From Candidatus Electrothrix scaldis (lineage in GTDB: Bacteria > Desulfobacterota > Desulfobulbia > Desulfobulbales > Desulfobulbaceae): a stretch of 64,000 nt of DNA. The stretch spans positions 2,861,826-2,925,825 of the forward strand of contig CP138355.1 of assembly GCA_033584155.1 (NCBI GenBank). The letters are read 5' to 3'. Both the position numbers and the translations under genes were made by a program. Positions 1 through 64,000 of the stretch are shown in pieces (position 1 is the first letter of the stretch; every line of letters starts with the position of its first letter). Below the pieces are notes generated by a model. The model saw nothing but the letters and a program-made list of their open reading frames with translations, did no database searches and was not told where the DNA came from.

Positions 1-1
1 C

Positions 2-370
2 TATGCAGTGGGCGTAGCCAATGCGCCCATGACCCTACGTGAGGCCATTATGCAGGCAGAAGCAGCAGCTCAGAAATCTTCGGTCTTTTTATCTGGACGG
101 GAAATTCCCTTTGCCCGCGAGGTAGCCACGATTCACGACGCACTCTGTATACGCTGCAAGCAATGCATAGATATCTGTCCTTACGGGGCCCGTTCCTTTG
201 ATGCGGAGAGTGATACTGTTGTGATTGATCCTGCTACCTGCCAGGCCTGCGGTCTATGTGCCGTGACCTGCCGCAACTCTGCCGCAGAGGTCAGGGGCTG
301 GAACGATAAGCAGATGCTGGCTATGATTGATGCCCAGCTCATGGATTTTCTGACACCGACAAGCGCATAA
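2..370 (+). CDS. hdrA: HdrA-like heterodisulfide reductase subunit, C-terminal end (partial)
   Basis: This is the last part of a gene that begins before the window. The frame is open from base 2, and the first GTG at 8 is internal. It carries two 4Fe-4S ferredoxin clusters. Counting from the Val at base 8, the first has Cys 47, 50, 53 and 57 (CIRCKQCIDICP) and the second has Cys 78, 81, 84 and 88 (CQACGLCAVTCR). HdrA proteins are cytoplasmic flavin and iron-sulfur proteins that pass or bifurcate electrons to HdrBC, and they end in such a ferredoxin domain. The hdrC and hdrB genes follow directly, with a 16-nt gap to hdrC, which supports the assignment. A QmoA-type relative cannot be excluded because the flavin domain is off the window. 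Confidence 0.8.
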   Translation, partial: YAVGVANAPMTLREAIMQAEAAAQKSSVFLSGREIPFAREVATIHDALCIRCKQCIDICPYGARSFDAESDTVVIDPATCQACGLCAVTCRNSAAEVRGWNDKQMLAMIDAQLMDFLTPTSA

Positions 371-386
371 GAGGAGACCAACCGTC

Positions 387-902
387 GTGGAAATAGATTT
401 CAATGCCTCCAACAAGAATTTATGGAAAGAAATATACGATAATGAGAATCTCCATCATTGTTATAATTGCGGAACCTGCATTACCGGTTGCCCGGCCTCG
501 CACGGCAATCCCCCTCTGCTGGTTAGAAATCTGGCCCGGATGGTGATCCTGGGCCTGGAAGAGGAGCTTCTGGATGACCCGACCCCGTGGTCCTGCGTCT
601 CCTGCACTCGTTGCGAGGAGATGTGCCCTATGGATGTCAAGCCCTTTGAGCTGATCCTGGCTATCCGTAAATGGCAATCAGCCACCGATCCCACCTATAT
701 TCCGCCTGCGATTGTCGACATCTACAGGCGCGGCTACACCCAGCCCGTGGGCGTGAATACGGAGTTGCGGGACAAGCTCGGCCTGCCCGAGCTCCAGACC
801 ATCAGCAAGCAACCCGAGAAGCTGAAGCAATTCCGGGAAATGCTCATGAAAACGCCGGTGATCAGCGAAAACGACTATATGTTTATGGGGGGAGATGAGT
901 AA
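387..902 (+). CDS. hdrC: HdrC-like heterodisulfide reductase subunit C
   Basis: This is a small cytoplasmic iron-sulfur protein of 171 aa that relays electrons from HdrA to HdrB. It has two classical 4Fe-4S motifs: Cys 25, 28, 31 and 35 (CYNCGTCITGCP) and Cys 70, 73, 76 and 80 (CVSCTRCEEMCP). Length and motif spacing are normal for HdrC. The start is a GTG with a GAGGAG ribosome-binding site at 371-376. The stop codon overlaps the hdrB start by one base (TAATG), so the two are probably translationally coupled. In sulfate reducers such HdrABC sets are thought to couple cytoplasmic electron carriers to disulfide reductants. The true electron donor and acceptor cannot be read from this sequence. 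Confidence 0.9.
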   Translation: MEIDFNASNKNLWKEIYDNENLHHCYNCGTCITGCPASHGNPPLLVRNLARMVILGLEEELLDDPTPWSCVSCTRCEEMCPMDVKPFELILAIRKWQSATDPTYIPPAIVDIYRRGYTQPVGVNTELRDKLGLPELQTISKQPEKLKQFREMLMKTPVISENDYMFMGGDE

Positions 903-1786
903 TGGATTTATGTTTTTTTCCAGGCTGTAATATGCCAGCCATCCGCCCGGACGTGGAAAATGCCATCCGCCTGACCATGCCCGCTCTGGGGGTGAATCTG
1001 GTGGATCTGTCCGGCTATGTCTGCTGCCCGGCCTTTGGTGCCTTTCCGGCCACGGATAAGGAGTCGCAGTTTGCGACCAGTGGCTGGAATATCTCCCTTG
1101 CTGAGGAGCAGGGCCATGACATTCTGGTGCAATGCGGTTCCTGTTACAGTTCTCTGCATATGGGGCTGGAGCATCTGCATGAGGATGCGGCCTTGCGGGC
1201 CCATATCAACGAGCTCCTTAAGCCCACTGGGCGCTCAGTGAATTGCACCACCAAGGTTCGCCATGTGACGGATATCCTCTATAGTGAGGTAGGGACGGAA
1301 AAGATTGCTGCAAAGATCAAGCATACCCTGGAAGGGATGCATGGGGTTGTTCAGTATCCCTGCCATACCCTATTTCCCAGTGAGGTGGTGGGGTTTGAGA
1401 AATCCCCGAGAAGACCGGTGGCCCTGCGCAGACTCACCGAGGCCTTGGGTGCGACTGTGGATACCTTCAGTCTGGAATATCAATGTTGCGGCGGGGCCGG
1501 TGGCTTTTCCAAAAGCTCGCCAGCTGAGGCGGATGCCTTTACCAAAACTAAGCTGGATGCCATTATTAAAGAGACCAAGGCGGAATTCATCGTGGTATCC
1601 TGCATCACCTGCCTGATGTACCTGGATAATATTCAGGAAAAGCTGAATAAACAGGCAGGCGAGGAAGTCTATAAGATTCCGGTCTTTGATTATAACCAGC
1701 TCCTGGCCCTCTGCATGGGCTTTGATGGGAATAAGGTAGCGGCTATTTCCAAGATTCCGAGAGATTCCATCCTGCGGCGTTTTTGA
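902..1786 (+). CDS. hdrB: HdrB-like heterodisulfide reductase subunit B
   Basis: This 294-aa protein has two CCG domains, the signature of HdrB, whose non-cubane iron-sulfur clusters form the disulfide-reducing site. The first CCG motif is clear: Cys 9, Cys 41-Cys 42, Cys 78 and Cys 81, with the expected gaps of 31 and 35 residues. The second includes the CCGGAGGF stretch and a final CITC near residue 238. There is no signal peptide, so it is cytoplasmic. It overlaps hdrC by one base and is the last gene of the operon, followed by a strong terminator. The physiological disulfide substrate is unknown; methanogens use CoM-S-S-CoB, which is not expected here. Confidence 0.9.
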   Translation: MDLCFFPGCNMPAIRPDVENAIRLTMPALGVNLVDLSGYVCCPAFGAFPATDKESQFATSGWNISLAEEQGHDILVQCGSCYSSLHMGLEHLHEDAALRAHINELLKPTGRSVNCTTKVRHVTDILYSEVGTEKIAAKIKHTLEGMHGVVQYPCHTLFPSEVVGFEKSPRRPVALRRLTEALGATVDTFSLEYQCCGGAGGFSKSSPAEADAFTKTKLDAIIKETKAEFIVVSCITCLMYLDNIQEKLNKQAGEEVYKIPVFDYNQLLALCMGFDGNKVAAISKIPRDSILRRF

Positions 1787-1821
1787 GGGAGCTGCTAAGT
1801 TTCCTTCTCTTCTCTCCACTA

Positions 1822-1852
1822 GGCGGACTGATCTGGTCCGCCTTTTATTTTT
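1822..1852 (+). terminator. Rho-independent terminator after hdrB
   Basis: A perfect 7-bp stem (GGCGGAC / GTCCGCC) with a 7-base loop is followed by a run of T interrupted by one A. It lies 36 bases after the hdrB stop and just before the 3' end of the opposing ThDP enzyme gene. Confidence 0.85.
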
Positions 1853-1859
1853 GCCCGAT

Positions 1860-3563
1860 TCAGGAAAAATGGTTATCCATTGTTGTGATGCGACTATGGA
1901 TGGGCGGTACAGCCTGATCATCAATCCATACATCGAGAACGGTAGGGACGCCCGATTCCAGGATGTCTGTTACCAGTACTTCTGATACTGGTGTCGTAGC
2001 GTCAAGGCGAATGCCGCGTGCGCCCAAGCCCTCGGCAATTTTCACATAATCCACTCGTTGAAAGCAGGATTCCATTGCCTCAGGCACAGCCTCTTTGTAC
2101 AAGCGGCGTCCGTGATAAACCATGCCGAGCATAGCATTATTTAAAATCACCCAGATAACCGGAATATTATAGTTAACTGCTGTGGCAACCTCAAAGCCGT
2201 TCATCAGAAAAGAACCATCTCCCACGATAGCCACCACCGGACGGTCAGGTGCTGCTAACTTGGCACCGACAGGAGCCGCCACGGCATAACCCATAGAGCC
2301 ATACCCCAAGGAAACAAAAAACGAGGCAGGATGATCAATTATCATATAATGGATGGCCCAAGACATAGATGTACCTATATCTGCAAAAAAAATACTATTT
2401 ACCGGGAAAAAATGCTGAATATCAAGGACTAATTGCGCCGGGTGATATAAGTTGCTTTGAGATGTGAATGGTTCCTCTTCAGTGAGGAGTTGTCGAAGCT
2501 CTTTTAGGTTGCTTCTCGTGGCCCTTCTATTCCCCGTAGAATTGTTCGTCTTCACTAGTTGAGAAATTTTTTTTAGGTTCATTTTGGGATCTCCCAGCAT
2601 GGGGAGTGAAACATGATAGTTTTTCCCTATCTTCTCAATATCAACATCCAAGTGGATGAGGTGCTTAGTGGGCTGAATATGATCATCCCATCCGTTAGTC
2701 ATCATCTCGCTGAAACTGGTGCCTACAGCCAGCAGCACATCAACATCATTGTCAATAATATAGTTTTTTGCCAGAAGAGAACCGGCAAACCCCAAAACTC
2801 CCAGGGAGAGTTCATGGGATTCTGGAAAGACACCCTTAGCCTTGGGCGAGGTGGCAACTGGTATCTGCAGGAGTTCTGCTAATTCAAGAAGTTCCGGCAT
2901 AGCCCGAGAGAGATAGACTCCCCATCCCGCGATAATAACCGGTCGTTTGGCGTTGGTAAGAAGTTCTGTTGCTCTGCTTGCCTTATCCACGTCTAAAAGT
3001 CTTGTTCCGCCCGGATCTATAGGAAGCTCGACCTTCTTTAATTCCACGGACCGTTTTATTATGTCGACAGGCATGTTGATATGCACAGGACCTTCAGGGG
3101 CACTTAAGGCAAGACGTATAGCTTTTTGCAGCATATACTGGGTACGACCTTCCGAGACCAGCATGGAGCTGTATTTTGTAAAATTATTGAATATATCAGT
3201 TAAATTTATTCCTTCCGAGCCGGATTCCTGAATAGCGCCTCTACCGAATACCGAGGTAGGTACCTGACCTGTCAGAGCCAAAACCGGTATCTGATCTGCA
3301 TACGTAGATACCAGACCGGTAATCAGGTTCGTGGCTCCGGGACCGGCTGTAGAATAGCAGACTCCCAGATGGCCGGACAAACGGGCATATCCGTCAGCCA
3401 TAAAAGCAGCGCCTTCTTCATGTTTTGTGACAATGGGAAGAATACCATGTCTGTTATGGTAAAGAGCGGTGTTAAGGTCTTCAATAGCCCCTCCAGGTAC
3501 ACCGAACATGTATTTTACTCCGGTTTTTCCTAATACCTCAACAATAATCTCAGCGGTATTCAT
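1860..3563 (-). CDS. Thiamine-diphosphate enzyme, acetolactate synthase large-subunit family
   Basis: This 567-aa protein has the three-domain layout of the POX/acetolactate synthase family. The catalytic Glu lies in the KHEEGAAF stretch (Glu 49 by alignment to HEQGAA). The ThDP-binding motif starts with GDGS near residue 447 and ends in NN about 25 residues later. Such enzymes decarboxylate a 2-oxo acid and ligate or release the bound aldehyde. A standard IlvB role is possible, but no small subunit IlvN is adjacent and ilvC lies 33 kb away. The neighbours here are an ABM-fold protein, a sulfotransferase and a radical SAM protein. Sulfoacetaldehyde or other specialised 2-oxo-acid chemistry is therefore an alternative. 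It probably forms a unit with the ABM gene upstream (148-nt gap). Confidence 0.75.
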   Translation of the reverse strand: MNTAEIIVEVLGKTGVKYMFGVPGGAIEDLNTALYHNRHGILPIVTKHEEGAAFMADGYARLSGHLGVCYSTAGPGATNLITGLVSTYADQIPVLALTGQVPTSVFGRGAIQESGSEGINLTDIFNNFTKYSSMLVSEGRTQYMLQKAIRLALSAPEGPVHINMPVDIIKRSVELKKVELPIDPGGTRLLDVDKASRATELLTNAKRPVIIAGWGVYLSRAMPELLELAELLQIPVATSPKAKGVFPESHELSLGVLGFAGSLLAKNYIIDNDVDVLLAVGTSFSEMMTNGWDDHIQPTKHLIHLDVDIEKIGKNYHVSLPMLGDPKMNLKKISQLVKTNNSTGNRRATRSNLKELRQLLTEEEPFTSQSNLYHPAQLVLDIQHFFPVNSIFFADIGTSMSWAIHYMIIDHPASFFVSLGYGSMGYAVAAPVGAKLAAPDRPVVAIVGDGSFLMNGFEVATAVNYNIPVIWVILNNAMLGMVYHGRRLYKEAVPEAMESCFQRVDYVKIAEGLGARGIRLDATTPVSEVLVTDILESGVPTVLDVWIDDQAVPPIHSRITTMDNHFS

Positions 3564-3662
3564 ATGCTATCCTCAACCGGATTTGCTCCCGGTTGCCTCT
3601 TTTGTCGATATATTGCCACTCGTTAGATGGCCTGTGTTCTCTTCCCGGAAGAAGAAAAATAG

Positions 3663-3679
3663 AGTTATCCCGGATAACT
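3663..3679. promoter_or_regulatory. Inverted repeat upstream of the ThDP enzyme gene
   Basis: An 8-bp dyad (AGTTATCC / GGATAACT) is separated by one base, about 100 bases upstream of the start at 3563. A one-base centre is too small for an RNA hairpin loop, so a protein-binding operator is more likely. Function is inferred only. Confidence 0.35.
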
Positions 3680-3711
3680 TCTGTATGGGCAGAAAAATAG
3701 TTACTTATCGT

Positions 3712-4014
3712 TCAGTTCGATGTATTCAGTTCATAATTGTTCATGATCGGATCTCGTTCCCTGTACGGTTTCAATTTTTCTATGCTGTTTTTATGGAACT
3801 CGGAGTTCATATACTTCTCTCTGGCTTCGACACTTCTCCATTTCGAAATTACCATAAATTCGTTGGATTGATTTACCTTTCTAAACAGTTGAATACCTCT
3901 GCACCCCTCAAGCTTATAGTAATTATCAATAGCTTCTTGATAAATCTGTATGGCGTTCTTGACAAATTCCGGTTTAATAAAAGAAAAGACGACAGCAGTT
4001 ATCTCTTTTTGCAT
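3712..4014 (-). CDS. ABM-fold (antibiotic biosynthesis monooxygenase-like) small protein
   Basis: This 100-aa protein has the pattern of a dimeric alpha-beta barrel: an N-terminal strand with TAVVF, an amphipathic helix, a central strand motif FMVISKWRS, and a helix with the EAREKYMNSEFH pattern typical of ABM/YgiN-like domains. Members include cofactor-free monooxygenases, heme-degrading enzymes and many uncharacterised proteins. No signal peptide is visible, so it is probably cytoplasmic. It is divergent from the sulfotransferase gene (98-nt gap) and upstream of the ThDP enzyme gene on the same strand. Substrate and activity cannot be deduced from the sequence. Confidence 0.65.
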   Translation of the reverse strand: MQKEITAVVFSFIKPEFVKNAIQIYQEAIDNYYKLEGCRGIQLFRKVNQSNEFMVISKWRSVEAREKYMNSEFHKNSIEKLKPYRERDPIMNNYELNTSN

Positions 4015-4112
4015 AATTGTGAGCTCCTATAGTGGTTGCTGCTTTTTTAATAGAACTAACATATAAATGTTTCTAATAAATTTTCAATTGGGTACGTCCA
4101 GAGGAGTTCATT

Positions 4113-5327
4113 ATGAATAACAAATATGAAAAGCTGTTCCGGGAAAAAGCATCCTGTTATCACAAAACAAATCCAGAAGAAAAATCAGAAGATTTTTTGA
4201 TGAACAAAGCATGTCAGAAAGTAGGATTATATGATTGGGGAGATACGAACTTTGTCGCAGCATTACGAAAACTGCTCAATTCCTTCCGGGAAGAGGGTGG
4301 ACTTAATTCTTATGGATGGTTTTTTATTCACTCTTTCCTGACAAGATACCTTTGCGGACGCTTACTTGTTCAAAATCAAGTCAAGCAGTACCATGAAATA
4401 AAAGAAGAAAAAATAAAACAGCCGTTGTTTATTATCGGTCTCCCCCGCACCGGCTCTACGCTGTTACAGCGGCTGTTAAGTCAAGCCCCGTCCTGCCGCT
4501 CTCTGCTCTACTGGGAAGGGTTATTCCCGGCTCCTTTTTCTCAGTCATATACGCAACAAGGAGTTGATCCCCGCATCCATGATGCAGAAGAATTCATCCA
4601 TATTCGAAATAGTGTAGTACAAAATATCAACACAATGCATTCTTCGTATGCATGTCAACCTGAGGAATGTTTTCTTCTCCTTGATAAGAGTTTTATTTCT
4701 CCCCGCTTTCATGTCCTTTTTGACTTGCCTGATTACTTCGACTGGGTGAAGAAACAGGATATGGTTCCAGTATACCTCTATCATAAACAGCAACTGCAAG
4801 TACTGCAATTTACTACACCTCATAGAGCGCAACAACGCTGGATTCTGAAAGATCCTTTACATCTGTTCGGGATAAACAGTTTATTAGAAGTTTTTCCAGA
4901 TGCCTGTATTGTGCAAACCCATAGAGCGCCTCTCCAAAGCCTTTCATCCTTATGCAGCATGCTGACAACTATTCGGAAAAATCTTCAGAACAAAGGAATT
5001 ACGGATCAACTCACCAAAGAGACCGTCTTGTTTTGGAAAAATATGCTGGATAATATCATGCAGGTCCGTCAAAAGTATGGTGCAGAGCGATTCCTGGATA
5101 TTAACTACAAGGATCTTACTAAAGACCCTATAGGAACAGTCCATAATATATACGACTATTTTGGTCTTACTCCAGATGAGACTGCCACGGAAAAGATGCA
5201 TGAATGGTTGTTGGAAAATCCAAAAAACAAACATGGTGTCCATAAGTATTCTTCAGAGCATTATGGGTTAAGCCAAGAGATTGTTGACCAGTATTTCTCA
5301 GAATATTGTCAGCGTGTTTCCGTATAA
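4113..5327 (+). CDS. Sulfotransferase family protein (PAPS-dependent, Sulfotransfer_3-like)
   Basis: This 404-aa protein is predicted to move a sulfo group from PAPS to an acceptor. The 5'-phosphosulfate-binding loop GLPRTGST sits near residues 109-116. The 3'-phosphate-binding region, with RWILKDP followed by a VQTHR stretch, sits near residues 240-270. The start is an ATG with an AGAGGAG ribosome-binding site. No signal peptide is seen. It converges on the radical SAM gene. Before the insertion sequence arrived, the two stop codons would have been about two bases apart. The acceptor is unknown; lipids, glycans and small metabolites are all known for this family. Confidence 0.8.
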   Translation: MNNKYEKLFREKASCYHKTNPEEKSEDFLMNKACQKVGLYDWGDTNFVAALRKLLNSFREEGGLNSYGWFFIHSFLTRYLCGRLLVQNQVKQYHEIKEEKIKQPLFIIGLPRTGSTLLQRLLSQAPSCRSLLYWEGLFPAPFSQSYTQQGVDPRIHDAEEFIHIRNSVVQNINTMHSSYACQPEECFLLLDKSFISPRFHVLFDLPDYFDWVKKQDMVPVYLYHKQQLQVLQFTTPHRAQQRWILKDPLHLFGINSLLEVFPDACIVQTHRAPLQSLSSLCSMLTTIRKNLQNKGITDQLTKETVLFWKNMLDNIMQVRQKYGAERFLDINYKDLTKDPIGTVHNIYDYFGLTPDETATEKMHEWLLENPKNKHGVHKYSSEHYGLSQEIVDQYFSEYCQRVSV

Positions 5328-5363
5328 AATTATAGATTATACTTGGAATGCTCCGGCTCCGAG

Positions 5364-7238
5364 AAGGTAAGGGTGTTGAAAAGATCATCTCAATATTGCA
5401 CAAAAACAGTTGCTTAAGCTAAAAAAAGCCTATATAATAAAAAAATTCAATAATATTAAATCGCTTGCTCATTTCAAGTGTTATGCATAATAAAAATATC
5501 AAACGTATCGTACAAAAAGAGCTCAAGAAAAACTATCCCAATTGGAACCGTCTGAATCGAAAAACCAAAAAAGAAATCTCTCGAAAAGTTCTTGCGCAGG
5601 TCGCAGGCGAGTATGATTTTAAACAGGAGATTTCAGCCTCGTCGGATGAGCTGCTCGGCGTGGAGCAACAGGTTCAGACAAAAGGCATTATCAGCCTTGA
5701 CCAGATGGCTGATATTGTCAATGAATCAAAAAATAACAATATCATGAAGCTTTGCGGAAAAAGTCGTTTCGCCAAATATATCAAAGATGAAGAACTCCGG
5801 TTTATCGACCAGCTGCTTGACAACGAAATTATCAATCGCCTGTTAGCTTATGAGGGCTATAGTCCTGCTATGCGGGACTTATTTCCTCACAACATGTTTC
5901 GTGCCGAACTGCTCAAGACGATCAAGTATCCAGAAATAAGCTACCGAAAATTCTGTGATAAAGAATACCTCGGCCTTGACCGCAAACAGAACCGCGCCTT
6001 TATCGGATTGTCATTGCGTGAAAAAGCAATTATTGACCATACTCAGCTCAGCAAATTCCGTCATTCCCTTACATTTGTCCAACAAATTAATATTACGGTG
6101 TATATTTTGCACCATTTTTTGCAGTCCGGGATGCTTGGTGACCATATTCTGCACGGAGTGGACTCTACCGAACTGGCCAATGAATGTAAAATCCCCTTGG
6201 CTTCACTAAATATCAATGGCCAAAACATACGTATTTACAGTGATCTCGATAGCGACTGTGGAAAACGACGCAACAAGCGTGACAAATCTGTATACGTAGT
6301 CGGCTATCGTCTGCATACGTTAACCGCGATTGATACTGAAACCGGTCATAGTTTTCCGATTATCTCCCTGCTTGCACCGGCAAATCACCATGACAGCCAT
6401 TTTCTTTCGCTTTTGGTTGATGTGGCGCAGGCTATGGGCGTTGAGGTGAAACTGGTCACCGCCGATACTGCCTATCATGACAATGACGGATCATTGCACG
6501 ACAAAACAGGTATATACGTGACAACCCCACCCTGTTCCACAGTATCTACACCGGACAATGTTGATACCGCCAATGGCACGGTTTTCTGCCATAACGAATG
6601 TTCTGTTCCTATGGAGTATGCGGGCGTTGACGAAGATCATCACGAGTATAAATGCGCAGCAAATACAGGTGAATGCCTTCTTAAAGGAAGCTGCCCTCAA
6701 TGTCGAAGCATATCATTAGACAGAGGCTTTTTCCAGCGAATACCTTACCATGTCGAGCAGATACGGGAGGCGCATGATATTCGCAAGAACTGTGAACGGC
6801 CTTTCAATCTGTTAAAGCATCAAACCGGTCTTGAAACCGTTCGGGTTCGCGGTCAGTCCGCAATCACAGTTCGATGTACGTTCAGCAGCATCTCTTTGTT
6901 ATTGTTAAAAATGGCAGGAACCCGCAAAAAAGAACCTGCTAAAAAGTCACCGCAACTGCCGCTCTTCAAAATGGCAGCATAACAGAAAGATCAAAGAAAC
7001 AATGTAAATTATTGCAGCACCCAACAATACCCATTTGCTCATTTTTGCTGTTCCTGACAGTCGGCTTGTCCAAAAAACAGAGTCTTTGCCCATAGTGGTT
7101 TGAAAAAGGCTAAAATCCGCCTGGAAAGTGTTCGACATCAAGCTGCAGCAACACTGATAAACGAAAAAAAATGCTTATTGGGCATCTCGGACAACTGAAA
7201 TTGCTCTATGCTGGGGTACTTTTCAACACCCTTAAGGT
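5364..7238. mobile_element. Complete insertion sequence with 15-bp inverted repeats and 5-bp target duplication
   Basis: The element spans 5369-7233 (1865 bp). It has perfect 15-bp terminal inverted repeats: AAGGGTGTTGAAAAG at 5369-5383 and its complement at 7219-7233. Both ends are flanked by the same 5 bp, AAGGT (5364-5368 and 7234-7238), a target-site duplication. It encodes one DDE transposase, with about 235 bp of non-coding sequence to its right. The right end lies inside the 3' end of the radical SAM gene. Perfect repeats and duplication suggest a recent insertion. Family assignment (IS1182/IS4/ISNCY-like) is uncertain without a database. Confidence 0.92.
5483..6982 (+). CDS. DDE transposase of the insertion sequence
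   Basis: This is the transposase of the element at 5369-7233, about 499 aa from the ATG at 5483; a TTG at 5465 would add six residues. Likely catalytic acidic residues are the Asp in HGVDSTE (about residue 227), the Asp in VTADTAY (about 327) and the Glu in CERPFNLLKH (about 437). A Cys/His-rich insertion between the second Asp and the Glu (CHNECS, then CAANTGEC and CPQCRS) looks like a zinc-binding module, as seen in IS1182-type transposases. The reading frame is intact and reaches close to both inverted repeats, so the element may still be active. Confidence 0.85.
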   Translation: MHNKNIKRIVQKELKKNYPNWNRLNRKTKKEISRKVLAQVAGEYDFKQEISASSDELLGVEQQVQTKGIISLDQMADIVNESKNNNIMKLCGKSRFAKYIKDEELRFIDQLLDNEIINRLLAYEGYSPAMRDLFPHNMFRAELLKTIKYPEISYRKFCDKEYLGLDRKQNRAFIGLSLREKAIIDHTQLSKFRHSLTFVQQINITVYILHHFLQSGMLGDHILHGVDSTELANECKIPLASLNINGQNIRIYSDLDSDCGKRRNKRDKSVYVVGYRLHTLTAIDTETGHSFPIISLLAPANHHDSHFLSLLVDVAQAMGVEVKLVTADTAYHDNDGSLHDKTGIYVTTPPCSTVSTPDNVDTANGTVFCHNECSVPMEYAGVDEDHHEYKCAANTGECLLKGSCPQCRSISLDRGFFQRIPYHVEQIREAHDIRKNCERPFNLLKHQTGLETVRVRGQSAITVRCTFSSISLLLLKMAGTRKKEPAKKSPQLPLFKMAA

Positions 7239-8630
7239 GGCAAGTCTTTTTTTTAATTCATTTGCAACCTTCCAGAATGGTCCCCGAAAGCCGTCCCTGA
7301 AAAGCTGGACCACAAGGTCATCGGTATGCAGTCCTTTGGCACTGGTCGGGATAAAGAAATTGTCATGTTGTTCATTGTATTCCTTTATAGTTTCAACCAA
7401 CCAGTCCTTATCAATACTCGGAGAGACATAATAAAAAGGTTCTAAAAGGTTCGTGTCTTTGGCGATCAGTCTTTCTTTGCAGGCGATCTTCCATAGCCGT
7501 GTATGAGGATAACATCTGATTCCGACCATCGCACCAGCAGCCACGGGTTTTATTTTCTCGATATTGCTCAGGCTTTCCATAGCAGTTTCTTTGGTTTCTC
7601 CGGGCCCCCCGAAGAGCAGGTTCAGGCTGAAAGGAATCTCGAATTCCCGGCAATAGAGAGCCGCCTGATAAACTTCCTCTATCTTGAATCCTTTTTTTAA
7701 GCTATGCACTATTTTCTCGGAAAGCGTATCAACCCCAAAGGTTATGCCGTCGCAACCGGTTTGCTTGAGAAGACGAAACAGCTCCTTAGATGGAGAAGAT
7801 GGGCTCATATAGGGGGTGTATTGAATAAACACCTTTCTTTTTATCATTTCATCGCAGATGGCATAAGCATACTCATGAGGATTATTAAAGGTACTGTCTG
7901 AAAAATGCAGATAATCAATTCCCATCTGCATGAGTATTTCAATTTCATTCACAACTTTTTCAGGACTCCGAAATCGAAGCTTCTTGCCTTCAATAACCGG
8001 ATAGGTACAATAAATGCATTGCTGATTACATCCTCTTTTGGTCTGGATATTGCCCATACCACCATCATGGAGATATCGTGCATTGTCGAAAAGGTCACGG
8101 GCTGGTATCGATAGCTGGTTTAGCTGAGCTGAAGACATATTTTTCGGAGCCAATTTTACAAGTTGCTCCTCATCACTGAAAATGATGCCCGGTAGCCCCT
8201 TTGGTTTCTCCCTCTTGTGGATACATGCGAGCAGGTTGATAAATGCCTTTTCTCCCTCTCCGATGACGCCATAATCAGCATGGGTTTCTAACATAATTTC
8301 CTCCGGCATCATTGAGAAACCGGGCCCACCGAGAACAATCGGTGCAACACTGATATCCTGACAAAATGCAATAATTTCTTTGATTTTTGGAAGGAAATAA
8401 ACGCTATGGATCATGGTGACATTGTCGATATTCCTGATGGATATCCCTATCACATCAGGCTGGTACTCTGACACCGCATTTGAGATATCACTTTTATAAT
8501 TTACAGAAAAATTAAGATCGACGAGTTTGACATTATGCCCAGCCTCCCGTACTGCGGCTGCCACATATGCGAGTCCCAACGGTGTAATAGGTGGGATGAG
8601 CATATTTGAATTGATCAATAAAATATTCAT
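7206..8630 (-). CDS. B12-binding domain radical SAM protein, 3' end altered by an insertion sequence
   Basis: This 474-aa protein has an N-terminal cobalamin-binding-like Rossmann domain (starting ILLINSN, with PLGLAYVAAAVREAGH). A radical SAM domain follows with the cluster motif C-x3-C-x2-C in GCNQQCIYC near residue 200. B12-dependent radical SAM enzymes perform methylations and ring rearrangements on many substrates. The insertion sequence entered at codon 464-465, so the last eight residues (RVLKSTPA) come from IS DNA. Joining across the duplicated AAGGT restores an original ending FSEPEHSKYNL with a stop at 5330-5332. Only the extreme C-terminus is changed, so activity may persist. It lies 27 bases after the TonB receptor gene on the same strand. 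Confidence 0.85.
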   Translation of the reverse strand: MNILLINSNMLIPPITPLGLAYVAAAVREAGHNVKLVDLNFSVNYKSDISNAVSEYQPDVIGISIRNIDNVTMIHSVYFLPKIKEIIAFCQDISVAPIVLGGPGFSMMPEEIMLETHADYGVIGEGEKAFINLLACIHKREKPKGLPGIIFSDEEQLVKLAPKNMSSAQLNQLSIPARDLFDNARYLHDGGMGNIQTKRGCNQQCIYCTYPVIEGKKLRFRSPEKVVNEIEILMQMGIDYLHFSDSTFNNPHEYAYAICDEMIKRKVFIQYTPYMSPSSPSKELFRLLKQTGCDGITFGVDTLSEKIVHSLKKGFKIEEVYQAALYCREFEIPFSLNLLFGGPGETKETAMESLSNIEKIKPVAAGAMVGIRCYPHTRLWKIACKERLIAKDTNLLEPFYYVSPSIDKDWLVETIKEYNEQHDNFFIPTSAKGLHTDDLVVQLFRDGFRGPFWKVANELKKRLATLRVLKSTPA

Positions 8631-8657
8631 ACATCTTTATAAATCATAACCAAATGG

Positions 8658-10850
8658 CTAAAAATGATAGATCAACTCCGCATACATCCCTCTGCTCTCC
8701 ATTGGAATGTCATTAGGGATGGAGGGTGAAGCAGGTTCACGAATATCTTCATCGAAGATATTGCGGACAGAAAAAGCCAGATCAATATGTTGCGTGACGT
8801 TTTTCCTTCGGAGAATCATATTGGCTAAGCTATAATCATCAATTTCTTTCCGTTCGTCGCCTTCTGCTCTTTGGCGATTATCAATCCAGTAGTATTGGGC
8901 ATTGAGATACCAATCCGGCATGAAGTTCCAGTTGCCGTTGAGGTAGAATTGTAGCCCCGGTGCATCGGCGACTTCAGCGCCTGTATCCTTGTTCTCAGAG
9001 TATTGAAAGGCGAAATTGCTGCTTACCATTAATGTTGGTGTCACTTCCCACTCTAGCTCGACTTCGAAACCATGCCCTTGTTGGTTTATGTAGTTTTGCG
9101 CTGTTTTAGTGGTTACCGGTGCAGGATCCGCAACGTAGTCAATGAGTCCTTCTATATCATAGGTAAAGAGGCTTATAACAGTTTTTAATGAATTGGTCGG
9201 TCTGTAGTCAAAGGCAAGCTCATAGGTGTCAATGGTTTCCGGGTCGAGATCCGGGTTGCCCAGAACCAATGGGTTGTTTTTCAAGTAATTTTCAGCAAAA
9301 GACGGGGGGCGGAAGGCATGCCCATACATGAGCTTAGTGGATAGGTCGTAGCGTGTTTCCCACACCAAAGCGATGCGCGGATTAACAGTGTCCCCGAAAT
9401 CATTATAATGATCATAACGTACTCCACCTGTTAATTCCCAATTTTTGGCAAAGACCCACTCATCCTGTAAGGAGCCATAGAGAACCGATCGGCTCTGATC
9501 GGACATAAATATGCCTTCCGTACCTGTGACATCCGTTAATGTACCGTCAGTGCTGTCAGAGAGGCTGCTGTCGTTCAGAACACCCGGTCCGAGATTTTTT
9601 AATTCTCGGGTAGTTTCATCCAGAGCGTCTCCTCCTGCGGCGATACGCCAGCTATGCCGGTTCCAGCCTTCATATTTAGCGATAACATCAAATGAAGCAT
9701 GGTGCTCAACAGGATACGGTTCACCGAAAGCACCGTCGGTGAAGGTGGTAATTCCAGCTGTCGGAGAAGAGAAAATATTTCCGTCAGTGCCAATGGTAAC
9801 CCTTGAACCAGACGGCAGAAGCTGGAACAGGGTATCGTCCTTATGATACTGGTAGCTCATTTGCACAGTGAGGTCAACATCATCGACCAGCTCATCGTCA
9901 TGCCAGGTTATATCACCAAGAATCAAGTCGGAGTTTACCCTGGTTTCCGGCCCCAAAGCGCCGATACCTCCTGTGCCGCCTTCATAATCACTCAAAAACC
10001 AACCCCAAAGACGGACTGTCCATTGCTTGCGGCTGAACTCGGCATGGAGGTTATAGTTTTCGAAATCTGTATGCAACGGACCAGGAGCTAATGAGGCATC
10101 CGTACCAAAGGCCCGGTCCAATTTTGTCTGGAGATCGGCATCAATAATACGTTTGTCATCACTACCACCCCTCCAATATTCCAGGCCTAGACCAACATCC
10201 CAGCCCTTGTACTCTCCGCCGTGCTGTGCCCAGACATCCATGCCGTCAAAGGTGGCCACGCGCATACCGGTATGCGTTCCCTCTAATTCAAACTTGTCCT
10301 TGGTGATAATATTGATAGTGCCAGCGAAGGCGTCGGCTCCGTAGAGGGCCGAACCCGGCCCTCGTACCACTTCTATACGGGATATCATGGAGACGGGTAA
10401 ACGAAACCCAACTGGACGAGTACCACTATGGGCTCTAGTGAAGGGAACATCGTTCATCAGCACTAGAACTTGCGGATTGGAACCGGAGTGGATGCCGCGT
10501 ATGGAATAGATAGAGTCAAGCCTGGCAAAGGAGCGGGATACATGGAGACCGGGTACGGTTTCCAGCACTTCATCCAGAGTGGTCGCACCGAGACGTTCAA
10601 TATCTTCAGCAGTGATGACGGAAGCCACAGAAGGGGCCAGGTGGATGGGCTTGAGGCTACCTGTTGCTGAGAGTAAGAGTCGGTCAGTGCGATAGACATC
10701 CTCTTCTTGTAGCCCTGTCCCGAACATGTCGTCAAAGGCCTGGACTTCATCTGTACTTATAGAAAAATTTTCAGGTTCTGCTTCTGCATTTCCTTGGGTG
10801 CCACAGCTTAAGAGAAGAAGAAAAACGACAGTAGCAGTTGTTTTGTACAT
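8658..10850 (-). CDS. TonB-dependent outer-membrane receptor
   Basis: This 730-aa protein imports a scarce ligand across the outer membrane using TonB energy. An N-terminal signal sequence ends near LLLLSCG, which also fits a lipobox; that is unusual for this family. The plug domain (about residues 55-170) has the typical PSVASVITAEDIERLG, IRGIH and EVVRGPGSALYGADAFAGTINIITK stretches. The rest is a beta-barrel with alternating aromatic strands, ending in a C-terminal Phe (LIYHF). It resembles the CirA/BtuB-like class. Two binding-protein-like genes precede it on the same strand, and the radical SAM gene follows by 27 bases. The ligand is unknown; siderophore, cobalamin or another metal complex is possible. 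Confidence 0.9.
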   Translation of the reverse strand: MYKTTATVVFLLLLSCGTQGNAEAEPENFSISTDEVQAFDDMFGTGLQEEDVYRTDRLLLSATGSLKPIHLAPSVASVITAEDIERLGATTLDEVLETVPGLHVSRSFARLDSIYSIRGIHSGSNPQVLVLMNDVPFTRAHSGTRPVGFRLPVSMISRIEVVRGPGSALYGADAFAGTINIITKDKFELEGTHTGMRVATFDGMDVWAQHGGEYKGWDVGLGLEYWRGGSDDKRIIDADLQTKLDRAFGTDASLAPGPLHTDFENYNLHAEFSRKQWTVRLWGWFLSDYEGGTGGIGALGPETRVNSDLILGDITWHDDELVDDVDLTVQMSYQYHKDDTLFQLLPSGSRVTIGTDGNIFSSPTAGITTFTDGAFGEPYPVEHHASFDVIAKYEGWNRHSWRIAAGGDALDETTRELKNLGPGVLNDSSLSDSTDGTLTDVTGTEGIFMSDQSRSVLYGSLQDEWVFAKNWELTGGVRYDHYNDFGDTVNPRIALVWETRYDLSTKLMYGHAFRPPSFAENYLKNNPLVLGNPDLDPETIDTYELAFDYRPTNSLKTVISLFTYDIEGLIDYVADPAPVTTKTAQNYINQQGHGFEVELEWEVTPTLMVSSNFAFQYSENKDTGAEVADAPGLQFYLNGNWNFMPDWYLNAQYYWIDNRQRAEGDERKEIDDYSLANMILRRKNVTQHIDLAFSVRNIFDEDIREPASPSIPNDIPMESRGMYAELIYHF

Positions 10851-10876
10851 CTTTATCCCTCTCGTGTTGAGAAAAG

Positions 10877-11827
10877 TTAGTCAATAACTTGTGTTGCCAT
10901 ATCAAGAGAGGCCTGGCGCAGGCTCAGGCCAATACGCTTTGCTGTTGTGCGATTAATAATGATTTGGGTCCCTAAAGGAGCCATAACCCCGATGAGGTCC
11001 GGGCGTTGATGACGTTCAATAATATTTTTTGCGATAGACGCGGCCTGCGAGCCTATATGGGCTATATCAGGGTTGATGGAAAGGACAAGACCATGTTCTG
11101 CGATATTTTTCGATTGACCAATGCAGGGGAATTTTTCTTTTATGCAACGTATCTTGAGCCAATCCATATTTTCCAGGGTGTAAATGACTGGGTCATTGAG
11201 GACGAGAAAGGCATCCACCTTACTTCTTATTTCCTTAAACGAGCGTTTAAAATCCTTTGAGCGGTCTATTTCTTTGTCGTATAGCTCCAGATTGAGAAGT
11301 TCTGCTGCTTCTTGTGCCTGCTGGAGTACTTCATGGCTATGGGAGCTGTATATGACGCCAATTTTTTTTATATCCGGGGAAAAAAGAGCAATGTTAGCAA
11401 ATTTGGTTCCAGGTGCTGTTTCTGCCGCTATACCCACCATGTTCTTTTGCTCCATGAGGTGGTAGCGTTGCCAATTGAAAACTAAGGCAAAAAGAACAGG
11501 GATATCCTGATGATTTTTTGTCCAGAGTTTTGCCGTGAACGCTGCTTTCGCCCCCAAAGCAAAGATTAACCGGGGATGGGTGGAGAGAATTTTCTCTTTC
11601 AGCGCGGGGTCTTTTCGGATATCACCTTGCAGGTTAAACACCTCTACAGGGCAACAGATTTCAGCACGAAATGCCTGTACCGGTTCACGGTATGCTGATT
11701 CGTTATCCGAAAGCAGGATAGCTACCGTAAGGTTGCTCTCTGCGGCCAAGAGCGAGCTTGGTATTTGCCCGCAGAGAGCCGTCAGGAGGAGCAGAAGTAT
11801 GTTAGTGCGAATAGCTATGCCATGCAT
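10877..11827 (-). CDS. ABC-type substrate-binding protein (ABC_sub_bind / TrpX-like)
   Basis: This is a periplasmic-binding-protein fold of about 316 aa from the ATG at 11825-11827. An earlier ATG at 11863 would add 12 residues. A hydrophobic signal segment (TNILLLLLTALCG) is followed by two lobes with the PF04392-like pattern, including IFALGAKAAF, IGVIYSSHS and DAFLVLNDPVIY. In Gram-negatives such proteins bind aromatic amino acids or other small ligands for an importer. No permease or ATPase is adjacent. Instead it lies between a PhnD-like protein and a TonB receptor, overlapping the former. It may therefore act as a sensor or as a partner of the receptor rather than of a classical ABC importer. 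Confidence 0.75.
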   Translation of the reverse strand: MHGIAIRTNILLLLLTALCGQIPSSLLAAESNLTVAILLSDNESAYREPVQAFRAEICCPVEVFNLQGDIRKDPALKEKILSTHPRLIFALGAKAAFTAKLWTKNHQDIPVLFALVFNWQRYHLMEQKNMVGIAAETAPGTKFANIALFSPDIKKIGVIYSSHSHEVLQQAQEAAELLNLELYDKEIDRSKDFKRSFKEIRSKVDAFLVLNDPVIYTLENMDWLKIRCIKEKFPCIGQSKNIAEHGLVLSINPDIAHIGSQAASIAKNIIERHQRPDLIGVMAPLGTQIIINRTTAKRIGLSLRQASLDMATQVID

Positions 11828-12623
11828 CGATCTGTAACATCTCCATGAGATTAGAGGATTCATCGGAGCGTTTAGCGTCCAAGAAAACTTTTTTCAGCAT
11901 CATAACTTTCTTATTCGGTACCTGATCGACAACGCAAAGGAGAGGTAGAGGAATAGGCTTTGATTCAGCCAGGGGAAATACAATATCTGTGATACGAGGG
12001 TTAAGTGCTCCTATTTTTAGCAAATTATTTTTTGACACTAACGCAGCATCCACTTGGTGCATGGCCAACGCGAATAATGCATCTGCATCTTTAGGCGTTG
12101 CAATAATATTTAATGAGTTTGCTGCAACTTTAAAAAGATTTGAGAGTATATTGGACGAGTCTTCCCCCATGCTCGTCATAGCAAGCGTTTTATTGTGCAG
12201 GGATTGTACGGTAAGTTTTGAGTCTTTTGCTGTTAGAAGAACTTTACGATATGTTTTTTGTCCCTGGCGGATAGCTTGTAAAAGTGGTGTGAGCTTGTAA
12301 TTCCCCTTATTTTTTTGAATATACCATTCCGGGAGAAAAACAAATGCTGGTTTGTTCCTCGCCATTTCCCGATGAAAATCATGATACTTAGCAAATGGCT
12401 GAAAGTCGAGAGGGAGGGCGTTCTGTTGGAGGAACTGCTCCATCACTTCTTTAAGGCGGGTGAGATTGCTTTGTGCTGAATCTGGATTAAAATAATAGAA
12501 TTTGATACTGTTGTTTTCGGCACTACGAGCACCCGTAGGAAACAAGAGCGTTGCACTACTTGTCAAAAGCAGTGCTGTAAGGAGGGTACTGATAATTCCT
12601 GCCTTCAAAGAGGTATATTTCAC
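11802..12623 (-). CDS. PhnD-like periplasmic binding protein
   Basis: This 273-aa protein has an N-terminal signal peptide (hydrophobic core IISTLLTALLLTSSATLLF) and a type 2 periplasmic-binding fold like PhnD. Visible features are FYYFNPDSAQSN near the N-terminus, FVFLPEWYIQ in the first lobe, and KTLAMTSMGEDSSNILSNLF followed by DADALFALAMHQVDAALVS in the second. The family binds phosphonates, phosphate and related anions, but many PhnD-like proteins are sensory. It is the first gene of a likely three- or four-gene unit with the next binding protein, the TonB receptor and possibly the radical SAM gene. Confidence 0.7.
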   Translation of the reverse strand: MKYTSLKAGIISTLLTALLLTSSATLLFPTGARSAENNSIKFYYFNPDSAQSNLTRLKEVMEQFLQQNALPLDFQPFAKYHDFHREMARNKPAFVFLPEWYIQKNKGNYKLTPLLQAIRQGQKTYRKVLLTAKDSKLTVQSLHNKTLAMTSMGEDSSNILSNLFKVAANSLNIIATPKDADALFALAMHQVDAALVSKNNLLKIGALNPRITDIVFPLAESKPIPLPLLCVVDQVPNKKVMMLKKVFLDAKRSDESSNLMEMLQIDAWHSYSH

Positions 12624-13000
12624 TCGACTTTACGAAGCACGTTGGTAGTTATTTCAGTACAGAATTTGAACACAGTGTGAGCCCGGAGAAGGAATAAATG
12701 CATGAAAAATGCATTTATTCTCTCTGTATGTTAGGTCTACAATAGTTCTTGTGAAAAGGCAAGAGGGGGGAGGGGTATTTTCTTTTCTTTTTTACGTTAA
12801 AATAGCATGATATGTATATTTGTCGCAGGGGCGATAGATGTTTTTTTGTTTCTTGCAGAAGGAAAAACGCAGAGAGGGGTGTGTTACATTGTGGCCTTTT
12901 TGTCGTGATGCCGCCGCGTACATTTTTTTGATGATTACCTTTCGAGACGAAGGGCAGAGTTCGGGAGGAGAGGGATGGAAGAAAAGAGTATAAAATCCCC
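12624..13000. other. Intergenic region with one strong hairpin
   Basis: This 377-bp stretch lies between two minus-strand genes. I see no convincing gene in it. It holds the perfect 12-bp inverted repeat at 12692-12720 and otherwise T- and G-rich sequence. Confidence 0.5.
12692..12720. promoter_or_regulatory. Perfect 12-bp inverted repeat (hairpin or operator)
   Basis: The arms GAATAAATGCAT and ATGCATTTATTC pair perfectly around a 5-base loop (GAAAA). It lies about 70 bases upstream of the PhnD-like gene and 280 bases after the membrane protein gene. It could end transcription of the upstream gene or act as an operator for the TonB operon. There is no clean T-run on either strand. Confidence 0.5.
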
Positions 13001-13567
13001 TTAAAGGCCGTAGAGGCTTTTGTCGCCAATGTCAAAATGGAGGGGCATACGCCATTTAGCAATACAAAGCCAGGTAAGAAGCAGGGCAGCAGGAAGAAGA
13101 AAATAGGGTTCAGCTGTTGGAAAGCCAAGGAGACGATTTATGATTGAACCACAAAGGAAGAGAGGGACCAAAGGGAGGCCTATAATGCGAAAGCAAAAGG
13201 ATTCTTTGAGGGCAAACATCCCCGCGCCAACATAGAAAAGTCCCAAACTCAGGTCAGCCAAGGTGGCTGCCAAGGGCGTTTTTCCTTTAAAGGCATAAGC
13301 AAAGGCGAGAATAATAAAGCCAATCCAGCTGACAAAGGGGAAGAACCAGCGGAATTTTGGATCATAAAGATGGACGTCTGCGCTTGCCAAGGCAATGCCA
13401 GTAGCGAAAATGGGCAGATAAAAAATGCCCAGAAATTGCATCCCGATAATTCGCTCAAAACTATACATCAAGGCAGCTAAAGCTGCGATGGTCAAGCCTG
13501 TTCGGTAGAGGGCAACAGTCATGTTGTCCAGCGAGTTCATTTCCGGGGTATGTTCTGGATTTGCCAT
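13001..13567 (-). CDS. Integral membrane protein, DUF2301-like
   Basis: This 188-aa polytopic protein has about five or six hydrophobic helices: TGLTIAALAALMYSF, QFLGIFYLPIFATGIAL, FFPFVSWIGFIILAFAYAF, LADLSLGLFYVGAGMFAL, a segment with GLPLVPLFLCG, and LLPAALLLTWLCIA. The overall pattern resembles DUF2301 membrane proteins known from cyanobacteria, but this is from memory and uncertain. It stands alone, 150 bases downstream of the primase-helicase gene on the same strand. No catalytic motif is visible, and function is unknown. Confidence 0.6.
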   Translation of the reverse strand: MANPEHTPEMNSLDNMTVALYRTGLTIAALAALMYSFERIIGMQFLGIFYLPIFATGIALASADVHLYDPKFRWFFPFVSWIGFIILAFAYAFKGKTPLAATLADLSLGLFYVGAGMFALKESFCFRIIGLPLVPLFLCGSIINRLLGFPTAEPYFLLPAALLLTWLCIAKWRMPLHFDIGDKSLYGL

Positions 13568-13716
13568 AATGACGTACTTGAAAATCTAAAAATCGGCATT
13601 CGGTCAGAAAACCGGGCTGGTTTGTGTGCGGCCTATGAGGCACTCGGATCTATCTTATCTTATTCGACGCTATGAAATCATTCCGGGAAGAGAAAGTCAA
13701 CTCATTTACCGTGAAA

Positions 13717-15510
13717 TTATTTTTCGGTGAATCCCCAGAAGGGGTAATCCAACTTATAGAAGCCGATCAGGCCTGGCGTGTGCTCACGGCTGGCGACCAG
13801 CCAGAGGGCATTTTCTCGTTCTTCAGGCGGAGCATCGCTGAACGGGTCCCATTGGGGCAGCAAGACCATCGCGTTGTCTGCCGAGTACTCAATGTCGCCT
13901 GAACCCTTGAAAGCCCCAAGCTGGGGTTGCTTATCATACTGTCCATCATCGCCGCGTGTGAGCTCGGAGATCACTAAAAAGGAGACATTGAGTTCATCGC
14001 GTATGGCCTCAAGATGACGTAGCCAGGCATCAATGCCGGTCCTCCGTTCGGAGAAATCCTTAAAGGGTAGTTTATGCAGACTATCGATGATCACCATCGT
14101 GTACTCAGACTTGGTTTCATGACGGAGGAAATCAATATGGCTGCGCATCAGTTTCGGGTCTAATTTACGATCCGTGACCACCCGGAACCAAGGGAGTAAG
14201 TTTTGCAACTCAGCCTTGCCTGCCTGCAATTGCTTTTGCTCCTGCTCGGTGAGAGTATCGCTTTGCAATTGTGCCGTACTTAATCGACTGAGACGACTGA
14301 GCGTTCTTTGGTAGATTTTTTGCCGACCGTTCTCAAAGTCGTAGTAAATAACCGGTACCTTACGCCGGGCCATTTCCGTTGCTACCTGGATAAAGAAACA
14401 AGATTTTCCCGCCTTGGGCAGGCCACCCATGATGTTGACCCCGTGTAGGCCACCGAGTGCCTTGTCCATCTTGCTAAAACCGGACAACATCATCTGGTAG
14501 CTTTCCCCGCCCTGCATATTGAGCTGTTCTTCAAAGTGGAGAAATTCTCGCTCCGGCGAGCTAAAAGGGGAAAAGGATTTCGCCTCCAGGATCAGTTTGA
14601 AAAATTCCTGCTGAAAACCCTTGCCTTCCTCTCTGGCCAATTGAACCAAGTTGAAATGGCGGGGCGCTGTATCCGGCCAACGGATCATCCTGATCTTGAA
14701 ACCGATCCGGGTTGCAAGTTCGCGGGCAGCACTCATGGATTCCGGGCTGTGATTGACACAGAGAAAGACTGTGTTGAGCCAGGCCAGTCGTTCCGTTTCC
14801 AGATGAGCAAACTCGCTGAGATCAGGCAGGGCAATGCCGGGCAGACCCAATTGTCGGACAGCAAGCAGGTTGTCCTCGCCCTCAATGATGACCAGACTAC
14901 CATTCTCGCAGCGTTGAATATCCTCCATATTAAAGATGCGAAAGCCGGTCTGGGCAAATTCCTCATCACCGTGCCAAAAATTGTCTTCTGGTTTGTCTGG
15001 ATGGACGCAACGTGCTGCGTAGCAGTTGCCGTCATCCTGAATATAGGGATAGACCAGATAACGTCCGTTATATCCAATCTTCATTTCCCGGAGAACAGCC
15101 CGTGATATGCCAGCTTGGGCAAAGCGTTTGATCAAGTCCTCAGTCATCCTGTCCATAAAGTCGCGCACTTCATGGTTGATATTCTTCACCGGATAATCCA
15201 CCTGACTGGCGGCATAGTCGCGGTCTGGATCAAAACCAGGCACCAGGCTCAGATCAAGATGTGTCTGACGGGCAAAATGGAGGGGAAAGCCTCCAGGCGA
15301 GCAGCGATTGAGGCAGCGGTAATAGCCGTGAAAATAGCTGTCCGGGTTTAGAAAAATGACCAGAGCATTTTCCCCGCTTTTCTTTTGTTTGTCTGTTGCT
15401 TTGCTTGACCGAGAGCAGAAAGGGCAGCCAGCTATCAGGGCTTTGTTCTGTAATTTTGCCCCAGGAACATGGCGCAGGTAAAAGGCTGTAATGGGATCTG
15501 TGGAATGCAT
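13717..15510 (-). CDS. Twinkle/DnaB-like primase-helicase with degenerate Toprim site
   Basis: This 597-aa protein has three regions. The N-terminus is a zinc-finger-like region (CPFC near residue 29 and CLNRC near 67). A Toprim-like domain follows, with motif I EGEDN near residue 210. Where motif II should show D-x-D it reads LCVNHSPES, so the metal-binding acids appear lost. The C-terminal half is a RecA/DnaB-type ATPase with Walker A GLPKAGKS and Walker B TMVIIDSLHKL, followed by ISELTRG. This is the layout of phage and plasmid primase-helicases and of Twinkle. Helicase or recombination ATPase activity is plausible, but primase activity is doubtful. No phage structural, replication-origin or integrase genes are next to it. 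A Uma2 gene lies just upstream (35-nt gap). Confidence 0.75.
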   Translation of the reverse strand: MHSTDPITAFYLRHVPGAKLQNKALIAGCPFCSRSSKATDKQKKSGENALVIFLNPDSYFHGYYRCLNRCSPGGFPLHFARQTHLDLSLVPGFDPDRDYAASQVDYPVKNINHEVRDFMDRMTEDLIKRFAQAGISRAVLREMKIGYNGRYLVYPYIQDDGNCYAARCVHPDKPEDNFWHGDEEFAQTGFRIFNMEDIQRCENGSLVIIEGEDNLLAVRQLGLPGIALPDLSEFAHLETERLAWLNTVFLCVNHSPESMSAARELATRIGFKIRMIRWPDTAPRHFNLVQLAREEGKGFQQEFFKLILEAKSFSPFSSPEREFLHFEEQLNMQGGESYQMMLSGFSKMDKALGGLHGVNIMGGLPKAGKSCFFIQVATEMARRKVPVIYYDFENGRQKIYQRTLSRLSRLSTAQLQSDTLTEQEQKQLQAGKAELQNLLPWFRVVTDRKLDPKLMRSHIDFLRHETKSEYTMVIIDSLHKLPFKDFSERRTGIDAWLRHLEAIRDELNVSFLVISELTRGDDGQYDKQPQLGAFKGSGDIEYSADNAMVLLPQWDPFSDAPPEERENALWLVASREHTPGLIGFYKLDYPFWGFTEK

Positions 15511-15545
15511 AGGAAAATCCTGGTGGAAGCAGACTGTGCAGACTG

Positions 15546-16130
15546 TTATTCGTCGACAAAAACTGAGCGTAAGGCAATGCTGAGCTGGTCGAATTGCACA
15601 GAGGTGAGTACATCTTCACGATCTAAAATCCGAGCCTTGTCGTATTGCTTTTCTTTGGTCAAAGTATAGAGCATGGCAATATTATCTATGGGATGCAACA
15701 GCCAGTATTCTTGCACTCCGTGCTGTTCGTACAGCAGACGTTTTACTTTAAGATCTTTGGCCGCAGTGGAGGGCGAGAGGATTTCAATAATCAGGTCAGG
15801 CGGGCCGATACATCCGCGATCATCAAGTTTTTTTCGGTCACAGATGACTGAGAGGTCAGGTTGAACAACCGTGAAGATCTCTGTGTCGTCAGCCTCTTCC
15901 TTGTCAGGTAAGCGGACGTCAAAAGGTGCTATATAGACCTCGCATTCTTTCTCTTTGAAATAATCAAACAAAGCATAAAAAACTCTGGCCAGTACATCCT
16001 GATGAAGGCGTGAAGGGGCGGGGGACATATCCCATACTTCGCCGTTGATCAGTTCCCAGCGCTTTTGATCATCCCAGGCGAAATAATCTGCATAACTGTA
16101 TGCGGTATGGGATTGTTGTGGTAAGGCCAT
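15546..16130 (-). CDS. Uma2 family (DUF820) putative endonuclease
   Basis: This 194-aa protein of the PD-(D/E)XK-fold Uma2 family is widespread in cyanobacteria and multicellular or filamentous bacteria. The core motif is PDLIIEILSPST, followed by the DLKVKRLLYEQHGVQEYWLL stretch, with the expected Asp, Glu and Lys. The N-terminal YADYFAWDDQKRWELINGEVWDMSPAPSRLHQ is also typical. Activity and biological role of the family are poorly known; nuclease activity is inferred from fold. It is upstream of the primase-helicase gene on the same strand and divergent from the AT-rich ATPase-nuclease island. Confidence 0.85.
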   Translation of the reverse strand: MALPQQSHTAYSYADYFAWDDQKRWELINGEVWDMSPAPSRLHQDVLARVFYALFDYFKEKECEVYIAPFDVRLPDKEEADDTEIFTVVQPDLSVICDRKKLDDRGCIGPPDLIIEILSPSTAAKDLKVKRLLYEQHGVQEYWLLHPIDNIAMLYTLTKEKQYDKARILDREDVLTSVQFDQLSIALRSVFVDE

Positions 16131-16270
16131 GCTGCTCCCTCTATGCTCTATTTTACTGTTCTTTTCAATGGAAAAGAATCGGATCTGTTGCTAAATCCGA
16201 GCGGGAAAGGTACTATTGCCGTTTAAAAAAACAGATAGATATTTTTTACCTTATTTTGTCAAGAAAGACA

Positions 16271-16357
16271 ATGGGTAGGGTGTGGCTGTTTTTTTTGATA
16301 TTTTTAGCCTTACTGTTTGAAATTAATATGCTTAATAAGCTGATTAGGCCGTTCTAA
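16271..16357 (+). CDS. Possible 28-aa membrane peptide upstream of the ATPase-nuclease
   Basis: A short frame starts with ATG and encodes one strongly hydrophobic helix (VWLFFLIFLALLF) followed by a basic tail (NKLIRP). The ribosome-binding site is weak. It ends 43 bases before the ATPase-nuclease start. It could be a genuine small membrane protein of the locus or a chance frame in AT-rich DNA. Confidence 0.3.
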   Translation: MGRVWLFFLIFLALLFEINMLNKLIRPF

Positions 16358-16400
16358 CTTATTGTGATGGCGTGTTTTACGTCTCCTGAAGGAAATTTTT

Positions 16401-18452
16401 ATGAATAGATCATTAGGGGATATTACAGCAGAAAACGATCACTTAATGCTTGATAAAGCATTTTTTGAAACACCAGATTATAAAACCATCATTGAATCGT
16501 CACATAAGTGTGTAATTGTAGGAAGGAGGGGGACAGGAAAAAGTGCTTTAAATTATAAATTAGAAAAATATTGGTCTCTACATAGCAAATCTTTTGTTTT
16601 TTCTATCGCCCCAGACGAGATACAAATTATTGGGCTTAGAGATATACTTGAAATTTTTGGTGATAATTTTTCACACGTTAAAGCTGGAGCAAAATTAATA
16701 TGGAAATATGCAGTTTATCTCGAAATAGGCGTTTTTCTGTTTGAACATTACAAGTTTTCCAAAAAATTTAATACAAAAGGTATCTTTGAGCATATCATAT
16801 ATTGGCAAAAAGAAAGAGGAACCTTTGCAGCGAAGGCGCGAAAAAGATTGAGGAGTTTTATAAATAAAGACGAATCTCCTCAAAGTGCTATTGCAGATTT
16901 GATTGATATTCTTGATATCGATCAGTTAGAAGAACGGATATCATCTGTGCTTCGCGATATAGATATTGTAGCTAATATATTAGTTGATAAAGTTGACGAG
17001 GGATATTCTCCAGATACCATAGGGATTGCTTTGGTGGATGGATTCGTCCAAGCTGTAATCGATATAAATAATAATTTTCCAGAAAAAGTAAAATCATATA
17101 TATTTATTAGAGATAATATTTACAGGGCAATTGCAAAATCTGACAATGACTTTACAAGGAACATTGAATCTCATATATTGAGACTTCACTGGAATGAATA
17201 CAATCTTTTTAATTTGGTATGTAACCGATTAAGAGTTGCTAATAATATATCAACAGAAAATAATCGTAAATTATGGAATCAATTTACAGCTAAAGAGCTT
17301 CAAAATAATGCAGGGTTTCGAACATGCCTTAGGCTTACTCTTTATAGACCGCGTGATATACTTGTTTTGCTTAATAATGCCTTTGATAAAGCGGGAAAAG
17401 AGGGGAGAAAAAAAATAATACCTGATGATATTGATAGTTCCTCAAAAGAAATATCCGAGAATCGACTTAATGATCTATATAAAGAATATAACTCGATATT
17501 TCCATCGATAGATATTTTTTCAAACAGTTTATCTGGAGGACCAGCAAATTTTAAATATACTGAATTGGAATCCTGTATCAGTGAGATTCTTCAGAAAGAT
17601 GATTATCAACCAGAAAAACAAAAGGATATCGCATTAATTGACACTCCTCTTTCCGTTATACAAAGATTATATAGTGTTGGTTTTTTGGGTGTAAAAGATA
17701 TGGGCAGAGATAATTTTATTTTCTGTCATGACGGAAGAGCTCCAAGTAAAAAACTTAACAAAGACGATGTGTTTCTTATACATCCTTGCTATTGGCTTGC
17801 TTTAAATCTAACTGAAAAAACTCTAGAGATGTCTGATGCTGAGGAAATATATGATGAATACGATATTGAGGTGACCTCTATAACAGAAGATCAAAGGAAC
17901 GCGAAAATTGAGGAATTATTATCCAGAATCAGAAATATAAATGAAGGGGTAAAAGGGGCGTATGAGTTTGAAAAATGGTGCTTTGATTCTGTGAAAATTT
18001 TATTCGCAGGTTCTCTTGTTAATATTGAGTTGCATCCAAATAAAAATAAACTTCAGCAGCGTGATATTGTTGGAACAAACCAATCAGATGTTCCTGTGTG
18101 GAAGAGAATATATAATGATTACGCGACGCGGCAGGTTATTTTTGAGGTAAAAAATATTAAAGAGCTAAATAGAGATAATTTTAGACAGGTAAATAGTTAT
18201 CTTAGCGGGACATATGGAAATATAGCCTTTATAATTTGTAGAGGAATTAACAATAATTTGACCAGACAAGAAATTAACTGGATAAAGGAATTACATTACG
18301 AACATAAAAAAATCGTTGTCAAGCTTTCTACTCATTTTATTGAAAAACATTTAAGAAAACAAAGAAATCCACAAAAACATGACGCTGTCAATAAGGAGCT
18401 TGGAAATTTACTCGATACATATCAGAGAAAATATTTGTCAACTAATTCGTAA
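16401..18452 (+). CDS. P-loop ATPase fused to a PD-(D/E)XK nuclease domain; candidate defence protein
   Basis: This 683-aa cytoplasmic protein has an N-terminal ATPase domain with Walker A GRRGTGKS at residues 41-48, preceded by AFFETPDYKTI. That pattern recalls the Sll1717-type P-loop ATPases. The middle (about 60-500) is largely helical and charged. The C-terminus (about 515-660) looks like a restriction-endonuclease fold: helix YEFEKWCFDSVKILFAG, then Asp 555 in QRDIVGT, then Glu 582-x-Lys 584 in FEVKN. An ATPase sensor linked to a nuclease is a common design in phage defence. The gene is far more AT-rich than its neighbours, suggesting transfer. It has a GAAGGA ribosome-binding site. The defence role is inference. 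Confidence 0.7.
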   Translation: MNRSLGDITAENDHLMLDKAFFETPDYKTIIESSHKCVIVGRRGTGKSALNYKLEKYWSLHSKSFVFSIAPDEIQIIGLRDILEIFGDNFSHVKAGAKLIWKYAVYLEIGVFLFEHYKFSKKFNTKGIFEHIIYWQKERGTFAAKARKRLRSFINKDESPQSAIADLIDILDIDQLEERISSVLRDIDIVANILVDKVDEGYSPDTIGIALVDGFVQAVIDINNNFPEKVKSYIFIRDNIYRAIAKSDNDFTRNIESHILRLHWNEYNLFNLVCNRLRVANNISTENNRKLWNQFTAKELQNNAGFRTCLRLTLYRPRDILVLLNNAFDKAGKEGRKKIIPDDIDSSSKEISENRLNDLYKEYNSIFPSIDIFSNSLSGGPANFKYTELESCISEILQKDDYQPEKQKDIALIDTPLSVIQRLYSVGFLGVKDMGRDNFIFCHDGRAPSKKLNKDDVFLIHPCYWLALNLTEKTLEMSDAEEIYDEYDIEVTSITEDQRNAKIEELLSRIRNINEGVKGAYEFEKWCFDSVKILFAGSLVNIELHPNKNKLQQRDIVGTNQSDVPVWKRIYNDYATRQVIFEVKNIKELNRDNFRQVNSYLSGTYGNIAFIICRGINNNLTRQEINWIKELHYEHKKIVVKLSTHFIEKHLRKQRNPQKHDAVNKELGNLLDTYQRKYLSTNS

Positions 18453-18471
18453 TGCAGTTTCCTGTAATTAT

Positions 18472-19056
18472 TTGATTGTATTGCTTATTGGTATGGTGAT
18501 TGTATTTCATTGTTGTTCGCTAGCTGTTGGGCAAGAACAGCAATTAAATGTTAGCCTTATCCAAGCCGCACTGGAGCGCACCAGACACAAGGTTCGATAT
18601 GATGGAAGCTATCATCAGCTTGCCTATCCCGGTGGGGACGTGCCGGATAATATCGGCGTTTGCACTGATGTGGTGATTCGCGCGTATCGCAAGATTGGCA
18701 TTGATCTGCAAAAAGAAGTGCATGAAGATATGCAAAAACATTTTTCTGCCTATCCGAAAAATTGGGGACTGAAGCGACCAGATAAAAATATAGATCATCG
18801 GCGGGTGCCCAATCTTCAGGTATTTTTCCGGCGGCATGGCACAGAATTGCCCATGAGTAAAGGTGGGCAGGATTATCAGGCGGGTGAGCTGGTTACCTGG
18901 ATGTTGCCGGGGAATCTACCCCACATCGGCATTGTGACGGACAAAAGATCTGCTGATGGTCAGCGACCTCTGATTGTCCATAATATTGGACGAGGTCCTA
19001 GGTTAGAGGATATGCTGTTTCATTACCCGATAACAGGGCATTATCGCTATCCCTGA
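18472..19056 (+). CDS. DUF1287 domain protein, exported
   Basis: This is a protein of about 194 aa if it starts at TTG 18472, or shorter from ATG 18493. The longer choice gives a better signal peptide (LIVLLIGMVIVFHCC). The frame extends upstream into the preceding gene, but that part is probably not translated. The mature part matches the DUF1287 pattern: RTRHKVRYDGSYHQLAYPGGDVP, then GVCTDVVIRAYRKIGIDLQKEVHEDM, and near the C-terminus VTWMLPGNLPHIGIVTD and VHNIGRGPRLEDMLF. The conserved Cys-Thr-Asp and His suggest an NlpC/P60-like cysteine hydrolase fold, so a cell-wall hydrolase is possible. It follows the ATPase-nuclease gene by 19 bases but has higher GC, so it may be unrelated. Confidence 0.8.
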   Translation: MIVLLIGMVIVFHCCSLAVGQEQQLNVSLIQAALERTRHKVRYDGSYHQLAYPGGDVPDNIGVCTDVVIRAYRKIGIDLQKEVHEDMQKHFSAYPKNWGLKRPDKNIDHRRVPNLQVFFRRHGTELPMSKGGQDYQAGELVTWMLPGNLPHIGIVTDKRSADGQRPLIVHNIGRGPRLEDMLFHYPITGHYRYP

Positions 19057-19084
19057 TGCGTTAGTTGGTTTATGGATAATCCCA

Positions 19085-19231
19085 TCAAATTATTTGATCT
19101 GGTTATCCAATTTTTTAATAAATTTATCCAAACTTTGGATGAGAAAGTCCAAAGTTTGGATCATCTCATCTAAATTTTAGATAAAAAAGTCTATTTATGA
19201 GATAAGCTCATTAAAAATTTTGATTAAGAAA
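19085..19231. repeat. Tandem array of seven 21-bp units with palindromic cores
   Basis: Units start at 19085, 19106, 19127, 19148, 19169, 19190 and 19211, each exactly 21 bp. The best units have the core TCCAAA-n-TTTGGA followed by an 8-base spacer. Outer units are degenerate but keep TCnAA at the left. The array fills the gap between the DUF1287 gene and argS, ending 19 bases before the argS start. Confidence 0.85.
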
Positions 19232-19250
19232 TAAAATACTCTAAACGAAT

Positions 19251-20909
19251 ATGATACGATCTCAAGTAAAAACACTTGTTGACCAATGTTTCCAGCAGGG
19301 CGTAGAACAGGGCCTCTGGTCTGATGCCGCCGCAAATATCTATAACGTGGAAGTACCCCGCCATGAGGGCCAGGGTGATTTTTCCACCAACTTCGCTATG
19401 GTGCTGGCTGGCAAGGAGAAACGCAATCCCCGTGAAATCGCCGGGCAGTTGGTGGACTTACTGAACAAGGATGATGATTTGCTGGAGAAAGTGGAAATTG
19501 CTGGCCCCGGCTTTGTCAATCTCTTCCTCAAACCCTCGGTCTGGAGTACAGTCCTTACTCCCATCAACGAGCAGGGTAAGGAGTTCGGTCTTTCTGATAT
19601 CGGTAAAGATAAAAAAGTCCTGGTGGAGTTTGTCAGTGCTAACCCCACTGGCCCGCTGAGCGTGGGGCATGGACGTAACGCCATCCTTGGGGATACCATT
19701 GCCCGTCTCCTTCAGGCCACCGGCCATGATGTCACCCGCGAGTACTATTTTAATAATGCAGGTCGCCAGATGCGCGTCTTGGCAGACTCCCTGCGCGCTC
19801 GCTATCTGGAAAAGCTGGGCCTGGACAATGAGTTCCCGGAAGACGGCTACCAGGGCGATTATATTTACGAGATTGCTCAGGGCATGATCGACGAGGCAGG
19901 CGATGGTTTCGTGGAAGCGGCGGATCAGAATGTCTTCCGTAAGCGGGCCCAGAATGCCATTTTTGCGGACATTGATGCCACCCTGAAGCGCATCGGCATT
20001 ACCTTTGATTCCTACTATAACGAGCACACCCTATACGAGGAAGGCCTGATTGAGGATGTGGTTGCTGAACTGAGGAAAAAAGGCCTGGTCTATGAGCAGG
20101 ATGATGCCACCTGGTTTAAGACCACAGAATTCGGTGAACAGCAGGACCGGGTGATTATTAAAAATACCGGTGAACCCACCTATCGTCTCCCGGATATAGC
20201 CTACCATCGGGAAAAATTTCGGCGTGGTTTTGACTGGATGATCAACGTATTTGGCGCCGACCATATTGCCACAGTTCCTGATGTCCTGGCTGGTGTTGAG
20301 GCCCTGGGATACGATAAGTCCAAGATCCATGTGGTGTTGTATCAGTTCGTGACCCTACTGCGGGATGGCAAGCAGGTTAAGATGTCCACCCGCAAGGCCA
20401 CCTTTGTGACGGTGGATGAACTGGTGGATGAAGTAGGCGTTGATGCCCTCCGTTTCTTTTTCCTGATGCGGAAATATGATTCCCAGCTGGAATTTGACCT
20501 GGAAGTCGCCAAGGCCCAGAGCCAGGAAAACCCGGTCTACTATGTTCAGTACGCCCATGCACGGCTTTGTTCCATTGAGCGGATGGCAGAGGAAAAAGGA
20601 GTGAGCATGCCGGTGTTTGCGGAAACCGATCTCTCCTTGCTTAAGGAAGAGGAGGAATATCAGCTGCTCAAGACGCTGGCCACTTATCCGGCCCTTGTTG
20701 CGGATGCAGCGACTGATTTGGCACCCCATCGGATAATCTTCTTCCTCATGGAGCTGGCTGGCAATTTCCACTCCTTTTACAATAAACACAAGGTGGTAAC
20801 AGAGGATCAGCAGCTCACTGCTGCGCGTCTCTGTCTCTGTCAGGGCATTAAGACTGTGCTGGCAAACGGGCTGGATCTGGTAGGTCTGGCTGCTCCTGAC
20901 AAGATGTAG
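19251..20909 (+). CDS. argS: Arginyl-tRNA synthetase
   Basis: This 552-aa class I aminoacyl-tRNA synthetase charges tRNA-Arg in the cytoplasm. It has the N-terminal Add-1 domain (about 1-110), the HIGH-like motif SVGHGRNA near residue 140, and the KMSKS-like motif VKMSTRKATF near 375. A C-terminal DALR anticodon-binding domain (about 430-552) includes YVQYAHARLCSI. Length is normal. The leader contains the 21-bp repeat array, which may influence its expression. A strong hairpin follows the gene. Confidence 0.97.
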   Translation: MIRSQVKTLVDQCFQQGVEQGLWSDAAANIYNVEVPRHEGQGDFSTNFAMVLAGKEKRNPREIAGQLVDLLNKDDDLLEKVEIAGPGFVNLFLKPSVWSTVLTPINEQGKEFGLSDIGKDKKVLVEFVSANPTGPLSVGHGRNAILGDTIARLLQATGHDVTREYYFNNAGRQMRVLADSLRARYLEKLGLDNEFPEDGYQGDYIYEIAQGMIDEAGDGFVEAADQNVFRKRAQNAIFADIDATLKRIGITFDSYYNEHTLYEEGLIEDVVAELRKKGLVYEQDDATWFKTTEFGEQQDRVIIKNTGEPTYRLPDIAYHREKFRRGFDWMINVFGADHIATVPDVLAGVEALGYDKSKIHVVLYQFVTLLRDGKQVKMSTRKATFVTVDELVDEVGVDALRFFFLMRKYDSQLEFDLEVAKAQSQENPVYYVQYAHARLCSIERMAEEKGVSMPVFAETDLSLLKEEEEYQLLKTLATYPALVADAATDLAPHRIIFFLMELAGNFHSFYNKHKVVTEDQQLTAARLCLCQGIKTVLANGLDLVGLAAPDKM

Positions 20910-20985
20910 GCAAGGTAGAGGAACTATAGATTGTCGGGGAGAGGGGGGAGAAAGATCACCTTCCGTCCTGGCGATCATTTGAGAA

Positions 20986-21040
20986 GCAACCGGTTTTCAA
21001 GTTAACCCTGGAAACCGGTTGCAAGAGATTTATTTTTTTT
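20986..21040 (+). terminator. Terminator between argS and the convergent rhodanese gene
   Basis: An 11-bp perfect stem (GCAACCGGTTT / AAACCGGTTGC, 20986-20996 and 21012-21022) is extended by wobble pairs. A T-rich run ending in eight T follows on the plus strand. The rhodanese stop codon at 21030-21032 lies within the T-rich part. Confidence 0.75.
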
Positions 21041-21440
21041 CTACCGGATAAGCATCCTTATCTTCCTGTTTATTCCACTCGTTCCAGCCACCCTTAAGGG
21101 CATAGACATTCTTTAAGCCTTTGTCCTCAATCAACTTGCGTGCCAAACTGGCACTGCTGCCTTCACTGTGTCAGGAACAGTAGACGACCAAGGTCTTGTC
21201 TTTGGGGATGCTGTCCAGCCATTCGTCAACGGTGTCCAGCGGGGTACGAATAGCCCCTTTAATCTTATAGTCGCTGAACTCCCAACCAGCTTTGGAGCGT
21301 GCATCCATAATAACCGCATCGCCTGATTCCATCAGCGCCTTCAGCTCTTCTTTGCTTATACGCGGAGCCTCAGCAGCAAGTGACACTGCTAAGGACCCAA
21401 CAAAGAGGAATATTGAGACCAGAAACAAAATTTTCTTCAT
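21030..21440 (-). CDS. Exported rhodanese-like protein with predicted selenocysteine (UGA at 21171-21173)
   Basis: A rhodanese-domain protein of 136 aa is read if the in-frame UGA is decoded as selenocysteine. The start is ATG 21438-21440 with an AGGAG ribosome-binding site; an N-terminal signal peptide (ILFLVSIFLFVGSLAVSLA) sends it to the periplasm. The domain has DAR (VIMDARSKAGWEF) and the active-site loop VVYCS-U-HSEGSSASLARKL, with Cys 88 and Sec 90. The frame continues for 46 codons past the UGA with strong rhodanese sequence (GLKNVYALKGGWNEW) to a TAA at 21030-21032. A bacterial SECIS-like hairpin follows the UGA. Known relatives have Cys at the Sec place (YCxC). It may move or reduce sulfane sulfur. 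A standard annotation would cut it short. Confidence 0.85.
21140..21154 (-). promoter_or_regulatory. Bacterial SECIS-like hairpin in the rhodanese mRNA
   Basis: Read on the minus strand, GUGCCA-GUU-UGGCAC forms a perfect 6-bp stem with a GUU loop. It begins 16 bases after the UGA, inside the range known for bacterial SECIS elements. The loop starts with the G-U that SelB recognises. Confidence 0.75.
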
Positions 21441-21621
21441 ACGTTTTCTCCTAGTATAGAGATTTTTTGTGAAAAATGGCAAGCTACTCTTACTCATTCA
21501 AGAGCAAGGAAAATGACCAAGTGAGCATATCATAAACAAAATAATGCTTCCCTTCAAAATAAAAAGGGGCGTTCTTGGCAGGAGCGCGTGGCATCGCTTT
21601 GCTCTTCCTTCACAAGTGACG

Positions 21622-21650
21622 TTGTCAGTCTGGGGAAAAGATGGTATCCT
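21622..21650 (+). promoter_or_regulatory. Possible sigma70-type promoter of the polysaccharide cluster
   Basis: TTGTCA (21622-21627) and TATCCT (21645-21650) are separated by 17 bases, about 50 bases upstream of the first gene of the long plus-strand cluster. This is assigned by motif only. Confidence 0.4.
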
Positions 21651-21700
21651 TTGTAAATTTGTCACGCTGCTCGTTGTTTTTTCCCTAACTTTCTTGATTT

Positions 21701-22444
21701 ATGAAGAAAACACATAATGCCATAACAGGGAAAGGATCGCCCTTATCCAAATACCAGGATGTTATGGTTGGTACCCGCTCGCTTTCCGCCTTTCTTTATT
21801 ATGAATGGTGTCAGTTTCTGGCTCCTATCCCAGGGGCACTCGGGATGGTGTTGCGTAAAATTTTCTGGCCTGCTCTGTTTGGCAGTTGCGGTAAAGGCTG
21901 CATGTTTGCCGCCGGTATTACGCTCCGACAGCCCGGTCGTATCCATCTCGGTGATGCGGTGGTCCTCAGTGAGGGCTGCATTCTTGATGGTCGGCATGGA
22001 ACGGAACCAGTGTCCATCCGGTTTGGCAATAATGTTATGCTCTCCAATGACGTCATGATCTCCTGCAAGAACGGAACCATAAGTATCGGAGACAACTGCG
22101 GGATAAATGCCAGAACCATAGTTCAGTCAACCAATAATTGCCCCGTGCATATCGGCCCGGATTGTATTATCGGCCAGCAATGTTTTCTTGTCGGAGGGGG
22201 GAGTTATAATATTGATCGCCTGGATATCCCAATGCGGGAGCAGGGGATACGTGCCGACGGCGGTATTCATCTTGAGGAAGATGTTTGGCTTGGTGGCAAT
22301 GTAACGGTGCTTGGTGGGGTAACGATGGGCAAGGGAAGTGTGGCTGGAGCTGGTGCGATTTTAACCCGCTCTGTTGATGCGTATACGATTTCCGTGGGTG
22401 CTCCTGCTCGGGTTGTTAAAAATCGCAAGGATACTACGGCATGA
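21701..22444 (+). CDS. Left-handed beta-helix acyl/acetyltransferase
   Basis: This 247-aa protein has hexapeptide repeats from about residue 70 to 220. Examples are GRIHLGDAVVLSEGCILDG, VSIRFGNNVMLSNDVMISC, ISIGDNCGINARTIV, VHIGPDCIIGQQCFLVGG and VWLGGNVTVLGGVTMGKGSVAGAGAIL. It ends in the typical VGAPARVVKNR. Such trimeric enzymes acetylate sugars using acetyl-CoA. It is the first gene of the polysaccharide cluster and overlaps the next gene by four bases (ATGA), so it is co-translated with the flippase-like gene. The acceptor is probably a sugar of the surface polymer or a lipid-linked intermediate; this is inferred from context. Confidence 0.85.
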   Translation: MKKTHNAITGKGSPLSKYQDVMVGTRSLSAFLYYEWCQFLAPIPGALGMVLRKIFWPALFGSCGKGCMFAAGITLRQPGRIHLGDAVVLSEGCILDGRHGTEPVSIRFGNNVMLSNDVMISCKNGTISIGDNCGINARTIVQSTNNCPVHIGPDCIIGQQCFLVGGGSYNIDRLDIPMREQGIRADGGIHLEEDVWLGGNVTVLGGVTMGKGSVAGAGAILTRSVDAYTISVGAPARVVKNRKDTTA

Positions 22445-23424
22445 GTGGGAAGAAAAAAAATCTGCTGCTCCTGGCCAAGATAGTCTTCAGTACAACCCTG
22501 ATGTATATCCTTTATCGCAGGATTCCTCTGGAAGAGTTGAAGGAAGTTATGAGCTCCTTGAATTATCTTTATTTTCTGCCCATTGGCCTGCTGCTTTTTG
22601 TTAATACAGTCTTGAGCGCCTTAAAATGGCGTCTTTTTTTGTCTGCTGATGGCGTTGATATCCCGCTCTCAACCCTGACGATGACCTATTTGATCGGCAG
22701 CTTTTATAACCTTTTCTTACCCTCAAATATTGGTGGAGACTCGTACCGAATTTACGATATTGGACAAAAAAGCAGGGAGAACGTGCGGGCAGCCGCATCC
22801 GTCTTTGCCGATCGTTTTTCCGGTTTTCTCGCTCTGGTTTCCCTGAGCTTAATTTCTTCCGTCCTTGTTGCGCGAGAGTTTAATAATTTTTTCTTTTTTC
22901 TCGCCCCCTTGTTGATTTTCCTGATTATGCTTGTGGTGCTCATTGCTTTGATCAAAGAGAAACCTGTACGGGCTCTGCTCAGTCTGACCCGATTGAATCG
23001 TTTTCCCTTTCTGGTAAAGCTGACAGAAAAGTTCTTTCTTTCTTTTCAATGCTACGGCGCTGACCGCAAGTTGTTGACGCAGGTGATGCTGATATCCTTT
23101 GTGTTTCAGTTATCAGTGATTTTTATTGTCCAGCTCCTGGCTCTGTCTCTGCACGCCTCAGTTTCTTTTTTTTATTTCAGTGCTTTTGTGCCGCTTATCA
23201 CCTTGATGGAAGCCCTCCCCATTTCTGTCTTCGGTTTAGGGCTACGGGATGTGGGGTATGTATTTTTCTTTGGTTGGGTTGGCATGACTGATATTCAGAC
23301 CCGCTCACTGGCCCTGCTGTTTTTGGGGACCTCGTTGGGTTACTCGCTGATTGGGGGACTTGTCTACTTGTTCCGCCTGCTGACATCTCGGCCAACGAAT
23401 CCAGCAGATGCTCCTACATCTTGA
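22441..23424 (+). CDS. Flippase-like / LPG_synthase_TM family membrane protein
   Basis: This 327-aa integral membrane protein has about eight transmembrane helices. It matches the lysylphosphatidylglycerol synthase TM-region family (UPF0104/AglD-like). Diagnostic stretches are MTYLIGSFYNLFLPSNIGGDSYRIYDIGQ near residues 78-107, SVFADRFSGFLALV next, and near the C-terminus PISVFGLGLRDVGYVFFF. Family members are linked to lipid or lipid-linked glycan handling across membranes. It overlaps the acetyltransferase gene by four bases and is followed 11 bases later by a second member of the same family. Confidence 0.85.
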   Translation: MSGKKKNLLLLAKIVFSTTLMYILYRRIPLEELKEVMSSLNYLYFLPIGLLLFVNTVLSALKWRLFLSADGVDIPLSTLTMTYLIGSFYNLFLPSNIGGDSYRIYDIGQKSRENVRAAASVFADRFSGFLALVSLSLISSVLVAREFNNFFFFLAPLLIFLIMLVVLIALIKEKPVRALLSLTRLNRFPFLVKLTEKFFLSFQCYGADRKLLTQVMLISFVFQLSVIFIVQLLALSLHASVSFFYFSAFVPLITLMEALPISVFGLGLRDVGYVFFFGWVGMTDIQTRSLALLFLGTSLGYSLIGGLVYLFRLLTSRPTNPADAPTS

Positions 23425-23435
23425 GAAAATGAGTT

Positions 23436-25526
23436 ATGCTTAATCATAGGTTTTTGCTCAACACGCTTCTGTCCTTAGGCATTTCCTTTCTTCTTGTTGC
23501 CGTTCTCATTAATGGCATTGACGGAACAGCAGAGCTTGCCATCCGCCCGAAACTTTTTTCCGTACTGGCTCATACCACAAGGAATGCTTTATTGTTCTAT
23601 ATGCTGGCAAGTGTTTTACAAACCTTCTTTCGAACACTCCGGTATCGAGTACTCCTCAAAAGCTCTATAGAAAATGATGATGAGCTACCGGTTTTTTTAC
23701 ATCTTTTTATGGTGACAATGAGCAGGAATATGTTTACCGACATGTTGCCTGCTCGTTTAGGCGAACTGAGCTATATCGCCATGCTTAATCTGGGATTCAA
23801 AGTCAAGGCAGATGCCTGTCTCAGCTCTTTGGCTCTGTCTTTTGTCTTCGATTTAATAGCCTTGGCTTTTTTGCTGCTCGGAATGATCTGGTATCAGGTC
23901 TTCTTTTCCGGCGTGGAGCTGTGGCTTGTTGGGACCTTGACCCTTCTTTTGTTGATCTGCGGGTTTCTCCTGCTCGTTCTTTTTCCTGTACTTCGTAGGG
24001 TGAGTAACCGTCTTTCTTTATTTTTTGCACACAACGAGGCTAAGAATGAAAGAATAAGAAAGGCGGTGAGCTTTTTTCGAGATACTTCTGTTGCTTTGCA
24101 AAAAGCAGCTCATCGCGGCATACTTGGCAAAGTGCTCCTCCTCTCATTAGGAGTTCGTCTTGCAAAATATGCAGGTCTTTATCTCTTGTTTTGCGGAGTG
24201 GTATCAGGCTCATTTACTGATATCACAAAAGACCTTGTCCATGTTGTTATTGCATTGGTTAGCGCCGAAGCAGGAGCTGGTTTGCCTGTCCCGACATTCA
24301 TGAGTTTCGGCACCTATGAAGCAGGTGGAACCTTGGCTCTTGTTGCCCTGGGAGCAAGCAAAGCGAGCTCGGTTGTGGTCATGCTTGCCCTCCATATCTG
24401 GAGTCAGCTCATTGACTATGCCTTTGGAATCGGAGCGACAATTCTTTTTGTTTTGTCTGTCGTAAAGAGAACGCATCTTGTGAAAAAGGCACAGCTACCT
24501 CAAGCGAAGTCTTGGAAATTATTTTCTTTGACTTTGCTTCTCCTTTTTATTGGAGCGCTTTTCTTAGGGGTTCAGGTCTGGAAGATGCGTAAAAAAGGTT
24601 GGTTTCATCCACCGAGCCCTGGTAACTCGATAGCTGTACCAAGCGCAGCAGAGCGAAGAACAAATCCTGTTTTTGATAACCTGCATGGTTTTGTAGTTTG
24701 GAGTAGTAATAGATTCGGTAATCATGACTTAGTTATGTTAACCTTGCCGGAGCTAGAACTCACCCGCTTGACAACAGACCCGCATACGGAGTATTTTCCT
24801 CGGATTTCACCGGATGGTACTAAGGTTGTTTTTTGCCGCTCCCAGGAGCCTTGGGTCTCTCAACGAAATAAATTTGCTTGGAATACATGGCTCTTGGATT
24901 TAGCAACTGGCACAACGCAGTTACTTGCAAAGGATGCCAATACTCCGACTTGGTCTACTGATGGGGAAAAGGTTTATTTTGTTCGACAGGCAAATCAGTT
25001 TGTCGAATATACCCTTGCCAATCAAAAAGAAGTTGTGGTATTTGAAACAGGAAAGAATCAGCATCTGAACTCCACGATTGAGCTTGAAACCCCAACTTGG
25101 AGCGAGACCCGGCAAGGCTTAGCGGTAACCTTACGCGGTGGAGCAAGGGGTACCTTTATTATGAATAAAGATAAATCGATTGAGCAGGTAGGAAAGGGAT
25201 GCCAGCTAAATTGGTCGCCGGATTCCTCATTTCTCTACTTCGTTGACCATACCAAGGGCGGTGGAAACGCCTTTTTCAAGGTCGATCCAGAAAGCTTAGA
25301 AAGAAAACTTTGGTTTGATGCGCCTGGAGCATTCAGCCATGAATACTTCCCTAAGGCCTCCAATACGGGGGACATGCTGGTTTTTGGGGCAAGTACAGGA
25401 GGACATGAGCATGACAGGGCAGACTATGAAATATTTCTCTGGCCGATTGGAACGCCTATGGGAAATACAGCAAGGCTGAGTTTCCATACCGGTAATGATA
25501 ATTGGCCTGATATTTTTTTGTATTAA
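23436..25526 (+). CDS. LPG_synthase_TM membrane domain fused to a TolB/WD40-like beta-propeller
   Basis: This 696-aa protein has an N-terminal half (about 1-375) that is a second flippase-like membrane domain, with MFTDMLPARLGELSYIAML and, further on, PVPTFMSFGTYEAGGTLALVALG. A last helix (LFSLTLLLLFIGALFLGVQVW) precedes a soluble domain of about 310 residues. That domain has TolB-like propeller repeats: HGFVVWSSNRFGNHDLVML, YFPRISPDGTKVVF, TPTWSTDGEKVYFV, LNWSPDSSFLYFV and others. The propeller is probably periplasmic. The fusion may couple lipid-linked glycan transport to binding or sensing outside the membrane. It is in tandem with the shorter paralogue upstream. Confidence 0.8.
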   Translation: MLNHRFLLNTLLSLGISFLLVAVLINGIDGTAELAIRPKLFSVLAHTTRNALLFYMLASVLQTFFRTLRYRVLLKSSIENDDELPVFLHLFMVTMSRNMFTDMLPARLGELSYIAMLNLGFKVKADACLSSLALSFVFDLIALAFLLLGMIWYQVFFSGVELWLVGTLTLLLLICGFLLLVLFPVLRRVSNRLSLFFAHNEAKNERIRKAVSFFRDTSVALQKAAHRGILGKVLLLSLGVRLAKYAGLYLLFCGVVSGSFTDITKDLVHVVIALVSAEAGAGLPVPTFMSFGTYEAGGTLALVALGASKASSVVVMLALHIWSQLIDYAFGIGATILFVLSVVKRTHLVKKAQLPQAKSWKLFSLTLLLLFIGALFLGVQVWKMRKKGWFHPPSPGNSIAVPSAAERRTNPVFDNLHGFVVWSSNRFGNHDLVMLTLPELELTRLTTDPHTEYFPRISPDGTKVVFCRSQEPWVSQRNKFAWNTWLLDLATGTTQLLAKDANTPTWSTDGEKVYFVRQANQFVEYTLANQKEVVVFETGKNQHLNSTIELETPTWSETRQGLAVTLRGGARGTFIMNKDKSIEQVGKGCQLNWSPDSSFLYFVDHTKGGGNAFFKVDPESLERKLWFDAPGAFSHEYFPKASNTGDMLVFGASTGGHEHDRADYEIFLWPIGTPMGNTARLSFHTGNDNWPDIFLY

Positions 25527-25556
25527 TATTATTGCGATGTAACAGATGGGTAGATT

Positions 25557-26852
25557 GTGAAAATAGCATCTCATAAAGTTCCGGCACTTGTTTTTGGAGT
25601 GCTGATTATTTTTATGGCACTCCTTATGCTAGGTCCGCGAGTACCTGATAATCAGCAGAAGGAGAATTTTATTTATAATATTGATTTACCAGGGCCATTT
25701 GGTTTTTCCTTGAATTGTGATTCGCCTGATTTCCTTTTTCTTGCGCATAATCCATGGGAGCTTCTTCGAAAAGGAAATGTTCGGCAGGATCGTCCGGCCT
25801 TTATTCTGTTGGCATCTGCTTTTGCAAAAATTATTCCATTATCAGAGCAGGGGAAAATGGCCCGTAGGGTCCATATTGCAACTCGTGATAGGTTCGCATT
25901 CTATCTGCCAATATATTTTTTTAAATACTATGCTTCTTATATTTTAATAAATGTTTTTATACTTCTCGGAGCCTTTTTATTTTTTAGCAACTTGGTTTTC
26001 AGGGAAAGGTACTGTTATTTCGTGCAATTCTCTTTAGCTTTTTTGCTCATTTTTAATGATGTAGTTAAAGCATTTGTTTGGTCGCCTCATACTCAAATGT
26101 TTAATATTATGCTACCGTTATTTTGTCTCTGGTGCTTTATACATGTTGTTGATAAGAGCCTTTTTGATCGTCCCTTCGTGTTCGTGCTCGCGCTATTAGC
26201 AGGAGTTGGAATGACTGCTTATGCAAGTTTTATTTTAGTTCTCCCGTCAATTATTCTTCCGGCTTTAGTAATTTTGGTACGGCAGAAAGAGTTAAGCATG
26301 AAGAAAATATTATATATTACCCTGCGTAGTTGCATTATTGGTATATTAGTAATATTACCGTCTGCTTTATGGTATTTTTATGTTATCTCTAAAACGGGAA
26401 GTTTTTACTCGCATTCAACAGAAGCCTATCATCATGTAGTATGGATGAAAGATGCCTACCAGGAAGGTGTTATGATTCTGTTGAATAAGCTGTTTGGAAA
26501 TTTTAGTGACCTATCTGTATTTGCAGCAAAACAAAGTTGGATTTTGTTGCTTATAATTATATTAATGATTAGCTCTCAAGCCGACTCTTCAATTCAGTGG
26601 AAAAAAATTGTACGGTCAACGCCTTTTCTAGGCAGTGTTTTTATTTTATTGATTTTTTTAATCTTCTTTTCGATGGTGGGGATGATTGTGCCTCGGCTTG
26701 CCTATACAGCTGTTCCACCGCTTATTGTGCTAACGGCCTATTTCACGCAACAATTTTCATGCAATAAAAATACATTGACATATAGGTTAATCCCCTTTGT
26801 GATTTTTTTTTACGGAGTTTATGAAATTGTTAAGGATGGACCATACTCATAA
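25557..26852 (+). CDS. Polytopic membrane protein of the polysaccharide cluster
   Basis: This 431-aa protein has a GTG start and about ten hydrophobic helices. Near the N-terminus a loop contains LNCDSPDFLFLAHNPWELLRKGNVRQDRPAFILLA, an arrangement like the first periplasmic loop of GT-C glycosyltransferases, where an acidic residue is catalytic. No strong family match can be named. It may be a GT-C transferase or a polymerase acting on lipid-linked sugars. It follows the fused flippase gene by 30 bases and has lower GC than the housekeeping genes. Confidence 0.6.
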   Translation: MKIASHKVPALVFGVLIIFMALLMLGPRVPDNQQKENFIYNIDLPGPFGFSLNCDSPDFLFLAHNPWELLRKGNVRQDRPAFILLASAFAKIIPLSEQGKMARRVHIATRDRFAFYLPIYFFKYYASYILINVFILLGAFLFFSNLVFRERYCYFVQFSLAFLLIFNDVVKAFVWSPHTQMFNIMLPLFCLWCFIHVVDKSLFDRPFVFVLALLAGVGMTAYASFILVLPSIILPALVILVRQKELSMKKILYITLRSCIIGILVILPSALWYFYVISKTGSFYSHSTEAYHHVVWMKDAYQEGVMILLNKLFGNFSDLSVFAAKQSWILLLIIILMISSQADSSIQWKKIVRSTPFLGSVFILLIFLIFFSMVGMIVPRLAYTAVPPLIVLTAYFTQQFSCNKNTLTYRLIPFVIFFYGVYEIVKDGPYS

Positions 26853-26955
26853 AAAGGACTCTTGTGCAAGGGAATCGCTACATAAATGGATTCCGCTATC
26901 GGTAGTGTAATGGGCTTTTGCTCATATCTTAACGAACAGATATAAAAGGAAGAGA

Positions 26956-27921
26956 ATGAAGCTTTCTGTCGTAATTCCTATTTACAACGAAGAAGAAAAT
27001 ATCAACCTCCTCTACGATGAATTAAAGGGGGTTCTGAAAAATATAGAGCATGAGCATGAGATCGTCTTTGTTGATGATGGTTCAAGTGATGCGAGTTTAT
27101 CCTTACTAGAAAAGATACAGCAGCAAGATAATACAGTCGTAGTAGTCTCCTTCCGCCGTAATTTTGGTCAGACAGCGGCCATGTCAGCCGGTTTCGATTA
27201 TGCCACCGGTGATGTTATTGTGACGATGGATGGGGATATGCAGAATGATCCCCATGATATTCCTATGTTCCTGAAAAAAATGGAAGAGGGATATGAACTG
27301 GTTAGCGGCTGGCGTTATGACCGCCAGGATCCTTTTTTGAACCGTCGCTTGCCTTCCATGATTGCTAATAAGATTATTTCTGTGGTTACCGGGGTTCATC
27401 TGCACGACTATGGCTGTACTCTGAAGACCTTTCGAAAAGAAATTACCCAGGGAATCCGTCTTTACGGAGAAATGCATCGTTTCATTCCGGCGATAGCCAG
27501 CGGTGTGGGAGGTAAGATCACAGAGGTAAAAGCTAATCATCGTCCGCGACGCTTCGGCACCTCAAAGTATGGTATTTCCAGGACCCTGCGAGTGGTATTG
27601 GACTTAATGACCGTTAAGTTTTTGCTCAGTTATGCCACCCGTCCTATTCACGTCTTTGGTATGCTGGGGCTTGTCAGTGGTGGCTCAGGATTTCTTATTG
27701 CTTTACTCATGACCGCTCAGCGAATGTTTTTTGATGTCCCTATGGCGAATAGGCCTCTTCTTCTGCTGGCTATTTTGCTTATTCTCATGGGAATGCAGTT
27801 TATTTATATGGGATTATTAGGAGAGCTTCAGGTCAGAACCTACCATGAGTCGCAGAAAAAACCGATTTATGTGGTGCGTCAAGTGTTTGGGCACGAAAAT
27901 CAAGATGAGAATACTGATTGA
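26956..27921 (+). CDS. GT2 glycosyltransferase, dolichyl/polyprenyl-phosphate sugar synthase-like (GtrB/DPM1)
   Basis: This 321-aa protein has an N-terminal GT2 domain (SVVIPIYNEEENI, VDDGSSDAS, SFRRNFGQTAAMSAGFDYATGDVIVTMDGDMQNDPHDIP) with the DxD-type site in MDGDMQ. Two C-terminal transmembrane helices follow (FGMLGLVSGGSGFLIALLM and PLLLLAILLILMGMQFIYMGLL). This is the GtrB-like layout: it loads a sugar from a nucleotide donor onto polyprenyl phosphate at the inner face of the membrane. It has a good AGGAAGAG ribosome-binding site. The sugar would then feed the membrane GT-C-like proteins next to it. Confidence 0.9.
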   Translation: MKLSVVIPIYNEEENINLLYDELKGVLKNIEHEHEIVFVDDGSSDASLSLLEKIQQQDNTVVVVSFRRNFGQTAAMSAGFDYATGDVIVTMDGDMQNDPHDIPMFLKKMEEGYELVSGWRYDRQDPFLNRRLPSMIANKIISVVTGVHLHDYGCTLKTFRKEITQGIRLYGEMHRFIPAIASGVGGKITEVKANHRPRRFGTSKYGISRTLRVVLDLMTVKFLLSYATRPIHVFGMLGLVSGGSGFLIALLMTAQRMFFDVPMANRPLLLLAILLILMGMQFIYMGLLGELQVRTYHESQKKPIYVVRQVFGHENQDENTD

Positions 27922-27958
27922 TGAGTAAATGATCAGCAGGTCCCTGTAGTTAAATATT

Positions 27959-29314
27959 GTGGAAAATAGCTTAGAATCTGAAAAAATGGAAAAGGAACTC
28001 GACAGAAAACTGGTCATCTGGGATAAAAAGAATATTCTTGTTTCTCTTCTCCTTGTTCTCATCTCTACATCTTTTTTTTACTATATAAATTCTAACATAG
28101 AAGATTTTCATAACTGGCCAACGCTTAAATATAAGTCTGGAGACAGTACAACGTATCTTAAAAGCGGGCAATGGTTTTTGGGAGAAGTTTCTCTTTCTGA
28201 AGTTGAACGGAGTGTAGCAATACGACCTTTTTTCTACTCAGTTATTGTGGCATTATTCGAAAAAGTGTCCCCTTGGAGTCTCCAGGCTTTTCAATTTTTA
28301 TTATGGGTTGCACAAATTATATTGGTATTTTTTTGTGGTATTCTTATAAGTGGTTCAAAGACTAAGTCTTTTTTTCTTTCTTTGTGTTGCGTGGCTATTT
28401 TATCGCCAGTTGGTATATCGTTGCATGCTTTGAGTGAAACAACAGTATCTTTTCTTCTTATTTCTTCCGTATTTTTTCTGATTTATTATTTGAGTAATAC
28501 AAAAAGTAACGTGTTTCTTTTTCTGCATTTGTTAATGTTGTCTCTTAGTTCAGTAACAAAGCCTCTCTATTTTTACCTTTTTATATTAGATATTGTTTTT
28601 TTGTATTTTACATCTAAGAATAACAGGTTGATATATATTTTTTTTATTGTTATGACTTTTTCTCCCGTAGTGTTTCAAATTGTAATAATGAGCGATAATT
28701 TTAACTTAAAAAAAATATCTTTCATTGATACAGTAACTATTAACGCATATTTTATTACTAGATTAAACTCAAAAAATATATCGTCAATAAAAAATATTGA
28801 TATAGATAGAGTAATTCCTTTTATAAGGAAAAAAAGAAGAGAATATATTGATAACAATATTAATAAAAAAGGTTATCGATATGTTGATAAAATGATTCGA
28901 TTGGAACTCTATGAGAATATGAGAAAATACCCTTTAGAAACAGCAGGTAATTTTTTATATCTCATTTGGGAAAATTCTCTTCAGCCTTCATTTTTTCTTT
29001 TTAGTAAAAAAGAAAAGATAAATGATTTATTTTTTCGCATAAGCTTTATTCAGAGCAAGATATTGTTATTTTCTAATGTTATATCTTTGTTTTTATTGTC
29101 TATTCTCATTGTAAAAAAAGTTTTTTCAGGAAATTTATTTTTTTGGGGGACTAACTTTTTCCTTTTTTGTGGAATTTTTCTTTCTTATGCTTCAACAGGA
29201 GTAACATTCTGGCAGGGAGATAGATTCTTAATACCAATATACGAATTAAGCTTTGTCTGGTTTTTTCTCCAGTTACAAGCCGCAGTTCATTTTTTTATAA
29301 AGAAAAAAGTTTAG
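27959..29314 (+). CDS. AT-rich polytopic membrane protein, possible GT-C glycosyltransferase
   Basis: This 451-aa protein has a GTG start and about ten hydrophobic segments. The first large loop contains KYKSGDSTTYLKSGQWFLGE followed by RSVAIRPFFYSVIVALFEKVSPWSLQAF, the shape of ArnT/PMT-like GT-C enzymes where an Asp in this loop binds donor or acceptor. The gene is markedly AT-rich and rich in Ile, Phe, Lys and Asn, unlike its flanking genes. This suggests it was exchanged as a strain-specific part of the surface polysaccharide locus. Function is inferred only from topology and context. Confidence 0.55.
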   Translation: MENSLESEKMEKELDRKLVIWDKKNILVSLLLVLISTSFFYYINSNIEDFHNWPTLKYKSGDSTTYLKSGQWFLGEVSLSEVERSVAIRPFFYSVIVALFEKVSPWSLQAFQFLLWVAQIILVFFCGILISGSKTKSFFLSLCCVAILSPVGISLHALSETTVSFLLISSVFFLIYYLSNTKSNVFLFLHLLMLSLSSVTKPLYFYLFILDIVFLYFTSKNNRLIYIFFIVMTFSPVVFQIVIMSDNFNLKKISFIDTVTINAYFITRLNSKNISSIKNIDIDRVIPFIRKKRREYIDNNINKKGYRYVDKMIRLELYENMRKYPLETAGNFLYLIWENSLQPSFFLFSKKEKINDLFFRISFIQSKILLFSNVISLFLLSILIVKKVFSGNLFFWGTNFFLFCGIFLSYASTGVTFWQGDRFLIPIYELSFVWFFLQLQAAVHFFIKKKV

Positions 29315-29348
29315 ATGTCGTGATTTTGACAAGAGAAGCATTTAATCA

Positions 29349-30287
29349 ATGAGTAAAAATCAGAGCGTTTCCTTAATTATTCCAACCTTAAATGGTGAAT
29401 TTTGGTTTAATGAGCTGCTCTCGGGTATAGTACATCAGACGCTCGTTCCAGACGAGGTGATCGTCATTGATTCTGGATCAAGCGATGCAACGATTCCTCT
29501 CGTGCATCGATATATGGAGGTACATCCTTTTATCCGACTGTATCAAATTAAAAAAGAAGAGTTTGATCATGGCGGAACCCGTACTATGGCTGCCCGAAAG
29601 GCAACAGGCGATATCCTCGTCTTCATGACCCAGGATGCCATTCCGGCTGATAATATGGCGCTTGAATTACTGATCCGTTCTTTTGCAAAAGATGACAATA
29701 TGGCAGCTGCCTACGGCAGACAGCTGCCAGCAAAGAATGCTACTTTCTTCAGTGAGCATCTTCGTCTTTTTAATTATCCGGAACAATCACAGATTCGTAG
29801 CCAGCAAGACTGGGGACTCTATGGTTTTAAAACAGTTTTTATTTCGAATTCTTTTGCAGCGTGGCGCCGCGATATTTTAGAGCAACAAGGGTATTTTCCT
29901 GAACACTTACTTTTTGGTGAGGACACGGTAGCATTGGCAAAAATGCTTGAAAAAGGATATTATGTAGCATATGTGAGTGAGGCGATTGTGTATCATTCAC
30001 ATAATTACTCAGTCCTGCAGGATTTCAAGAGATATTTTGATATTGGAGTGCTTCACGAGACGCAGTCAAGATATCTTTTGCAGCATAAAGGACCTGGTGG
30101 AACCGGGAAAAAATACATATTGTCAGAACTTGCTTGCCTTGCCAAGAAAAGAAAATACTATTTGCTGCCAGAGTTCCTTCTTCGTAACTTTTGTAAGTTT
30201 ATAGCCTACCATATGGGAAAAAGATTTAGGATATTTCCTGACCACTTTCCTGCCCGTTTAAGTATGAACCCTGGCTGGTGGCTGTAA
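29349..30287 (+). CDS. GT2 glycosyltransferase, rhamnosyltransferase-like
   Basis: This 312-aa cytoplasmic or membrane-associated glycosyltransferase has SLIIPTLNG near the start, DEVIVIDSGSSDATI near residue 37 and FMTQDAIPAD near 98, where the DxD-like site lies. A later FGEDTVALAKMLEKGYYVAYVSEAIVYHSH (about 195-225) is the usual acid-base region. The pattern resembles rhamnosyltransferases of O-antigen loci. It lies six bases or so before the sugar-phosphate transferase start region and is likely co-transcribed with it. Confidence 0.85.
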   Translation: MSKNQSVSLIIPTLNGEFWFNELLSGIVHQTLVPDEVIVIDSGSSDATIPLVHRYMEVHPFIRLYQIKKEEFDHGGTRTMAARKATGDILVFMTQDAIPADNMALELLIRSFAKDDNMAAAYGRQLPAKNATFFSEHLRLFNYPEQSQIRSQQDWGLYGFKTVFISNSFAAWRRDILEQQGYFPEHLLFGEDTVALAKMLEKGYYVAYVSEAIVYHSHNYSVLQDFKRYFDIGVLHETQSRYLLQHKGPGGTGKKYILSELACLAKKRKYYLLPEFLLRNFCKFIAYHMGKRFRIFPDHFPARLSMNPGWWL

Positions 30288-30299
30288 GCTTTTTTGATT

Positions 30300-31727
30300 A
30301 TGTCCCCTGCGTTATCCTGGAACCTGCGCCAGCGCAGTTCAGTTATTTATAAACTGCTCCTCATTCTTGATTGTTCTTTGGTTTGCGGCTATCTTTGGTT
30401 TCTCGTCCTCTCATACAAAGTGCCTTGGAGTCGCTACTATACTTGGCTGGAACTCGTCGCCTTTTCCCTCTCTTTTATCTGCTTTCAATATCTTCAGCTT
30501 TATAGGTCCTGGCGAGGGTGGAAACTCTATCTGGAATTTTTCGTTATTTCCAAGGCATGGGCTTCAGTTGTTGGTTTTCTGCTTTTTTATTTTTTTATTT
30601 TTAAGGTATCAGAGGGATATTCAAGGGTGGTGTTTATATTATGGGCACTTACCACACCCTTTTTAATTTTTTTCTCTCATCTTCTTGTCCGTCAACTATT
30701 ACGTTACTATCGGAGCAAAGGTAAAAATATTCGCCATGCTGTGATAGTAGGAGCTGGTGACCTCGGTCTCAAGATGGCTCAGCAGATGGAGGTGATCCCT
30801 TGGGCTGGTATTGAAATTATTGGTTTCTTTGATGATAAACTGGAGGCAAATGCCTCAAAAGTCACGAATAAACCTTTGCTTGGGGAAATTGAAGAGATTC
30901 AAGAATACCTTCTTCATAATGATATCGATTATGTCTATATTGCTTTACCCATGCGGGCAGAGCGAAAGATTTTCTGGATTTTACGGGAGTGCCGGGATCT
31001 TGGAGCACAAATCTTTTTAGTGCCAGATTTGTATATTTTCGGTTTGCATCACGCAGAGATTCAGTCTGTGGGAGACATGTTGGTCTTGAATTTTAACCCG
31101 GCATCAAGTTGGAAGCGAGGGTTTGATATCATCTTTTCTTTGACTGTTCTTCTGCTGAGCAGCCCTCTTATGCTTTTGGTGATGCTTCTGATTAAACTGG
31201 ACAGTAAGGGGCCGGTTTTTTATAGGCATCGACGTATTACCGCGACCGGACGCGAATTTGGCTGCCTGAAATTCAGAACTATGGTTATCGATGCTGATCA
31301 GAAACTGAACGAACTTCTTGAGAGTGACCCTGCACTTGCCCGGGAATGGAAGAGAAATTTTAAACTAAAAAAAGATCCGAGAATAACCAGAATAGGTCGC
31401 TTTCTTCGCAGGACCAGCCTGGATGAATTTCCTCAATTTTTTAACGTCCTCAAGGGTGAGATGAGCGTTGTCGGAGCCCGTCCAATTATAGGCCGGGAAC
31501 TGGAAGAATATTATAAAGAGAATGGAGAACAGAGCGCTGGTCGTTATGTCTCCATGAAGCCGGGTATTACTGGTCCTTGGCAGGTTACCTCCCGAAGTGA
31601 CGTTGAGAATTATAAGGAACGAATTGAATTGGATGATTGGTACGTGCTTAATTATTCTCTTATTTTCGACATAAAGATTATTCTGAAAACTATTCGTTGT
31701 ATGCTTACAGGAAAAGGGGCTTATTAG
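30300..31727 (+). CDS. Undecaprenyl-phosphate sugar phosphotransferase (WbaP/WcaJ-type polyprenyl glycosylphosphotransferase)
   Basis: This 475-aa protein starts polysaccharide synthesis by moving a sugar-1-phosphate from a UDP-sugar to undecaprenyl phosphate. It has four N-terminal transmembrane helices (about 1-130), a Rossmann-like domain (AVIVGAGDLGLKMAQQME), and the C-terminal bacterial sugar transferase domain. The latter has KRGFDIIFSLTVLLLSSPLML, KFRTMV, then TRIGRFLRRTSLDEFPQFFNVLKGEMSVVGARP and a typical WbaP ending (GPWQVTSRSDVENYKERIELDDWYV). ATG 30300 is preferred over a TTG six bases earlier. It is the best marker that this cluster makes a lipid-linked surface glycan. Confidence 0.92.
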   Translation: MSPALSWNLRQRSSVIYKLLLILDCSLVCGYLWFLVLSYKVPWSRYYTWLELVAFSLSFICFQYLQLYRSWRGWKLYLEFFVISKAWASVVGFLLFYFFIFKVSEGYSRVVFILWALTTPFLIFFSHLLVRQLLRYYRSKGKNIRHAVIVGAGDLGLKMAQQMEVIPWAGIEIIGFFDDKLEANASKVTNKPLLGEIEEIQEYLLHNDIDYVYIALPMRAERKIFWILRECRDLGAQIFLVPDLYIFGLHHAEIQSVGDMLVLNFNPASSWKRGFDIIFSLTVLLLSSPLMLLVMLLIKLDSKGPVFYRHRRITATGREFGCLKFRTMVIDADQKLNELLESDPALAREWKRNFKLKKDPRITRIGRFLRRTSLDEFPQFFNVLKGEMSVVGARPIIGRELEEYYKENGEQSAGRYVSMKPGITGPWQVTSRSDVENYKERIELDDWYVLNYSLIFDIKIILKTIRCMLTGKGAY

Positions 31728-31794
31728 CGCTGAGATTTTCAATCTGCTGTGAGCTTACTCGTTTCTCCTCATTATTTTTTCTTTGACACTCCTC

Positions 31795-32835
31795 ATGTCG
31801 AATATTTCAACAGACATTCTCATTATAGGTGCTGGCCCAGCAGGGCTTGCCTGTGCCAAAGTTCTTGCTGAGCAGGGACGTCAAGTTGTATTGCTTGAGC
31901 GACAGGAGGAGATTGGTCCTAAAGTATGTGCAGGCGGCGTAACATGGCACGGTCTGTTGCAACTGATGCCGGATGAGTTTATGGAAAAGCGTTTCCGAGA
32001 ACAGTATGTTTATACTGTTTGCCAACGAGCTATCATACGGGAAAAGAATCCTATCATTGCCACTGTCAGTCGGAGAACTTTGGGGCAAAGGATGATGCAA
32101 CAGGCGCAACAGGCTGGTGCGGAAATACTCACAGGAACGAAAGTCACAGCTATAGATGGACTTCAGGTCACGGCGGTACAGAAAGGCGCTACCAAGGAGA
32201 TTCGCTGCTCACAGCTTGTTGGAGCCGACGGGGCCAACTCCTTGGTTAGACGGAGTCTTGGCGTGCCAATCATTGATCGAGGACCAGGTATTAATTTTCA
32301 AATTCCTGGAGATTATGATCGGATGGAATGGCATATGCATACCAGGAGGTTTGGTTGTGGGTATGCGTGGGTTTTCCCTCATAAAAACACCATTTCTATA
32401 GGGGCATACACTCCTGAGGGAGAGGTGTCTGTAGGGAGATTAAAACGTAATCTCCTTCGCTGGGCAAGAAATCTTGGTTTTCAGCTGGATGAGTTATATT
32501 GTCAGGCTGCATTAATTAATTACGATTATCGAGGACATTCCTTTGGGCCCGTATGGCTGATTGGAGATGCTGCTGGATTGGCTTCTGGACTAACAGGAGA
32601 AGGAATTTATTCTGCTGTTGTTTCCGGGCAAGCTGTGGCGCGTCAGATTCTTGATCCGGGTGCAGATATGAAGGAGTTGTCAGCCCTTATTCGCAGACAT
32701 CAACAGCACCTCCGTTTAGTCAGGCTTTCCCGGAGTCATGTTGCCTATTCTTTTATGCTAATGGAACTGCTCATTTTTTTTCTTCGATCCCGGATTCTCA
32801 AATTCAAGGCGATTGAGATGGCTTCCATTTCTTAA
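31795..32835 (+). CDS. Geranylgeranyl-reductase family FAD-dependent oxidoreductase
   Basis: This 346-aa protein is counted from ATG 31795; a TTG 12 bases earlier is less likely. It has an N-terminal FAD-binding fold (ILIIGAGPAGLACAKVLAEQGRQVVLLERQ), then the family-typical KVCAGGV. LVGADGANSLVRRSLG follows near residue 147 and the second FAD motif VWLIGDAAGLASGLTGEGIY near 250. Relatives reduce double bonds in geranylgeranyl chains of lipids, chlorophylls or archaeal membranes. Its place after the sugar-phosphate transferase suggests it may saturate the polyprenyl carrier or another isoprenoid, but a link to the cluster is only positional. Confidence 0.8.
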   Translation: MSNISTDILIIGAGPAGLACAKVLAEQGRQVVLLERQEEIGPKVCAGGVTWHGLLQLMPDEFMEKRFREQYVYTVCQRAIIREKNPIIATVSRRTLGQRMMQQAQQAGAEILTGTKVTAIDGLQVTAVQKGATKEIRCSQLVGADGANSLVRRSLGVPIIDRGPGINFQIPGDYDRMEWHMHTRRFGCGYAWVFPHKNTISIGAYTPEGEVSVGRLKRNLLRWARNLGFQLDELYCQAALINYDYRGHSFGPVWLIGDAAGLASGLTGEGIYSAVVSGQAVARQILDPGADMKELSALIRRHQQHLRLVRLSRSHVAYSFMLMELLIFFLRSRILKFKAIEMASIS

Positions 32836-32919
32836 GTGTAAGAGAAAGAGTAAAATCAACATTGATGGACGTTTTTTTCTGAGGGGCAGCAAGGCAGGGA
32901 GCTTGGGGAGTATATGCAG

Positions 32920-33057
32920 GTATGTTTTGTCAATACATGCTTGCATGTATCGGGATTACATCCCGGCATGTTCGGGGAATATATGCCAGCATGTATAGAC
33001 GGTACATCCTGGCATGTATTGGTGGTACATGCCAGGATGTTTCGTGAGGGTGACTGC
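32920..33057. repeat. Tandem array of 23-bp units with GCATGTA...TACAT palindromes
   Basis: Units start at 32920, 32943, 32966, 32989, 33012 and 33035, each 23 bp; the first and last are degenerate. The best has 8-bp arms GGCATGTA / TACATGCC around a 7-base centre (33011-33033). The array lies between the reductase gene and the convergent valS gene. Confidence 0.8.
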
Positions 33058-33094
33058 TTCGGAAGAAATCCGGCAGCTGAATCAAAAACGCACT

Positions 33095-35788
33095 TTATCC
33101 TAACTTCTCCATCCTCTCCCTCGACTCCTCATTCTTCGCCAAACGAGTCTTCAGTTCGTCCAACTTACCACGTTCTTTCTCCACCACATCTTCCGGGGCA
33201 TTATTAAGGAATTTTTCATTCCCCAGCTTGCCCTGTACCCGTTTGAGTTCCTGCTCAATTTTTTTGTAGTCACGGGCCAGTTTGTCCAACTCAGCCTCCA
33301 CATCAATCAAATCTTTGAGCGGAACAAAGACCTCGACGCCCGTTTCGGTGAGAATATGGCCAGCATCATCGGGGACGGTGCCTGTTTCCATGATGGTCAG
33401 AGATTCTGAGCGGGTCATAGAACAGAGCGAATTGTTAAAGGCGTTCAGTATATCACGCTTATCTGCATCAGCGCAGAGAATGGAGGCGTGGACCTTGGCT
33501 GAGGGATGGACATCTGCCTCAGAGCGAATGGTGCGGATAGCAGAGATCACATCCATCAGCAACTGCATGGACTGATCCGCCTCCGCATCCTGCCAGGCCC
33601 CATTGGTCTCAGGGAAATCTTCCAGCATGATGGTGCCGCGTTCGCCGGGCAGCTGGCTCCAGATTTCTTCGGTAACAAAGGGGCAGATGGGATGGAGCAT
33701 CTTGAGGATATTTTCCAGCACGCAGAGGAGTACGCCTCTGGCCTGATCACGTTTTGTTGCATCATCAGAGAACAGATCAGCCTTAATCCACTCCACATAC
33801 CAATCGCAGAACTCATGCCAGGTAAACTGGTAGATAGCTGAGGCGATCAGATTGAAATCATAGCCATCCAGAGCCTTGCGCACGTCACGGATGGTTGCGT
33901 CAGTACGGCTCAGGATCCAGCGGTGGGGCAGGGCGAGCTCAGTGGGCTTTTCTGCTGCCGCCATAATACCGGGTTTGCAGTCCTTGATGTGCATCTGGGC
34001 GAAGCGGGCCGCGTTCCACAGTTTATTGATAAAGCGGCGATAGCCGTCAATGCGCTCCTCGTCCATCTTGATCTCCCGGCCTTGGGCAGCAAAGGCGGTC
34101 AGGGTAAAGCGGAAGGCATCAGTACCGTACTGGGCAATCATATCCAGGGGGTCAATAACATTGCCGGTAGACTTGGACATCTTCTTGCCGTGCTTATCAC
34201 GCACCAAGGCATGCAGGTAGACATCGTGAAAGGGCACTTCATCCATAAAATGGAGGCCCATCATCATCATGCGGGCAACCCAGAAAAAGAGGATGTCAAA
34301 GCTGGTGATCAGCACTGAGGTCGGGTAGAACGTGGCGAGTTCCTTGGTTTGCTCAGGCCAGCCCAGGGTGGAAAAGGGCCAGAGGGCTGAGGAAAACCAG
34401 GTGTCCAGGACATCGGTTTCCTGCTCAAGATCCGAACTGCCGCAGATAAGACAGGCATCAGGAGTCTCCAGGGCCACCATCAGCTTGCCGCATTCCTTAC
34501 AGGTCCAGGCCGGGATGCGGTGTCCCCACCAGATCTGGCGAGAGATACACCAGTCGCGAATATTATCCATCCAGGAATAAAAGGTGTTGTACCAGGTATC
34601 CGGGTAGAGCTTAATCCGTTCCTCCCGGACGACCGCCACCGCCTTGTCAGCCAAGGGGCGCACCGAGACAAACCATTGCTTGGAGGTGGTGGGCTCGACC
34701 ACTGTGGCACAGCGGTAGCATTTTCCCACTGCATGATCGTAGTCTTCGATTTTGTCCAGGAAACCCATCTCGTCCAGATCTTTGATGATCTGCTCACGAC
34801 AGGCAAAGCGGTCCATCCCTGCGTATTTACCAGCCTGCTCATTCATGATGCCGTGGTCGTCCATGATCTTGATTCTCTCCAGATCATGACGCAGCCCGAT
34901 CTCATAGTCATCACGATCATGGGCAGGGGTAACCTTGAGGGCACCGGTTCCGAATTCCCGTTGTACATGATGATCTAAGACCACAGGAATGGTGCGATCA
35001 ACAATGGGCAGATGAATACCGATCTCCTGAAGCCCAGCATAGCGCTCATCATCAGGATGCACAGCCACAGCTGTATCGCCGAGCATGGTTTCCGGGCGGG
35101 TGGTAGCGATCACCACGGAGCCGGAACCATCGGCATAGGGATAGCGGAGATGGTAGAGTTTACCCTTAGTGGGATCATGTTCCACCTCATCATCCGCCAG
35201 GGCAGTATGACAACGGGGGCACCAGTTGACGATATAATCGCCCTTGTAGATTAGCCCTTCATCATAGAGACGAACAAAGACCTCGCGCACGGCTTTGGAT
35301 AAGCCCTCATCCATAGTGAAACGCTCACGGTCCCAGTCGCAGGAGGCACCCATGCGTTTGAGTTGGTTGATAATGGTACCGCCCTTGTCGGTCTTCCACT
35401 GCCAGACCCGTTCTATGAATTTGTCTCTACCCAGGTCATGACGGGTTTTCTTTTCAGTTGCCAGCTGACGTTCCACCACGTTTTGGGTGGCAATGCCTGC
35501 GTGGTCTGTACCTGGAACCCAGAGGGTATTATCTCCCTTCATCCGATGATAGCGGGTGAGTAGGTCCTGGAGGGTGTTGTTCAGGGCATGGCCGATATGG
35601 AGCACGCCGGTAACATTGGGTGGAGGGATAACAATGGAAAAGGCATCCTTGCCTTCCTCCATCTGGGCGCTGAAGGTTTTGTGTTCCAGCCAGTATTTGT
35701 ACCAGCGCTGTTCTACTTCTTCAAATTCGTAGGCCTTGGGAAGGTCGTATTTGCCTGAAGTATGTTCCGAGGTGTTATTTTCTGTCAT
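33095..35788 (-). CDS. valS: Valyl-tRNA synthetase
   Basis: This 897-aa class I synthetase charges tRNA-Val and edits mischarged Thr. It has the HIGH motif in PPPNVTGVLHIGHAL near residue 45 and a CP1 editing domain including TTRPETMLGDTAVAVHPDD near 230-250. Further on are the KMSKS motif GKKMSKSTGNVIDP near 535, an anticodon-binding domain and the C-terminal coiled-coil arm (about 820-897, rich in Lys and Glu). ATG 35786-35788 (MTENNTSEH) is preferred over an upstream in-frame start that would add 18 residues with no relation to the family. It converges on the polysaccharide cluster across the 23-bp array. Confidence 0.96.
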   Translation of the reverse strand: MTENNTSEHTSGKYDLPKAYEFEEVEQRWYKYWLEHKTFSAQMEEGKDAFSIVIPPPNVTGVLHIGHALNNTLQDLLTRYHRMKGDNTLWVPGTDHAGIATQNVVERQLATEKKTRHDLGRDKFIERVWQWKTDKGGTIINQLKRMGASCDWDRERFTMDEGLSKAVREVFVRLYDEGLIYKGDYIVNWCPRCHTALADDEVEHDPTKGKLYHLRYPYADGSGSVVIATTRPETMLGDTAVAVHPDDERYAGLQEIGIHLPIVDRTIPVVLDHHVQREFGTGALKVTPAHDRDDYEIGLRHDLERIKIMDDHGIMNEQAGKYAGMDRFACREQIIKDLDEMGFLDKIEDYDHAVGKCYRCATVVEPTTSKQWFVSVRPLADKAVAVVREERIKLYPDTWYNTFYSWMDNIRDWCISRQIWWGHRIPAWTCKECGKLMVALETPDACLICGSSDLEQETDVLDTWFSSALWPFSTLGWPEQTKELATFYPTSVLITSFDILFFWVARMMMMGLHFMDEVPFHDVYLHALVRDKHGKKMSKSTGNVIDPLDMIAQYGTDAFRFTLTAFAAQGREIKMDEERIDGYRRFINKLWNAARFAQMHIKDCKPGIMAAAEKPTELALPHRWILSRTDATIRDVRKALDGYDFNLIASAIYQFTWHEFCDWYVEWIKADLFSDDATKRDQARGVLLCVLENILKMLHPICPFVTEEIWSQLPGERGTIMLEDFPETNGAWQDAEADQSMQLLMDVISAIRTIRSEADVHPSAKVHASILCADADKRDILNAFNNSLCSMTRSESLTIMETGTVPDDAGHILTETGVEVFVPLKDLIDVEAELDKLARDYKKIEQELKRVQGKLGNEKFLNNAPEDVVEKERGKLDELKTRLAKNEESRERMEKLG

Positions 35789-36215
35789 AGTATCGATAAC
35801 AATATGTGAATAAAATAAGGGGAAATTGCTGATAATGTGCAATGTAAAGCGCCAGTATATAACAGCAGGAAGAAGGGTTCAAGGAATACTGGCAGGTGAG
35901 GGGCTTGGGAGTAGTGTTTTTTGGGTTACCTCGAATAATCGACTCTTGTACCGCTGCATATCGATAAATCAGCTCGGTACTCCAAATTGGTGTGTCGACT
36001 CATATCTGGTGGGTTGATAGTACGGACAGGATTTGATGTTTTTATTTTCGCAATATTACATATCGAATAAATCACTTTACGCAATGCTGGAGCATGTTAC
36101 AATGCTCGCGAATATAAAAATGATAAAGCTGGCTCTTTTTTATTGCGTGGTGTCAAAATCAAAGATAAGGAAGAGCGTATGATTGCGTACATTAAATTTA
36201 TAAGGAGAAAAAGCA
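35789..36215. other. Intergenic leader between valS and ilvC
   Basis: This 427-bp divergent region has no convincing gene. It holds a likely promoter for ilvC at 36076-36103 and about 110 bases of transcribed leader. No clear T-box or leader peptide was recognised. Confidence 0.4.
36076..36103 (+). promoter_or_regulatory. Possible promoter of ilvC
   Basis: TTTACG (36076-36081) and TACAAT (36098-36103) have 16-base spacing, about 112 bases before the ilvC start. This is assigned by motif only. Confidence 0.4.
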
Positions 36216-37685
36216 ATGGCGAATTATTTTAATACGCTGCCTCTGCGTTTGCAGTTGGACGAGCTGGGACGTTGTCGTTTTATGGACGCCTCAGAGTTCA
36301 ATGGCGTAGAGGCTTTGAAAGGCAAGAAGATTGTTATTGTTGGTTGCGGTGCCCAGGGCCTGAATCAGGGCCTGAATCTGCGTGATTCTGGCCTGGATGT
36401 TTCCTATACCCTGCGTGCGGCAGCAATTGAGGAGAAGCGTCAGTCCTGGAAAAATGCCACAGATAACGGTTTTAAGGTGGGCAGCTACGAGGAAATGCTC
36501 CCGGATGCCGATCTGGTTATCAACCTGACCCCGGACAAACAGCATTCCAACGTGATTGAGGCGGTTATGCCCTTCATGAAAAAAGGCTCCTGCCTGTCCT
36601 ATTCCCATGGTTTTAACATCGTTGAGGAAGGGATGCAGATCCGTGAGGATATCACAGTTGTTATGGTTGCACCGAAATCCCCTGGAACCGAGGTTCGCGA
36701 GGAGTACAAACGCGGCTTTGGTGTTCCTACCCTGCTGGCAGTTCATCGCGAGAACGATCCTCAGGGAATCGGCTGGGATGTTGCCAAGGCTTATGCCTGC
36801 GGTACTGGTGGTGATCGGGCTGGTTGCCTGGAGTCTTCCTTTGTTGCTGAGGTAAAATCTGACCTCATGGGTGAGCAGACCATCCTTTGCGGTATGCTGC
36901 AAACCGGCTCTTTGCTGTGCTTCGAGAAGATGGTTGAGCAGGGAATCGACGCAGCCTATGCTGTAAAATTCATCCAGCACGGCTGGGAAACCATCACCGA
37001 GGCCCTGAAGCATGGTGGTATCACCAATATGATGGATCGGCTTTCTAATCCGGCCAAGATCAAGGCCTTTGCTCTGTCCGAGGAGTTAAAGGAGATCATG
37101 GCACCGCTCTTCCATAAGCATATGGATGACATCATGTCTGGGCATTTTTCCACAACCATGATGGAAGACTGGGCTAATGACGATGCCAATCTCCTGAAAT
37201 GGCGCAAAGCGACCGGCGAAACTGAGTTCGAGAAGATTGATGCTGCGGATGTAGAGATTGCTGAGCAGGAGTACTTTGACAAGGGTATCCTGATGGTAGC
37301 TATGGTTAAAGCTGGTGTAGAGTTGGCCTTTGACACGATGGTGGCCTCCGGCATCAAAGAGGAATCAGCCTATTATGAGTCTCTGCATGAGCTGCCGCTG
37401 ATCGCTAACCTGATCACCCGCAAAAAGCTCTATGAGATGAACGTTGTTATCTCTGATACTGCTGAGTACGGCTGCTACCTGTTCAACCATGCTGCTTATC
37501 CTTTGTTGCAGGATTTCATGACCACTGTGGATACCGATGTTATCGGCAAGGGGCTGGACGTGAAGGATAATGGAGTTAACAACAAAGAGCTGATTGAGGT
37601 GAACGAGGCGATTCGTTACACCGGAGTGGAGATCATCGGTGAGGAACTGCGCTCCTATATGGGTGCGATGAAGCCGATTATCTAA
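36216..37685 (+). CDS. ilvC: Ketol-acid reductoisomerase, class II
   Basis: This 489-aa enzyme converts acetolactate or acetohydroxybutyrate to the dihydroxy acid in branched-chain amino-acid synthesis, using NADPH and Mg. The length marks the long class II form, as in Escherichia coli. It has the N-terminal Rossmann motif [30 protein letters not shown], and two copies of the KARI C domain hold the metal-binding acids (such as [15 protein letters not shown]). The ribosome-binding site is AAGGAG. It stands alone, with a GC-rich hairpin after the stop. The ThDP enzyme at 1860-3563 could supply its substrate but is not linked to it. Confidence 0.96.
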
Positions 37686-37701
37686 CGCCAGGTAAGTGTA
37701 T

Positions 37702-37733
37702 GGGGGGCCTGTTCCATCGGCTCCCCCTGTTTA
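37702..37733 (+). terminator. Hairpin after ilvC
   Basis: GGGGGGCC and GGCTCCCCC pair with one bulge around a 9-base loop, followed by TGTTT. It could serve ilvC and, less well, the convergent metallophosphoesterase gene. Confidence 0.55.
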
Positions 37734-37758
37734 AGTTATACGCTACTGCGTAAGTAAT

Positions 37759-38577
37759 CTATTCATAGAAGTTTCCATCAATATCATTTTTGGGGTCTGT
37801 TGAGAGATCAATGACCATATGAGGAGGTCTTTTACCGTCTTTTCCAGTCGAAGCTCCGCCATCGTATATTCGAGGTATTTTTCTCCTACCATGAAACGTT
37901 TTTTCGCGATGAGTATGGCCGAAGAGCAGAAGGTCGATCTTTCCCTTAAGAATTTTTTTTAATTGAGTTCTGTCTTGTAGATGATGCCCTGTTGGGGGAA
38001 TAAGATAATAGAAGGGTCTATGATGCAAGTAGACAACAACTTTTTGTGCAGTAGTTACCTTCGGATTGCTTGTGAGCATTTTTTCTAATTCGTTAAGCTG
38101 TTTTTTCCCAAGGCTACCAGCTGCGAATCGGGAGTCCTTCTCCTCAACAGATATTACTTCATCAGATTGGGATATTACTCTTGTCATTTCTCCTTCCATT
38201 GAATTGAGACCTATAAAGGCAATTTCATCAATTCTGTCTAGAATAGGGTACTTAATGGATTCATTCCCTAGAAAAGTTTTGTTGAATAGTCCTACATATT
38301 CTTTTTCCTGATGATTTCCAGTTCCATAATCATGATTACCTGGTACGATAAGTATATTATTGAATCCTGACTGTTTAAGCTCATCAATATACTCCTTAGC
38401 CTGCATGTATGTACTCAAGCTATCATCTACTTTATCTACCAAGTCTCCAGTGATAACTATTATGTAGTCACTTGCAGGTGTTGCTTTTTCCTTTATGTTT
38501 GCGACGATATTTTTCATAACTTGATCGCATTCATCTATTCCGATATGCAAATCAGTGAGGTGTATTATTTTTTTCAT
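37759..38577 (-). CDS. Calcineurin-like metallophosphoesterase
   Basis: This 272-aa cytoplasmic phosphoesterase has the full metal-site set: Asp 9 and His 11 in TDLHIG, Asp in VITGDLVDK near residue 46, GNHDYG near 83, His in YLHHRPF near 190 and GHTHREK near 222. The order and spacing resemble cAMP phosphodiesterase CpdA and related class III enzymes, but the substrate could also be another nucleotide or a phosphodiester lipid. It stands alone, convergent with ilvC, and is of lower GC than its neighbours. Confidence 0.85.
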   Translation of the reverse strand: MKKIIHLTDLHIGIDECDQVMKNIVANIKEKATPASDYIIVITGDLVDKVDDSLSTYMQAKEYIDELKQSGFNNILIVPGNHDYGTGNHQEKEYVGLFNKTFLGNESIKYPILDRIDEIAFIGLNSMEGEMTRVISQSDEVISVEEKDSRFAAGSLGKKQLNELEKMLTSNPKVTTAQKVVVYLHHRPFYYLIPPTGHHLQDRTQLKKILKGKIDLLLFGHTHREKTFHGRRKIPRIYDGGASTGKDGKRPPHMVIDLSTDPKNDIDGNFYE

Positions 38578-38766
38578 ACTGTGTCCCTCCTGTTTTTATG
38601 TGATTTTGTTGATATCTATTACTTTGTAATTTATGTTATCATTTAAAGGGGGAGTTTAAAAGAGAAATTGGTGTTGAAGTGTATGAAATGTTTAAAAGGC
38701 AGGAAGGGTGGGGAATATGGGAAGCAGTAGAATACTGCTTCCCTTGAGGCGTAAGGCGATTTTTAC

Positions 38767-38937
38767 TCAATCGTAGATAATGCAGGTGTAGCGCGCAAGT
38801 TGCTCTTCGGTTTCAGCGTCCAGGTCCGTAGCCACCTCATGAATCTGATACTCCTGCTGGCAGTCGCGACATTGCAGGCGGATGCGACGACATTGCCGCT
38901 TCACTTCCAATTTGCCCTGACATTTTTTACATTGCAT
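38767..38937 (-). CDS. Small zinc-ribbon protein with paired CXXC motifs
   Basis: This 56-aa protein has CKKC near residue 3 and CRDC near 24, the arrangement of a small zinc ribbon. An acidic tail (DLDAETEEQLARYTCIIYD) follows. ATG 38935-38937 has an AAGGAG ribosome-binding site and is preferred over a GTG or other start that would run into pyrE. It lies 19 bases after pyrE, so it is probably the last gene of the NUDIX-pyrE unit. Function unknown; such proteins often bind metal or nucleic acid. Confidence 0.65.
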   Translation of the reverse strand: MQCKKCQGKLEVKRQCRRIRLQCRDCQQEYQIHEVATDLDAETEEQLARYTCIIYD

Positions 38938-38956
38938 AGTGGAACTCCTTCCGAGA

Positions 38957-39517
38957 TCAACCAATAAGCTCTGTTCTGGTGAAAATGGATTTTAAAGGAT
39001 AGCCAGCCTGAGCAAGGACCTCTGCGCCGCCTTCCTCCCGATCAACCACTGTAACAACCAGGCCTACCTTGAATCCTTCGTTTTCCACGCGCTCAATAAC
39101 CTTAATCAGGGTGCCGCCTGTGGTGACAACATCTTCGACCAATGCAACATAGCTGCCCGGCTCCAGATTTTTCTTGCCTTCGATGTAGTTGCCTGTACCA
39201 TGCCCCTTGGCTTCTTTGCGGACAATAAAGGCCGGGATGGGATTGCCATCCAGATGGCTGACAACAGATACAGCGGTCACCAGGGGATCTGCTCCCAAGG
39301 TCATGCCACCCACGCTGCTGATTTTCTCAGGAGCATCCTTAATCAGTTCAAAGAGGAGACGTCCGCAGAGGTAGCCGCCTTCTGCATCCAAGGTGGTCTG
39401 CTTGCCGTCTATATAGAAATCTGAGGTCTTGCCTGAGGTCAGGGTGAAGGTGCCTTCGCGATATGATTTTTCCAGGAGTAATTCCTTGAGTCGTTGTCGT
39501 TCTTCTACTGTATTCAT
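38957..39517 (-). CDS. pyrE: Orotate phosphoribosyltransferase
   Basis: This 186-aa enzyme joins orotate to PRPP to give OMP in pyrimidine synthesis. The PRPP-binding motif YVALVEDVVTTGGTLIKV is near residues 120-137, and the N-terminal GTFTLTSGKTSDFYIDGKQTTLD is typical of PyrE. Length is normal for the bacterial form. It lies between the NUDIX gene and the small zinc-ribbon gene on the same strand, about 97 bases after the former. Confidence 0.95.
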   Translation of the reverse strand: MNTVEERQRLKELLLEKSYREGTFTLTSGKTSDFYIDGKQTTLDAEGGYLCGRLLFELIKDAPEKISSVGGMTLGADPLVTAVSVVSHLDGNPIPAFIVRKEAKGHGTGNYIEGKKNLEPGSYVALVEDVVTTGGTLIKVIERVENEGFKVGLVVTVVDREEGGAEVLAQAGYPLKSIFTRTELIG

Positions 39518-39613
39518 GTCCTATTTCGCTGTTTTTTATGAGTTTTTATATCGATCATCTATAGTGTTGCCGCAGAGGAAAGATAACCTGCTGATCATAG
39601 CCCTTGCAAATCC

Positions 39614-40039
39614 CTACTGTTCCGTCAGGGAGGCAGCTGCTTCCTCTGCCACACTGTGAAAAAAGGGAGGGAGCCTGTCTTTAAGCTGGGACAGAGGGAC
39701 CCATGCCCTGGTTCTGTCAGTTTCCCAGGTCTCTTTTTCTGCAGATACTGTGGCGAGAAAGAAGATGAAATGGTCTGTTTTTTTGCCATTATCTGCTTCG
39801 ATAGGAGCCAGCTTCTTGCCGATCTCCACACTGTAACCAGACTCTTCTTCGCATTCCCGGGCCGCTGCAATTTCCGGTGTTTCACCGGGATCAATGCCGC
39901 CCACCGGAAATACCCAGGTTCCTGGAACCTTACGGGCTGTGACCAGAAGGACGAGAGGCTCTTCCTCGTTCTCTGTTTGTTTATAGGCAACAACGCCTGC
40001 TTTTTTGCGTACGCTTTTTTTATCCTGCTTGCTCATCAT
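39614..40039 (-). CDS. NUDIX hydrolase, diadenosine-polyphosphate type
   Basis: This 141-aa protein has a complete Nudix box at about residues 47-69 (GGIDPGETPEIAAARECEEESGY), with the RE and EE acids for metal binding. The N-terminal basic stretch followed by AGVVAYK and the ending AWVPLSQLKDRL resemble diphosphoinositol or diadenosine-polyphosphate hydrolases. It cleaves a nucleoside diphosphate linked to another group; the substrate is not evident. It is likely the first gene of a unit with pyrE. Confidence 0.88.
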   Translation of the reverse strand: MMSKQDKKSVRKKAGVVAYKQTENEEEPLVLLVTARKVPGTWVFPVGGIDPGETPEIAAARECEEESGYSVEIGKKLAPIEADNGKKTDHFIFFLATVSAEKETWETDRTRAWVPLSQLKDRLPPFFHSVAEEAAASLTEQ

Positions 40040-40404
40040 TGCACGTTATGCTGTCCGGCTATGATTTCTGTTGCTTTATACGGGTCATAGAACCGGTTTG
40101 AAAGGTTTGTCATCGTCAAACTTTGTATCGAACTCTGGCAAAGGGAGGGATCTGCGCTACGTTCAATTTCCCTGCTTGGTATTGAAAAAACGACATCCTC
40201 AGAAAGGATCCGCTTTACGGAAAAACAAAATACTTCCTTTGCCACAGCCTGTAAATATTTTACCGGTTCTTTTCCGGTATTTTTTCTATATCCTTTATCG
40301 ACTGGATATGATATTCTTTTTTTATTGTTGCTCGGCCTTGCATGTATTCCAAGGAATATTCCGAGCCTATGAATCGTTTTCTTTTGTTCATTAGTAATTC
40401 CATT

Positions 40405-40420
40405 TCGGCCTTCGGGCCGA
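40405..40420 (+). promoter_or_regulatory. UUCG-capped hairpin in the glmS leader
   Basis: TCGGCC-TTCG-GGCCGA is a perfect 6-bp stem with a very stable UUCG tetraloop. No T-run follows on either strand, so it is probably not a simple terminator. It could shape or stabilise the glmS leader RNA. Confidence 0.45.
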
Positions 40421-40431
40421 GAGAACCAAAT

Positions 40432-40470
40432 ATGAAAGTATGTCTGGTCGGTTTCACCGACCACTTTCAT
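40432..40470 (+). promoter_or_regulatory. Long hairpin close to the glmS start
   Basis: ATGAAAG (40432-40438) pairs with CTTTCAT (40464-40470), and TGGTCGG (40445-40451) pairs with CCGACCA (40457-40463) around a TTTCA loop. A 6-base bulge lies on the left side only. It ends 14 bases before the ribosome-binding site of glmS. The sequence does not fit the known glmS ribozyme core. Confidence 0.5.
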
Positions 40471-40493
40471 ATAAAAATTACATTGGAGATGCC

Positions 40494-42332
40494 ATGTGTG
40501 GGATAGTCGGTTATACCGGGAATAGAAAGGTCATCCCTGTATTACTGGAAGGATTGCGCCGTTTGGAGTATCGGGGATATGATTCTGCCGGTCTTGTGTA
40601 TCAGCACCAGGATGCATTGGTGAAATTTCGGGCTGCCGGAAAATTGGTGAACCTGGAGCAGGTGCTTGATGAATATATCGGTGCAGACGCCCATACCGGA
40701 CTTGGCCATACCCGTTGGGCGACCCACGGCGCCCCTACTGAGGATAATGCCCATCCCCATTCTGATTGTACAGGTGAACTGGTGGTGGTGCATAATGGTA
40801 TTGTAGAGAATTATGGAAAACTCAAGCAGGAACTTCTTGCAGACGGGCATCGTTTTTCCTCAGACACCGATACAGAAGTACTTGCTCATCTGATTGAAAA
40901 GTATCTGGAAGATGACTTGGTGGATGCTGTGCGCAAGGCCCTGGCCCGTGTTGATGGCTCCTATGCCCTGGGCGTGATGTGGCTCAAGGATCCAGATCGC
41001 CTGGTGGCTGCGCGTAACCAGAGTCCTTTGGTTATGGGCGTGGATGCAGAGGCCTGCTATCTGGCTTCGGATATTCCGGCCTTGTTGCCTTATACCAAGG
41101 ATGTCATTTTTCTTGATGATCACGAGTTGGCGGTCCTGGAAAAGGGTTCCTACACCATCATGGGTATCGAAAGCGGGCAAGAAATAAGCAAGCAGGTCAA
41201 GACCATTGACTGGAATGCAGCAATGGCTGAAAAGGCCGGTTATAAGCATTTCATGCTTAAGGAGATCTTTGAGCAGCCTCAGGCAATCCTGAACACGGTG
41301 AGCGGTAGGATTATCCCAGATACTGGGGATGTTGACCTGCCGGAGATCGGTCTTTCTGATGAGGAATTACGAAACATCGAACGCATCGCCTTGGTAGCCT
41401 GTGGAACGTCCTGGCATGCCGCCCTGGTGGCAAAATACTGGATTGAAAAATGGGCTGGAATCCCCGTGGATGTGGATATTGCCTCGGAATTTCGTTATCG
41501 CCGCCTCCTTCTCAATGAGCGGGTCTTGACCGTTTCTATTTCGCAGTCCGGGGAGACCGCTGATACTTTGGCTGGTATCCGTCTGGCTGCTTCACTGGGC
41601 TCCAGAGTAGTGACCATCTGTAATGTGGTCGGCTCCACCATGACCAGGGAGGCAGACGGTGTGATCTACACCCATGCTGGTCCTGAGATCGGGGTGGCCT
41701 CCACCAAGGCCTTTACCAGTCAGCTTTCCGCTTTGTTCCTCTTCACCCTCTATCTGGCACAGGTCCGTAAAACCATTGACCAGGATACGCTCAAGGAACT
41801 GGGTGCTGCCCTTGTAGAGATAGCTGCCGTGATTGACACAACCCTGCCGGTCATGCAGGGGCAGATCCGGGAGATGATTGAGGGTTATTATGATGCCAAG
41901 GATTTTCTTTTTGTCGGGCGGGGACTGAATTTTCCCATTGCCCTGGAAGGTGCCTTGAAACTCAAGGAGATTTCCTATATCCATGCTGAGGGCTATGCTG
42001 CTGGTGAGCTTAAGCACGGCCCCATTGCCCTGATTGATCGAGATATGCCGGTCATGGCTTTGGTGCCCCAGGATGCTGTTTATCAAAAGTCTATTTCCAA
42101 TGTTGAGGAAATTCGGGCTCGCCAGGGACGCTTGCTCCTGATCGGCACAGAAGGGGACGAGCATCTTGCTGAATTAACAGATGATATACTCTATCTGCCC
42201 AAAGTCCATGAGGAGCTCAATCCTTTGCTCTACACCATCCCGGCCCAGCTGCTTTCCTACGAAATAGCCAATCGCCGTGGTTGTGATGTGGATCAGCCGA
42301 GGAATTTGGCCAAGAGTGTGACAGTGGAATAA
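40494..42332 (+). CDS. glmS: Glutamine--fructose-6-phosphate aminotransferase
   Basis: This 612-aa enzyme makes glucosamine-6-phosphate for cell-wall and lipopolysaccharide synthesis. The N-terminal class II glutaminase starts MCGIVGYTGN, so Cys 1 of the mature protein is the nucleophile. The two C-terminal SIS domains include VSISQSGETADTLAGI near residue 350 and the ending LAKSVTVE. ATG 40494 with a GGAG ribosome-binding site is fixed by the need for an N-terminal Cys after Met removal. The leader contains two hairpins that may control it. Confidence 0.97.
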   Translation: MCGIVGYTGNRKVIPVLLEGLRRLEYRGYDSAGLVYQHQDALVKFRAAGKLVNLEQVLDEYIGADAHTGLGHTRWATHGAPTEDNAHPHSDCTGELVVVHNGIVENYGKLKQELLADGHRFSSDTDTEVLAHLIEKYLEDDLVDAVRKALARVDGSYALGVMWLKDPDRLVAARNQSPLVMGVDAEACYLASDIPALLPYTKDVIFLDDHELAVLEKGSYTIMGIESGQEISKQVKTIDWNAAMAEKAGYKHFMLKEIFEQPQAILNTVSGRIIPDTGDVDLPEIGLSDEELRNIERIALVACGTSWHAALVAKYWIEKWAGIPVDVDIASEFRYRRLLLNERVLTVSISQSGETADTLAGIRLAASLGSRVVTICNVVGSTMTREADGVIYTHAGPEIGVASTKAFTSQLSALFLFTLYLAQVRKTIDQDTLKELGAALVEIAAVIDTTLPVMQGQIREMIEGYYDAKDFLFVGRGLNFPIALEGALKLKEISYIHAEGYAAGELKHGPIALIDRDMPVMALVPQDAVYQKSISNVEEIRARQGRLLLIGTEGDEHLAELTDDILYLPKVHEELNPLLYTIPAQLLSYEIANRRGCDVDQPRNLAKSVTVE

Positions 42333-42397
42333 GATATGGCTGAGGCAGCCTGCCGTAGTCAGATCAGGCTGCCCGGTGGGTTGCTTGTTGAGGAACT

Positions 42398-42826
42398 TTA
42401 TTTTTTCTGTTCAAGCCAAGGATTCAGCAGAGCTACTCCTGTGGGCTCAAAGTCTGCAATATTGCGGGTAACGACTGTCATGCCGTGGACAAGTGCTGTT
42501 GCTGCAATAAGTGCATCCCGGTCTGACTGGTGGTCTGGAACATGTAAGGCTGCGCAATGTAGTGCTATAGTGCTATCAATATCCAGAATACGTCCTGAAA
42601 ATGCTGGGATAACATACTCGTCAAACCAGGATCGAAGGATCGCCCCCTGTTCGCTATCTTTTCGTTCAAGCAATAAGATACCCATTTCCAGCTCCAGCAG
42701 TGTGATGACCGACAGGTAGAGATCTGGGACAGTAAGTTGACTGGCCCAGAGCTGGACATTGTGATCAATTTTATTCGTCCCTGCTTTGCGTAGTTCTGAA
42801 ACGACATTAGTATCAAGTAGGTACAT
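42398..42826 (-). CDS. vapC: VapC/FitB-like PIN-domain toxin
   Basis: This 142-aa PIN-domain RNase starts MYLLDTNVVSELRK with the first catalytic Asp at residue 5, has ELEMGILLLERKD near 45, and ends with DRDALIAATALVHGMTVVTRNIADFEPTGVALLNPW. This carries the usual Asp residues near 103 and 122. VapC toxins cut tRNA or rRNA when freed from their antitoxin. It starts exactly where the antitoxin ends (one-base overlap at 42826), typical of a coupled toxin-antitoxin pair. The FitB-like spacing fits a Phd/YefM partner. Confidence 0.9.
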   Translation of the reverse strand: MYLLDTNVVSELRKAGTNKIDHNVQLWASQLTVPDLYLSVITLLELEMGILLLERKDSEQGAILRSWFDEYVIPAFSGRILDIDSTIALHCAALHVPDHQSDRDALIAATALVHGMTVVTRNIADFEPTGVALLNPWLEQKK

Positions 42827-43083
42827 TATAATAGCTTAGCGGGGTTATATGTGTTGTTTTGCATGCGGGGCGGAGTGAAATCGATGTTTTCTGCGCCGGG
42901 CATGGCAAGTAGGTCCAGAATGCTCTTTTTATTCCCGGTAACCTGTCGGTATTGATCTATATGCATAAGAACATAGGCTGGCTGTCCTCGATCTGTAATA
43001 ATGACCGGACCGGTTTGAGCAGCCTTTTTTGCCTTGCCAACATCTCTGTTGAATGTTCTGCTGGAAATTGTTGTGATAGACAT
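42826..43083 (-). CDS. Phd/YefM-family antitoxin
   Basis: This 85-aa antitoxin has the N-terminal DNA-binding Phd fold (TISSRTFNRDVGKAKKAAQTGPVIITDRGQPAYVLMHIDQYRQ). A C-terminal tail (about 50-85) should bind and block the PIN toxin. The AGGAGGTG ribosome-binding site is strong, favouring antitoxin excess. It is probably autoregulated through the perfect palindrome just upstream. Confidence 0.9.
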   Translation of the reverse strand: MSITTISSRTFNRDVGKAKKAAQTGPVIITDRGQPAYVLMHIDQYRQVTGNKKSILDLLAMPGAENIDFTPPRMQNNTYNPAKLL

Positions 43084-43104
43084 AATACACCTCCTGTTGG
43101 ATTG

Positions 43105-43128
43105 CTATGTAGTAACGTTACTACATAG
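43105..43128. promoter_or_regulatory. Perfect 24-bp palindrome, likely operator of the toxin-antitoxin pair
   Basis: The left half CTATGTAGTAAC is followed directly by its exact complement GTTACTACATAG. It lies 22 bases upstream of the antitoxin start, where Phd/YefM dimers normally bind to repress their own operon. Confidence 0.75.
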
Positions 43129-43182
43129 AAAAGGGTTTGTCAAGATTGCTTAATGATCCCTCACACCCCGTTGGGGCTAAAA

Positions 43183-43202
43183 TATACCCCCTACGGGGTA
43201 TA
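43183..43202. promoter_or_regulatory. Hairpin between the toxin-antitoxin pair and recJ
   Basis: TATACCCC-CTAC-GGGGTATA is a perfect 8-bp stem. A second shorter one (CCCC-GTT-GGGG) lies at 43166-43176. These resemble the GC-rich palindromic elements near 46.0 and 61.1 kb. Confidence 0.5.
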
Positions 43203-43241
43203 GTCAGTTATAGATAATAGAATTTTACCCGCTGAACCATT

Positions 43242-45041
43242 TTGACCACCACAAAAGAATACCTCCCCTATATCCTCCCTCCACCACTCACTACCACCGA
43301 GGCTGCATGCGCCCAAAAACTGGCCCGAGATTTTCGCCTGCCCGGGGTGATCGCAGAGCTTCTTTGTCAGCGCGGAGTAACAGACCCGGAGGAAGCCGCC
43401 TCTTATCTCGCTCCCCAGCTGTCCGCACTTCCCTCTCCTGCCACGTTAAAAGGACTGGATGCAGCGGTTGACCTTCTTGTTACAAGTATTCAGGCCAGGC
43501 AACAGGTGGTGATTCACGGAGATTACGACGTGGACGGCATTACCTCCACTGTTCTCCTGACTGATTTCCTGGCCAAACTTGGTGTGCAGGCCATCTGGCA
43601 TTTACCCAATCGTCTGACCGATGATTACGGCCTGACCATGAAATCCGTGGCCACGCTGGCCGAAAAAGTAGAGATGCCAGCCTTGTTAATTACAGTGGAT
43701 TGCGGCATCAGCACTGCGGATGAGGTGGCCTATGCCAAGGAGCTGGGCTTCCGGGTGATTATTACGGACCACCATCAACCACCCAGCGATTCTAGTCGGA
43801 TCCCCCAGGCCGATGCGGTGCTGAACCCTCGCCAGGAGGATTGCGCCTTTGCCTATAAGGATCTTTCCGGTGTTGGGGTGACCTTCTTTCTCATCATGGC
43901 GCTGCGGCGCAGGCTAGTGGAAGAGGGCTTCTGGACTCAGGAGACCATGCCGAATCTCAGGGACTCTTTGGATTTAGTGGCCCTGGGAACGGTGGCTGAT
44001 GTGATGCAGCTGACCGGGGTCAATCGTATTCTGGTTAGGGCTGGGTTAGAGGTGCTGGGAGAGCGCAGTCGACCTGGGATTCGGGCCTTGTGCAAGGTCA
44101 CCGGAACAGGCCAGGGAATAATTTCGGCTGAGGATATCGCCTATCAGCTGGCCCCAAGGATCAATGCCGCAGGCCGCTTAGGTAATCCTGAGCTGGCAGC
44201 AGAGCTCCTCCTCAGCGAGGGTGAGACAGCCAATGATCTGGCCCAGGAATTAGAGCAGGCCAACCTCCTGCGGCGGGAGCTTGAAGCGGCTGTTCTGGAT
44301 GAGGCTGTGCGTCAGGCTGAGGCCCAGCTTGGCGAGGGCATGGAGAGCCTGGTCCTGTACGGTAGGAATTGGCATCTAGGCGTCATCGGTATCATTGCCT
44401 CCCGCATGGTGGACCGCTACCATGTCCCGTCTCTTGTCTTTACCGGGGATACACCAGCCTATCGCATGGAAGAAGGCGAAGTGGCGGTGGTCAAGGGGTC
44501 GGGTCGTTCTGTGCCAGGACTTGATCTGCATCGTGCTTTGGAGCTTTGCCAGGAGCAGATCCTCCGCTTCGGTGGTCATGCTATGGCGGCTGGACTTACC
44601 GTTCGACAGGATGCCTTCGAAGCCTTCCGTGCTCTGTTTGATGAACAGGTTCAGCAGATGGAGCGGGATGAACAGGTGCTGGGGACCAGTATTGATGCCC
44701 TGCTGGATGAGGAGCAGAATTGCCAGGATATCCTGCGCGGCCTGCAGCTGATGGAGCCCTTTGGCGAGGGTAATCCTGAGCCGGTATTTCTGGTTCAGAA
44801 TGTTTATCTGGAAGAGGTCCATTGTCTGCGGGAACACCTGAAATTTTTCCTTCGCCTCAACGGTACGCGCCTCAGCGGGATAGGTTTTTTTATGGCTGAG
44901 CAGCATAGCTTTGCCGAGGCGGGCAGGGTGGACTTAGGCTTTCGTTTAAAGGAATCCTGCTTTCGAGGGCGAAAACGCTTGGAGGTCCATGCAGTTTCCT
45001 TGAAGCCAGCAGCTACGCAACACGGGCATATGTCTTCTTGA
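43242..45041 (+). CDS. recJ: Single-stranded-DNA-specific exonuclease RecJ
   Basis: This 599-aa cytoplasmic 5'-3' exonuclease acts in recombination and mismatch repair. It belongs to the DHH family: IHGDYDVDGITST near residue 90, TVDCGIS near 150, ITDHHQPP (the DHH motif) near 178, and VALGTVADVMQL near 246. The DHHA1 motif region includes GSGRSVPGLDLHRAL and GGHAMAAGLTV near 425-455. The best start is TTG 43242, as no in-frame ATG fits the N-terminus. It is followed 14 bases later by the glutaminyl cyclase gene. Confidence 0.95.
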   Translation: MTTTKEYLPYILPPPLTTTEAACAQKLARDFRLPGVIAELLCQRGVTDPEEAASYLAPQLSALPSPATLKGLDAAVDLLVTSIQARQQVVIHGDYDVDGITSTVLLTDFLAKLGVQAIWHLPNRLTDDYGLTMKSVATLAEKVEMPALLITVDCGISTADEVAYAKELGFRVIITDHHQPPSDSSRIPQADAVLNPRQEDCAFAYKDLSGVGVTFFLIMALRRRLVEEGFWTQETMPNLRDSLDLVALGTVADVMQLTGVNRILVRAGLEVLGERSRPGIRALCKVTGTGQGIISAEDIAYQLAPRINAAGRLGNPELAAELLLSEGETANDLAQELEQANLLRRELEAAVLDEAVRQAEAQLGEGMESLVLYGRNWHLGVIGIIASRMVDRYHVPSLVFTGDTPAYRMEEGEVAVVKGSGRSVPGLDLHRALELCQEQILRFGGHAMAAGLTVRQDAFEAFRALFDEQVQQMERDEQVLGTSIDALLDEEQNCQDILRGLQLMEPFGEGNPEPVFLVQNVYLEEVHCLREHLKFFLRLNGTRLSGIGFFMAEQHSFAEAGRVDLGFRLKESCFRGRKRLEVHAVSLKPAATQHGHMSS

Positions 45042-45055
45042 TGTCATAAGGTACC

Positions 45056-45847
45056 ATGCGAAGCTGGATTTTTTTGATCCCACTCCTCCTCTTGCTAAAT
45101 GGGCATATTGCTACAAGCAATACCGGGATTCCACAGCCTGTTCAGTATACCTATACGGTGGTTCAGGAATACCCTCATGATCCCAAGGCCTTTACCCAGG
45201 GGCTCATCTGGGATGAGGGGCAAGTTTACGAAAGCACCGGGCTCTATGGCCGTTCTTCCCTGCGTCTGGTGGACCTGAAAACTGGGCAGGTAAAGCGGCA
45301 GTATAATTTCCCTGAAGGGTATTTTGCTGAGGGGATTACGGTGTTCCAGGATAAAATATATCAACTCACCTGGAAAAATAATGAAGCCTTTCTCTTTGAT
45401 AAAAGAGAGTTCACTCCGCTTAAATCCTGGCCATACCTGCGTGAGGGCTGGGGCATTACCCATAACGGCAAGGAGCTGCTTGTTAGTGATGGTTCGGCCT
45501 TTTTGTATTTTCTTGATCCTGAGACTCTGACAGAGAAACGGCGCATTCTGGTACAGGATGATCAAGGAGAGGTCCGCAAATTGAATGAGCTGGAATATGT
45601 CCAGGGCGCAATCTATGCCAATGTCTGGCAGACCAACCGGATAGCCATTATTCGCCCGGAAGACGGCGTGGTCACTGGTTGGCTAGATCTGAGCGACCTG
45701 TGCCAGCAAATGCAGAGCCTTTGGCAAGCAAGAAAAGATGTGCTCAACGGGATCATGTATGATCCCGTTGAGGATCGCCTTTTTATTACCGGGAAACTTT
45801 GGCCCTCTTTATTTGAGATAAAAGTAGTGCGGAAGGAAACGCCTTAA
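45056..45847 (+). CDS. Glutaminyl-peptide cyclotransferase (beta-propeller type), exported
   Basis: This 263-aa protein has an N-terminal signal peptide (SWIFLIPLLLLLNGHIATS). The propeller fold of the plant/bacterial glutaminyl cyclase family (PF05096) follows: PHDPKAFTQGLIWDEGQVYESTGLYGRSSLRLVDL near residues 40-75, YFAEGITVFQDKIYQLTWK near 95, and LNELEYVQGAIYANVWQTNRI near 175. It converts N-terminal Gln to pyroglutamate on exported peptides. It follows recJ closely and may be co-transcribed, but no functional link is obvious. Confidence 0.9.
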   Translation: MRSWIFLIPLLLLLNGHIATSNTGIPQPVQYTYTVVQEYPHDPKAFTQGLIWDEGQVYESTGLYGRSSLRLVDLKTGQVKRQYNFPEGYFAEGITVFQDKIYQLTWKNNEAFLFDKREFTPLKSWPYLREGWGITHNGKELLVSDGSAFLYFLDPETLTEKRRILVQDDQGEVRKLNELEYVQGAIYANVWQTNRIAIIRPEDGVVTGWLDLSDLCQQMQSLWQARKDVLNGIMYDPVEDRLFITGKLWPSLFEIKVVRKETP

Positions 45848-46112
45848 AAAATCCCCAGATCCTTACTGCACCTGTAAATACTTTTCAACCCGCAACAGCT
45901 CTTCATCTGTCATAACCTATACCCCTCATTCATTTGGTAAAGAAGACTAAATTACCCAGCACCCGCCCCCGCGATAAATCACGGGGCTATTATCGGTTGT
46001 CCCTACGGGACATGGAGTTACGTCCCGCAGGGACGCTACGAACACAGCCCACCGTTGTGGAAGCTGACGTTTCCGGGAGGGTTTTCAGGATACCACCGCT
46101 ATGTTTTCACGA
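45848..46112. repeat. GC-rich palindromic repeat region after the glutaminyl cyclase gene
   Basis: There is no gene here. Several short hairpins are visible: CCCCG/CGGGG around 45968-45985, TGTCCC-TAC-GGGACA at 45998-46012 and CGTCCC-GCA-GGGACG at 46021-46035. A CCCACCGTT box near 46050 recalls the element at 61054. These look like REP-type intergenic repeats. The 23-bp array follows directly. Confidence 0.6.
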
Positions 46113-46273
46113 AAGTCCCCGGGGACTTTGTTTTCAAACTCCTAAGGGAGTTGTATTCAAACTACGTAGGGAGTTGCAGCAGAACTACCAGGGGAGTTTG
46201 TATGGAAGTCCCCAGGGAGTTTGATTACAACTACACGGGTAGTTCTATCTGAACTACGAAGGGAGTTTGCAAT
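46113..46273. repeat. Tandem array of seven 23-bp units with AACTNC...GGAGTT palindromes
   Basis: Cores of 16 bp start at 46113, 46137, 46160, 46183, 46206, 46229 and 46252. The first is a perfect palindrome (AAGTCCCC / GGGGACTT). Others have 6-bp arms such as AACTCC-TAAG-GGAGTT and AACTAC-ACGG-GTAGTT. Linkers of 7-8 bases are not conserved. The right end runs into the 3' end of the DUF6883-like remnant. Confidence 0.85.
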
Positions 46274-46461
46274 GGCTCCTTCATGTCCGGCTTTACCCTT
46301 ACTACATACAGTGTTGTCAGATGCGCCTCCCTGCTTCCGTGAGGCAGTATCCAGCCCGTTCGCACCACAGCTTCACGTCCTTCCGTCCCTTGAACAGGAA
46401 TATCCGCTGTGTAACGCACTCCATACTTATCTTCGTCATGCGGGGTAACCTCTGCCAGCAT
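46231..46461 (-). pseudogene. Truncated DUF6883-like protein
   Basis: A 76-aa frame has a sequence, DKYGVRYTADIPVQGTEGREAVVRTGWIL and LTTLYVV, that resembles the C-terminal half of DUF6883 proteins, which are usually over 100 aa and often sit beside toxin-antitoxin-like genes. The N-terminal half is missing and the start lies six bases after the stop of the CcbP-like gene. The last codons (VVQIELPV) are encoded by the 23-bp repeat array, so the original 3' end is probably lost too. It could be translated by coupling, but a decaying remnant is more likely. Family match is from memory. Confidence 0.5.
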
Positions 46462-46467
46462 GGCGGC

Positions 46468-47133
46468 TCAACGATTGGCAAACCAAATCGCATAATCCTT
46501 CACTGGCTGATAGTTTGGTGAGGATTTATCCAGCACTTCTAAGTCACATAAGGGAAATTCATACTTCCTGCGCCCATGCCGCAACGACACCAATATTCCC
46601 TGGGGATCTACAATCTCATCCACACTCGTGACTTTTACCTTATCTACTCCTCGTAACGGCCCTCTCTCCTGCCACTCAACTACCTCTGCCTCAAAGGGAA
46701 ATTTCAGCACCTCCTGAAGATGTTTCTGCCAAGCCTCGTAGGCAGCCCATTCACTTTCGTCTTCAGCCTTGTCCAGGACAGCCTGTATCCGCCTGCCTTC
46801 TTCACCCAAGTACGCCCATTCATGCTTACTGGTAAGCAGATCAATTACTTCCTGGACATCATTTTCACTATCCCTGGGCGTTGTCCGCTCAACGTCTTCC
46901 AGCAGAAGGTACATTTTGGTCCAATCAAGTCCTTCTTCTTCACTCTGGATAATCGTTTCGTCTGGCATCTGTCGGAGTGTCTGGCTATCCCACTCTATAC
47001 CAATAACGTTGTCTTCTTCCTCAATTTCAGTGATCCGCCCTTGCCAGCCAGCAATGATAATATCCAGGTCCGGGTCTTCAATATTCGGTTTGACAACCAC
47101 GGAATCACCCACCTGAAGTTTGTTTTGTGCCAT
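46468..47133 (-). CDS. CcbP-like calcium-binding-domain protein with an N-terminal SH3-like domain
   Basis: This is a 221-aa acidic cytoplasmic protein from ATG 47133. The N-terminal 60 residues (VGDSVVVKPNIEDPDLDIIIAGWQGRITEIEEED, then IGIEWDSQTLRQM) look like a small SH3/KOW-type barrel. The C-terminal 95 residues (FPFEAEVVEWQERGPLRGVDKVKVTSVDEIV, GILVSLRHGRRKYEFPLCDLEVLD, QPVKDYAIWFANR) resemble CcbP, the calcium-binding protein first described in cyanobacteria. The middle is helical and Glu-rich. A role in calcium buffering is possible but untested. The DUF6883-like remnant follows by six bases. Confidence 0.65.
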   Translation of the reverse strand: MAQNKLQVGDSVVVKPNIEDPDLDIIIAGWQGRITEIEEEDNVIGIEWDSQTLRQMPDETIIQSEEEGLDWTKMYLLLEDVERTTPRDSENDVQEVIDLLTSKHEWAYLGEEGRRIQAVLDKAEDESEWAAYEAWQKHLQEVLKFPFEAEVVEWQERGPLRGVDKVKVTSVDEIVDPQGILVSLRHGRRKYEFPLCDLEVLDKSSPNYQPVKDYAIWFANR

Positions 47134-47478
47134 AATAATCTTCACCAAGTCAGAATTTGTTTGCCAGGATATCTCTGTTCGCAGAGATGCAAGCTCAGGC
47201 CATACGCCTGCCTCTATTAGACCTCACAACCTCATGAAAAGTAAAGATAACCGACCCCTTGCAAGAGGGCAATAGATTACAGGATATAAATACTTGAGTA
47301 CTTTTTATACATATCGGCCAGAACTTCAACAAGATAAATGCAGCGCTTCGGCAGGCTGTGCTTGACTCAGGCGCATATTCGTGTCATTACATTTGAGAAA
47401 ATGATGCAAGTGGAACAGCACGCATCTGCCATCTGTTCCTCTGCTGAACCCTATCACAACATTCAGGTAGAACACACA
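47134..47478. other. Divergent intergenic region upstream of the FecR-domain gene
   Basis: This 345-bp stretch has no supported gene. A frame continues upstream of the FecR-domain start but lacks family features. No convincing promoter was found. Confidence 0.4.
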
Positions 47479-48375
47479 ATGCCCCTACATAGTAAGAGTA
47501 GAAGATTTTTGTCACTCCAGGCCGCCATCATGCTGATGGTGGTTCTTTTTTTCACGTCTAGTTTTGCCCTTGAGAGCAGTAGCCTGCTGGAGTTTCTTGG
47601 GTCAGAACATCCTCCTTTTCTTGCCCTCTTGCCACCCACCCTGGCCATTGAAGAAAGCTTTAGACCGAGCAGCAATCCCTTTGCCGGGACTGTTGATAAG
47701 GTGGAGGGCGTGGCCTATGTCTACCATCAGGACGATACTATTGCCTATACATTAAAAGAAAACCTACCACTCTTTAACGGCGATACCCTGGTCACCGGAG
47801 AAAAGAGCCGCCTTACCTTGCAGATGGCCGATGAAAGCTCGCTTATTCTGACCGCTGAAACCAAACTGACCATAGACAGGTCCCTGCCCAGAATGATGGT
47901 CCGTGACACGGTTCTGCAACTTTTCTTTGGCAGGATTCGTTCCTTGGTGAAGAAGCTTGCGGGTGAATATACCATCAGGACTCCGACAGGAAGCGTCGGG
48001 GTGCGGGGGACGGATTTCATGGTGGCTGTGGCTCCGACCCCTGCGAGTGCAAGGCCGGTCTGGATGAAGCATGTGCCAGCAACTTTGCTGACAGCAGTCC
48101 TTACAGGAGGGAGGCAATCAACTGTGGAGCTTGCCGGTCAATACGGTCCTTCGGTGCAGGTCACGCCGCTTTCTGTGGCCGGGGTGCGTACCGGTGGTCA
48201 GGCGGAGCCTGCCGTACATGTCGGTCCAGCCGCAGTGGCCCTGTTGCAGAGCGTTGCTCCGCTTCCTGAGGACCAGTCCGTGCAAGTGAGCACGTCGTCT
48301 TCAGGAACAGGGCCTTGTTGGCCGTTTTCCTTCAAGCCGTTAAAGGAATTAAAGTTTTTTCGGATCTGCGAGTAG
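47479..48375 (+). CDS. FecR-domain exported protein
   Basis: This 298-aa protein starts at ATG 47479, followed by a signal segment (LQAAIMLMVVLFFTSSFALE). The frame could begin 47 codons earlier, but that part is not family-like. The FecR domain spans about residues 70-190: GTVDKVEGVAYVY, LFNGDTLVTGEKSRLTLQMADESSLILTAETKLTID, then YTIRTPTGSVGVRGTDFMV. In Desulfobacterota stand-alone FecR-domain proteins of this kind are common and periplasmic or surface-linked. They are unlike the sigma regulator FecR itself. The C-terminal Pro/Val-rich part is not recognised. It converges on the yejE-like gene (20-base gap). Confidence 0.8.
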   Translation: MPLHSKSRRFLSLQAAIMLMVVLFFTSSFALESSSLLEFLGSEHPPFLALLPPTLAIEESFRPSSNPFAGTVDKVEGVAYVYHQDDTIAYTLKENLPLFNGDTLVTGEKSRLTLQMADESSLILTAETKLTIDRSLPRMMVRDTVLQLFFGRIRSLVKKLAGEYTIRTPTGSVGVRGTDFMVAVAPTPASARPVWMKHVPATLLTAVLTGGRQSTVELAGQYGPSVQVTPLSVAGVRTGGQAEPAVHVGPAAVALLQSVAPLPEDQSVQVSTSSSGTGPCWPFSFKPLKELKFFRICE

Positions 48376-48394
48376 GCGTAAGTTTACCAGAGGG

Positions 48395-49417
48395 CTACTG
48401 CCTGCGCGGGTCAAAGGCCTCTCGGAGAGCCTCGCCGATAAAGATCAGCAGAACTAGCATACCAACCAGAACACCAAAGGTTGTGAACGAGAGCCACCAG
48501 GCTTCTATATTAGCTTTGCCCTGATTGAGGAGTTCACCCAGGCTGGGAGTTGGTGGGGGAGCTCCAAGGCCGAGGAAATCCAGGGAGGTGAGATAGAGGA
48601 TCGCTCCAGACATCCTGAAGGGAAGAAAGGTGATGACCGGGGTCATACCATTAGGCAGAAGATGCCGGTACATGATGGTCAGGTTGCCGACACCCAGGGC
48701 CTTGGCCGCCTTGACATATTCCATATTGCGACCCTTGAGAAACTCCGCCCGCACATAATCGGATAAGCCCATCCATCCGAACAAAGAGAAAAGCAGTAAG
48801 ATGAGCAGGATAGTGGGTTTAAAAATGGAAAAAAAGATAATGAGAAGGTAGAGCTCCGGCATAGCACTCCAGATTTCTATGAAGCGCTGAAAAAACAGGT
48901 CTACCTTGCCGCCAAAATATCCTTGAATTGCTCCGGCAATGATGCCAAGAAGGGTCCCTATGAAGGTGAGGGCTAAACTAAACAGCACAGAAAGACGGAA
49001 GCCATAAATCAGGCGGGCTAGGACATCTCTGCCTCGGTCATCAGTGCCGAGGAGGTTGTCGTCCGAAGGCGGCGTAGGAACAGGCTGATCACTCTCAAGA
49101 TTAATCGAGGTATAGCTGTAGGGATTGGGCGGGAAAATGATCGTGTTACCGTCAGTGCTGAGTTTTTCCAGGATATAGGGATCTCTGTAATCTGTTTCCG
49201 TATCAAAAATACCTCCAAACACGGTTTCCGGGTAGGCCTTGAGCAAAGGGAAATAATACGATCCTTCGTATTTGACCAGCAAGGGCTTATCATTACTCAG
49301 GACTTCGGCAAAAAGAGAGAGGCCGAAGAGTAAACTGAAGATGATCAGGCTATAGAAACCTCTCCGGTTTTTCTTAAAATTTCTCCATCTGCGAGCCGCA
49401 ATTGTCTGCCTCTTCAT
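48395..49417 (-). CDS. ABC peptide transporter permease, YejE/OppC-like
   Basis: This 340-aa inner-membrane permease has about six helices and a long periplasmic loop after the first helix (LSNDKPLLVKYEGSYYFPLLKAYPETVFGG), characteristic of YejE. The permease signature near residues 235-265 reads EYVKAAKALGVGNLTIMYRHLLPN. ATG 49415-49417 has an AAGGAAG ribosome-binding site and follows the yejB-like stop by 13 bases. It is the last gene of the six-gene operon. Neither a binding protein (YejA) nor an ATPase (YejF) is in the window. Confidence 0.88.
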   Translation of the reverse strand: MKRQTIAARRWRNFKKNRRGFYSLIIFSLLFGLSLFAEVLSNDKPLLVKYEGSYYFPLLKAYPETVFGGIFDTETDYRDPYILEKLSTDGNTIIFPPNPYSYTSINLESDQPVPTPPSDDNLLGTDDRGRDVLARLIYGFRLSVLFSLALTFIGTLLGIIAGAIQGYFGGKVDLFFQRFIEIWSAMPELYLLIIFFSIFKPTILLILLLFSLFGWMGLSDYVRAEFLKGRNMEYVKAAKALGVGNLTIMYRHLLPNGMTPVITFLPFRMSGAILYLTSLDFLGLGAPPPTPSLGELLNQGKANIEAWWLSFTTFGVLVGMLVLLIFIGEALREAFDPRRQ

Positions 49418-49430
49418 AGCGACTTCCTTC

Positions 49431-50480
49431 TTATTGGACTTTTTCAAAAGAAATTCTTGGGTCAACCCAGACATAACTCAGATCGGAAAGGAGCCTGGAA
49501 ATGAGACCGATCAGGGTGAAGAAATACAGGGTACCTAGAACCACAGGGTAATCCCTGTTCATCACCGAGTCAAAGGCCAGCAGGCCCATGCCGTCCAGGG
49601 AAAAAATGGTTTCGATGAGTAGGGCACCGGTAAAGAAGGCTGTGATAAACGAGCCGGGAAAACCAGTAATGATAGGGATAATGGCATTACGAAAAACATG
49701 GCGATACAGGATCTGACTTTCCCCCAAGCCCTTTGCCCTGGCGGTGATCACGTATTGTTTGCGGACCTCTTCTAAAAAAGAGTTCTTGGTCAGCAGGGTC
49801 ATAACTGCCAGACTCCCCACAGAGGTGGAAATGATCGGTAGGACCATATGCCAGAGATAGTCCAGGACCTTGGCTGACCAGCTTAACTCAGCCCAGTTAT
49901 CCGAGACCAGCCCACGCAGGGGGAAGATGTTCCAAAAACTGCCCCCCCCGAACAGAACAAGGAGGATGATACCGAGAACAAAGCCGGGAATGGCGTAACC
50001 AACAAGAATGATTGTGCTGGTGATGACATCAAAGCGGGAACCATCCTGGACCGCCTTGCGGATCCCAAGAGGAATACAGACGGAATAAACAATGAGAAAG
50101 GTCCAGAGCCCCAGGGACATGGAAACTGGCATCTTGGAGATAACCAGTTCGGCCACGCCCTTTTGGTGATAATAGGAATCCCCGAAATCAAAAACCAGAT
50201 AGGAACCCATCATGGAGAAAAAACGCTGGATGGGCGGTTTGTCAAAACCATAGAGCTTTTTCAGCTGCTCGATACGCTCCTCATCAAGGCCCTTTTTGCC
50301 CTGATAGAGTCCTCCGCTACCGCCACCGGATTCGCCACCTGCACCCCGACCCTCAATCTGGGCCATCATGCGTTCAACCGGGCCGCCGGGCACAAATTGG
50401 GTAATGACAAAGGTGATGAACATGACCCCGAACAGGGTGGGGATCATGAGCAGGAAGCGTTTCAGGATGTACAGACTCAC
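49431..50480 (-). CDS. ABC peptide transporter permease, YejB/OppB-like
   Basis: This 349-aa permease starts SLYILKRFLLMIPTLFGVMFITFVITQFVPGGPVERMM, the typical DppB/YejB N-terminus. It has a Gly-rich stretch (GRGAGGESGGGSGGL) in the first periplasmic loop, as in YejB, and the permease motif YVITARAKGLGESQILYRHVFRNAIIPI near residues 236-263. It pairs with the YejE-like subunit to import oligopeptides. The start overlaps the stop of the gamma-glutamyltransferase gene by four bases, which indicates translational coupling and a shared job. Confidence 0.9.
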   Translation of the reverse strand: MSLYILKRFLLMIPTLFGVMFITFVITQFVPGGPVERMMAQIEGRGAGGESGGGSGGLYQGKKGLDEERIEQLKKLYGFDKPPIQRFFSMMGSYLVFDFGDSYYHQKGVAELVISKMPVSMSLGLWTFLIVYSVCIPLGIRKAVQDGSRFDVITSTIILVGYAIPGFVLGIILLVLFGGGSFWNIFPLRGLVSDNWAELSWSAKVLDYLWHMVLPIISTSVGSLAVMTLLTKNSFLEEVRKQYVITARAKGLGESQILYRHVFRNAIIPIITGFPGSFITAFFTGALLIETIFSLDGMGLLAFDSVMNRDYPVVLGTLYFFTLIGLISRLLSDLSYVWVDPRISFEKVQ

Positions 50481-52018
50481 AGTTCCACCATTGCTACAGA
50501 GCCGCCTCGCCTGGGGTCGCCCACGCCGCTCAGGCCGGGCATAACCGCATGCACGCCACCGAAGTAGAGATCCGGGGCCTGCCAGTGATTGACCTGGACT
50601 TGCTCTTCCAGGGCCTGTAAGGCCTTAGCGCTGAAACCGGGTTCCACCTGAAGAATGTTTGCATCACCGTCCCAGTACATTCTCGGTGCCAGCACTGCAT
50701 CCGCCAGATCACGTTTGAAGTCGACCACCTGGGTCAACACCTGGGACAGAGCAGTCCTGATCCGTTTGGAACCGCCGCTACCAAAGACCAGCTTGACCTC
50801 ATCTCCGTGCAGAAGGGCAGAGGGGGACATCATAGAGCCAACCCGCTGACCCGGTGGTTCAGCATGAAATCCACCCGGATGAAGATCATCTTCTCCCATC
50901 ATATTATTGAGCATAATGCCGGTGCCCGGCACAAAATAGCCAGAGCCCTCACCGTTGGAACAGGTCATGGCAGCAATATTGCCCATGTTGTCAGCAATGG
51001 AGACATGGGTGGTGCCCCGACTGAATTGGCGAATATGGGCAACACTTGCAGTCGGTTCCTTTCCTTTGATAAAGGCTTCCAGGGCCTGAGGGGTACACAG
51101 TCCCTGTTTTCGTAACCTTTCCACCTCATGCATGACACCGAGGGTACGGAGCAGGTGCTCTGTGCTTGCCCAATTCTGCACAGGCCCGATGGCCTCGCCA
51201 GCTCTTTCCTGGAGAAATAAGGACAGTCCGATCAGCGAACCACCCATATCCGGTGCTGTGAGCAGGGTATGCCCATGATAGGGGATTCGTAGAGGTTTAC
51301 GCTCATGGACTGTATAAGCGGCAAGATCCTGGGCTGTAAGCAGGCCCTGACCATTGCGCATGTCCTGGTCAATCTGGGCAGCAAGTGTTCCCAAGTAAAA
51401 TTCCTTGCCCTTGTCTTCTGGTAACTGGAGAAGAAAATTTGCAAGCTCAGGATTAATCAGGGTCTCCCCCTCTTTGATAAGCTGACCACTGGCTTTATAG
51501 AGTACACGCCCTGTTTCACCGAGCTCCAGGATCGGACAAAGTATCTTGAGGAAATAGGCCTGGATATGATTCAGTTCATGACCCTGTGCCAGGGCAATAG
51601 CTGGTTCCACAATCTCCTGCAAGGGCATCCGGCCAAGCCGTTCGTGGATATGCAAAAGTCCCTTCAGGGTACCGGGGACAGCCACAGAGCCCAGACCGAT
51701 ATTGAATTCCTGGGTGGAACCGGCAAAGTCAACATCTATGGGATAAAAATGGGGCTCCAGCTCTTTATTTTCCAGACCGATACCAGGGGTATCAACAAAG
51801 AAATCAAAAAATATCTCCTCCTGATCCGCTGTACGGGCCAAGGCAAAGCCGCCCCCGCCCAAACTGGTCAGCATGGGTTCAGCAACAGTGCTGGCCAGGC
51901 CAGCCGCGACCACGGCATCAAAGGCATTACCGCCCGCTTCCAGAATAATGGCTGCGGCCTTGGCCACCTCTTCATGGCCTGCGGCAACAAGTGCCTTTTT
52001 GCTTTTTTTTATCTCCAT
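50477..52018 (-). CDS. Gamma-glutamyltransferase family protein, without signal peptide
   Basis: This protein is about 513 aa from ATG 52018; a TTG nine codons earlier is less likely. It has the Ntn-hydrolase layout of gamma-glutamyltransferase: AGGNAFDAVVAAGLASTVAEPMLTSLGGGGFAL near residues 25-60, the probable autocleavage Thr in RGTTHVSIADNMGN near 335, and SGYFVPGTGIMLNNMMGEDDLHPGG plus GQRVGSMMSPS later. Such enzymes cut or transfer gamma-glutamyl groups, usually from glutathione. No signal peptide is visible, so it is probably cytoplasmic, unlike the classical periplasmic enzyme. It is coupled to the YejB-like gene downstream and lies eight bases after the GCS2 ligase gene. Confidence 0.88.
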   Translation of the reverse strand: MEIKKSKKALVAAGHEEVAKAAAIILEAGGNAFDAVVAAGLASTVAEPMLTSLGGGGFALARTADQEEIFFDFFVDTPGIGLENKELEPHFYPIDVDFAGSTQEFNIGLGSVAVPGTLKGLLHIHERLGRMPLQEIVEPAIALAQGHELNHIQAYFLKILCPILELGETGRVLYKASGQLIKEGETLINPELANFLLQLPEDKGKEFYLGTLAAQIDQDMRNGQGLLTAQDLAAYTVHERKPLRIPYHGHTLLTAPDMGGSLIGLSLFLQERAGEAIGPVQNWASTEHLLRTLGVMHEVERLRKQGLCTPQALEAFIKGKEPTASVAHIRQFSRGTTHVSIADNMGNIAAMTCSNGEGSGYFVPGTGIMLNNMMGEDDLHPGGFHAEPPGQRVGSMMSPSALLHGDEVKLVFGSGGSKRIRTALSQVLTQVVDFKRDLADAVLAPRMYWDGDANILQVEPGFSAKALQALEEQVQVNHWQAPDLYFGGVHAVMPGLSGVGDPRRGGSVAMVEL

Positions 52019-52026
52019 TATTTTTT

Positions 52027-53166
52027 CTACTGTTCTTTCAGCCAATAATCATTTCGCAGGCTGGTGATCATTTTTTTGAAGTTATTCTTTTGCCCTTCAG
52101 CCAGTCGTCGTTGGCGATCAGCCCCTGTGCCAGATTCCAGGATTTTACAGAGCTCACGCACATGGGCTGTGGTCTGGAATCTTTCTGTCATGGGGAGAAT
52201 GAGCTGAAAAAGCCTGCTTGCTGCCTCCCGCATGGTCAAGTCGGTCTTGCTTAATAAACCACAGGGATCAATAAAACGTCCCTCCAGTGCATGACGGGAG
52301 GCCTGCCATTTATTACATCGTAGGATTTGCAAACTCACCGGACAGGAGGAAATATCAGCCTCTGCCAGATAGGCTGCCAAGGCCTGGATCGTAGCCGTAA
52401 GGCCCAGGATGGAGTAAAAACGACAGGGCAGGTCGCAGATACGAACTTCCACGGTGCCGAATTTCGGGCTTGGACGCACATCCCACCAGAGATCTTTGAG
52501 GCGTTCAATGGCTCGGTGCTCATACAGATGGGTGACCTCTTGGACGTAGCTCTGCCAGGTCCCAAGGTAACCGGAAATTCCTGCAATAGGCAAGGCCTCA
52601 AATAATTTGGTCCGATAGGATTGAAAACCGGTATCCCGGCCGCAGAAAAAGGGCGAGGAACAGCTCAGGGCCAAGAGGATGGGCAGATAGGGCTGAATGG
52701 TATCACAGACCTTGATCGCGGTATTCCCATCAGGGATACCCACATGGACATGCATGCCCTGGGTAATGAATTGGCGACCAACATGCTGCAGCTCATTCAT
52801 GATCCGTTGATAGCGTTCGCCTTGGCTGACAACCTGGGCCGAGGGGTCTGCAAAGGGATGGAGGCTTGTGGAATAGAGGTAGCATTTCTCGTGGCTCGCA
52901 GCATCTTCAACCAGATGAATCAGGCGGCTGAGGTCCTCCCCCACATCATTGACCGAGTCACAGACCCCGGTCTGCAGTTCGACGATTGATTGCAAAAATT
53001 CTGGAACGATTCTGTTACTCCCATCCGGGGCCAGCTCTTGCAGAATGTTGCTGACCCGTGGCACCAGGTCCAGGGTTTCGCGATCCACAAGCTGAAATTC
53101 CAGCTCCACACCAAGAGTATAGGCCTGACTGCCATGAAAAACAGGTGAAAAGGGGATCTCTTGCAT
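52027..53166 (-). CDS. GCS2-family carboxylate-amine ligase (YbdK-like)
   Basis: This 379-aa enzyme of the glutamate-cysteine ligase type 2 family joins a carboxylate (often glutamate) to an amine using ATP. It opens with YTLGVELEFQLVDRETLDLVP (the Glu-x-Glu metal site). It has ITQGMHVHVGIPDGNTAI near residue 115 and SPKFGTVEVRICDLPCRF near 230. ATG 53164-53166 with a GGAAAGG ribosome-binding site is preferred; a longer frame overlaps the M20 gene. Its product might be a gamma-glutamyl compound handled by the gamma-glutamyltransferase gene next to it. Confidence 0.88.
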   Translation of the reverse strand: MQEIPFSPVFHGSQAYTLGVELEFQLVDRETLDLVPRVSNILQELAPDGSNRIVPEFLQSIVELQTGVCDSVNDVGEDLSRLIHLVEDAASHEKCYLYSTSLHPFADPSAQVVSQGERYQRIMNELQHVGRQFITQGMHVHVGIPDGNTAIKVCDTIQPYLPILLALSCSSPFFCGRDTGFQSYRTKLFEALPIAGISGYLGTWQSYVQEVTHLYEHRAIERLKDLWWDVRPSPKFGTVEVRICDLPCRFYSILGLTATIQALAAYLAEADISSCPVSLQILRCNKWQASRHALEGRFIDPCGLLSKTDLTMREAASRLFQLILPMTERFQTTAHVRELCKILESGTGADRQRRLAEGQKNNFKKMITSLRNDYWLKEQ

Positions 53167-53183
53167 TTGTATGCCTTTCCGAT

Positions 53184-54374
53184 TTACGAATTTTGCAGGT
53201 ATTGCAAGCTTTGTACGGCAACCGTGGCCAACCATCGGCTCCCGTAGACCAGCACTTTTTCGTCAAAATCAAAGGTGCCGGAATGAGAAGGGCCGACAGT
53301 GCTCGACTCTGCATTCGGCTCTTTGGCTGCTCCGAAGCGGATCATGGTTCCGGGAATTTTTTGTTGATAAAAGGAGAAATCCTCTCCTCCAAGGCTGGGG
53401 AGGCCCTGGGAGATAACTCTGTCAGGCCCTACCACGTCTTGCGCTGCCTGCCGGGCAATGGACCAGGAAACCGGATCATTAATCACCGCAGGCAGGCCCT
53501 GCTTCAGGGTGAAGCTGATTCGGGCATTGCACATCTCTTCCAGCCCCTTGACCACACCCTGCATTCTTTTGATGATCTGGGTTCTGGTGTCAGGATGGGT
53601 GCTGCGGATAGTGCCCTCAAGTACAGCTTTGCCTGCAATGACATTATGGACTGAGCCCGCTGCAATTTTTCCCACCGTAATCACACCTGGATTGGCCGGA
53701 TTGATCATGCGTGAAACCATAGTCTGGATATTCAACACCAGACTGGCCCCCACAACCACGGCATCAATGGCCTCATGGGGCCGGGCTGCATGCCCGCCCT
53801 GGCCGGAGATCTCTATGAGAAAGGGATCTGCAAAGGAACAGATCAGTCCCTTGTCCACAGACAGACAGCCCACCGGATGGTGGGTGTCAATATGACCGCA
53901 GAAGATCATCTCCACATCCTGCAGGCAGTTGTCAGCAAGCATGGCTGAGGCGCCATTGCCGGATTCTTCAGCAGGTTGGAAAAGCAGAACCACCCGTGCG
54001 CCTATATCCTCCAGAATAGTGTTCTGGGAAAGGAGCGCAGCGGCGCCGAGGAGCATGGCCGTATGACCATCATGGCCACAGGCGTGCATGATTCCTGGTT
54101 GTTCGGAGGCGAAATCAAGCCTGGTTTCTTCAAGAACGGGCAGGGCATCCATATCTGCTCGCAGGGCAACGCAGGGGCCGGTTCCCTTGCCCAATTCAGC
54201 CCGGATACCTGTGCCACCGGCCAGCCCCGTCGTATAGGGAATCCCAAGCCGGACCAACTCTTTACCAATCAGGGCAGCTGTCTTTTTTTCCTGATAGGCA
54301 AGTTCGGGTTGGCGATGCAAGGTCCGGCGAATCTCCAGGATTCTCTGTTCCTGCGCCTTAGTTAGGGTAAACAA
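53184..54374 (-). CDS. M20 family amidohydrolase (N-acyl-amino-acid / hippurate hydrolase-like)
   Basis: This 396-aa metal-dependent hydrolase of the M20D group has ADMDALPVLEETRLDFASEQPGIMHACGHDGHTAML (metal-binding residues and Cys-Gly-His-Asp-Gly-His) near residues 75-110, QPAEESGNGA near 133, CGHIDTHHPVG near 158, and the closing LPSLGGEDFSFY near 345. It removes acyl groups from amino acids or splits small peptides. It begins two bases after the stop of the MORN gene and is followed 17 bases later by the GCS2 gene, placing it inside the same operon. Confidence 0.9.
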   Translation of the reverse strand: MFTLTKAQEQRILEIRRTLHRQPELAYQEKKTAALIGKELVRLGIPYTTGLAGGTGIRAELGKGTGPCVALRADMDALPVLEETRLDFASEQPGIMHACGHDGHTAMLLGAAALLSQNTILEDIGARVVLLFQPAEESGNGASAMLADNCLQDVEMIFCGHIDTHHPVGCLSVDKGLICSFADPFLIEISGQGGHAARPHEAIDAVVVGASLVLNIQTMVSRMINPANPGVITVGKIAAGSVHNVIAGKAVLEGTIRSTHPDTRTQIIKRMQGVVKGLEEMCNARISFTLKQGLPAVINDPVSWSIARQAAQDVVGPDRVISQGLPSLGGEDFSFYQQKIPGTMIRFGAAKEPNAESSTVGPSHSGTFDFDEKVLVYGSRWLATVAVQSLQYLQNS

Positions 54375-54376
54375 GG

Positions 54377-56497
54377 CTATTCCTGTTCAACAAGCTCATC
54401 GTTTTTAAAGGTGCCCCGGACCACCCGGCCATCAGCGTACTTGATTGTTCCTGATCCGTTTCTGCGCCCGGATTTGAACATGCCCTCGTACACTGTGCCG
54501 TCAGCAGAGGTGAGCTGCCCATGTCCATGCGGCAGATCGTTTTTAAACTCACCCTTGTATTTCTTGCCGTTTTTATACACTAATTCCCCTTGACCAGCAA
54601 AAAAGCCATCAGAGAATTCTCCCTTATAATAGCTACCGTCCGGGAAAATATATTTTCCTTTGCCCTCAAAAACCCCTTTAACAAAATCTCCCTCGTAGGA
54701 GGAGCCATCAAGATAGGTAAAGATTCCTCTGCCTTCTCGTTCACCTTTTTTAAAGCTGCCCTTGTACTGACGACCATCGGCAAAAACATAGGTCCCTTGC
54801 CCATGAAACTTGCCACCGGAGAATTCCCCTTCATAGGTCTCGCCGTCTGCCAGTTGCATGGTGCCCCAACCCTCCATCGTCCCGTCTTTGAACTCTCCCT
54901 GATAATGGGAGGAGTCAGGCAGGTCGACCTCGCGCACCCCACTGAAGGATTTCTTTTCTTTTTTTTCCTCAGGGCTGGTAAAGGAGTAGGGGATTTCGTT
55001 AATCAGGGTAATCTGCCCTTCATCTTTGGGTTCTTCTGCCTTCCTTTCTTTTTTTACCTCAACCACCTCAACCTGTTGTACTTCAGCAGGTGTGGCCTCA
55101 GCAAAATAAGGGGGAAGTTCTTCCTCGCTAATGTCAATTGCTTCAACCGGAGGCGCAGGTTCAACAGGCTTTTCTTGTTTTTTGACCTGAGCGACCTCTT
55201 TCTTGTTTTTTTTCTCGGCCACATGTTCCGCAGCCGCAGGTTGCTGAATGCGTATGCTTGTCTCCGGTGCTGGCGGAGATTTTTCCGGCTCATCAAGTAG
55301 TATTTCTTCTTCAATAGGTGCTTCGAGTGTATCAGCCGTGACAACCTCTTCTTCGACCAGACTGTCAATGATCTCTTCGTCCTCAGGTAAGGGCAGTTTT
55401 TGTTCAAGCCCCTTTTCCTGCGTGGCAAGGTTTGCTTTCCTCTTCTTGTCTTCTTGCTGGATATGGGCGGCAAGGCGTTCTGAAGCAGGTTCTTTTTTCT
55501 GCTTTTTTTCTGCAAGGACTGGAGGCGGCGTAACCTTTGCTTTGGCTCGTTTTTTCCGAGGAGGGCTGACAGGTTCATTTTTGGAGAACAAACCCTCATA
55601 CACTCTGCCATCGGCATATACCAGCTTACCAATACCGACCCGAATACCCTTATCCCACTGGCCTACGTACCGGGAACCGTCGCCGTATTTCATGGTTCCT
55701 TCGCCGTGTGGCAGGCCGTTCAGGAGGTCTCCTTTATACTGCTGCCCTTCCTGAGCCCAGTTTATCGTGCCCTGGCCGGTAATGCTGCCATCAAGAAAGG
55801 TACCGATATAGGTGCGGCCGTTTTTTTCCTTTAAGGTTCCACGTCCGTTATACAGATCGTTTTCAAAATACCCTTCATAACGGCTGCCATCGGCCATTTG
55901 CAGGATTCCGTAGCCCTGGCGGACCTTGCCCACATAACTGCCAATATAGACGGTGCCATCAGCATACCTGCGTACTCCCTTGCCATCAGGATGTCCATCA
56001 CGAAATTCACCTTCATAGCTGCTGCCATCGGCCATAATCATTTCGCCCTTCCCGTGGAGGAAGTTACTTCGGAAATCACCGACGTATTTTCTCCCGTCCG
56101 GGTAGATCAGGACACCTTTGCCATGGAATTTACCGAGTTCGAACTGTCCCTGATAGCGGCGCCCATCAGCTTCTTTGAGGAGGCCCTCTCCGTCAATAAC
56201 CCCGTTTTTAAAGGTGCCCTTATAGGAACGACCATTAAGAGTCTTGAGGATGCCGAAGCCATGAAATTTTCCCTTCACGAATTCGCCGTCATACTGCATG
56301 CCATCGGGTGTGACCAAATGTCCACGGCCCCAGAGAAAACCCTTTTTAAATTCCCCTTCGTACACCCGACCATTCGCACTTCGTAACTTTCCCACGCCAT
56401 TCTTGCAGTCCCCAGAGAGACATTTGGCATAAGAGGGCAGGGCTGTTGCGCATTGAATAACTAAAGCAGCAATCAGTATCTTGGTACTTCGCATCAA
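54377..56497 (-). CDS. Exported protein with 20 MORN repeats in two blocks
   Basis: This 706-aa protein has a signal peptide (ILIAALVIQCATALPSYA). Twelve MORN repeats of about 23 residues (roughly residues 40-315) are of the form YEGEF-x-G-x-x-x-G-x-G-x-x-x-x-x-DG. A charged, Lys/Glu/Pro-rich linker of about 200 residues follows (about 315-515), then eight more MORN repeats (about 520-700). MORN repeats form beta-hairpin rods that bind proteins or lipids. The repeats are well conserved, giving long DNA near-repeats. It heads the operon with M20, GCS2, gamma-glutamyltransferase and permease genes. A structural or envelope scaffold role is likely; it is not an enzyme by sequence. Confidence 0.85.
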   Translation of the reverse strand: MMRSTKILIAALVIQCATALPSYAKCLSGDCKNGVGKLRSANGRVYEGEFKKGFLWGRGHLVTPDGMQYDGEFVKGKFHGFGILKTLNGRSYKGTFKNGVIDGEGLLKEADGRRYQGQFELGKFHGKGVLIYPDGRKYVGDFRSNFLHGKGEMIMADGSSYEGEFRDGHPDGKGVRRYADGTVYIGSYVGKVRQGYGILQMADGSRYEGYFENDLYNGRGTLKEKNGRTYIGTFLDGSITGQGTINWAQEGQQYKGDLLNGLPHGEGTMKYGDGSRYVGQWDKGIRVGIGKLVYADGRVYEGLFSKNEPVSPPRKKRAKAKVTPPPVLAEKKQKKEPASERLAAHIQQEDKKRKANLATQEKGLEQKLPLPEDEEIIDSLVEEEVVTADTLEAPIEEEILLDEPEKSPPAPETSIRIQQPAAAEHVAEKKNKKEVAQVKKQEKPVEPAPPVEAIDISEEELPPYFAEATPAEVQQVEVVEVKKERKAEEPKDEGQITLINEIPYSFTSPEEKKEKKSFSGVREVDLPDSSHYQGEFKDGTMEGWGTMQLADGETYEGEFSGGKFHGQGTYVFADGRQYKGSFKKGEREGRGIFTYLDGSSYEGDFVKGVFEGKGKYIFPDGSYYKGEFSDGFFAGQGELVYKNGKKYKGEFKNDLPHGHGQLTSADGTVYEGMFKSGRRNGSGTIKYADGRVVRGTFKNDELVEQE

Positions 56498-56626
56498 AAC
56501 TCCCTGTGTTACCTATGTTACCTGTGTTCCTTCAGGTACAGTCTTACGTGGTTCAGGAATACTCCTGATGAAATATCGGTTCGCGGAAAAGTCCCGGAGT
56601 GTCCAAGAACATTACAACCTTTCCAC

Positions 56627-56875
56627 TTAACATTTTTTTTCAACTCTACTGATAAACTCTTGTGCTGTTTCAGGATCGCCGATTTCTTCCACTAAGGCCG
56701 TGGTCAGCTCAACGATACGGGCAGCCACAACTGGACCATTACGCTGCCATTGCTCAATATAATCACGAAGAATCATGTCAGCAGCAGGCCCTATCGCTCC
56801 AGAAAGAGCTTGCTCTATTTCCTGAAAAATTTTTTGAATTTCGCGGGGGTAATCCCCTCTGGCATAATCCGTCAT
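56627..56875 (-). CDS. Small helical protein of unknown function
   Basis: This 82-aa protein is predicted mainly alpha-helical and has no signal peptide or membrane segment (YPREIQKIFQEIEQALSGAIGPAADMILRDYIEQWQRN, then AARIVELTTALVEEIGDPETAQEFISRVEKK). The central GAIGPAADMILRDYI pattern recalls helical modules found after kinase or signalling domains, but I cannot name a family. It lies 31 bases after argJ on the same strand and may be co-transcribed with it. Confidence 0.55.
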   Translation of the reverse strand: MTDYARGDYPREIQKIFQEIEQALSGAIGPAADMILRDYIEQWQRNGPVVAARIVELTTALVEEIGDPETAQEFISRVEKKC

Positions 56876-56906
56876 CCTCTGCTCCTGTTAACAGCAAGGT
56901 TCCTGC

Positions 56907-58091
56907 TCAGGATCGATAATCTGCGTTAATATTAACATAATCGCAGGTCAGATCCGTGGTGAATACTTCCGCGCTCTCACCGCCGTCCTTCAGGTCTACG
57001 GTAACGGTAAATTGTTTTTGCTGCAAGACCTTGGAGGCCAGTTTCTCAACCTCTTTACCGCAACCGAGCCCGTTTTCCACCATGACAACGTCGTCAAAGG
57101 CTATAGAAACCTGCTCTGGTTGAAATTGGCATCCTGAACGACCAAGGGCCGCAATAATTCGTCCCCAGTTGGCATCTTCACCATAAAAGGCAGTTTTGAC
57201 CAGGGCGGAGTTGGCAATGGTCTGGGCACCGTTCATGGCCTCTTCTCTGCTCCGTGCTCCGGTGACTCGAATGGTAACCACCTTGGTGGTGCCTTCTCCG
57301 TCAGAGACGATTTGGAGGGCAAGATCCTTGAAGATCTTGTGCAGGGCATCTGTGAAGATGAGTACACTCTCCTGGTTTTCCTCGTCAATCCAGGGGTTCT
57401 CTGCTGCACCATTGGCCATAACCAGAACCGTGTCATTGGTCGAGGTATCACCGTCCACGGTAATCAGGTTAAAGGAATGCTCAACCCCGGTCTTGACCAT
57501 ATCCTGCAAGGCAGAAAAAGGGATCTGGGCATCGGTGACCACAAAGCAGAGCATGGTGGCCATGTCCGGCATGATCATCCCCGCGCCTTTGGCAATACCC
57601 AGGATATTCACCTCTACGCCGTTCACCTCCACTGTGGCTGAAGAGGTTTTGGGCACGGTATCTGTGGTCATGATGGCTTGGGATAGCTCTTCAAAGCCGT
57701 CATCATGTAATGCCTTGGCAAGCTGAGGTATCCCCTGCTCAAAGGGCTCCAGATTAAGTTGTTCCCCGATAACACCGGTGGAGGCCACCTGGACCATTTC
57801 TTCCTCAATCCCCAGTGCTGTTGCAGTCAGCCTGCTGGTATGCAAAGCTGCCTCCATGCCCTGTTCGCCGGTGCAGGCGTTGGCATTGCCGCTATTGACC
57901 AGCACAGCCTGCGCCTTGCCATGCAGCAATCGTTTTTTACCCAGGACCACAGGGGCAGCCTGGACAGTATTGCTTGTAAACATCCCGACAGTGACAGCCG
58001 GGACTTCAGAGTAAATCAGGCCGAGATCCAGCCGATTCTGATAACGAACGCCTGCCTGGACAGCAGCAGCACTAAACCCTTTGACCTTCAT
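56907..58091 (-). CDS. argJ: Bifunctional ornithine acetyltransferase / N-acetylglutamate synthase
   Basis: This 394-aa enzyme of arginine synthesis moves the acetyl group between ornithine and glutamate. The autocleavage site is clear: AKGAGMIMPDMATMLCF with the nucleophile Thr of MATML, near residue 189. The N-terminal FSAAAVQAGVRYQ and closing CDYVNINADYRS are typical. ATG 58089-58091 (MKVKGF) is preferred; an earlier start would add 44 residues without family similarity. The protein works as a self-cleaved alpha/beta dimer in the cytoplasm. Confidence 0.95.
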   Translation of the reverse strand: MKVKGFSAAAVQAGVRYQNRLDLGLIYSEVPAVTVGMFTSNTVQAAPVVLGKKRLLHGKAQAVLVNSGNANACTGEQGMEAALHTSRLTATALGIEEEMVQVASTGVIGEQLNLEPFEQGIPQLAKALHDDGFEELSQAIMTTDTVPKTSSATVEVNGVEVNILGIAKGAGMIMPDMATMLCFVVTDAQIPFSALQDMVKTGVEHSFNLITVDGDTSTNDTVLVMANGAAENPWIDEENQESVLIFTDALHKIFKDLALQIVSDGEGTTKVVTIRVTGARSREEAMNGAQTIANSALVKTAFYGEDANWGRIIAALGRSGCQFQPEQVSIAFDDVVMVENGLGCGKEVEKLASKVLQQKQFTVTVDLKDGGESAEVFTTDLTCDYVNINADYRS

Positions 58092-58314
58092 CGAATGCTT
58101 AAGTAGTTTTTTTCGGTTCATGTGCCTGAGCGGGTTGAAATCCGCCCAACTCCCTCTGTAGAGAAGGATTAGCACGATATAATAGGCTCTTGAGAGGCGG
58201 TGTTGCGCCTTTTTTTCTTCCAAGAATTCAATATAACAAACATAATATCACAGAGCGTGACCTGTGTATAGTATGTTTTCTTATCCTGATGAAGGGAAAC
58301 GCCATCAGCAGGTT

Positions 58315-59091
58315 TTACTTTATCAAGCTGCTGACCGTATTCCAGGCCTTGGCTCCCCAAGCATAAATCAGCCGTTCGGAAAGCCAGAGATTTTCCAGCG
58401 TGGGCACAAAAGAAGAAGAGGTCAGCTGATTATTGTCTTTGACGAGAAAGTCTGTAGGCGCGGGGATAGGATGCATCCCTGTGTCCTGGAAGAGCTTCAT
58501 GGCCCGTTCCATATGCGCTGCCGAAGTCACCAGGATAAAGGGCATCTCTTTGAGCATGGGTTGGAGCAGTTTGGCCTCCTCTGCGGTATCTTTAGGGTCT
58601 TTTTTAATGATGAGTTGGGATTCATTCATGCCCAGAGACTCAGCCACCCTACCTGCAACAACAGCATTGGCTTGGGAGTCCTGGTTTGCTCCGCCGCTGA
58701 GGATGAGAAAGGTCTGAGGAAGTTCCCGTTGAATGCGGATCCCCTCCACCAGACGATAGAGAGAGGTGCTACTTAATTGGTTGCTTTCCGGGATTCCTGG
58801 ATCGGTGATATTTGCATTGCCAAGCACAACCACAAAGCGAATCTGCTGTTTTTCCTTTGTAGAGATTTTTTCCACATCCAGTGGGCTGTATTTTCTCTCC
58901 ATATTGCTCAGCTGTTGCCGGGCAGGCATACCGTATCCCAGCACGAGAAAAAAGCTCAGGCTGAACAGGAGTGTAAAGGCTGTCATCTTGTACATGCGCA
59001 AGATCAGAAAGAGGAGCGCCAGGAGGAGGCAGAAGGCACCTAGGGGCAGAGGTGCGAAAATGGGGACCAGAAAACGCAAAAAATCAATCAT
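58315..59091 (-). CDS. ElyC/SanA/YdcF-family (DUF218) membrane protein
   Basis: This 258-aa protein has two or three N-terminal helices (IDFLRFLVPIFAPLPLGAFCLLLALLFLIL, MTAFTLLFSLSFFLVLGYG). The DUF218 domain follows, with FVVVLGNANIT near residue 95, FLILSGGANQDSQANAVVAGRVAESLGM near 140-170, and FILVTSAAHMERAMKLFQDTGM near 200. In E. coli ElyC helps cell-envelope precursor use and peptidoglycan synthesis; this one has the same topology. The final residues WLSERLIYAWGAKAW are also typical. It is next to argJ but separated by a 223-base gap. Confidence 0.9.
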   Translation of the reverse strand: MIDFLRFLVPIFAPLPLGAFCLLLALLFLILRMYKMTAFTLLFSLSFFLVLGYGMPARQQLSNMERKYSPLDVEKISTKEKQQIRFVVVLGNANITDPGIPESNQLSSTSLYRLVEGIRIQRELPQTFLILSGGANQDSQANAVVAGRVAESLGMNESQLIIKKDPKDTAEEAKLLQPMLKEMPFILVTSAAHMERAMKLFQDTGMHPIPAPTDFLVKDNNQLTSSSFVPTLENLWLSERLIYAWGAKAWNTVSSLIK

Positions 59092-59218
59092 ATTTTTTCA
59101 CCTGATTTTTTCTTGGAACATGTCGGTTACCGTATGTAATCCGACCTAAAAAAATTCTGTTAATTTTCGTGTCAATTTTTCTATCAGCTTTTATACCAGG
59201 ATGGTGCAGAGATTTCTC

Positions 59219-61003
59219 TTACTCTGCCTCTCGTCGCAAGCTCTCGGCTGTATACAGATAGCGCTTGATTTTATGGGTCGCTGTTTTGACAAAGGGCTGC
59301 TTTTGTTCAAAGACCGCGCTCAGCTTGGAAGCGGAGCCGAGTCGGCTATTCACGCTTTTGCGAATTTGTTCAAGCTCAATGGCAATCTGCTCCTGCCTGG
59401 AGCCTGCCTCGCGAGACCTTTTATGCGAGGTATGATGGGGCTGCTCAGTAAGGTTATCATAATCCAGATGAACCCAGGCCTCCAGGTTTGGACCATTTTC
59501 AAGCACCAGGGCATCAAGCACCATTGGATAGCTGATAAGGCGATGCTCAATAGCCTCTGGATAGACATTTTCGCCATTAGAAAGCACAATAACCGATTTT
59601 GACCGTCCGCGTATACAAAGATTTCCCTGTGCATCCATGCAGCCCAGATCTCCGGTGTGTAGCCAGCCATCCTCAGTGAGGCTTTCCTGGCTTGCCTGGG
59701 GATTGGACCAGTATCCCTGCATGATATTGGGACCACGGGCCAGAATCTCGCCCACACCGGTCTGAGGATTTGGATCGGCAATGCGCACTTCCACCCCCAG
59801 CACAGGCTTGCCCGCAGAGCCGGGCAAGATACTACGGTCTTCAAAAGGGCCGCCAGAAAGCAGAGGGGCAGCCTCGCTGAGGCCATAACCCACAAGGAAT
59901 GGGAACCGAGCATCGCGAAGAAATTGTTCCACCTCAGGATTCAGGGCAGCTCCACCTAGCCCGAGTATTTCCAGACGTCCGCCAAAAAAACGATGGAGTT
60001 TTGCCCCAATCCGTCGAAAAAGAAATTTTCTCCCCAGGGGCAGCTTGCAGAGGAGCGCAAGGGCTTTATTCCCTTCCACAACAGGGATAACCCGTTTTTT
60101 ATAAATTTTTTCCATGACCAGCGGGACAGCCAGCAGGGCATGGGGCCGTTCTTTTTTGCAAATTTTTTCCAGGACTGAGGGGGTAGGTACCTTGCTGATA
60201 TAGAGCACAGTGGCTCCCTTAATCAGAGGCATGAGAAAGCCGGTGGTGAATTCGTAGGCATGGGAAATGGGGAGGAGGGAGAGAAAAACTGCACCAGGCG
60301 GCAGGTGGATAGCCTCATTGGTGGCATAGGCATTGGCGCAGAAATTTTTATGGCTGAGGATCACGGCCTTGGAAAATCCCGAGGTCCCAGAGGTATACAT
60401 GAAAGAGGCGGGTTGATCCGGCAGAGGCTCGGGGAATTGCAGGTTTCCAGCCTGAAGAGCATGATTATAGGTGTTGCTTGCCTGGAAAAGAAAGTCTGAA
60501 AAGCTTGTTATAGCAACCGGGAAGGCCTGATCCTGGTGATCATCAAGAGTGATGATCCGATGGATATCCAGCTCCTTGACCGTGATTTTCTTGAGCAGGT
60601 TGCGCGTGGTAAAAACGGTTTCGCAGGCCATTTCGGTGAGGATATGGAGCACATCTTCCTCAGGCAGATCCGGCAGGATGGGCACGCAGACAGCCCCCAG
60701 GCGAAGAATGGCGAAATAGGCCGTGCCCCAGTTGGGCGAGTTTTCCGCCAGCAGAGCGATCCGGTCCCCGGTGTTGACGCCGACCTGACGGAGCATGGCA
60801 GCAATAAGGAGGAGGCGCTCATGCAATTCCTGGTAGCTTATCGTCCCTTGCAGGGCAGTTCCCAAGGCTGGCAGGTCCTTATACTCGGCGCAGCTGGAAT
60901 CAATCAGGGCGTTCAGGTGGGGAGCCCGGCCTTCTTCCCGGTATTCCTTTACCGGAAAATAAATATCTGCACTGCTTTCTTTGGAGGTTTCAGAGGGTTT
61001 CAC
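59219..61003 (-). CDS. AMP-forming long-chain fatty-acid/acyl-CoA ligase
   Basis: This 594-aa ANL-family adenylating enzyme has the P-loop-like FMYTSGTSGFSKAVILSHKN near residue 205, VGYGLSEAAPLLS near 365, and WLHTGDLGCMDAQGNLCIRGRSKSVIVLSNGENVYPEAIE near 445-485. It activates a fatty or aryl acid with ATP and CoA. A tail of about 90 residues follows the usual ending; it has the final VKTATHKIKRYLY that carries the catalytic Lys. There is no signal peptide. Substrate chain length cannot be told. Confidence 0.9.
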   Translation of the reverse strand: MKPSETSKESSADIYFPVKEYREEGRAPHLNALIDSSCAEYKDLPALGTALQGTISYQELHERLLLIAAMLRQVGVNTGDRIALLAENSPNWGTAYFAILRLGAVCVPILPDLPEEDVLHILTEMACETVFTTRNLLKKITVKELDIHRIITLDDHQDQAFPVAITSFSDFLFQASNTYNHALQAGNLQFPEPLPDQPASFMYTSGTSGFSKAVILSHKNFCANAYATNEAIHLPPGAVFLSLLPISHAYEFTTGFLMPLIKGATVLYISKVPTPSVLEKICKKERPHALLAVPLVMEKIYKKRVIPVVEGNKALALLCKLPLGRKFLFRRIGAKLHRFFGGRLEILGLGGAALNPEVEQFLRDARFPFLVGYGLSEAAPLLSGGPFEDRSILPGSAGKPVLGVEVRIADPNPQTGVGEILARGPNIMQGYWSNPQASQESLTEDGWLHTGDLGCMDAQGNLCIRGRSKSVIVLSNGENVYPEAIEHRLISYPMVLDALVLENGPNLEAWVHLDYDNLTEQPHHTSHKRSREAGSRQEQIAIELEQIRKSVNSRLGSASKLSAVFEQKQPFVKTATHKIKRYLYTAESLRREAE

Positions 61004-61053
61004 AAAGATTTTTCACAAAAACTTTTCGCAAAGATATGTGTATGCCAGTCTAT

Positions 61054-61161
61054 GCCCACCGTTGAAACGGTGGGCTATGTTCTGTCGCCCCCTTCGGGGG
61101 CTGAAGGAAAACATCGTCCCGGAGGGACTGCCGGAAATAGCCCGGTCTTTCAAGGCCGGGA
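61054..61161. repeat. Cluster of four GC-rich palindromes (REP-like)
   Basis: In order: GCCCACCGTT-GA-AACGGTGGGC (61054-61075, perfect 10-bp arms), GCCCCC-TTC-GGGGGC (61087-61101), GTCCC-GGA-GGGAC (61116-61128), and an imperfect CCCGGTCTT/AGGCCGGG hairpin (about 61142-61161). It lies between the acyl-CoA ligase and ogt, both transcribed in the minus direction. The CCCACCGTT and TCCC-GGGA boxes also occur near 46.0 kb, so this is a dispersed repeat family. Confidence 0.75.
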
Positions 61162-61210
61162 CAGAAAACGCATTTCCAGGAACATTTACAGAGGATTATA
61201 TGCTGTATCT

Positions 61211-61750
61211 TTATCCGATGCAATGCGGAATCTTTTTTTCCATATCCAGCAGGAATTGCTTCATATGCAGGCCCCCGGCAAAGCCGGTCAGGCTGCCGGT
61301 GCTTCCTATCACCCTGTGGCAGGGAATGACGATGGGGAGCGGATTTTTGTTGGCGGCCCCACCTACGGCCCTGGCTTTGTTCGGATTACCGAGAGCGGTA
61401 GCGATTTCTCCATAGCTCCTGGTCTCAGCAAAGGGGATCTCCTGCATGCAGGTCCAGACTGCCTGTTGGAACGATGTTCCCTGGGGCCTGAGCGGCAGGT
61501 CGAAGACTTTTCTTTTTCCCTGGAAATACTCTTCCAGCTGGGTTTTGGCCTGGCAGAGCAGGGGATGAGTATGATGAGTATGAGCTTTGATCGGGGTTGC
61601 TCTCGCGGCAAAATCCTGTCGTGCTCTATCGCCTGGAAAATTAATACCGACGAGGGTATGATTATCTGTAATAAGCGTAAGCTCTCCCAGAGGGCTAGAC
61701 ATCTTGCTGCTGAAGAGGGGGGTGACTGTCAGGTTATTATGTTTTTTCAT
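61211..61750 (-). CDS. ogt: Methylated-DNA--protein-cysteine S-methyltransferase
   Basis: This 179-aa suicidal DNA-repair protein takes methyl groups from O6-methylguanine onto its own Cys. The active site is PIVIPCHRVIGSTGSLTGFAGGL near residues 140-160, and the helix-turn-helix RSYGEIATALGNPNKARAVGGAANKNPL lies just before. The N-terminal domain (about 10-90) is the usual RNase-H-like lid. Length fits the Ogt type. Confidence 0.95.
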   Translation of the reverse strand: MKKHNNLTVTPLFSSKMSSPLGELTLITDNHTLVGINFPGDRARQDFAARATPIKAHTHHTHPLLCQAKTQLEEYFQGKRKVFDLPLRPQGTSFQQAVWTCMQEIPFAETRSYGEIATALGNPNKARAVGGAANKNPLPIVIPCHRVIGSTGSLTGFAGGLHMKQFLLDMEKKIPHCIG

Positions 61751-62037
61751 GGTGTTGTCTGTGCATTCAACAGGAGAGCTCTCCTGAGCCCTTCCCTGAA
61801 ATGAACGATTCTTGCATAAAAAAGTAAAAAACGGTATTTTGCCTGCCAGCGTAAATACTCCCTTGTTCCTTTGCTGACCCTTTTATATAAGGGATATAAA
61901 AAATATAAAAACAATCAGGCAACATGGTTGACCCTATTGATCCGATCCATTGGGCAGAGAAAACGATGTGTGAAAGGGTGGCAAGGAAAACATGTACACA
62001 TAATTCTAACCATCGGTCAAGCCGATAAGGTATTCTT
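61751..62037. other. Divergent region between ogt and prfC
   Basis: This 287-bp stretch has no gene. It has a perfect 16-bp palindrome (CAGGAGAG / CTCTCCTG) at 61771-61786 and an AT-rich stretch around 61880-61915 that may hold promoters for one or both genes. Confidence 0.4.
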
Positions 62038-63627
62038 GTGAGCAGCAAGCTGAAAAAAGAAATAGAAAAACGGCGCACCTTTGGCATTATCAGCCATCCC
62101 GATGCAGGAAAAACCACTCTGACCGAAAAGCTCCTGCTCTTTGGTGGGGCCATTAAGATGGCCGGGGCCGTGAAATCGCGCAAAACCGCTAACCATGCCA
62201 CCAGTGACTGGATGTCCATTGAGCAGGAACGCGGTATCTCGGTGACCACCTCGGTGATGAAATTCAATTACCGGGATTTTGAGATCAACCTCCTGGACAC
62301 CCCGGGCCATCAGGATTTTTCCGAGGATACCTACCGGGTCCTCACAGCGGTGGACTCGGCCCTGATGGTGATTGATTCAGCCAAGGGCGTTGAGGCCCAG
62401 ACCACCAAGTTGATGGAAGTCTGCCGGATGCGCAATACCCCCATCATCACCTTTATTAATAAGCTGGACCGGGACGGCATGGATCCCCTGGACATCCTCG
62501 CAGATATTGAGGAAAAGCTCCAGATTGAATGCGCGCCCCTGTCCTGGCCCATCGGTATGGGCAAGCGCTTTAAAGGTGTCTATGATCTGCACCGCAATGA
62601 GCTCAATCTCTTTACCCCAAGCCAGGAAACCCGGCCCCAGGATCGGATCACTGTGCAGGGCCTGGATGACCCTCGTCTGGACGAGCTCCTGGGCGGGCCA
62701 GATGCGGAACAGCTACGGGAAGAGGTAGAGCTGCTGCACGGGGCTGCCAACCCCTTTTCCTATGAGGATTATCTCAAGGCAGGGCAGACCCCGGTTTTCT
62801 TTGGCAGTGCCATCAATAACTTCGGTGTGAAAGAGCTGCTGGATAATTTTGTTGAGCTTTCCCCGGCTCCTGGGCCACGCGCGGCCCTTTCCCGCGATGT
62901 AGAGCCCCATGAGGAGGCCTTTAGCGGCTTTACCTTTAAGATCCAGGCCAATATGGACCCGGCCCATCGTGACCGCATCGCCTTTTTCCGGATCTGTTCC
63001 GGCAAGTTCACCCGAGGTATGAGAGTGAAGCATCATCGTCTGGGCAAGGAGGTCAATCTGAGCAAGGCCACGGTTTTTATGGCCCAGAACCGAGAAAACG
63101 TGGACGAGGCCTACCCAGGTGATATCATCGGTATCCATAACCACGGCACCATCAAGATCGGCGATACCTTTACAGATAAAGAGCTGCTTAAATTCACGGG
63201 CATCCCCAACTTTGCTCCTGAGCATTTTCGTCGGGTGTTGTTAAAGAATCCGCTCAAGACTAAGCAGCTCTATAAGGGGCTGGTGCAGATGGCAGAAGAG
63301 GGCGCTGTGCAGCTCTTTCGCCCGGTGATGGGCAGTGATTACATCCTGGGCGCAGTGGGTGTGCTCCAGTTCGAGGTGACTATGGCCCGGCTCAAGGCCG
63401 AGTATAATGTGGATGCTATCTATGAGATGGTTCAGTACAACCTTGCCCGCTGGGTGACCTGTGATGATCCGAAAAAGCTCAAGGTCTTTGAGGCCAGAAA
63501 TCAGGGCAATCTTGCCCATGATGCTGAAGGCCACCTGGCCTTTTTGGCAGACGGCCAATGGCGATTGAATCATACGTCTGAGCTCTTCCCAGAGATTGTT
63601 TTTCACAATACCAGGGAACATAACTGA
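62038..63627 (+). CDS. prfC: Peptide chain release factor 3
   Basis: This 529-aa translational GTPase removes RF1 and RF2 from ribosomes. The GTPase motifs are [12 protein letters not shown] (G1) near residue 22, the [30 protein letters not shown] region (G2-G3) near 70-100, and [10 protein letters not shown] (G4) near 145. The GTG start at 62038 is the only suitable one. The domain order and length match RF3, distinct from EF-G. Confidence 0.96.
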
Positions 63628-63783
63628 ATATTTTTTTGTGTGTGGGGGAGCAGGCAAGGTCTACCCGCCCCCTCTGTAAGATATCACCTCTCATCATCTG
63701 CCGCAGTATCATATGTAGTCCTCACGGGGAGATCGTTTAAATAAGACTCTCCATAATCTCAACCTGCTTGGACCTCGTTGATT

Positions 63784-64000
63784 ATGCCCGAAAAAAAAGA
63801 GTTCGTCCTTACCTCCTTTCAAGAAGATATTTTCAAAGAACAGGCTGCTCGGCAGACTGTTCGCGGAACCGTTGTCCAAAACATGGACATGCTCATAGGG
63901 TATATCGGGGAAAAGGGAGTTCCTGTTTCCGGGGTGAAAAAACATTTTTCACAGGGGCAACTTGCGAAAATCAATGATCAGCTGGTCCATCCTCTGCATA
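63784..64000 (+). CDS. Hypothetical protein, 5' part only (runs off the window)
   Basis: An ATG at 63784 opens a frame that stays open to the window end (72 codons). It begins MPEKKEFVLTSFQ, has KEQAARQTVRGTVVQNMDMLIGYI, and continues with GVPVSGVKKHFSQGQLAKINDQLVHPLH. The pattern resembles the N-terminus of a group of large uncharacterised proteins related to plasmid pRiA4b ORF-3-like families, but this is weak recall. No function can be assigned from this portion. Confidence 0.5.
   Translation, partial: MPEKKEFVLTSFQEDIFKEQAARQTVRGTVVQNMDMLIGYIGEKGVPVSGVKKHFSQGQLAKINDQLVHPLH

Follow-up and report, generated by a model that had tools for sequence, protein, structure and literature searches.

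A probable selenocysteine-containing periplasmic rhodanese of the CxU family in Candidatus Electrothrix scaldis and its relatives

Rhodanese domains carrying selenocysteine (Sec) have been described in several forms. In its accessible text, a 2026 review lists family NF041203 as rhodanese form 3, with a CxU motif and one Sec, citing Zhang and Gladyshev 2005 (PMC13188914), and the corresponding part of a 2022 review gives a COG0607 form 2, also CxU, with the same example protein, TKB26178.1 (PMC9312934); the two entries probably designate the same form. The gene considered here, from Candidatus Electrothrix scaldis, encodes a product that scores 145.3 bits against NF041203 (curated cut-off 115) and presents the Cys-x-Sec active-site loop of that family, with an in-frame UGA, as YCSU. 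Because this score lies above the cut-off and CxU is already listed in the review, the gene is, as far as its sequence tells, a member of the existing family "rhodanese-related (seleno)protein" and not of a new one, meaning that the loop which the initial annotation had proposed to compare with reported rhodanese selenoproteins is of a described type. No report of a CxU rhodanese in cable bacteria was found in the accessible parts of the literature searched.

The window, that is, the whole stretch of 64,000 nucleotides that was analysed, carries the following features.

21030-21440, minus strand: putative gene of a Sec-containing periplasmic rhodanese, 136 aa with UGA read as Sec, matching NF041203 and PF00581 and kept in relatives
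21372-21440, minus strand: likely signal peptide, residues 1-23 (MKK, a hydrophobic stretch, ...LAA, then E24), recognised by eye
21448-21452, minus strand: AGGAG, likely ribosome-binding site read from the sequence, with the ATG 7 nt downstream
21177-21179, minus strand: TGT, catalytic Cys88, directly after a beta strand (sequence and model); Cys in 135 of 149 distinct relatives, Sec in 13, Ser in 1
21171-21173, minus strand: UGA, candidate Sec90 (sequence, and TGA column in relatives)
21162-21164, minus strand: GAA, Glu93 (Cys+5); Glu throughout the 129 Sec forms, Leu in 9 of the 11 members with Cys at column 90
21140-21154, minus strand: SECIS-type hairpin with a GUU loop, spanning nt 17-31 past the UGA (folding and relatives)

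From the ATG at 21440-21438, 89 codons lead to the UGA at 21173-21171, which is preceded by ...LVVYCS and followed by 46 sense codons and a TAA at 21032-21030. These coordinates agree with the initial annotation, which had reported a minus-strand rhodanese frame interrupted after VVYCS, continuing to 136 residues and missed by normal gene calling; indeed, the mechanical list of open reading frames ends at the UGA, giving a 108-aa frame (21171-21497). The PF00581 score rises from 34.2 bits for the first 89 residues to 62.8 bits for the full 136 (gathering cut-off 22.2). The predicted structure (pLDDT 86.8) retrieved rhodaneses in a structure search, including GlpE (1gmx, TMq 0.73), and places Cys88 after a strand, Sec90 in the loop and Glu93 just ahead of the next helix (65, 67 and 70 in mature numbering). 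In the rhodanese fold the cysteine at this place is the catalytic one, hence the assignment of Cys88. Upstream of the gene only weak matches to promoter boxes were seen, the best -10 box (21458-21453) adjoining the ribosome-binding site, and an Rfam scan of 20900-21600 gave three matches, all far under their gathering scores.

Relatives were collected from a search of 57 genomes (the window genome and its relatives), from a scan of a species-genome collection (80 of 406 kept) and from a phylum-wide set of 395 genomes, with 61 above the family cut-off. After removal of rows scoring below 85 bits against our own model, the set comprised 200 member rows, 149 of them distinct; as the loci were gathered by similarity to the window protein or to NF041203, the Sec and Cys tallies are no census. 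The UGA column is shared by 129 of the 149, so that the close homologues, which the initial annotation had wanted aligned at this point, do not stop there. At residues 88, 90 and 93 the combinations are Cys-Sec-Glu (116), Sec-Sec-Glu (13), Cys-Cys-Leu (9), Cys-Ser-Glu (6), Cys-Cys-Glu (2), Cys-Ala-Glu (2) and Ser-Ser-Glu (1). The placement of Sec two residues after the catalytic Cys, likewise proposed in the initial annotation, thus recurs in these relatives, with 11 members having Cys at column 90. Within the window genus, TGA occupies the column in the same gene of six genomes (G000, which is the window's own, G001, G003, G004, G005 and G007), and a second Sec copy with TGA at the column is found in G002, G003, G004 and G007. 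The stop codons of matches above the cut-off were almost exclusively TGA; of the two TAA rows in the stop tables, one (L189) had its stop at another place and the other (L233) gave no readable match. The codons past the UGA show purifying selection, with dN/dS values of 0.02-0.32 in 10 pairwise comparisons among five cable-bacterium genes; before the UGA the values were 0.10-0.22 in nine pairs, one pair being not computable.

The hairpin GUGCCA-GUU-UGGCAC (21154-21140) begins 16 nt past the UGA, as noted in the initial annotation. Its interpretation as a bacterial SECIS can be compared with a published model, given in a figure legend of the 2026 review, that specifies an apical loop of 3-9 nt, an upper stem of 4-16 bp, G in the first two loop positions, a UGA-to-loop distance of 16-37 nt and a minimum free energy (MFE) of -7.5 kcal/mol or lower (PMC13188914, Fig. 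2 legend). The window hairpin agrees with this geometry: its 6-bp stem carries a GUU loop that starts with G, and 22 nt separate the UGA from the loop. By itself the 6-bp stem-loop reaches -7.2 kcal/mol, slightly short of the limit of -7.5, which may apply to a longer element. The geometry is shared by 129 of 129 Sec forms and also by 12 of 20 non-Sec relatives; adding the local energy limit of -7.5 kcal/mol leaves 31 Sec forms and one non-Sec relative. Taken on its own, the window hairpin is not clearly beyond chance, since the 50-nt fold (MFE -13.6 kcal/mol) has z = -1.5 and 16 of 200 dinucleotide shuffles fold equally well. For this one sequence the signal is weak, and it is the conservation across relatives that upholds the hairpin. 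All five core pairs (nt 17-21 with 31-27) form in 126 of the 129 Sec-type sequences, against 1 of the 20 non-Sec relatives, and loop nucleotide 23 is G in every Sec-type sequence. Pair 18-30 involves the third position of a Ser codon and that of an Ala codon; T-A occurs there in 96 and C-G in 27 of the 129 sequences, a paired silent change from AGU..GCA to AGC..GCG. Variation in the hairpin is limited. The z-score against synonymous shuffles averages -1.18 in Sec forms (n = 129) versus +0.14 in non-Sec forms (n = 20), with a Mann-Whitney p of 2.9e-7 that is too small because the rows are related.

The window organism has a Sec-decoding genome: selA (627.9 bits), selB (370.7), selD (343.8) and a tRNA-Sec with anticodon tca (75.3 bits, the selC product) were all found, which answers the check for this machinery suggested in the initial annotation, and selD itself holds an in-frame TGA. 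At phylum level, tRNA-Sec was not enriched among genomes with the family: by our reading it occurs in 61 of 68 of these and in 344 of the full set of 395, with 10 candidates scored in each genome. Genus g10 (G016, G026 and G034, 92-95% complete) belongs to the same taxonomic family as the window genus. Searches of its three genomes recovered no selA and no full-length selB; tRNA-Sec was matched at best with 45.9-47.1 bits (cut-off 47), by sequences that ARAGORN called tRNA-Ser or tRNA-Trp, and the rhodanese has Cys in place of Sec. This genus is the only clean case in which an apparent absence of the machinery accompanies the Cys form. The Cys form was discarded as a simple sign of Sec loss, given that cable-bacterium genomes with tRNA-Sec also have a Cys paralogue.

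Altogether, the frame is, with a probability of roughly 85%, a genuine selenoprotein gene belonging to the known CxU family NF041203, and it would be read through the UGA by means of the hairpin. The opposite reading would make the UGA a true stop followed by a decayed tail, or the TGA a sequencing error. A true stop would suit the mechanical frame list, which ends at this codon, and the same genome does contain one decayed Sec copy besides this gene; against it stand the purifying selection after the UGA, the TGA column of 129 of 149 members and the conserved hairpin. A sequencing error is unlikely because independent genomes carry the TGA at the column, namely G001, G002, G003, G004 and G007, together with G005, whose gene differs from that of the window at three positions of the coding sequence. 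Both versions of this reading are therefore regarded as highly improbable.

The decayed copy (L045, G000:C1:171500-173500) has lost its N-terminal part, in G005 as well; in G000 it shows in addition a frame change near the C-terminus. An intact Cys paralogue (YCAC) adjoins it, and 22 bases around its hairpin are identical to those of the window gene. Another rhodanese type, without signal peptide, has an in-frame UGA in YCxU and LLVCAY in place of the usual DxR (L055, L058 and L060).

In 13 of the 149 distinct members a UGA also replaces the codon of the catalytic Cys (YUxU). These UxU members (L102, L106, L111, L142, L172, L207, L208, L209, L211, L212, L213, L214 and L219) are spread over 12 genomes, and the five core pairs of the hairpin form in all 13. 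Apart from the genome of L172, tRNA-Sec was detected in 9 of the 11 remaining UxU genomes and not in G404 and G131, the latter having selA and selB. On a tree of 147 rows (two short rows being left out), with few columns and a bootstrap that is not settled, the UxU label requires nine changes, at least five of them forced by well-supported branches. A DUF547 frame (L102:5393-6205) lies directly downstream of the UxU gene of L102, with similar frames in L105, L106 and L111; DUF547 was matched by 4 of 118 neighbour proteins, probably those of the four loci just named, L105 among them being CxU.

Four members extend C-terminally into a stretch of eight CxxCH motifs, three of them being UxU and one CxU.

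L142:4992-6599: rhodanese-octaheme fusion, UxU
L213:1537-3153: rhodanese-octaheme fusion, UxU
L211: rhodanese-octaheme fusion, UxU
L217: rhodanese-octaheme fusion, CxU

In L142 and L213 the rhodanese part scores above the NF041203 cut-off. The C-terminal part of L142, the sole fusion searched, matches the hydroxylamine oxidoreductase-like structure 6h5l (7.9e-24), and the hydrazine dehydrogenase scores of L142 and L213 (61.6 and 84.8 bits) are below the cut-off of 900. The accessible text of the 2026 review mentions a GenBank-annotated Sec-containing octaheme cytochrome, TIGR04315 (PMC13188914), a family absent from those matched by L142 and L213 in the family scan, which is not a direct comparison. 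In the accessible open-licence literature searched, including the text of PMC13188914, no report of a UxU or octaheme-fused rhodanese was found, and the phrase "UxU motif" was met in one paper, in whose accessible part it is not linked to rhodanese.

A different association is seen in many CxU members, 40 of 103 of which have a conserved membrane protein gene within 2.5 kb upstream on the same strand; this gene was found beside no UxU member (0 of 13) and no non-Sec member (0 of 13), the count excluding 20 members whose available sequence is too short.

L103:3766-5001 and relatives: transporter-like gene, upstream, at times overlapping by a few bases
G001:C8:3224-4441: transporter-like gene, same position

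It is the next open reading frame in 28 loci, in one of them as a fragment. None of five proteins tested matched Pfam; a weak match to an amino-acid antiporter family was obtained, and the predicted structure (pLDDT 87.0) matched amino-acid transporters, the best being AdiC (5j4i, TMq 0.77). Among the eight genomes of the window genus only G001 has the gene, between the rhodanese gene and an acyltransferase gene that also flanks the window gene. The neighbour families have no common function besides this transporter.

The likely signal peptide, which bears out by eye the periplasmic location put forward in the initial annotation, would make this an exported protein, folded as a single rhodanese domain; in the predicted structure Cys88, Sec90 and Glu93 lie within or next to the loop of the active site. 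Judging from the sequence, SelB with Sec-tRNA would bind the hairpin 16 nt past the UGA, and the ribosome would insert Sec at position 90. Polysulfide, thiosulfate or a small persulfide could then donate a sulfane sulfur to Cys88, and attack by the Sec90 selenolate would yield a Cys-S-Se-Sec bond while sulfide is released or the sulfur is passed on, after which an electron carrier would reset the Cys-Sec pair. That the protein works by such a cycle, as a periplasmic sulfane-sulfur redox enzyme rather than a plain transferase, is proposed tentatively, as the likeliest mechanism. The UxU members and the octaheme cytochrome fusions favour this redox reading; against it, fusions occur in 4 of 149 members and in none of the window genus, and 40 of 103 CxU members have the transporter-like upstream gene instead. 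Nine members have Ser or Ala as residue 90, four of these in genomes that yielded no Sec copy, which speaks against a general need for the cycle. With close to an even chance, the window gene represents a broader group of periplasmic oxidoreductases acting on sulfane sulfur, whose catalytic Cys repeatedly became Sec and some of which can pass electrons directly to a fused octaheme cytochrome of the hydroxylamine oxidoreductase type.

It is also quite possible that the protein is a plain sulfurtransferase, in which Cys88 does all the chemistry and Sec90 only tunes the loop or holds the second sulfur, a role that the Cys+2 residue of other rhodaneses may have. The rhodanese fold and family agree with this, and so does Ser or Ala at Cys+2 (six CS, two CA and one SS), which implies that a redox pair is not needed in every member; G420, G175 and G202 have tRNA-Sec and no Sec copy found at E <= 1e-27. 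The accessible records of EanB structures altered at T414, two residues past the persulfided Cys412, attest to an interest in this position of another rhodanese. However, five of the nine Ser/Ala members are extra copies beside a Sec copy (G243, G265, G286 and twice in G348), and a redox function is suggested by the UxU forms and by the cytochrome fusions. Employment of Sec90 in selenium handling or oxidant defence, outside sulfur metabolism, appears unlikely. A review passage describes selenoproteins as widely thought to serve antioxidant defence, and rubrerythrin was present in 3 of 118 neighbour proteins scanned out of 145 (a raw count), but no other peroxide or selenium family was among the 25 commonest neighbour families of the 163 and of the 801 matched (raw counts as well). 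Many hosts, moreover, bear names of sulfate reducers or sulfur disproportionators, from which we presume the corresponding physiology.

Cable bacteria oxidise sulfide. Periplasmic rhodaneses are among the genes counted in a 2026 survey of cable-bacterium sulfur metabolism, whose main text gave no match to "seleno" in a text search (PMC13047784). Mechanical gene calling cuts the present gene at the UGA. Selenium may enter the periplasmic sulfur handling of these organisms. Beyond the known CxU family there are relatives with two Sec, some of them fused to a multi-heme cytochrome; together, the UxU relatives and octaheme fusions make the function of CxU rhodaneses testable with one purified protein.

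Compared with the described systems, Sec rhodanese forms 1, 2 and 4 (UxxS, UxxG) share Sec in a rhodanese domain and, compared by motif only with the accessible text of the review, have other motifs (PMC13188914). TsoB (NF045694, rhodanese/DsbD fusion-like, UxxxxU), as far as its available description goes, likewise has Sec in a rhodanese-like domain, but its motif differs and the window protein reaches 25.2 bits against a cut-off of 805. The thiosulfate sulfurtransferases GlpE and PspE also consist of one small rhodanese domain, and GlpE resembles the model in fold (TMq 0.73), yet the scores stay below the cut-off of 102 in both cases (37.7 bits for GlpE and 20.3 for PspE, NF007627). The closest system is NF041203 rhodanese_LYCAU, which, from its available description, has the same domain and the same Cys-x-Sec loop; the window loop has VYCSU where the family has LYCAU, and four residues are added ahead of YPVEKK in the cable-bacterium form, neither being a difference in kind.
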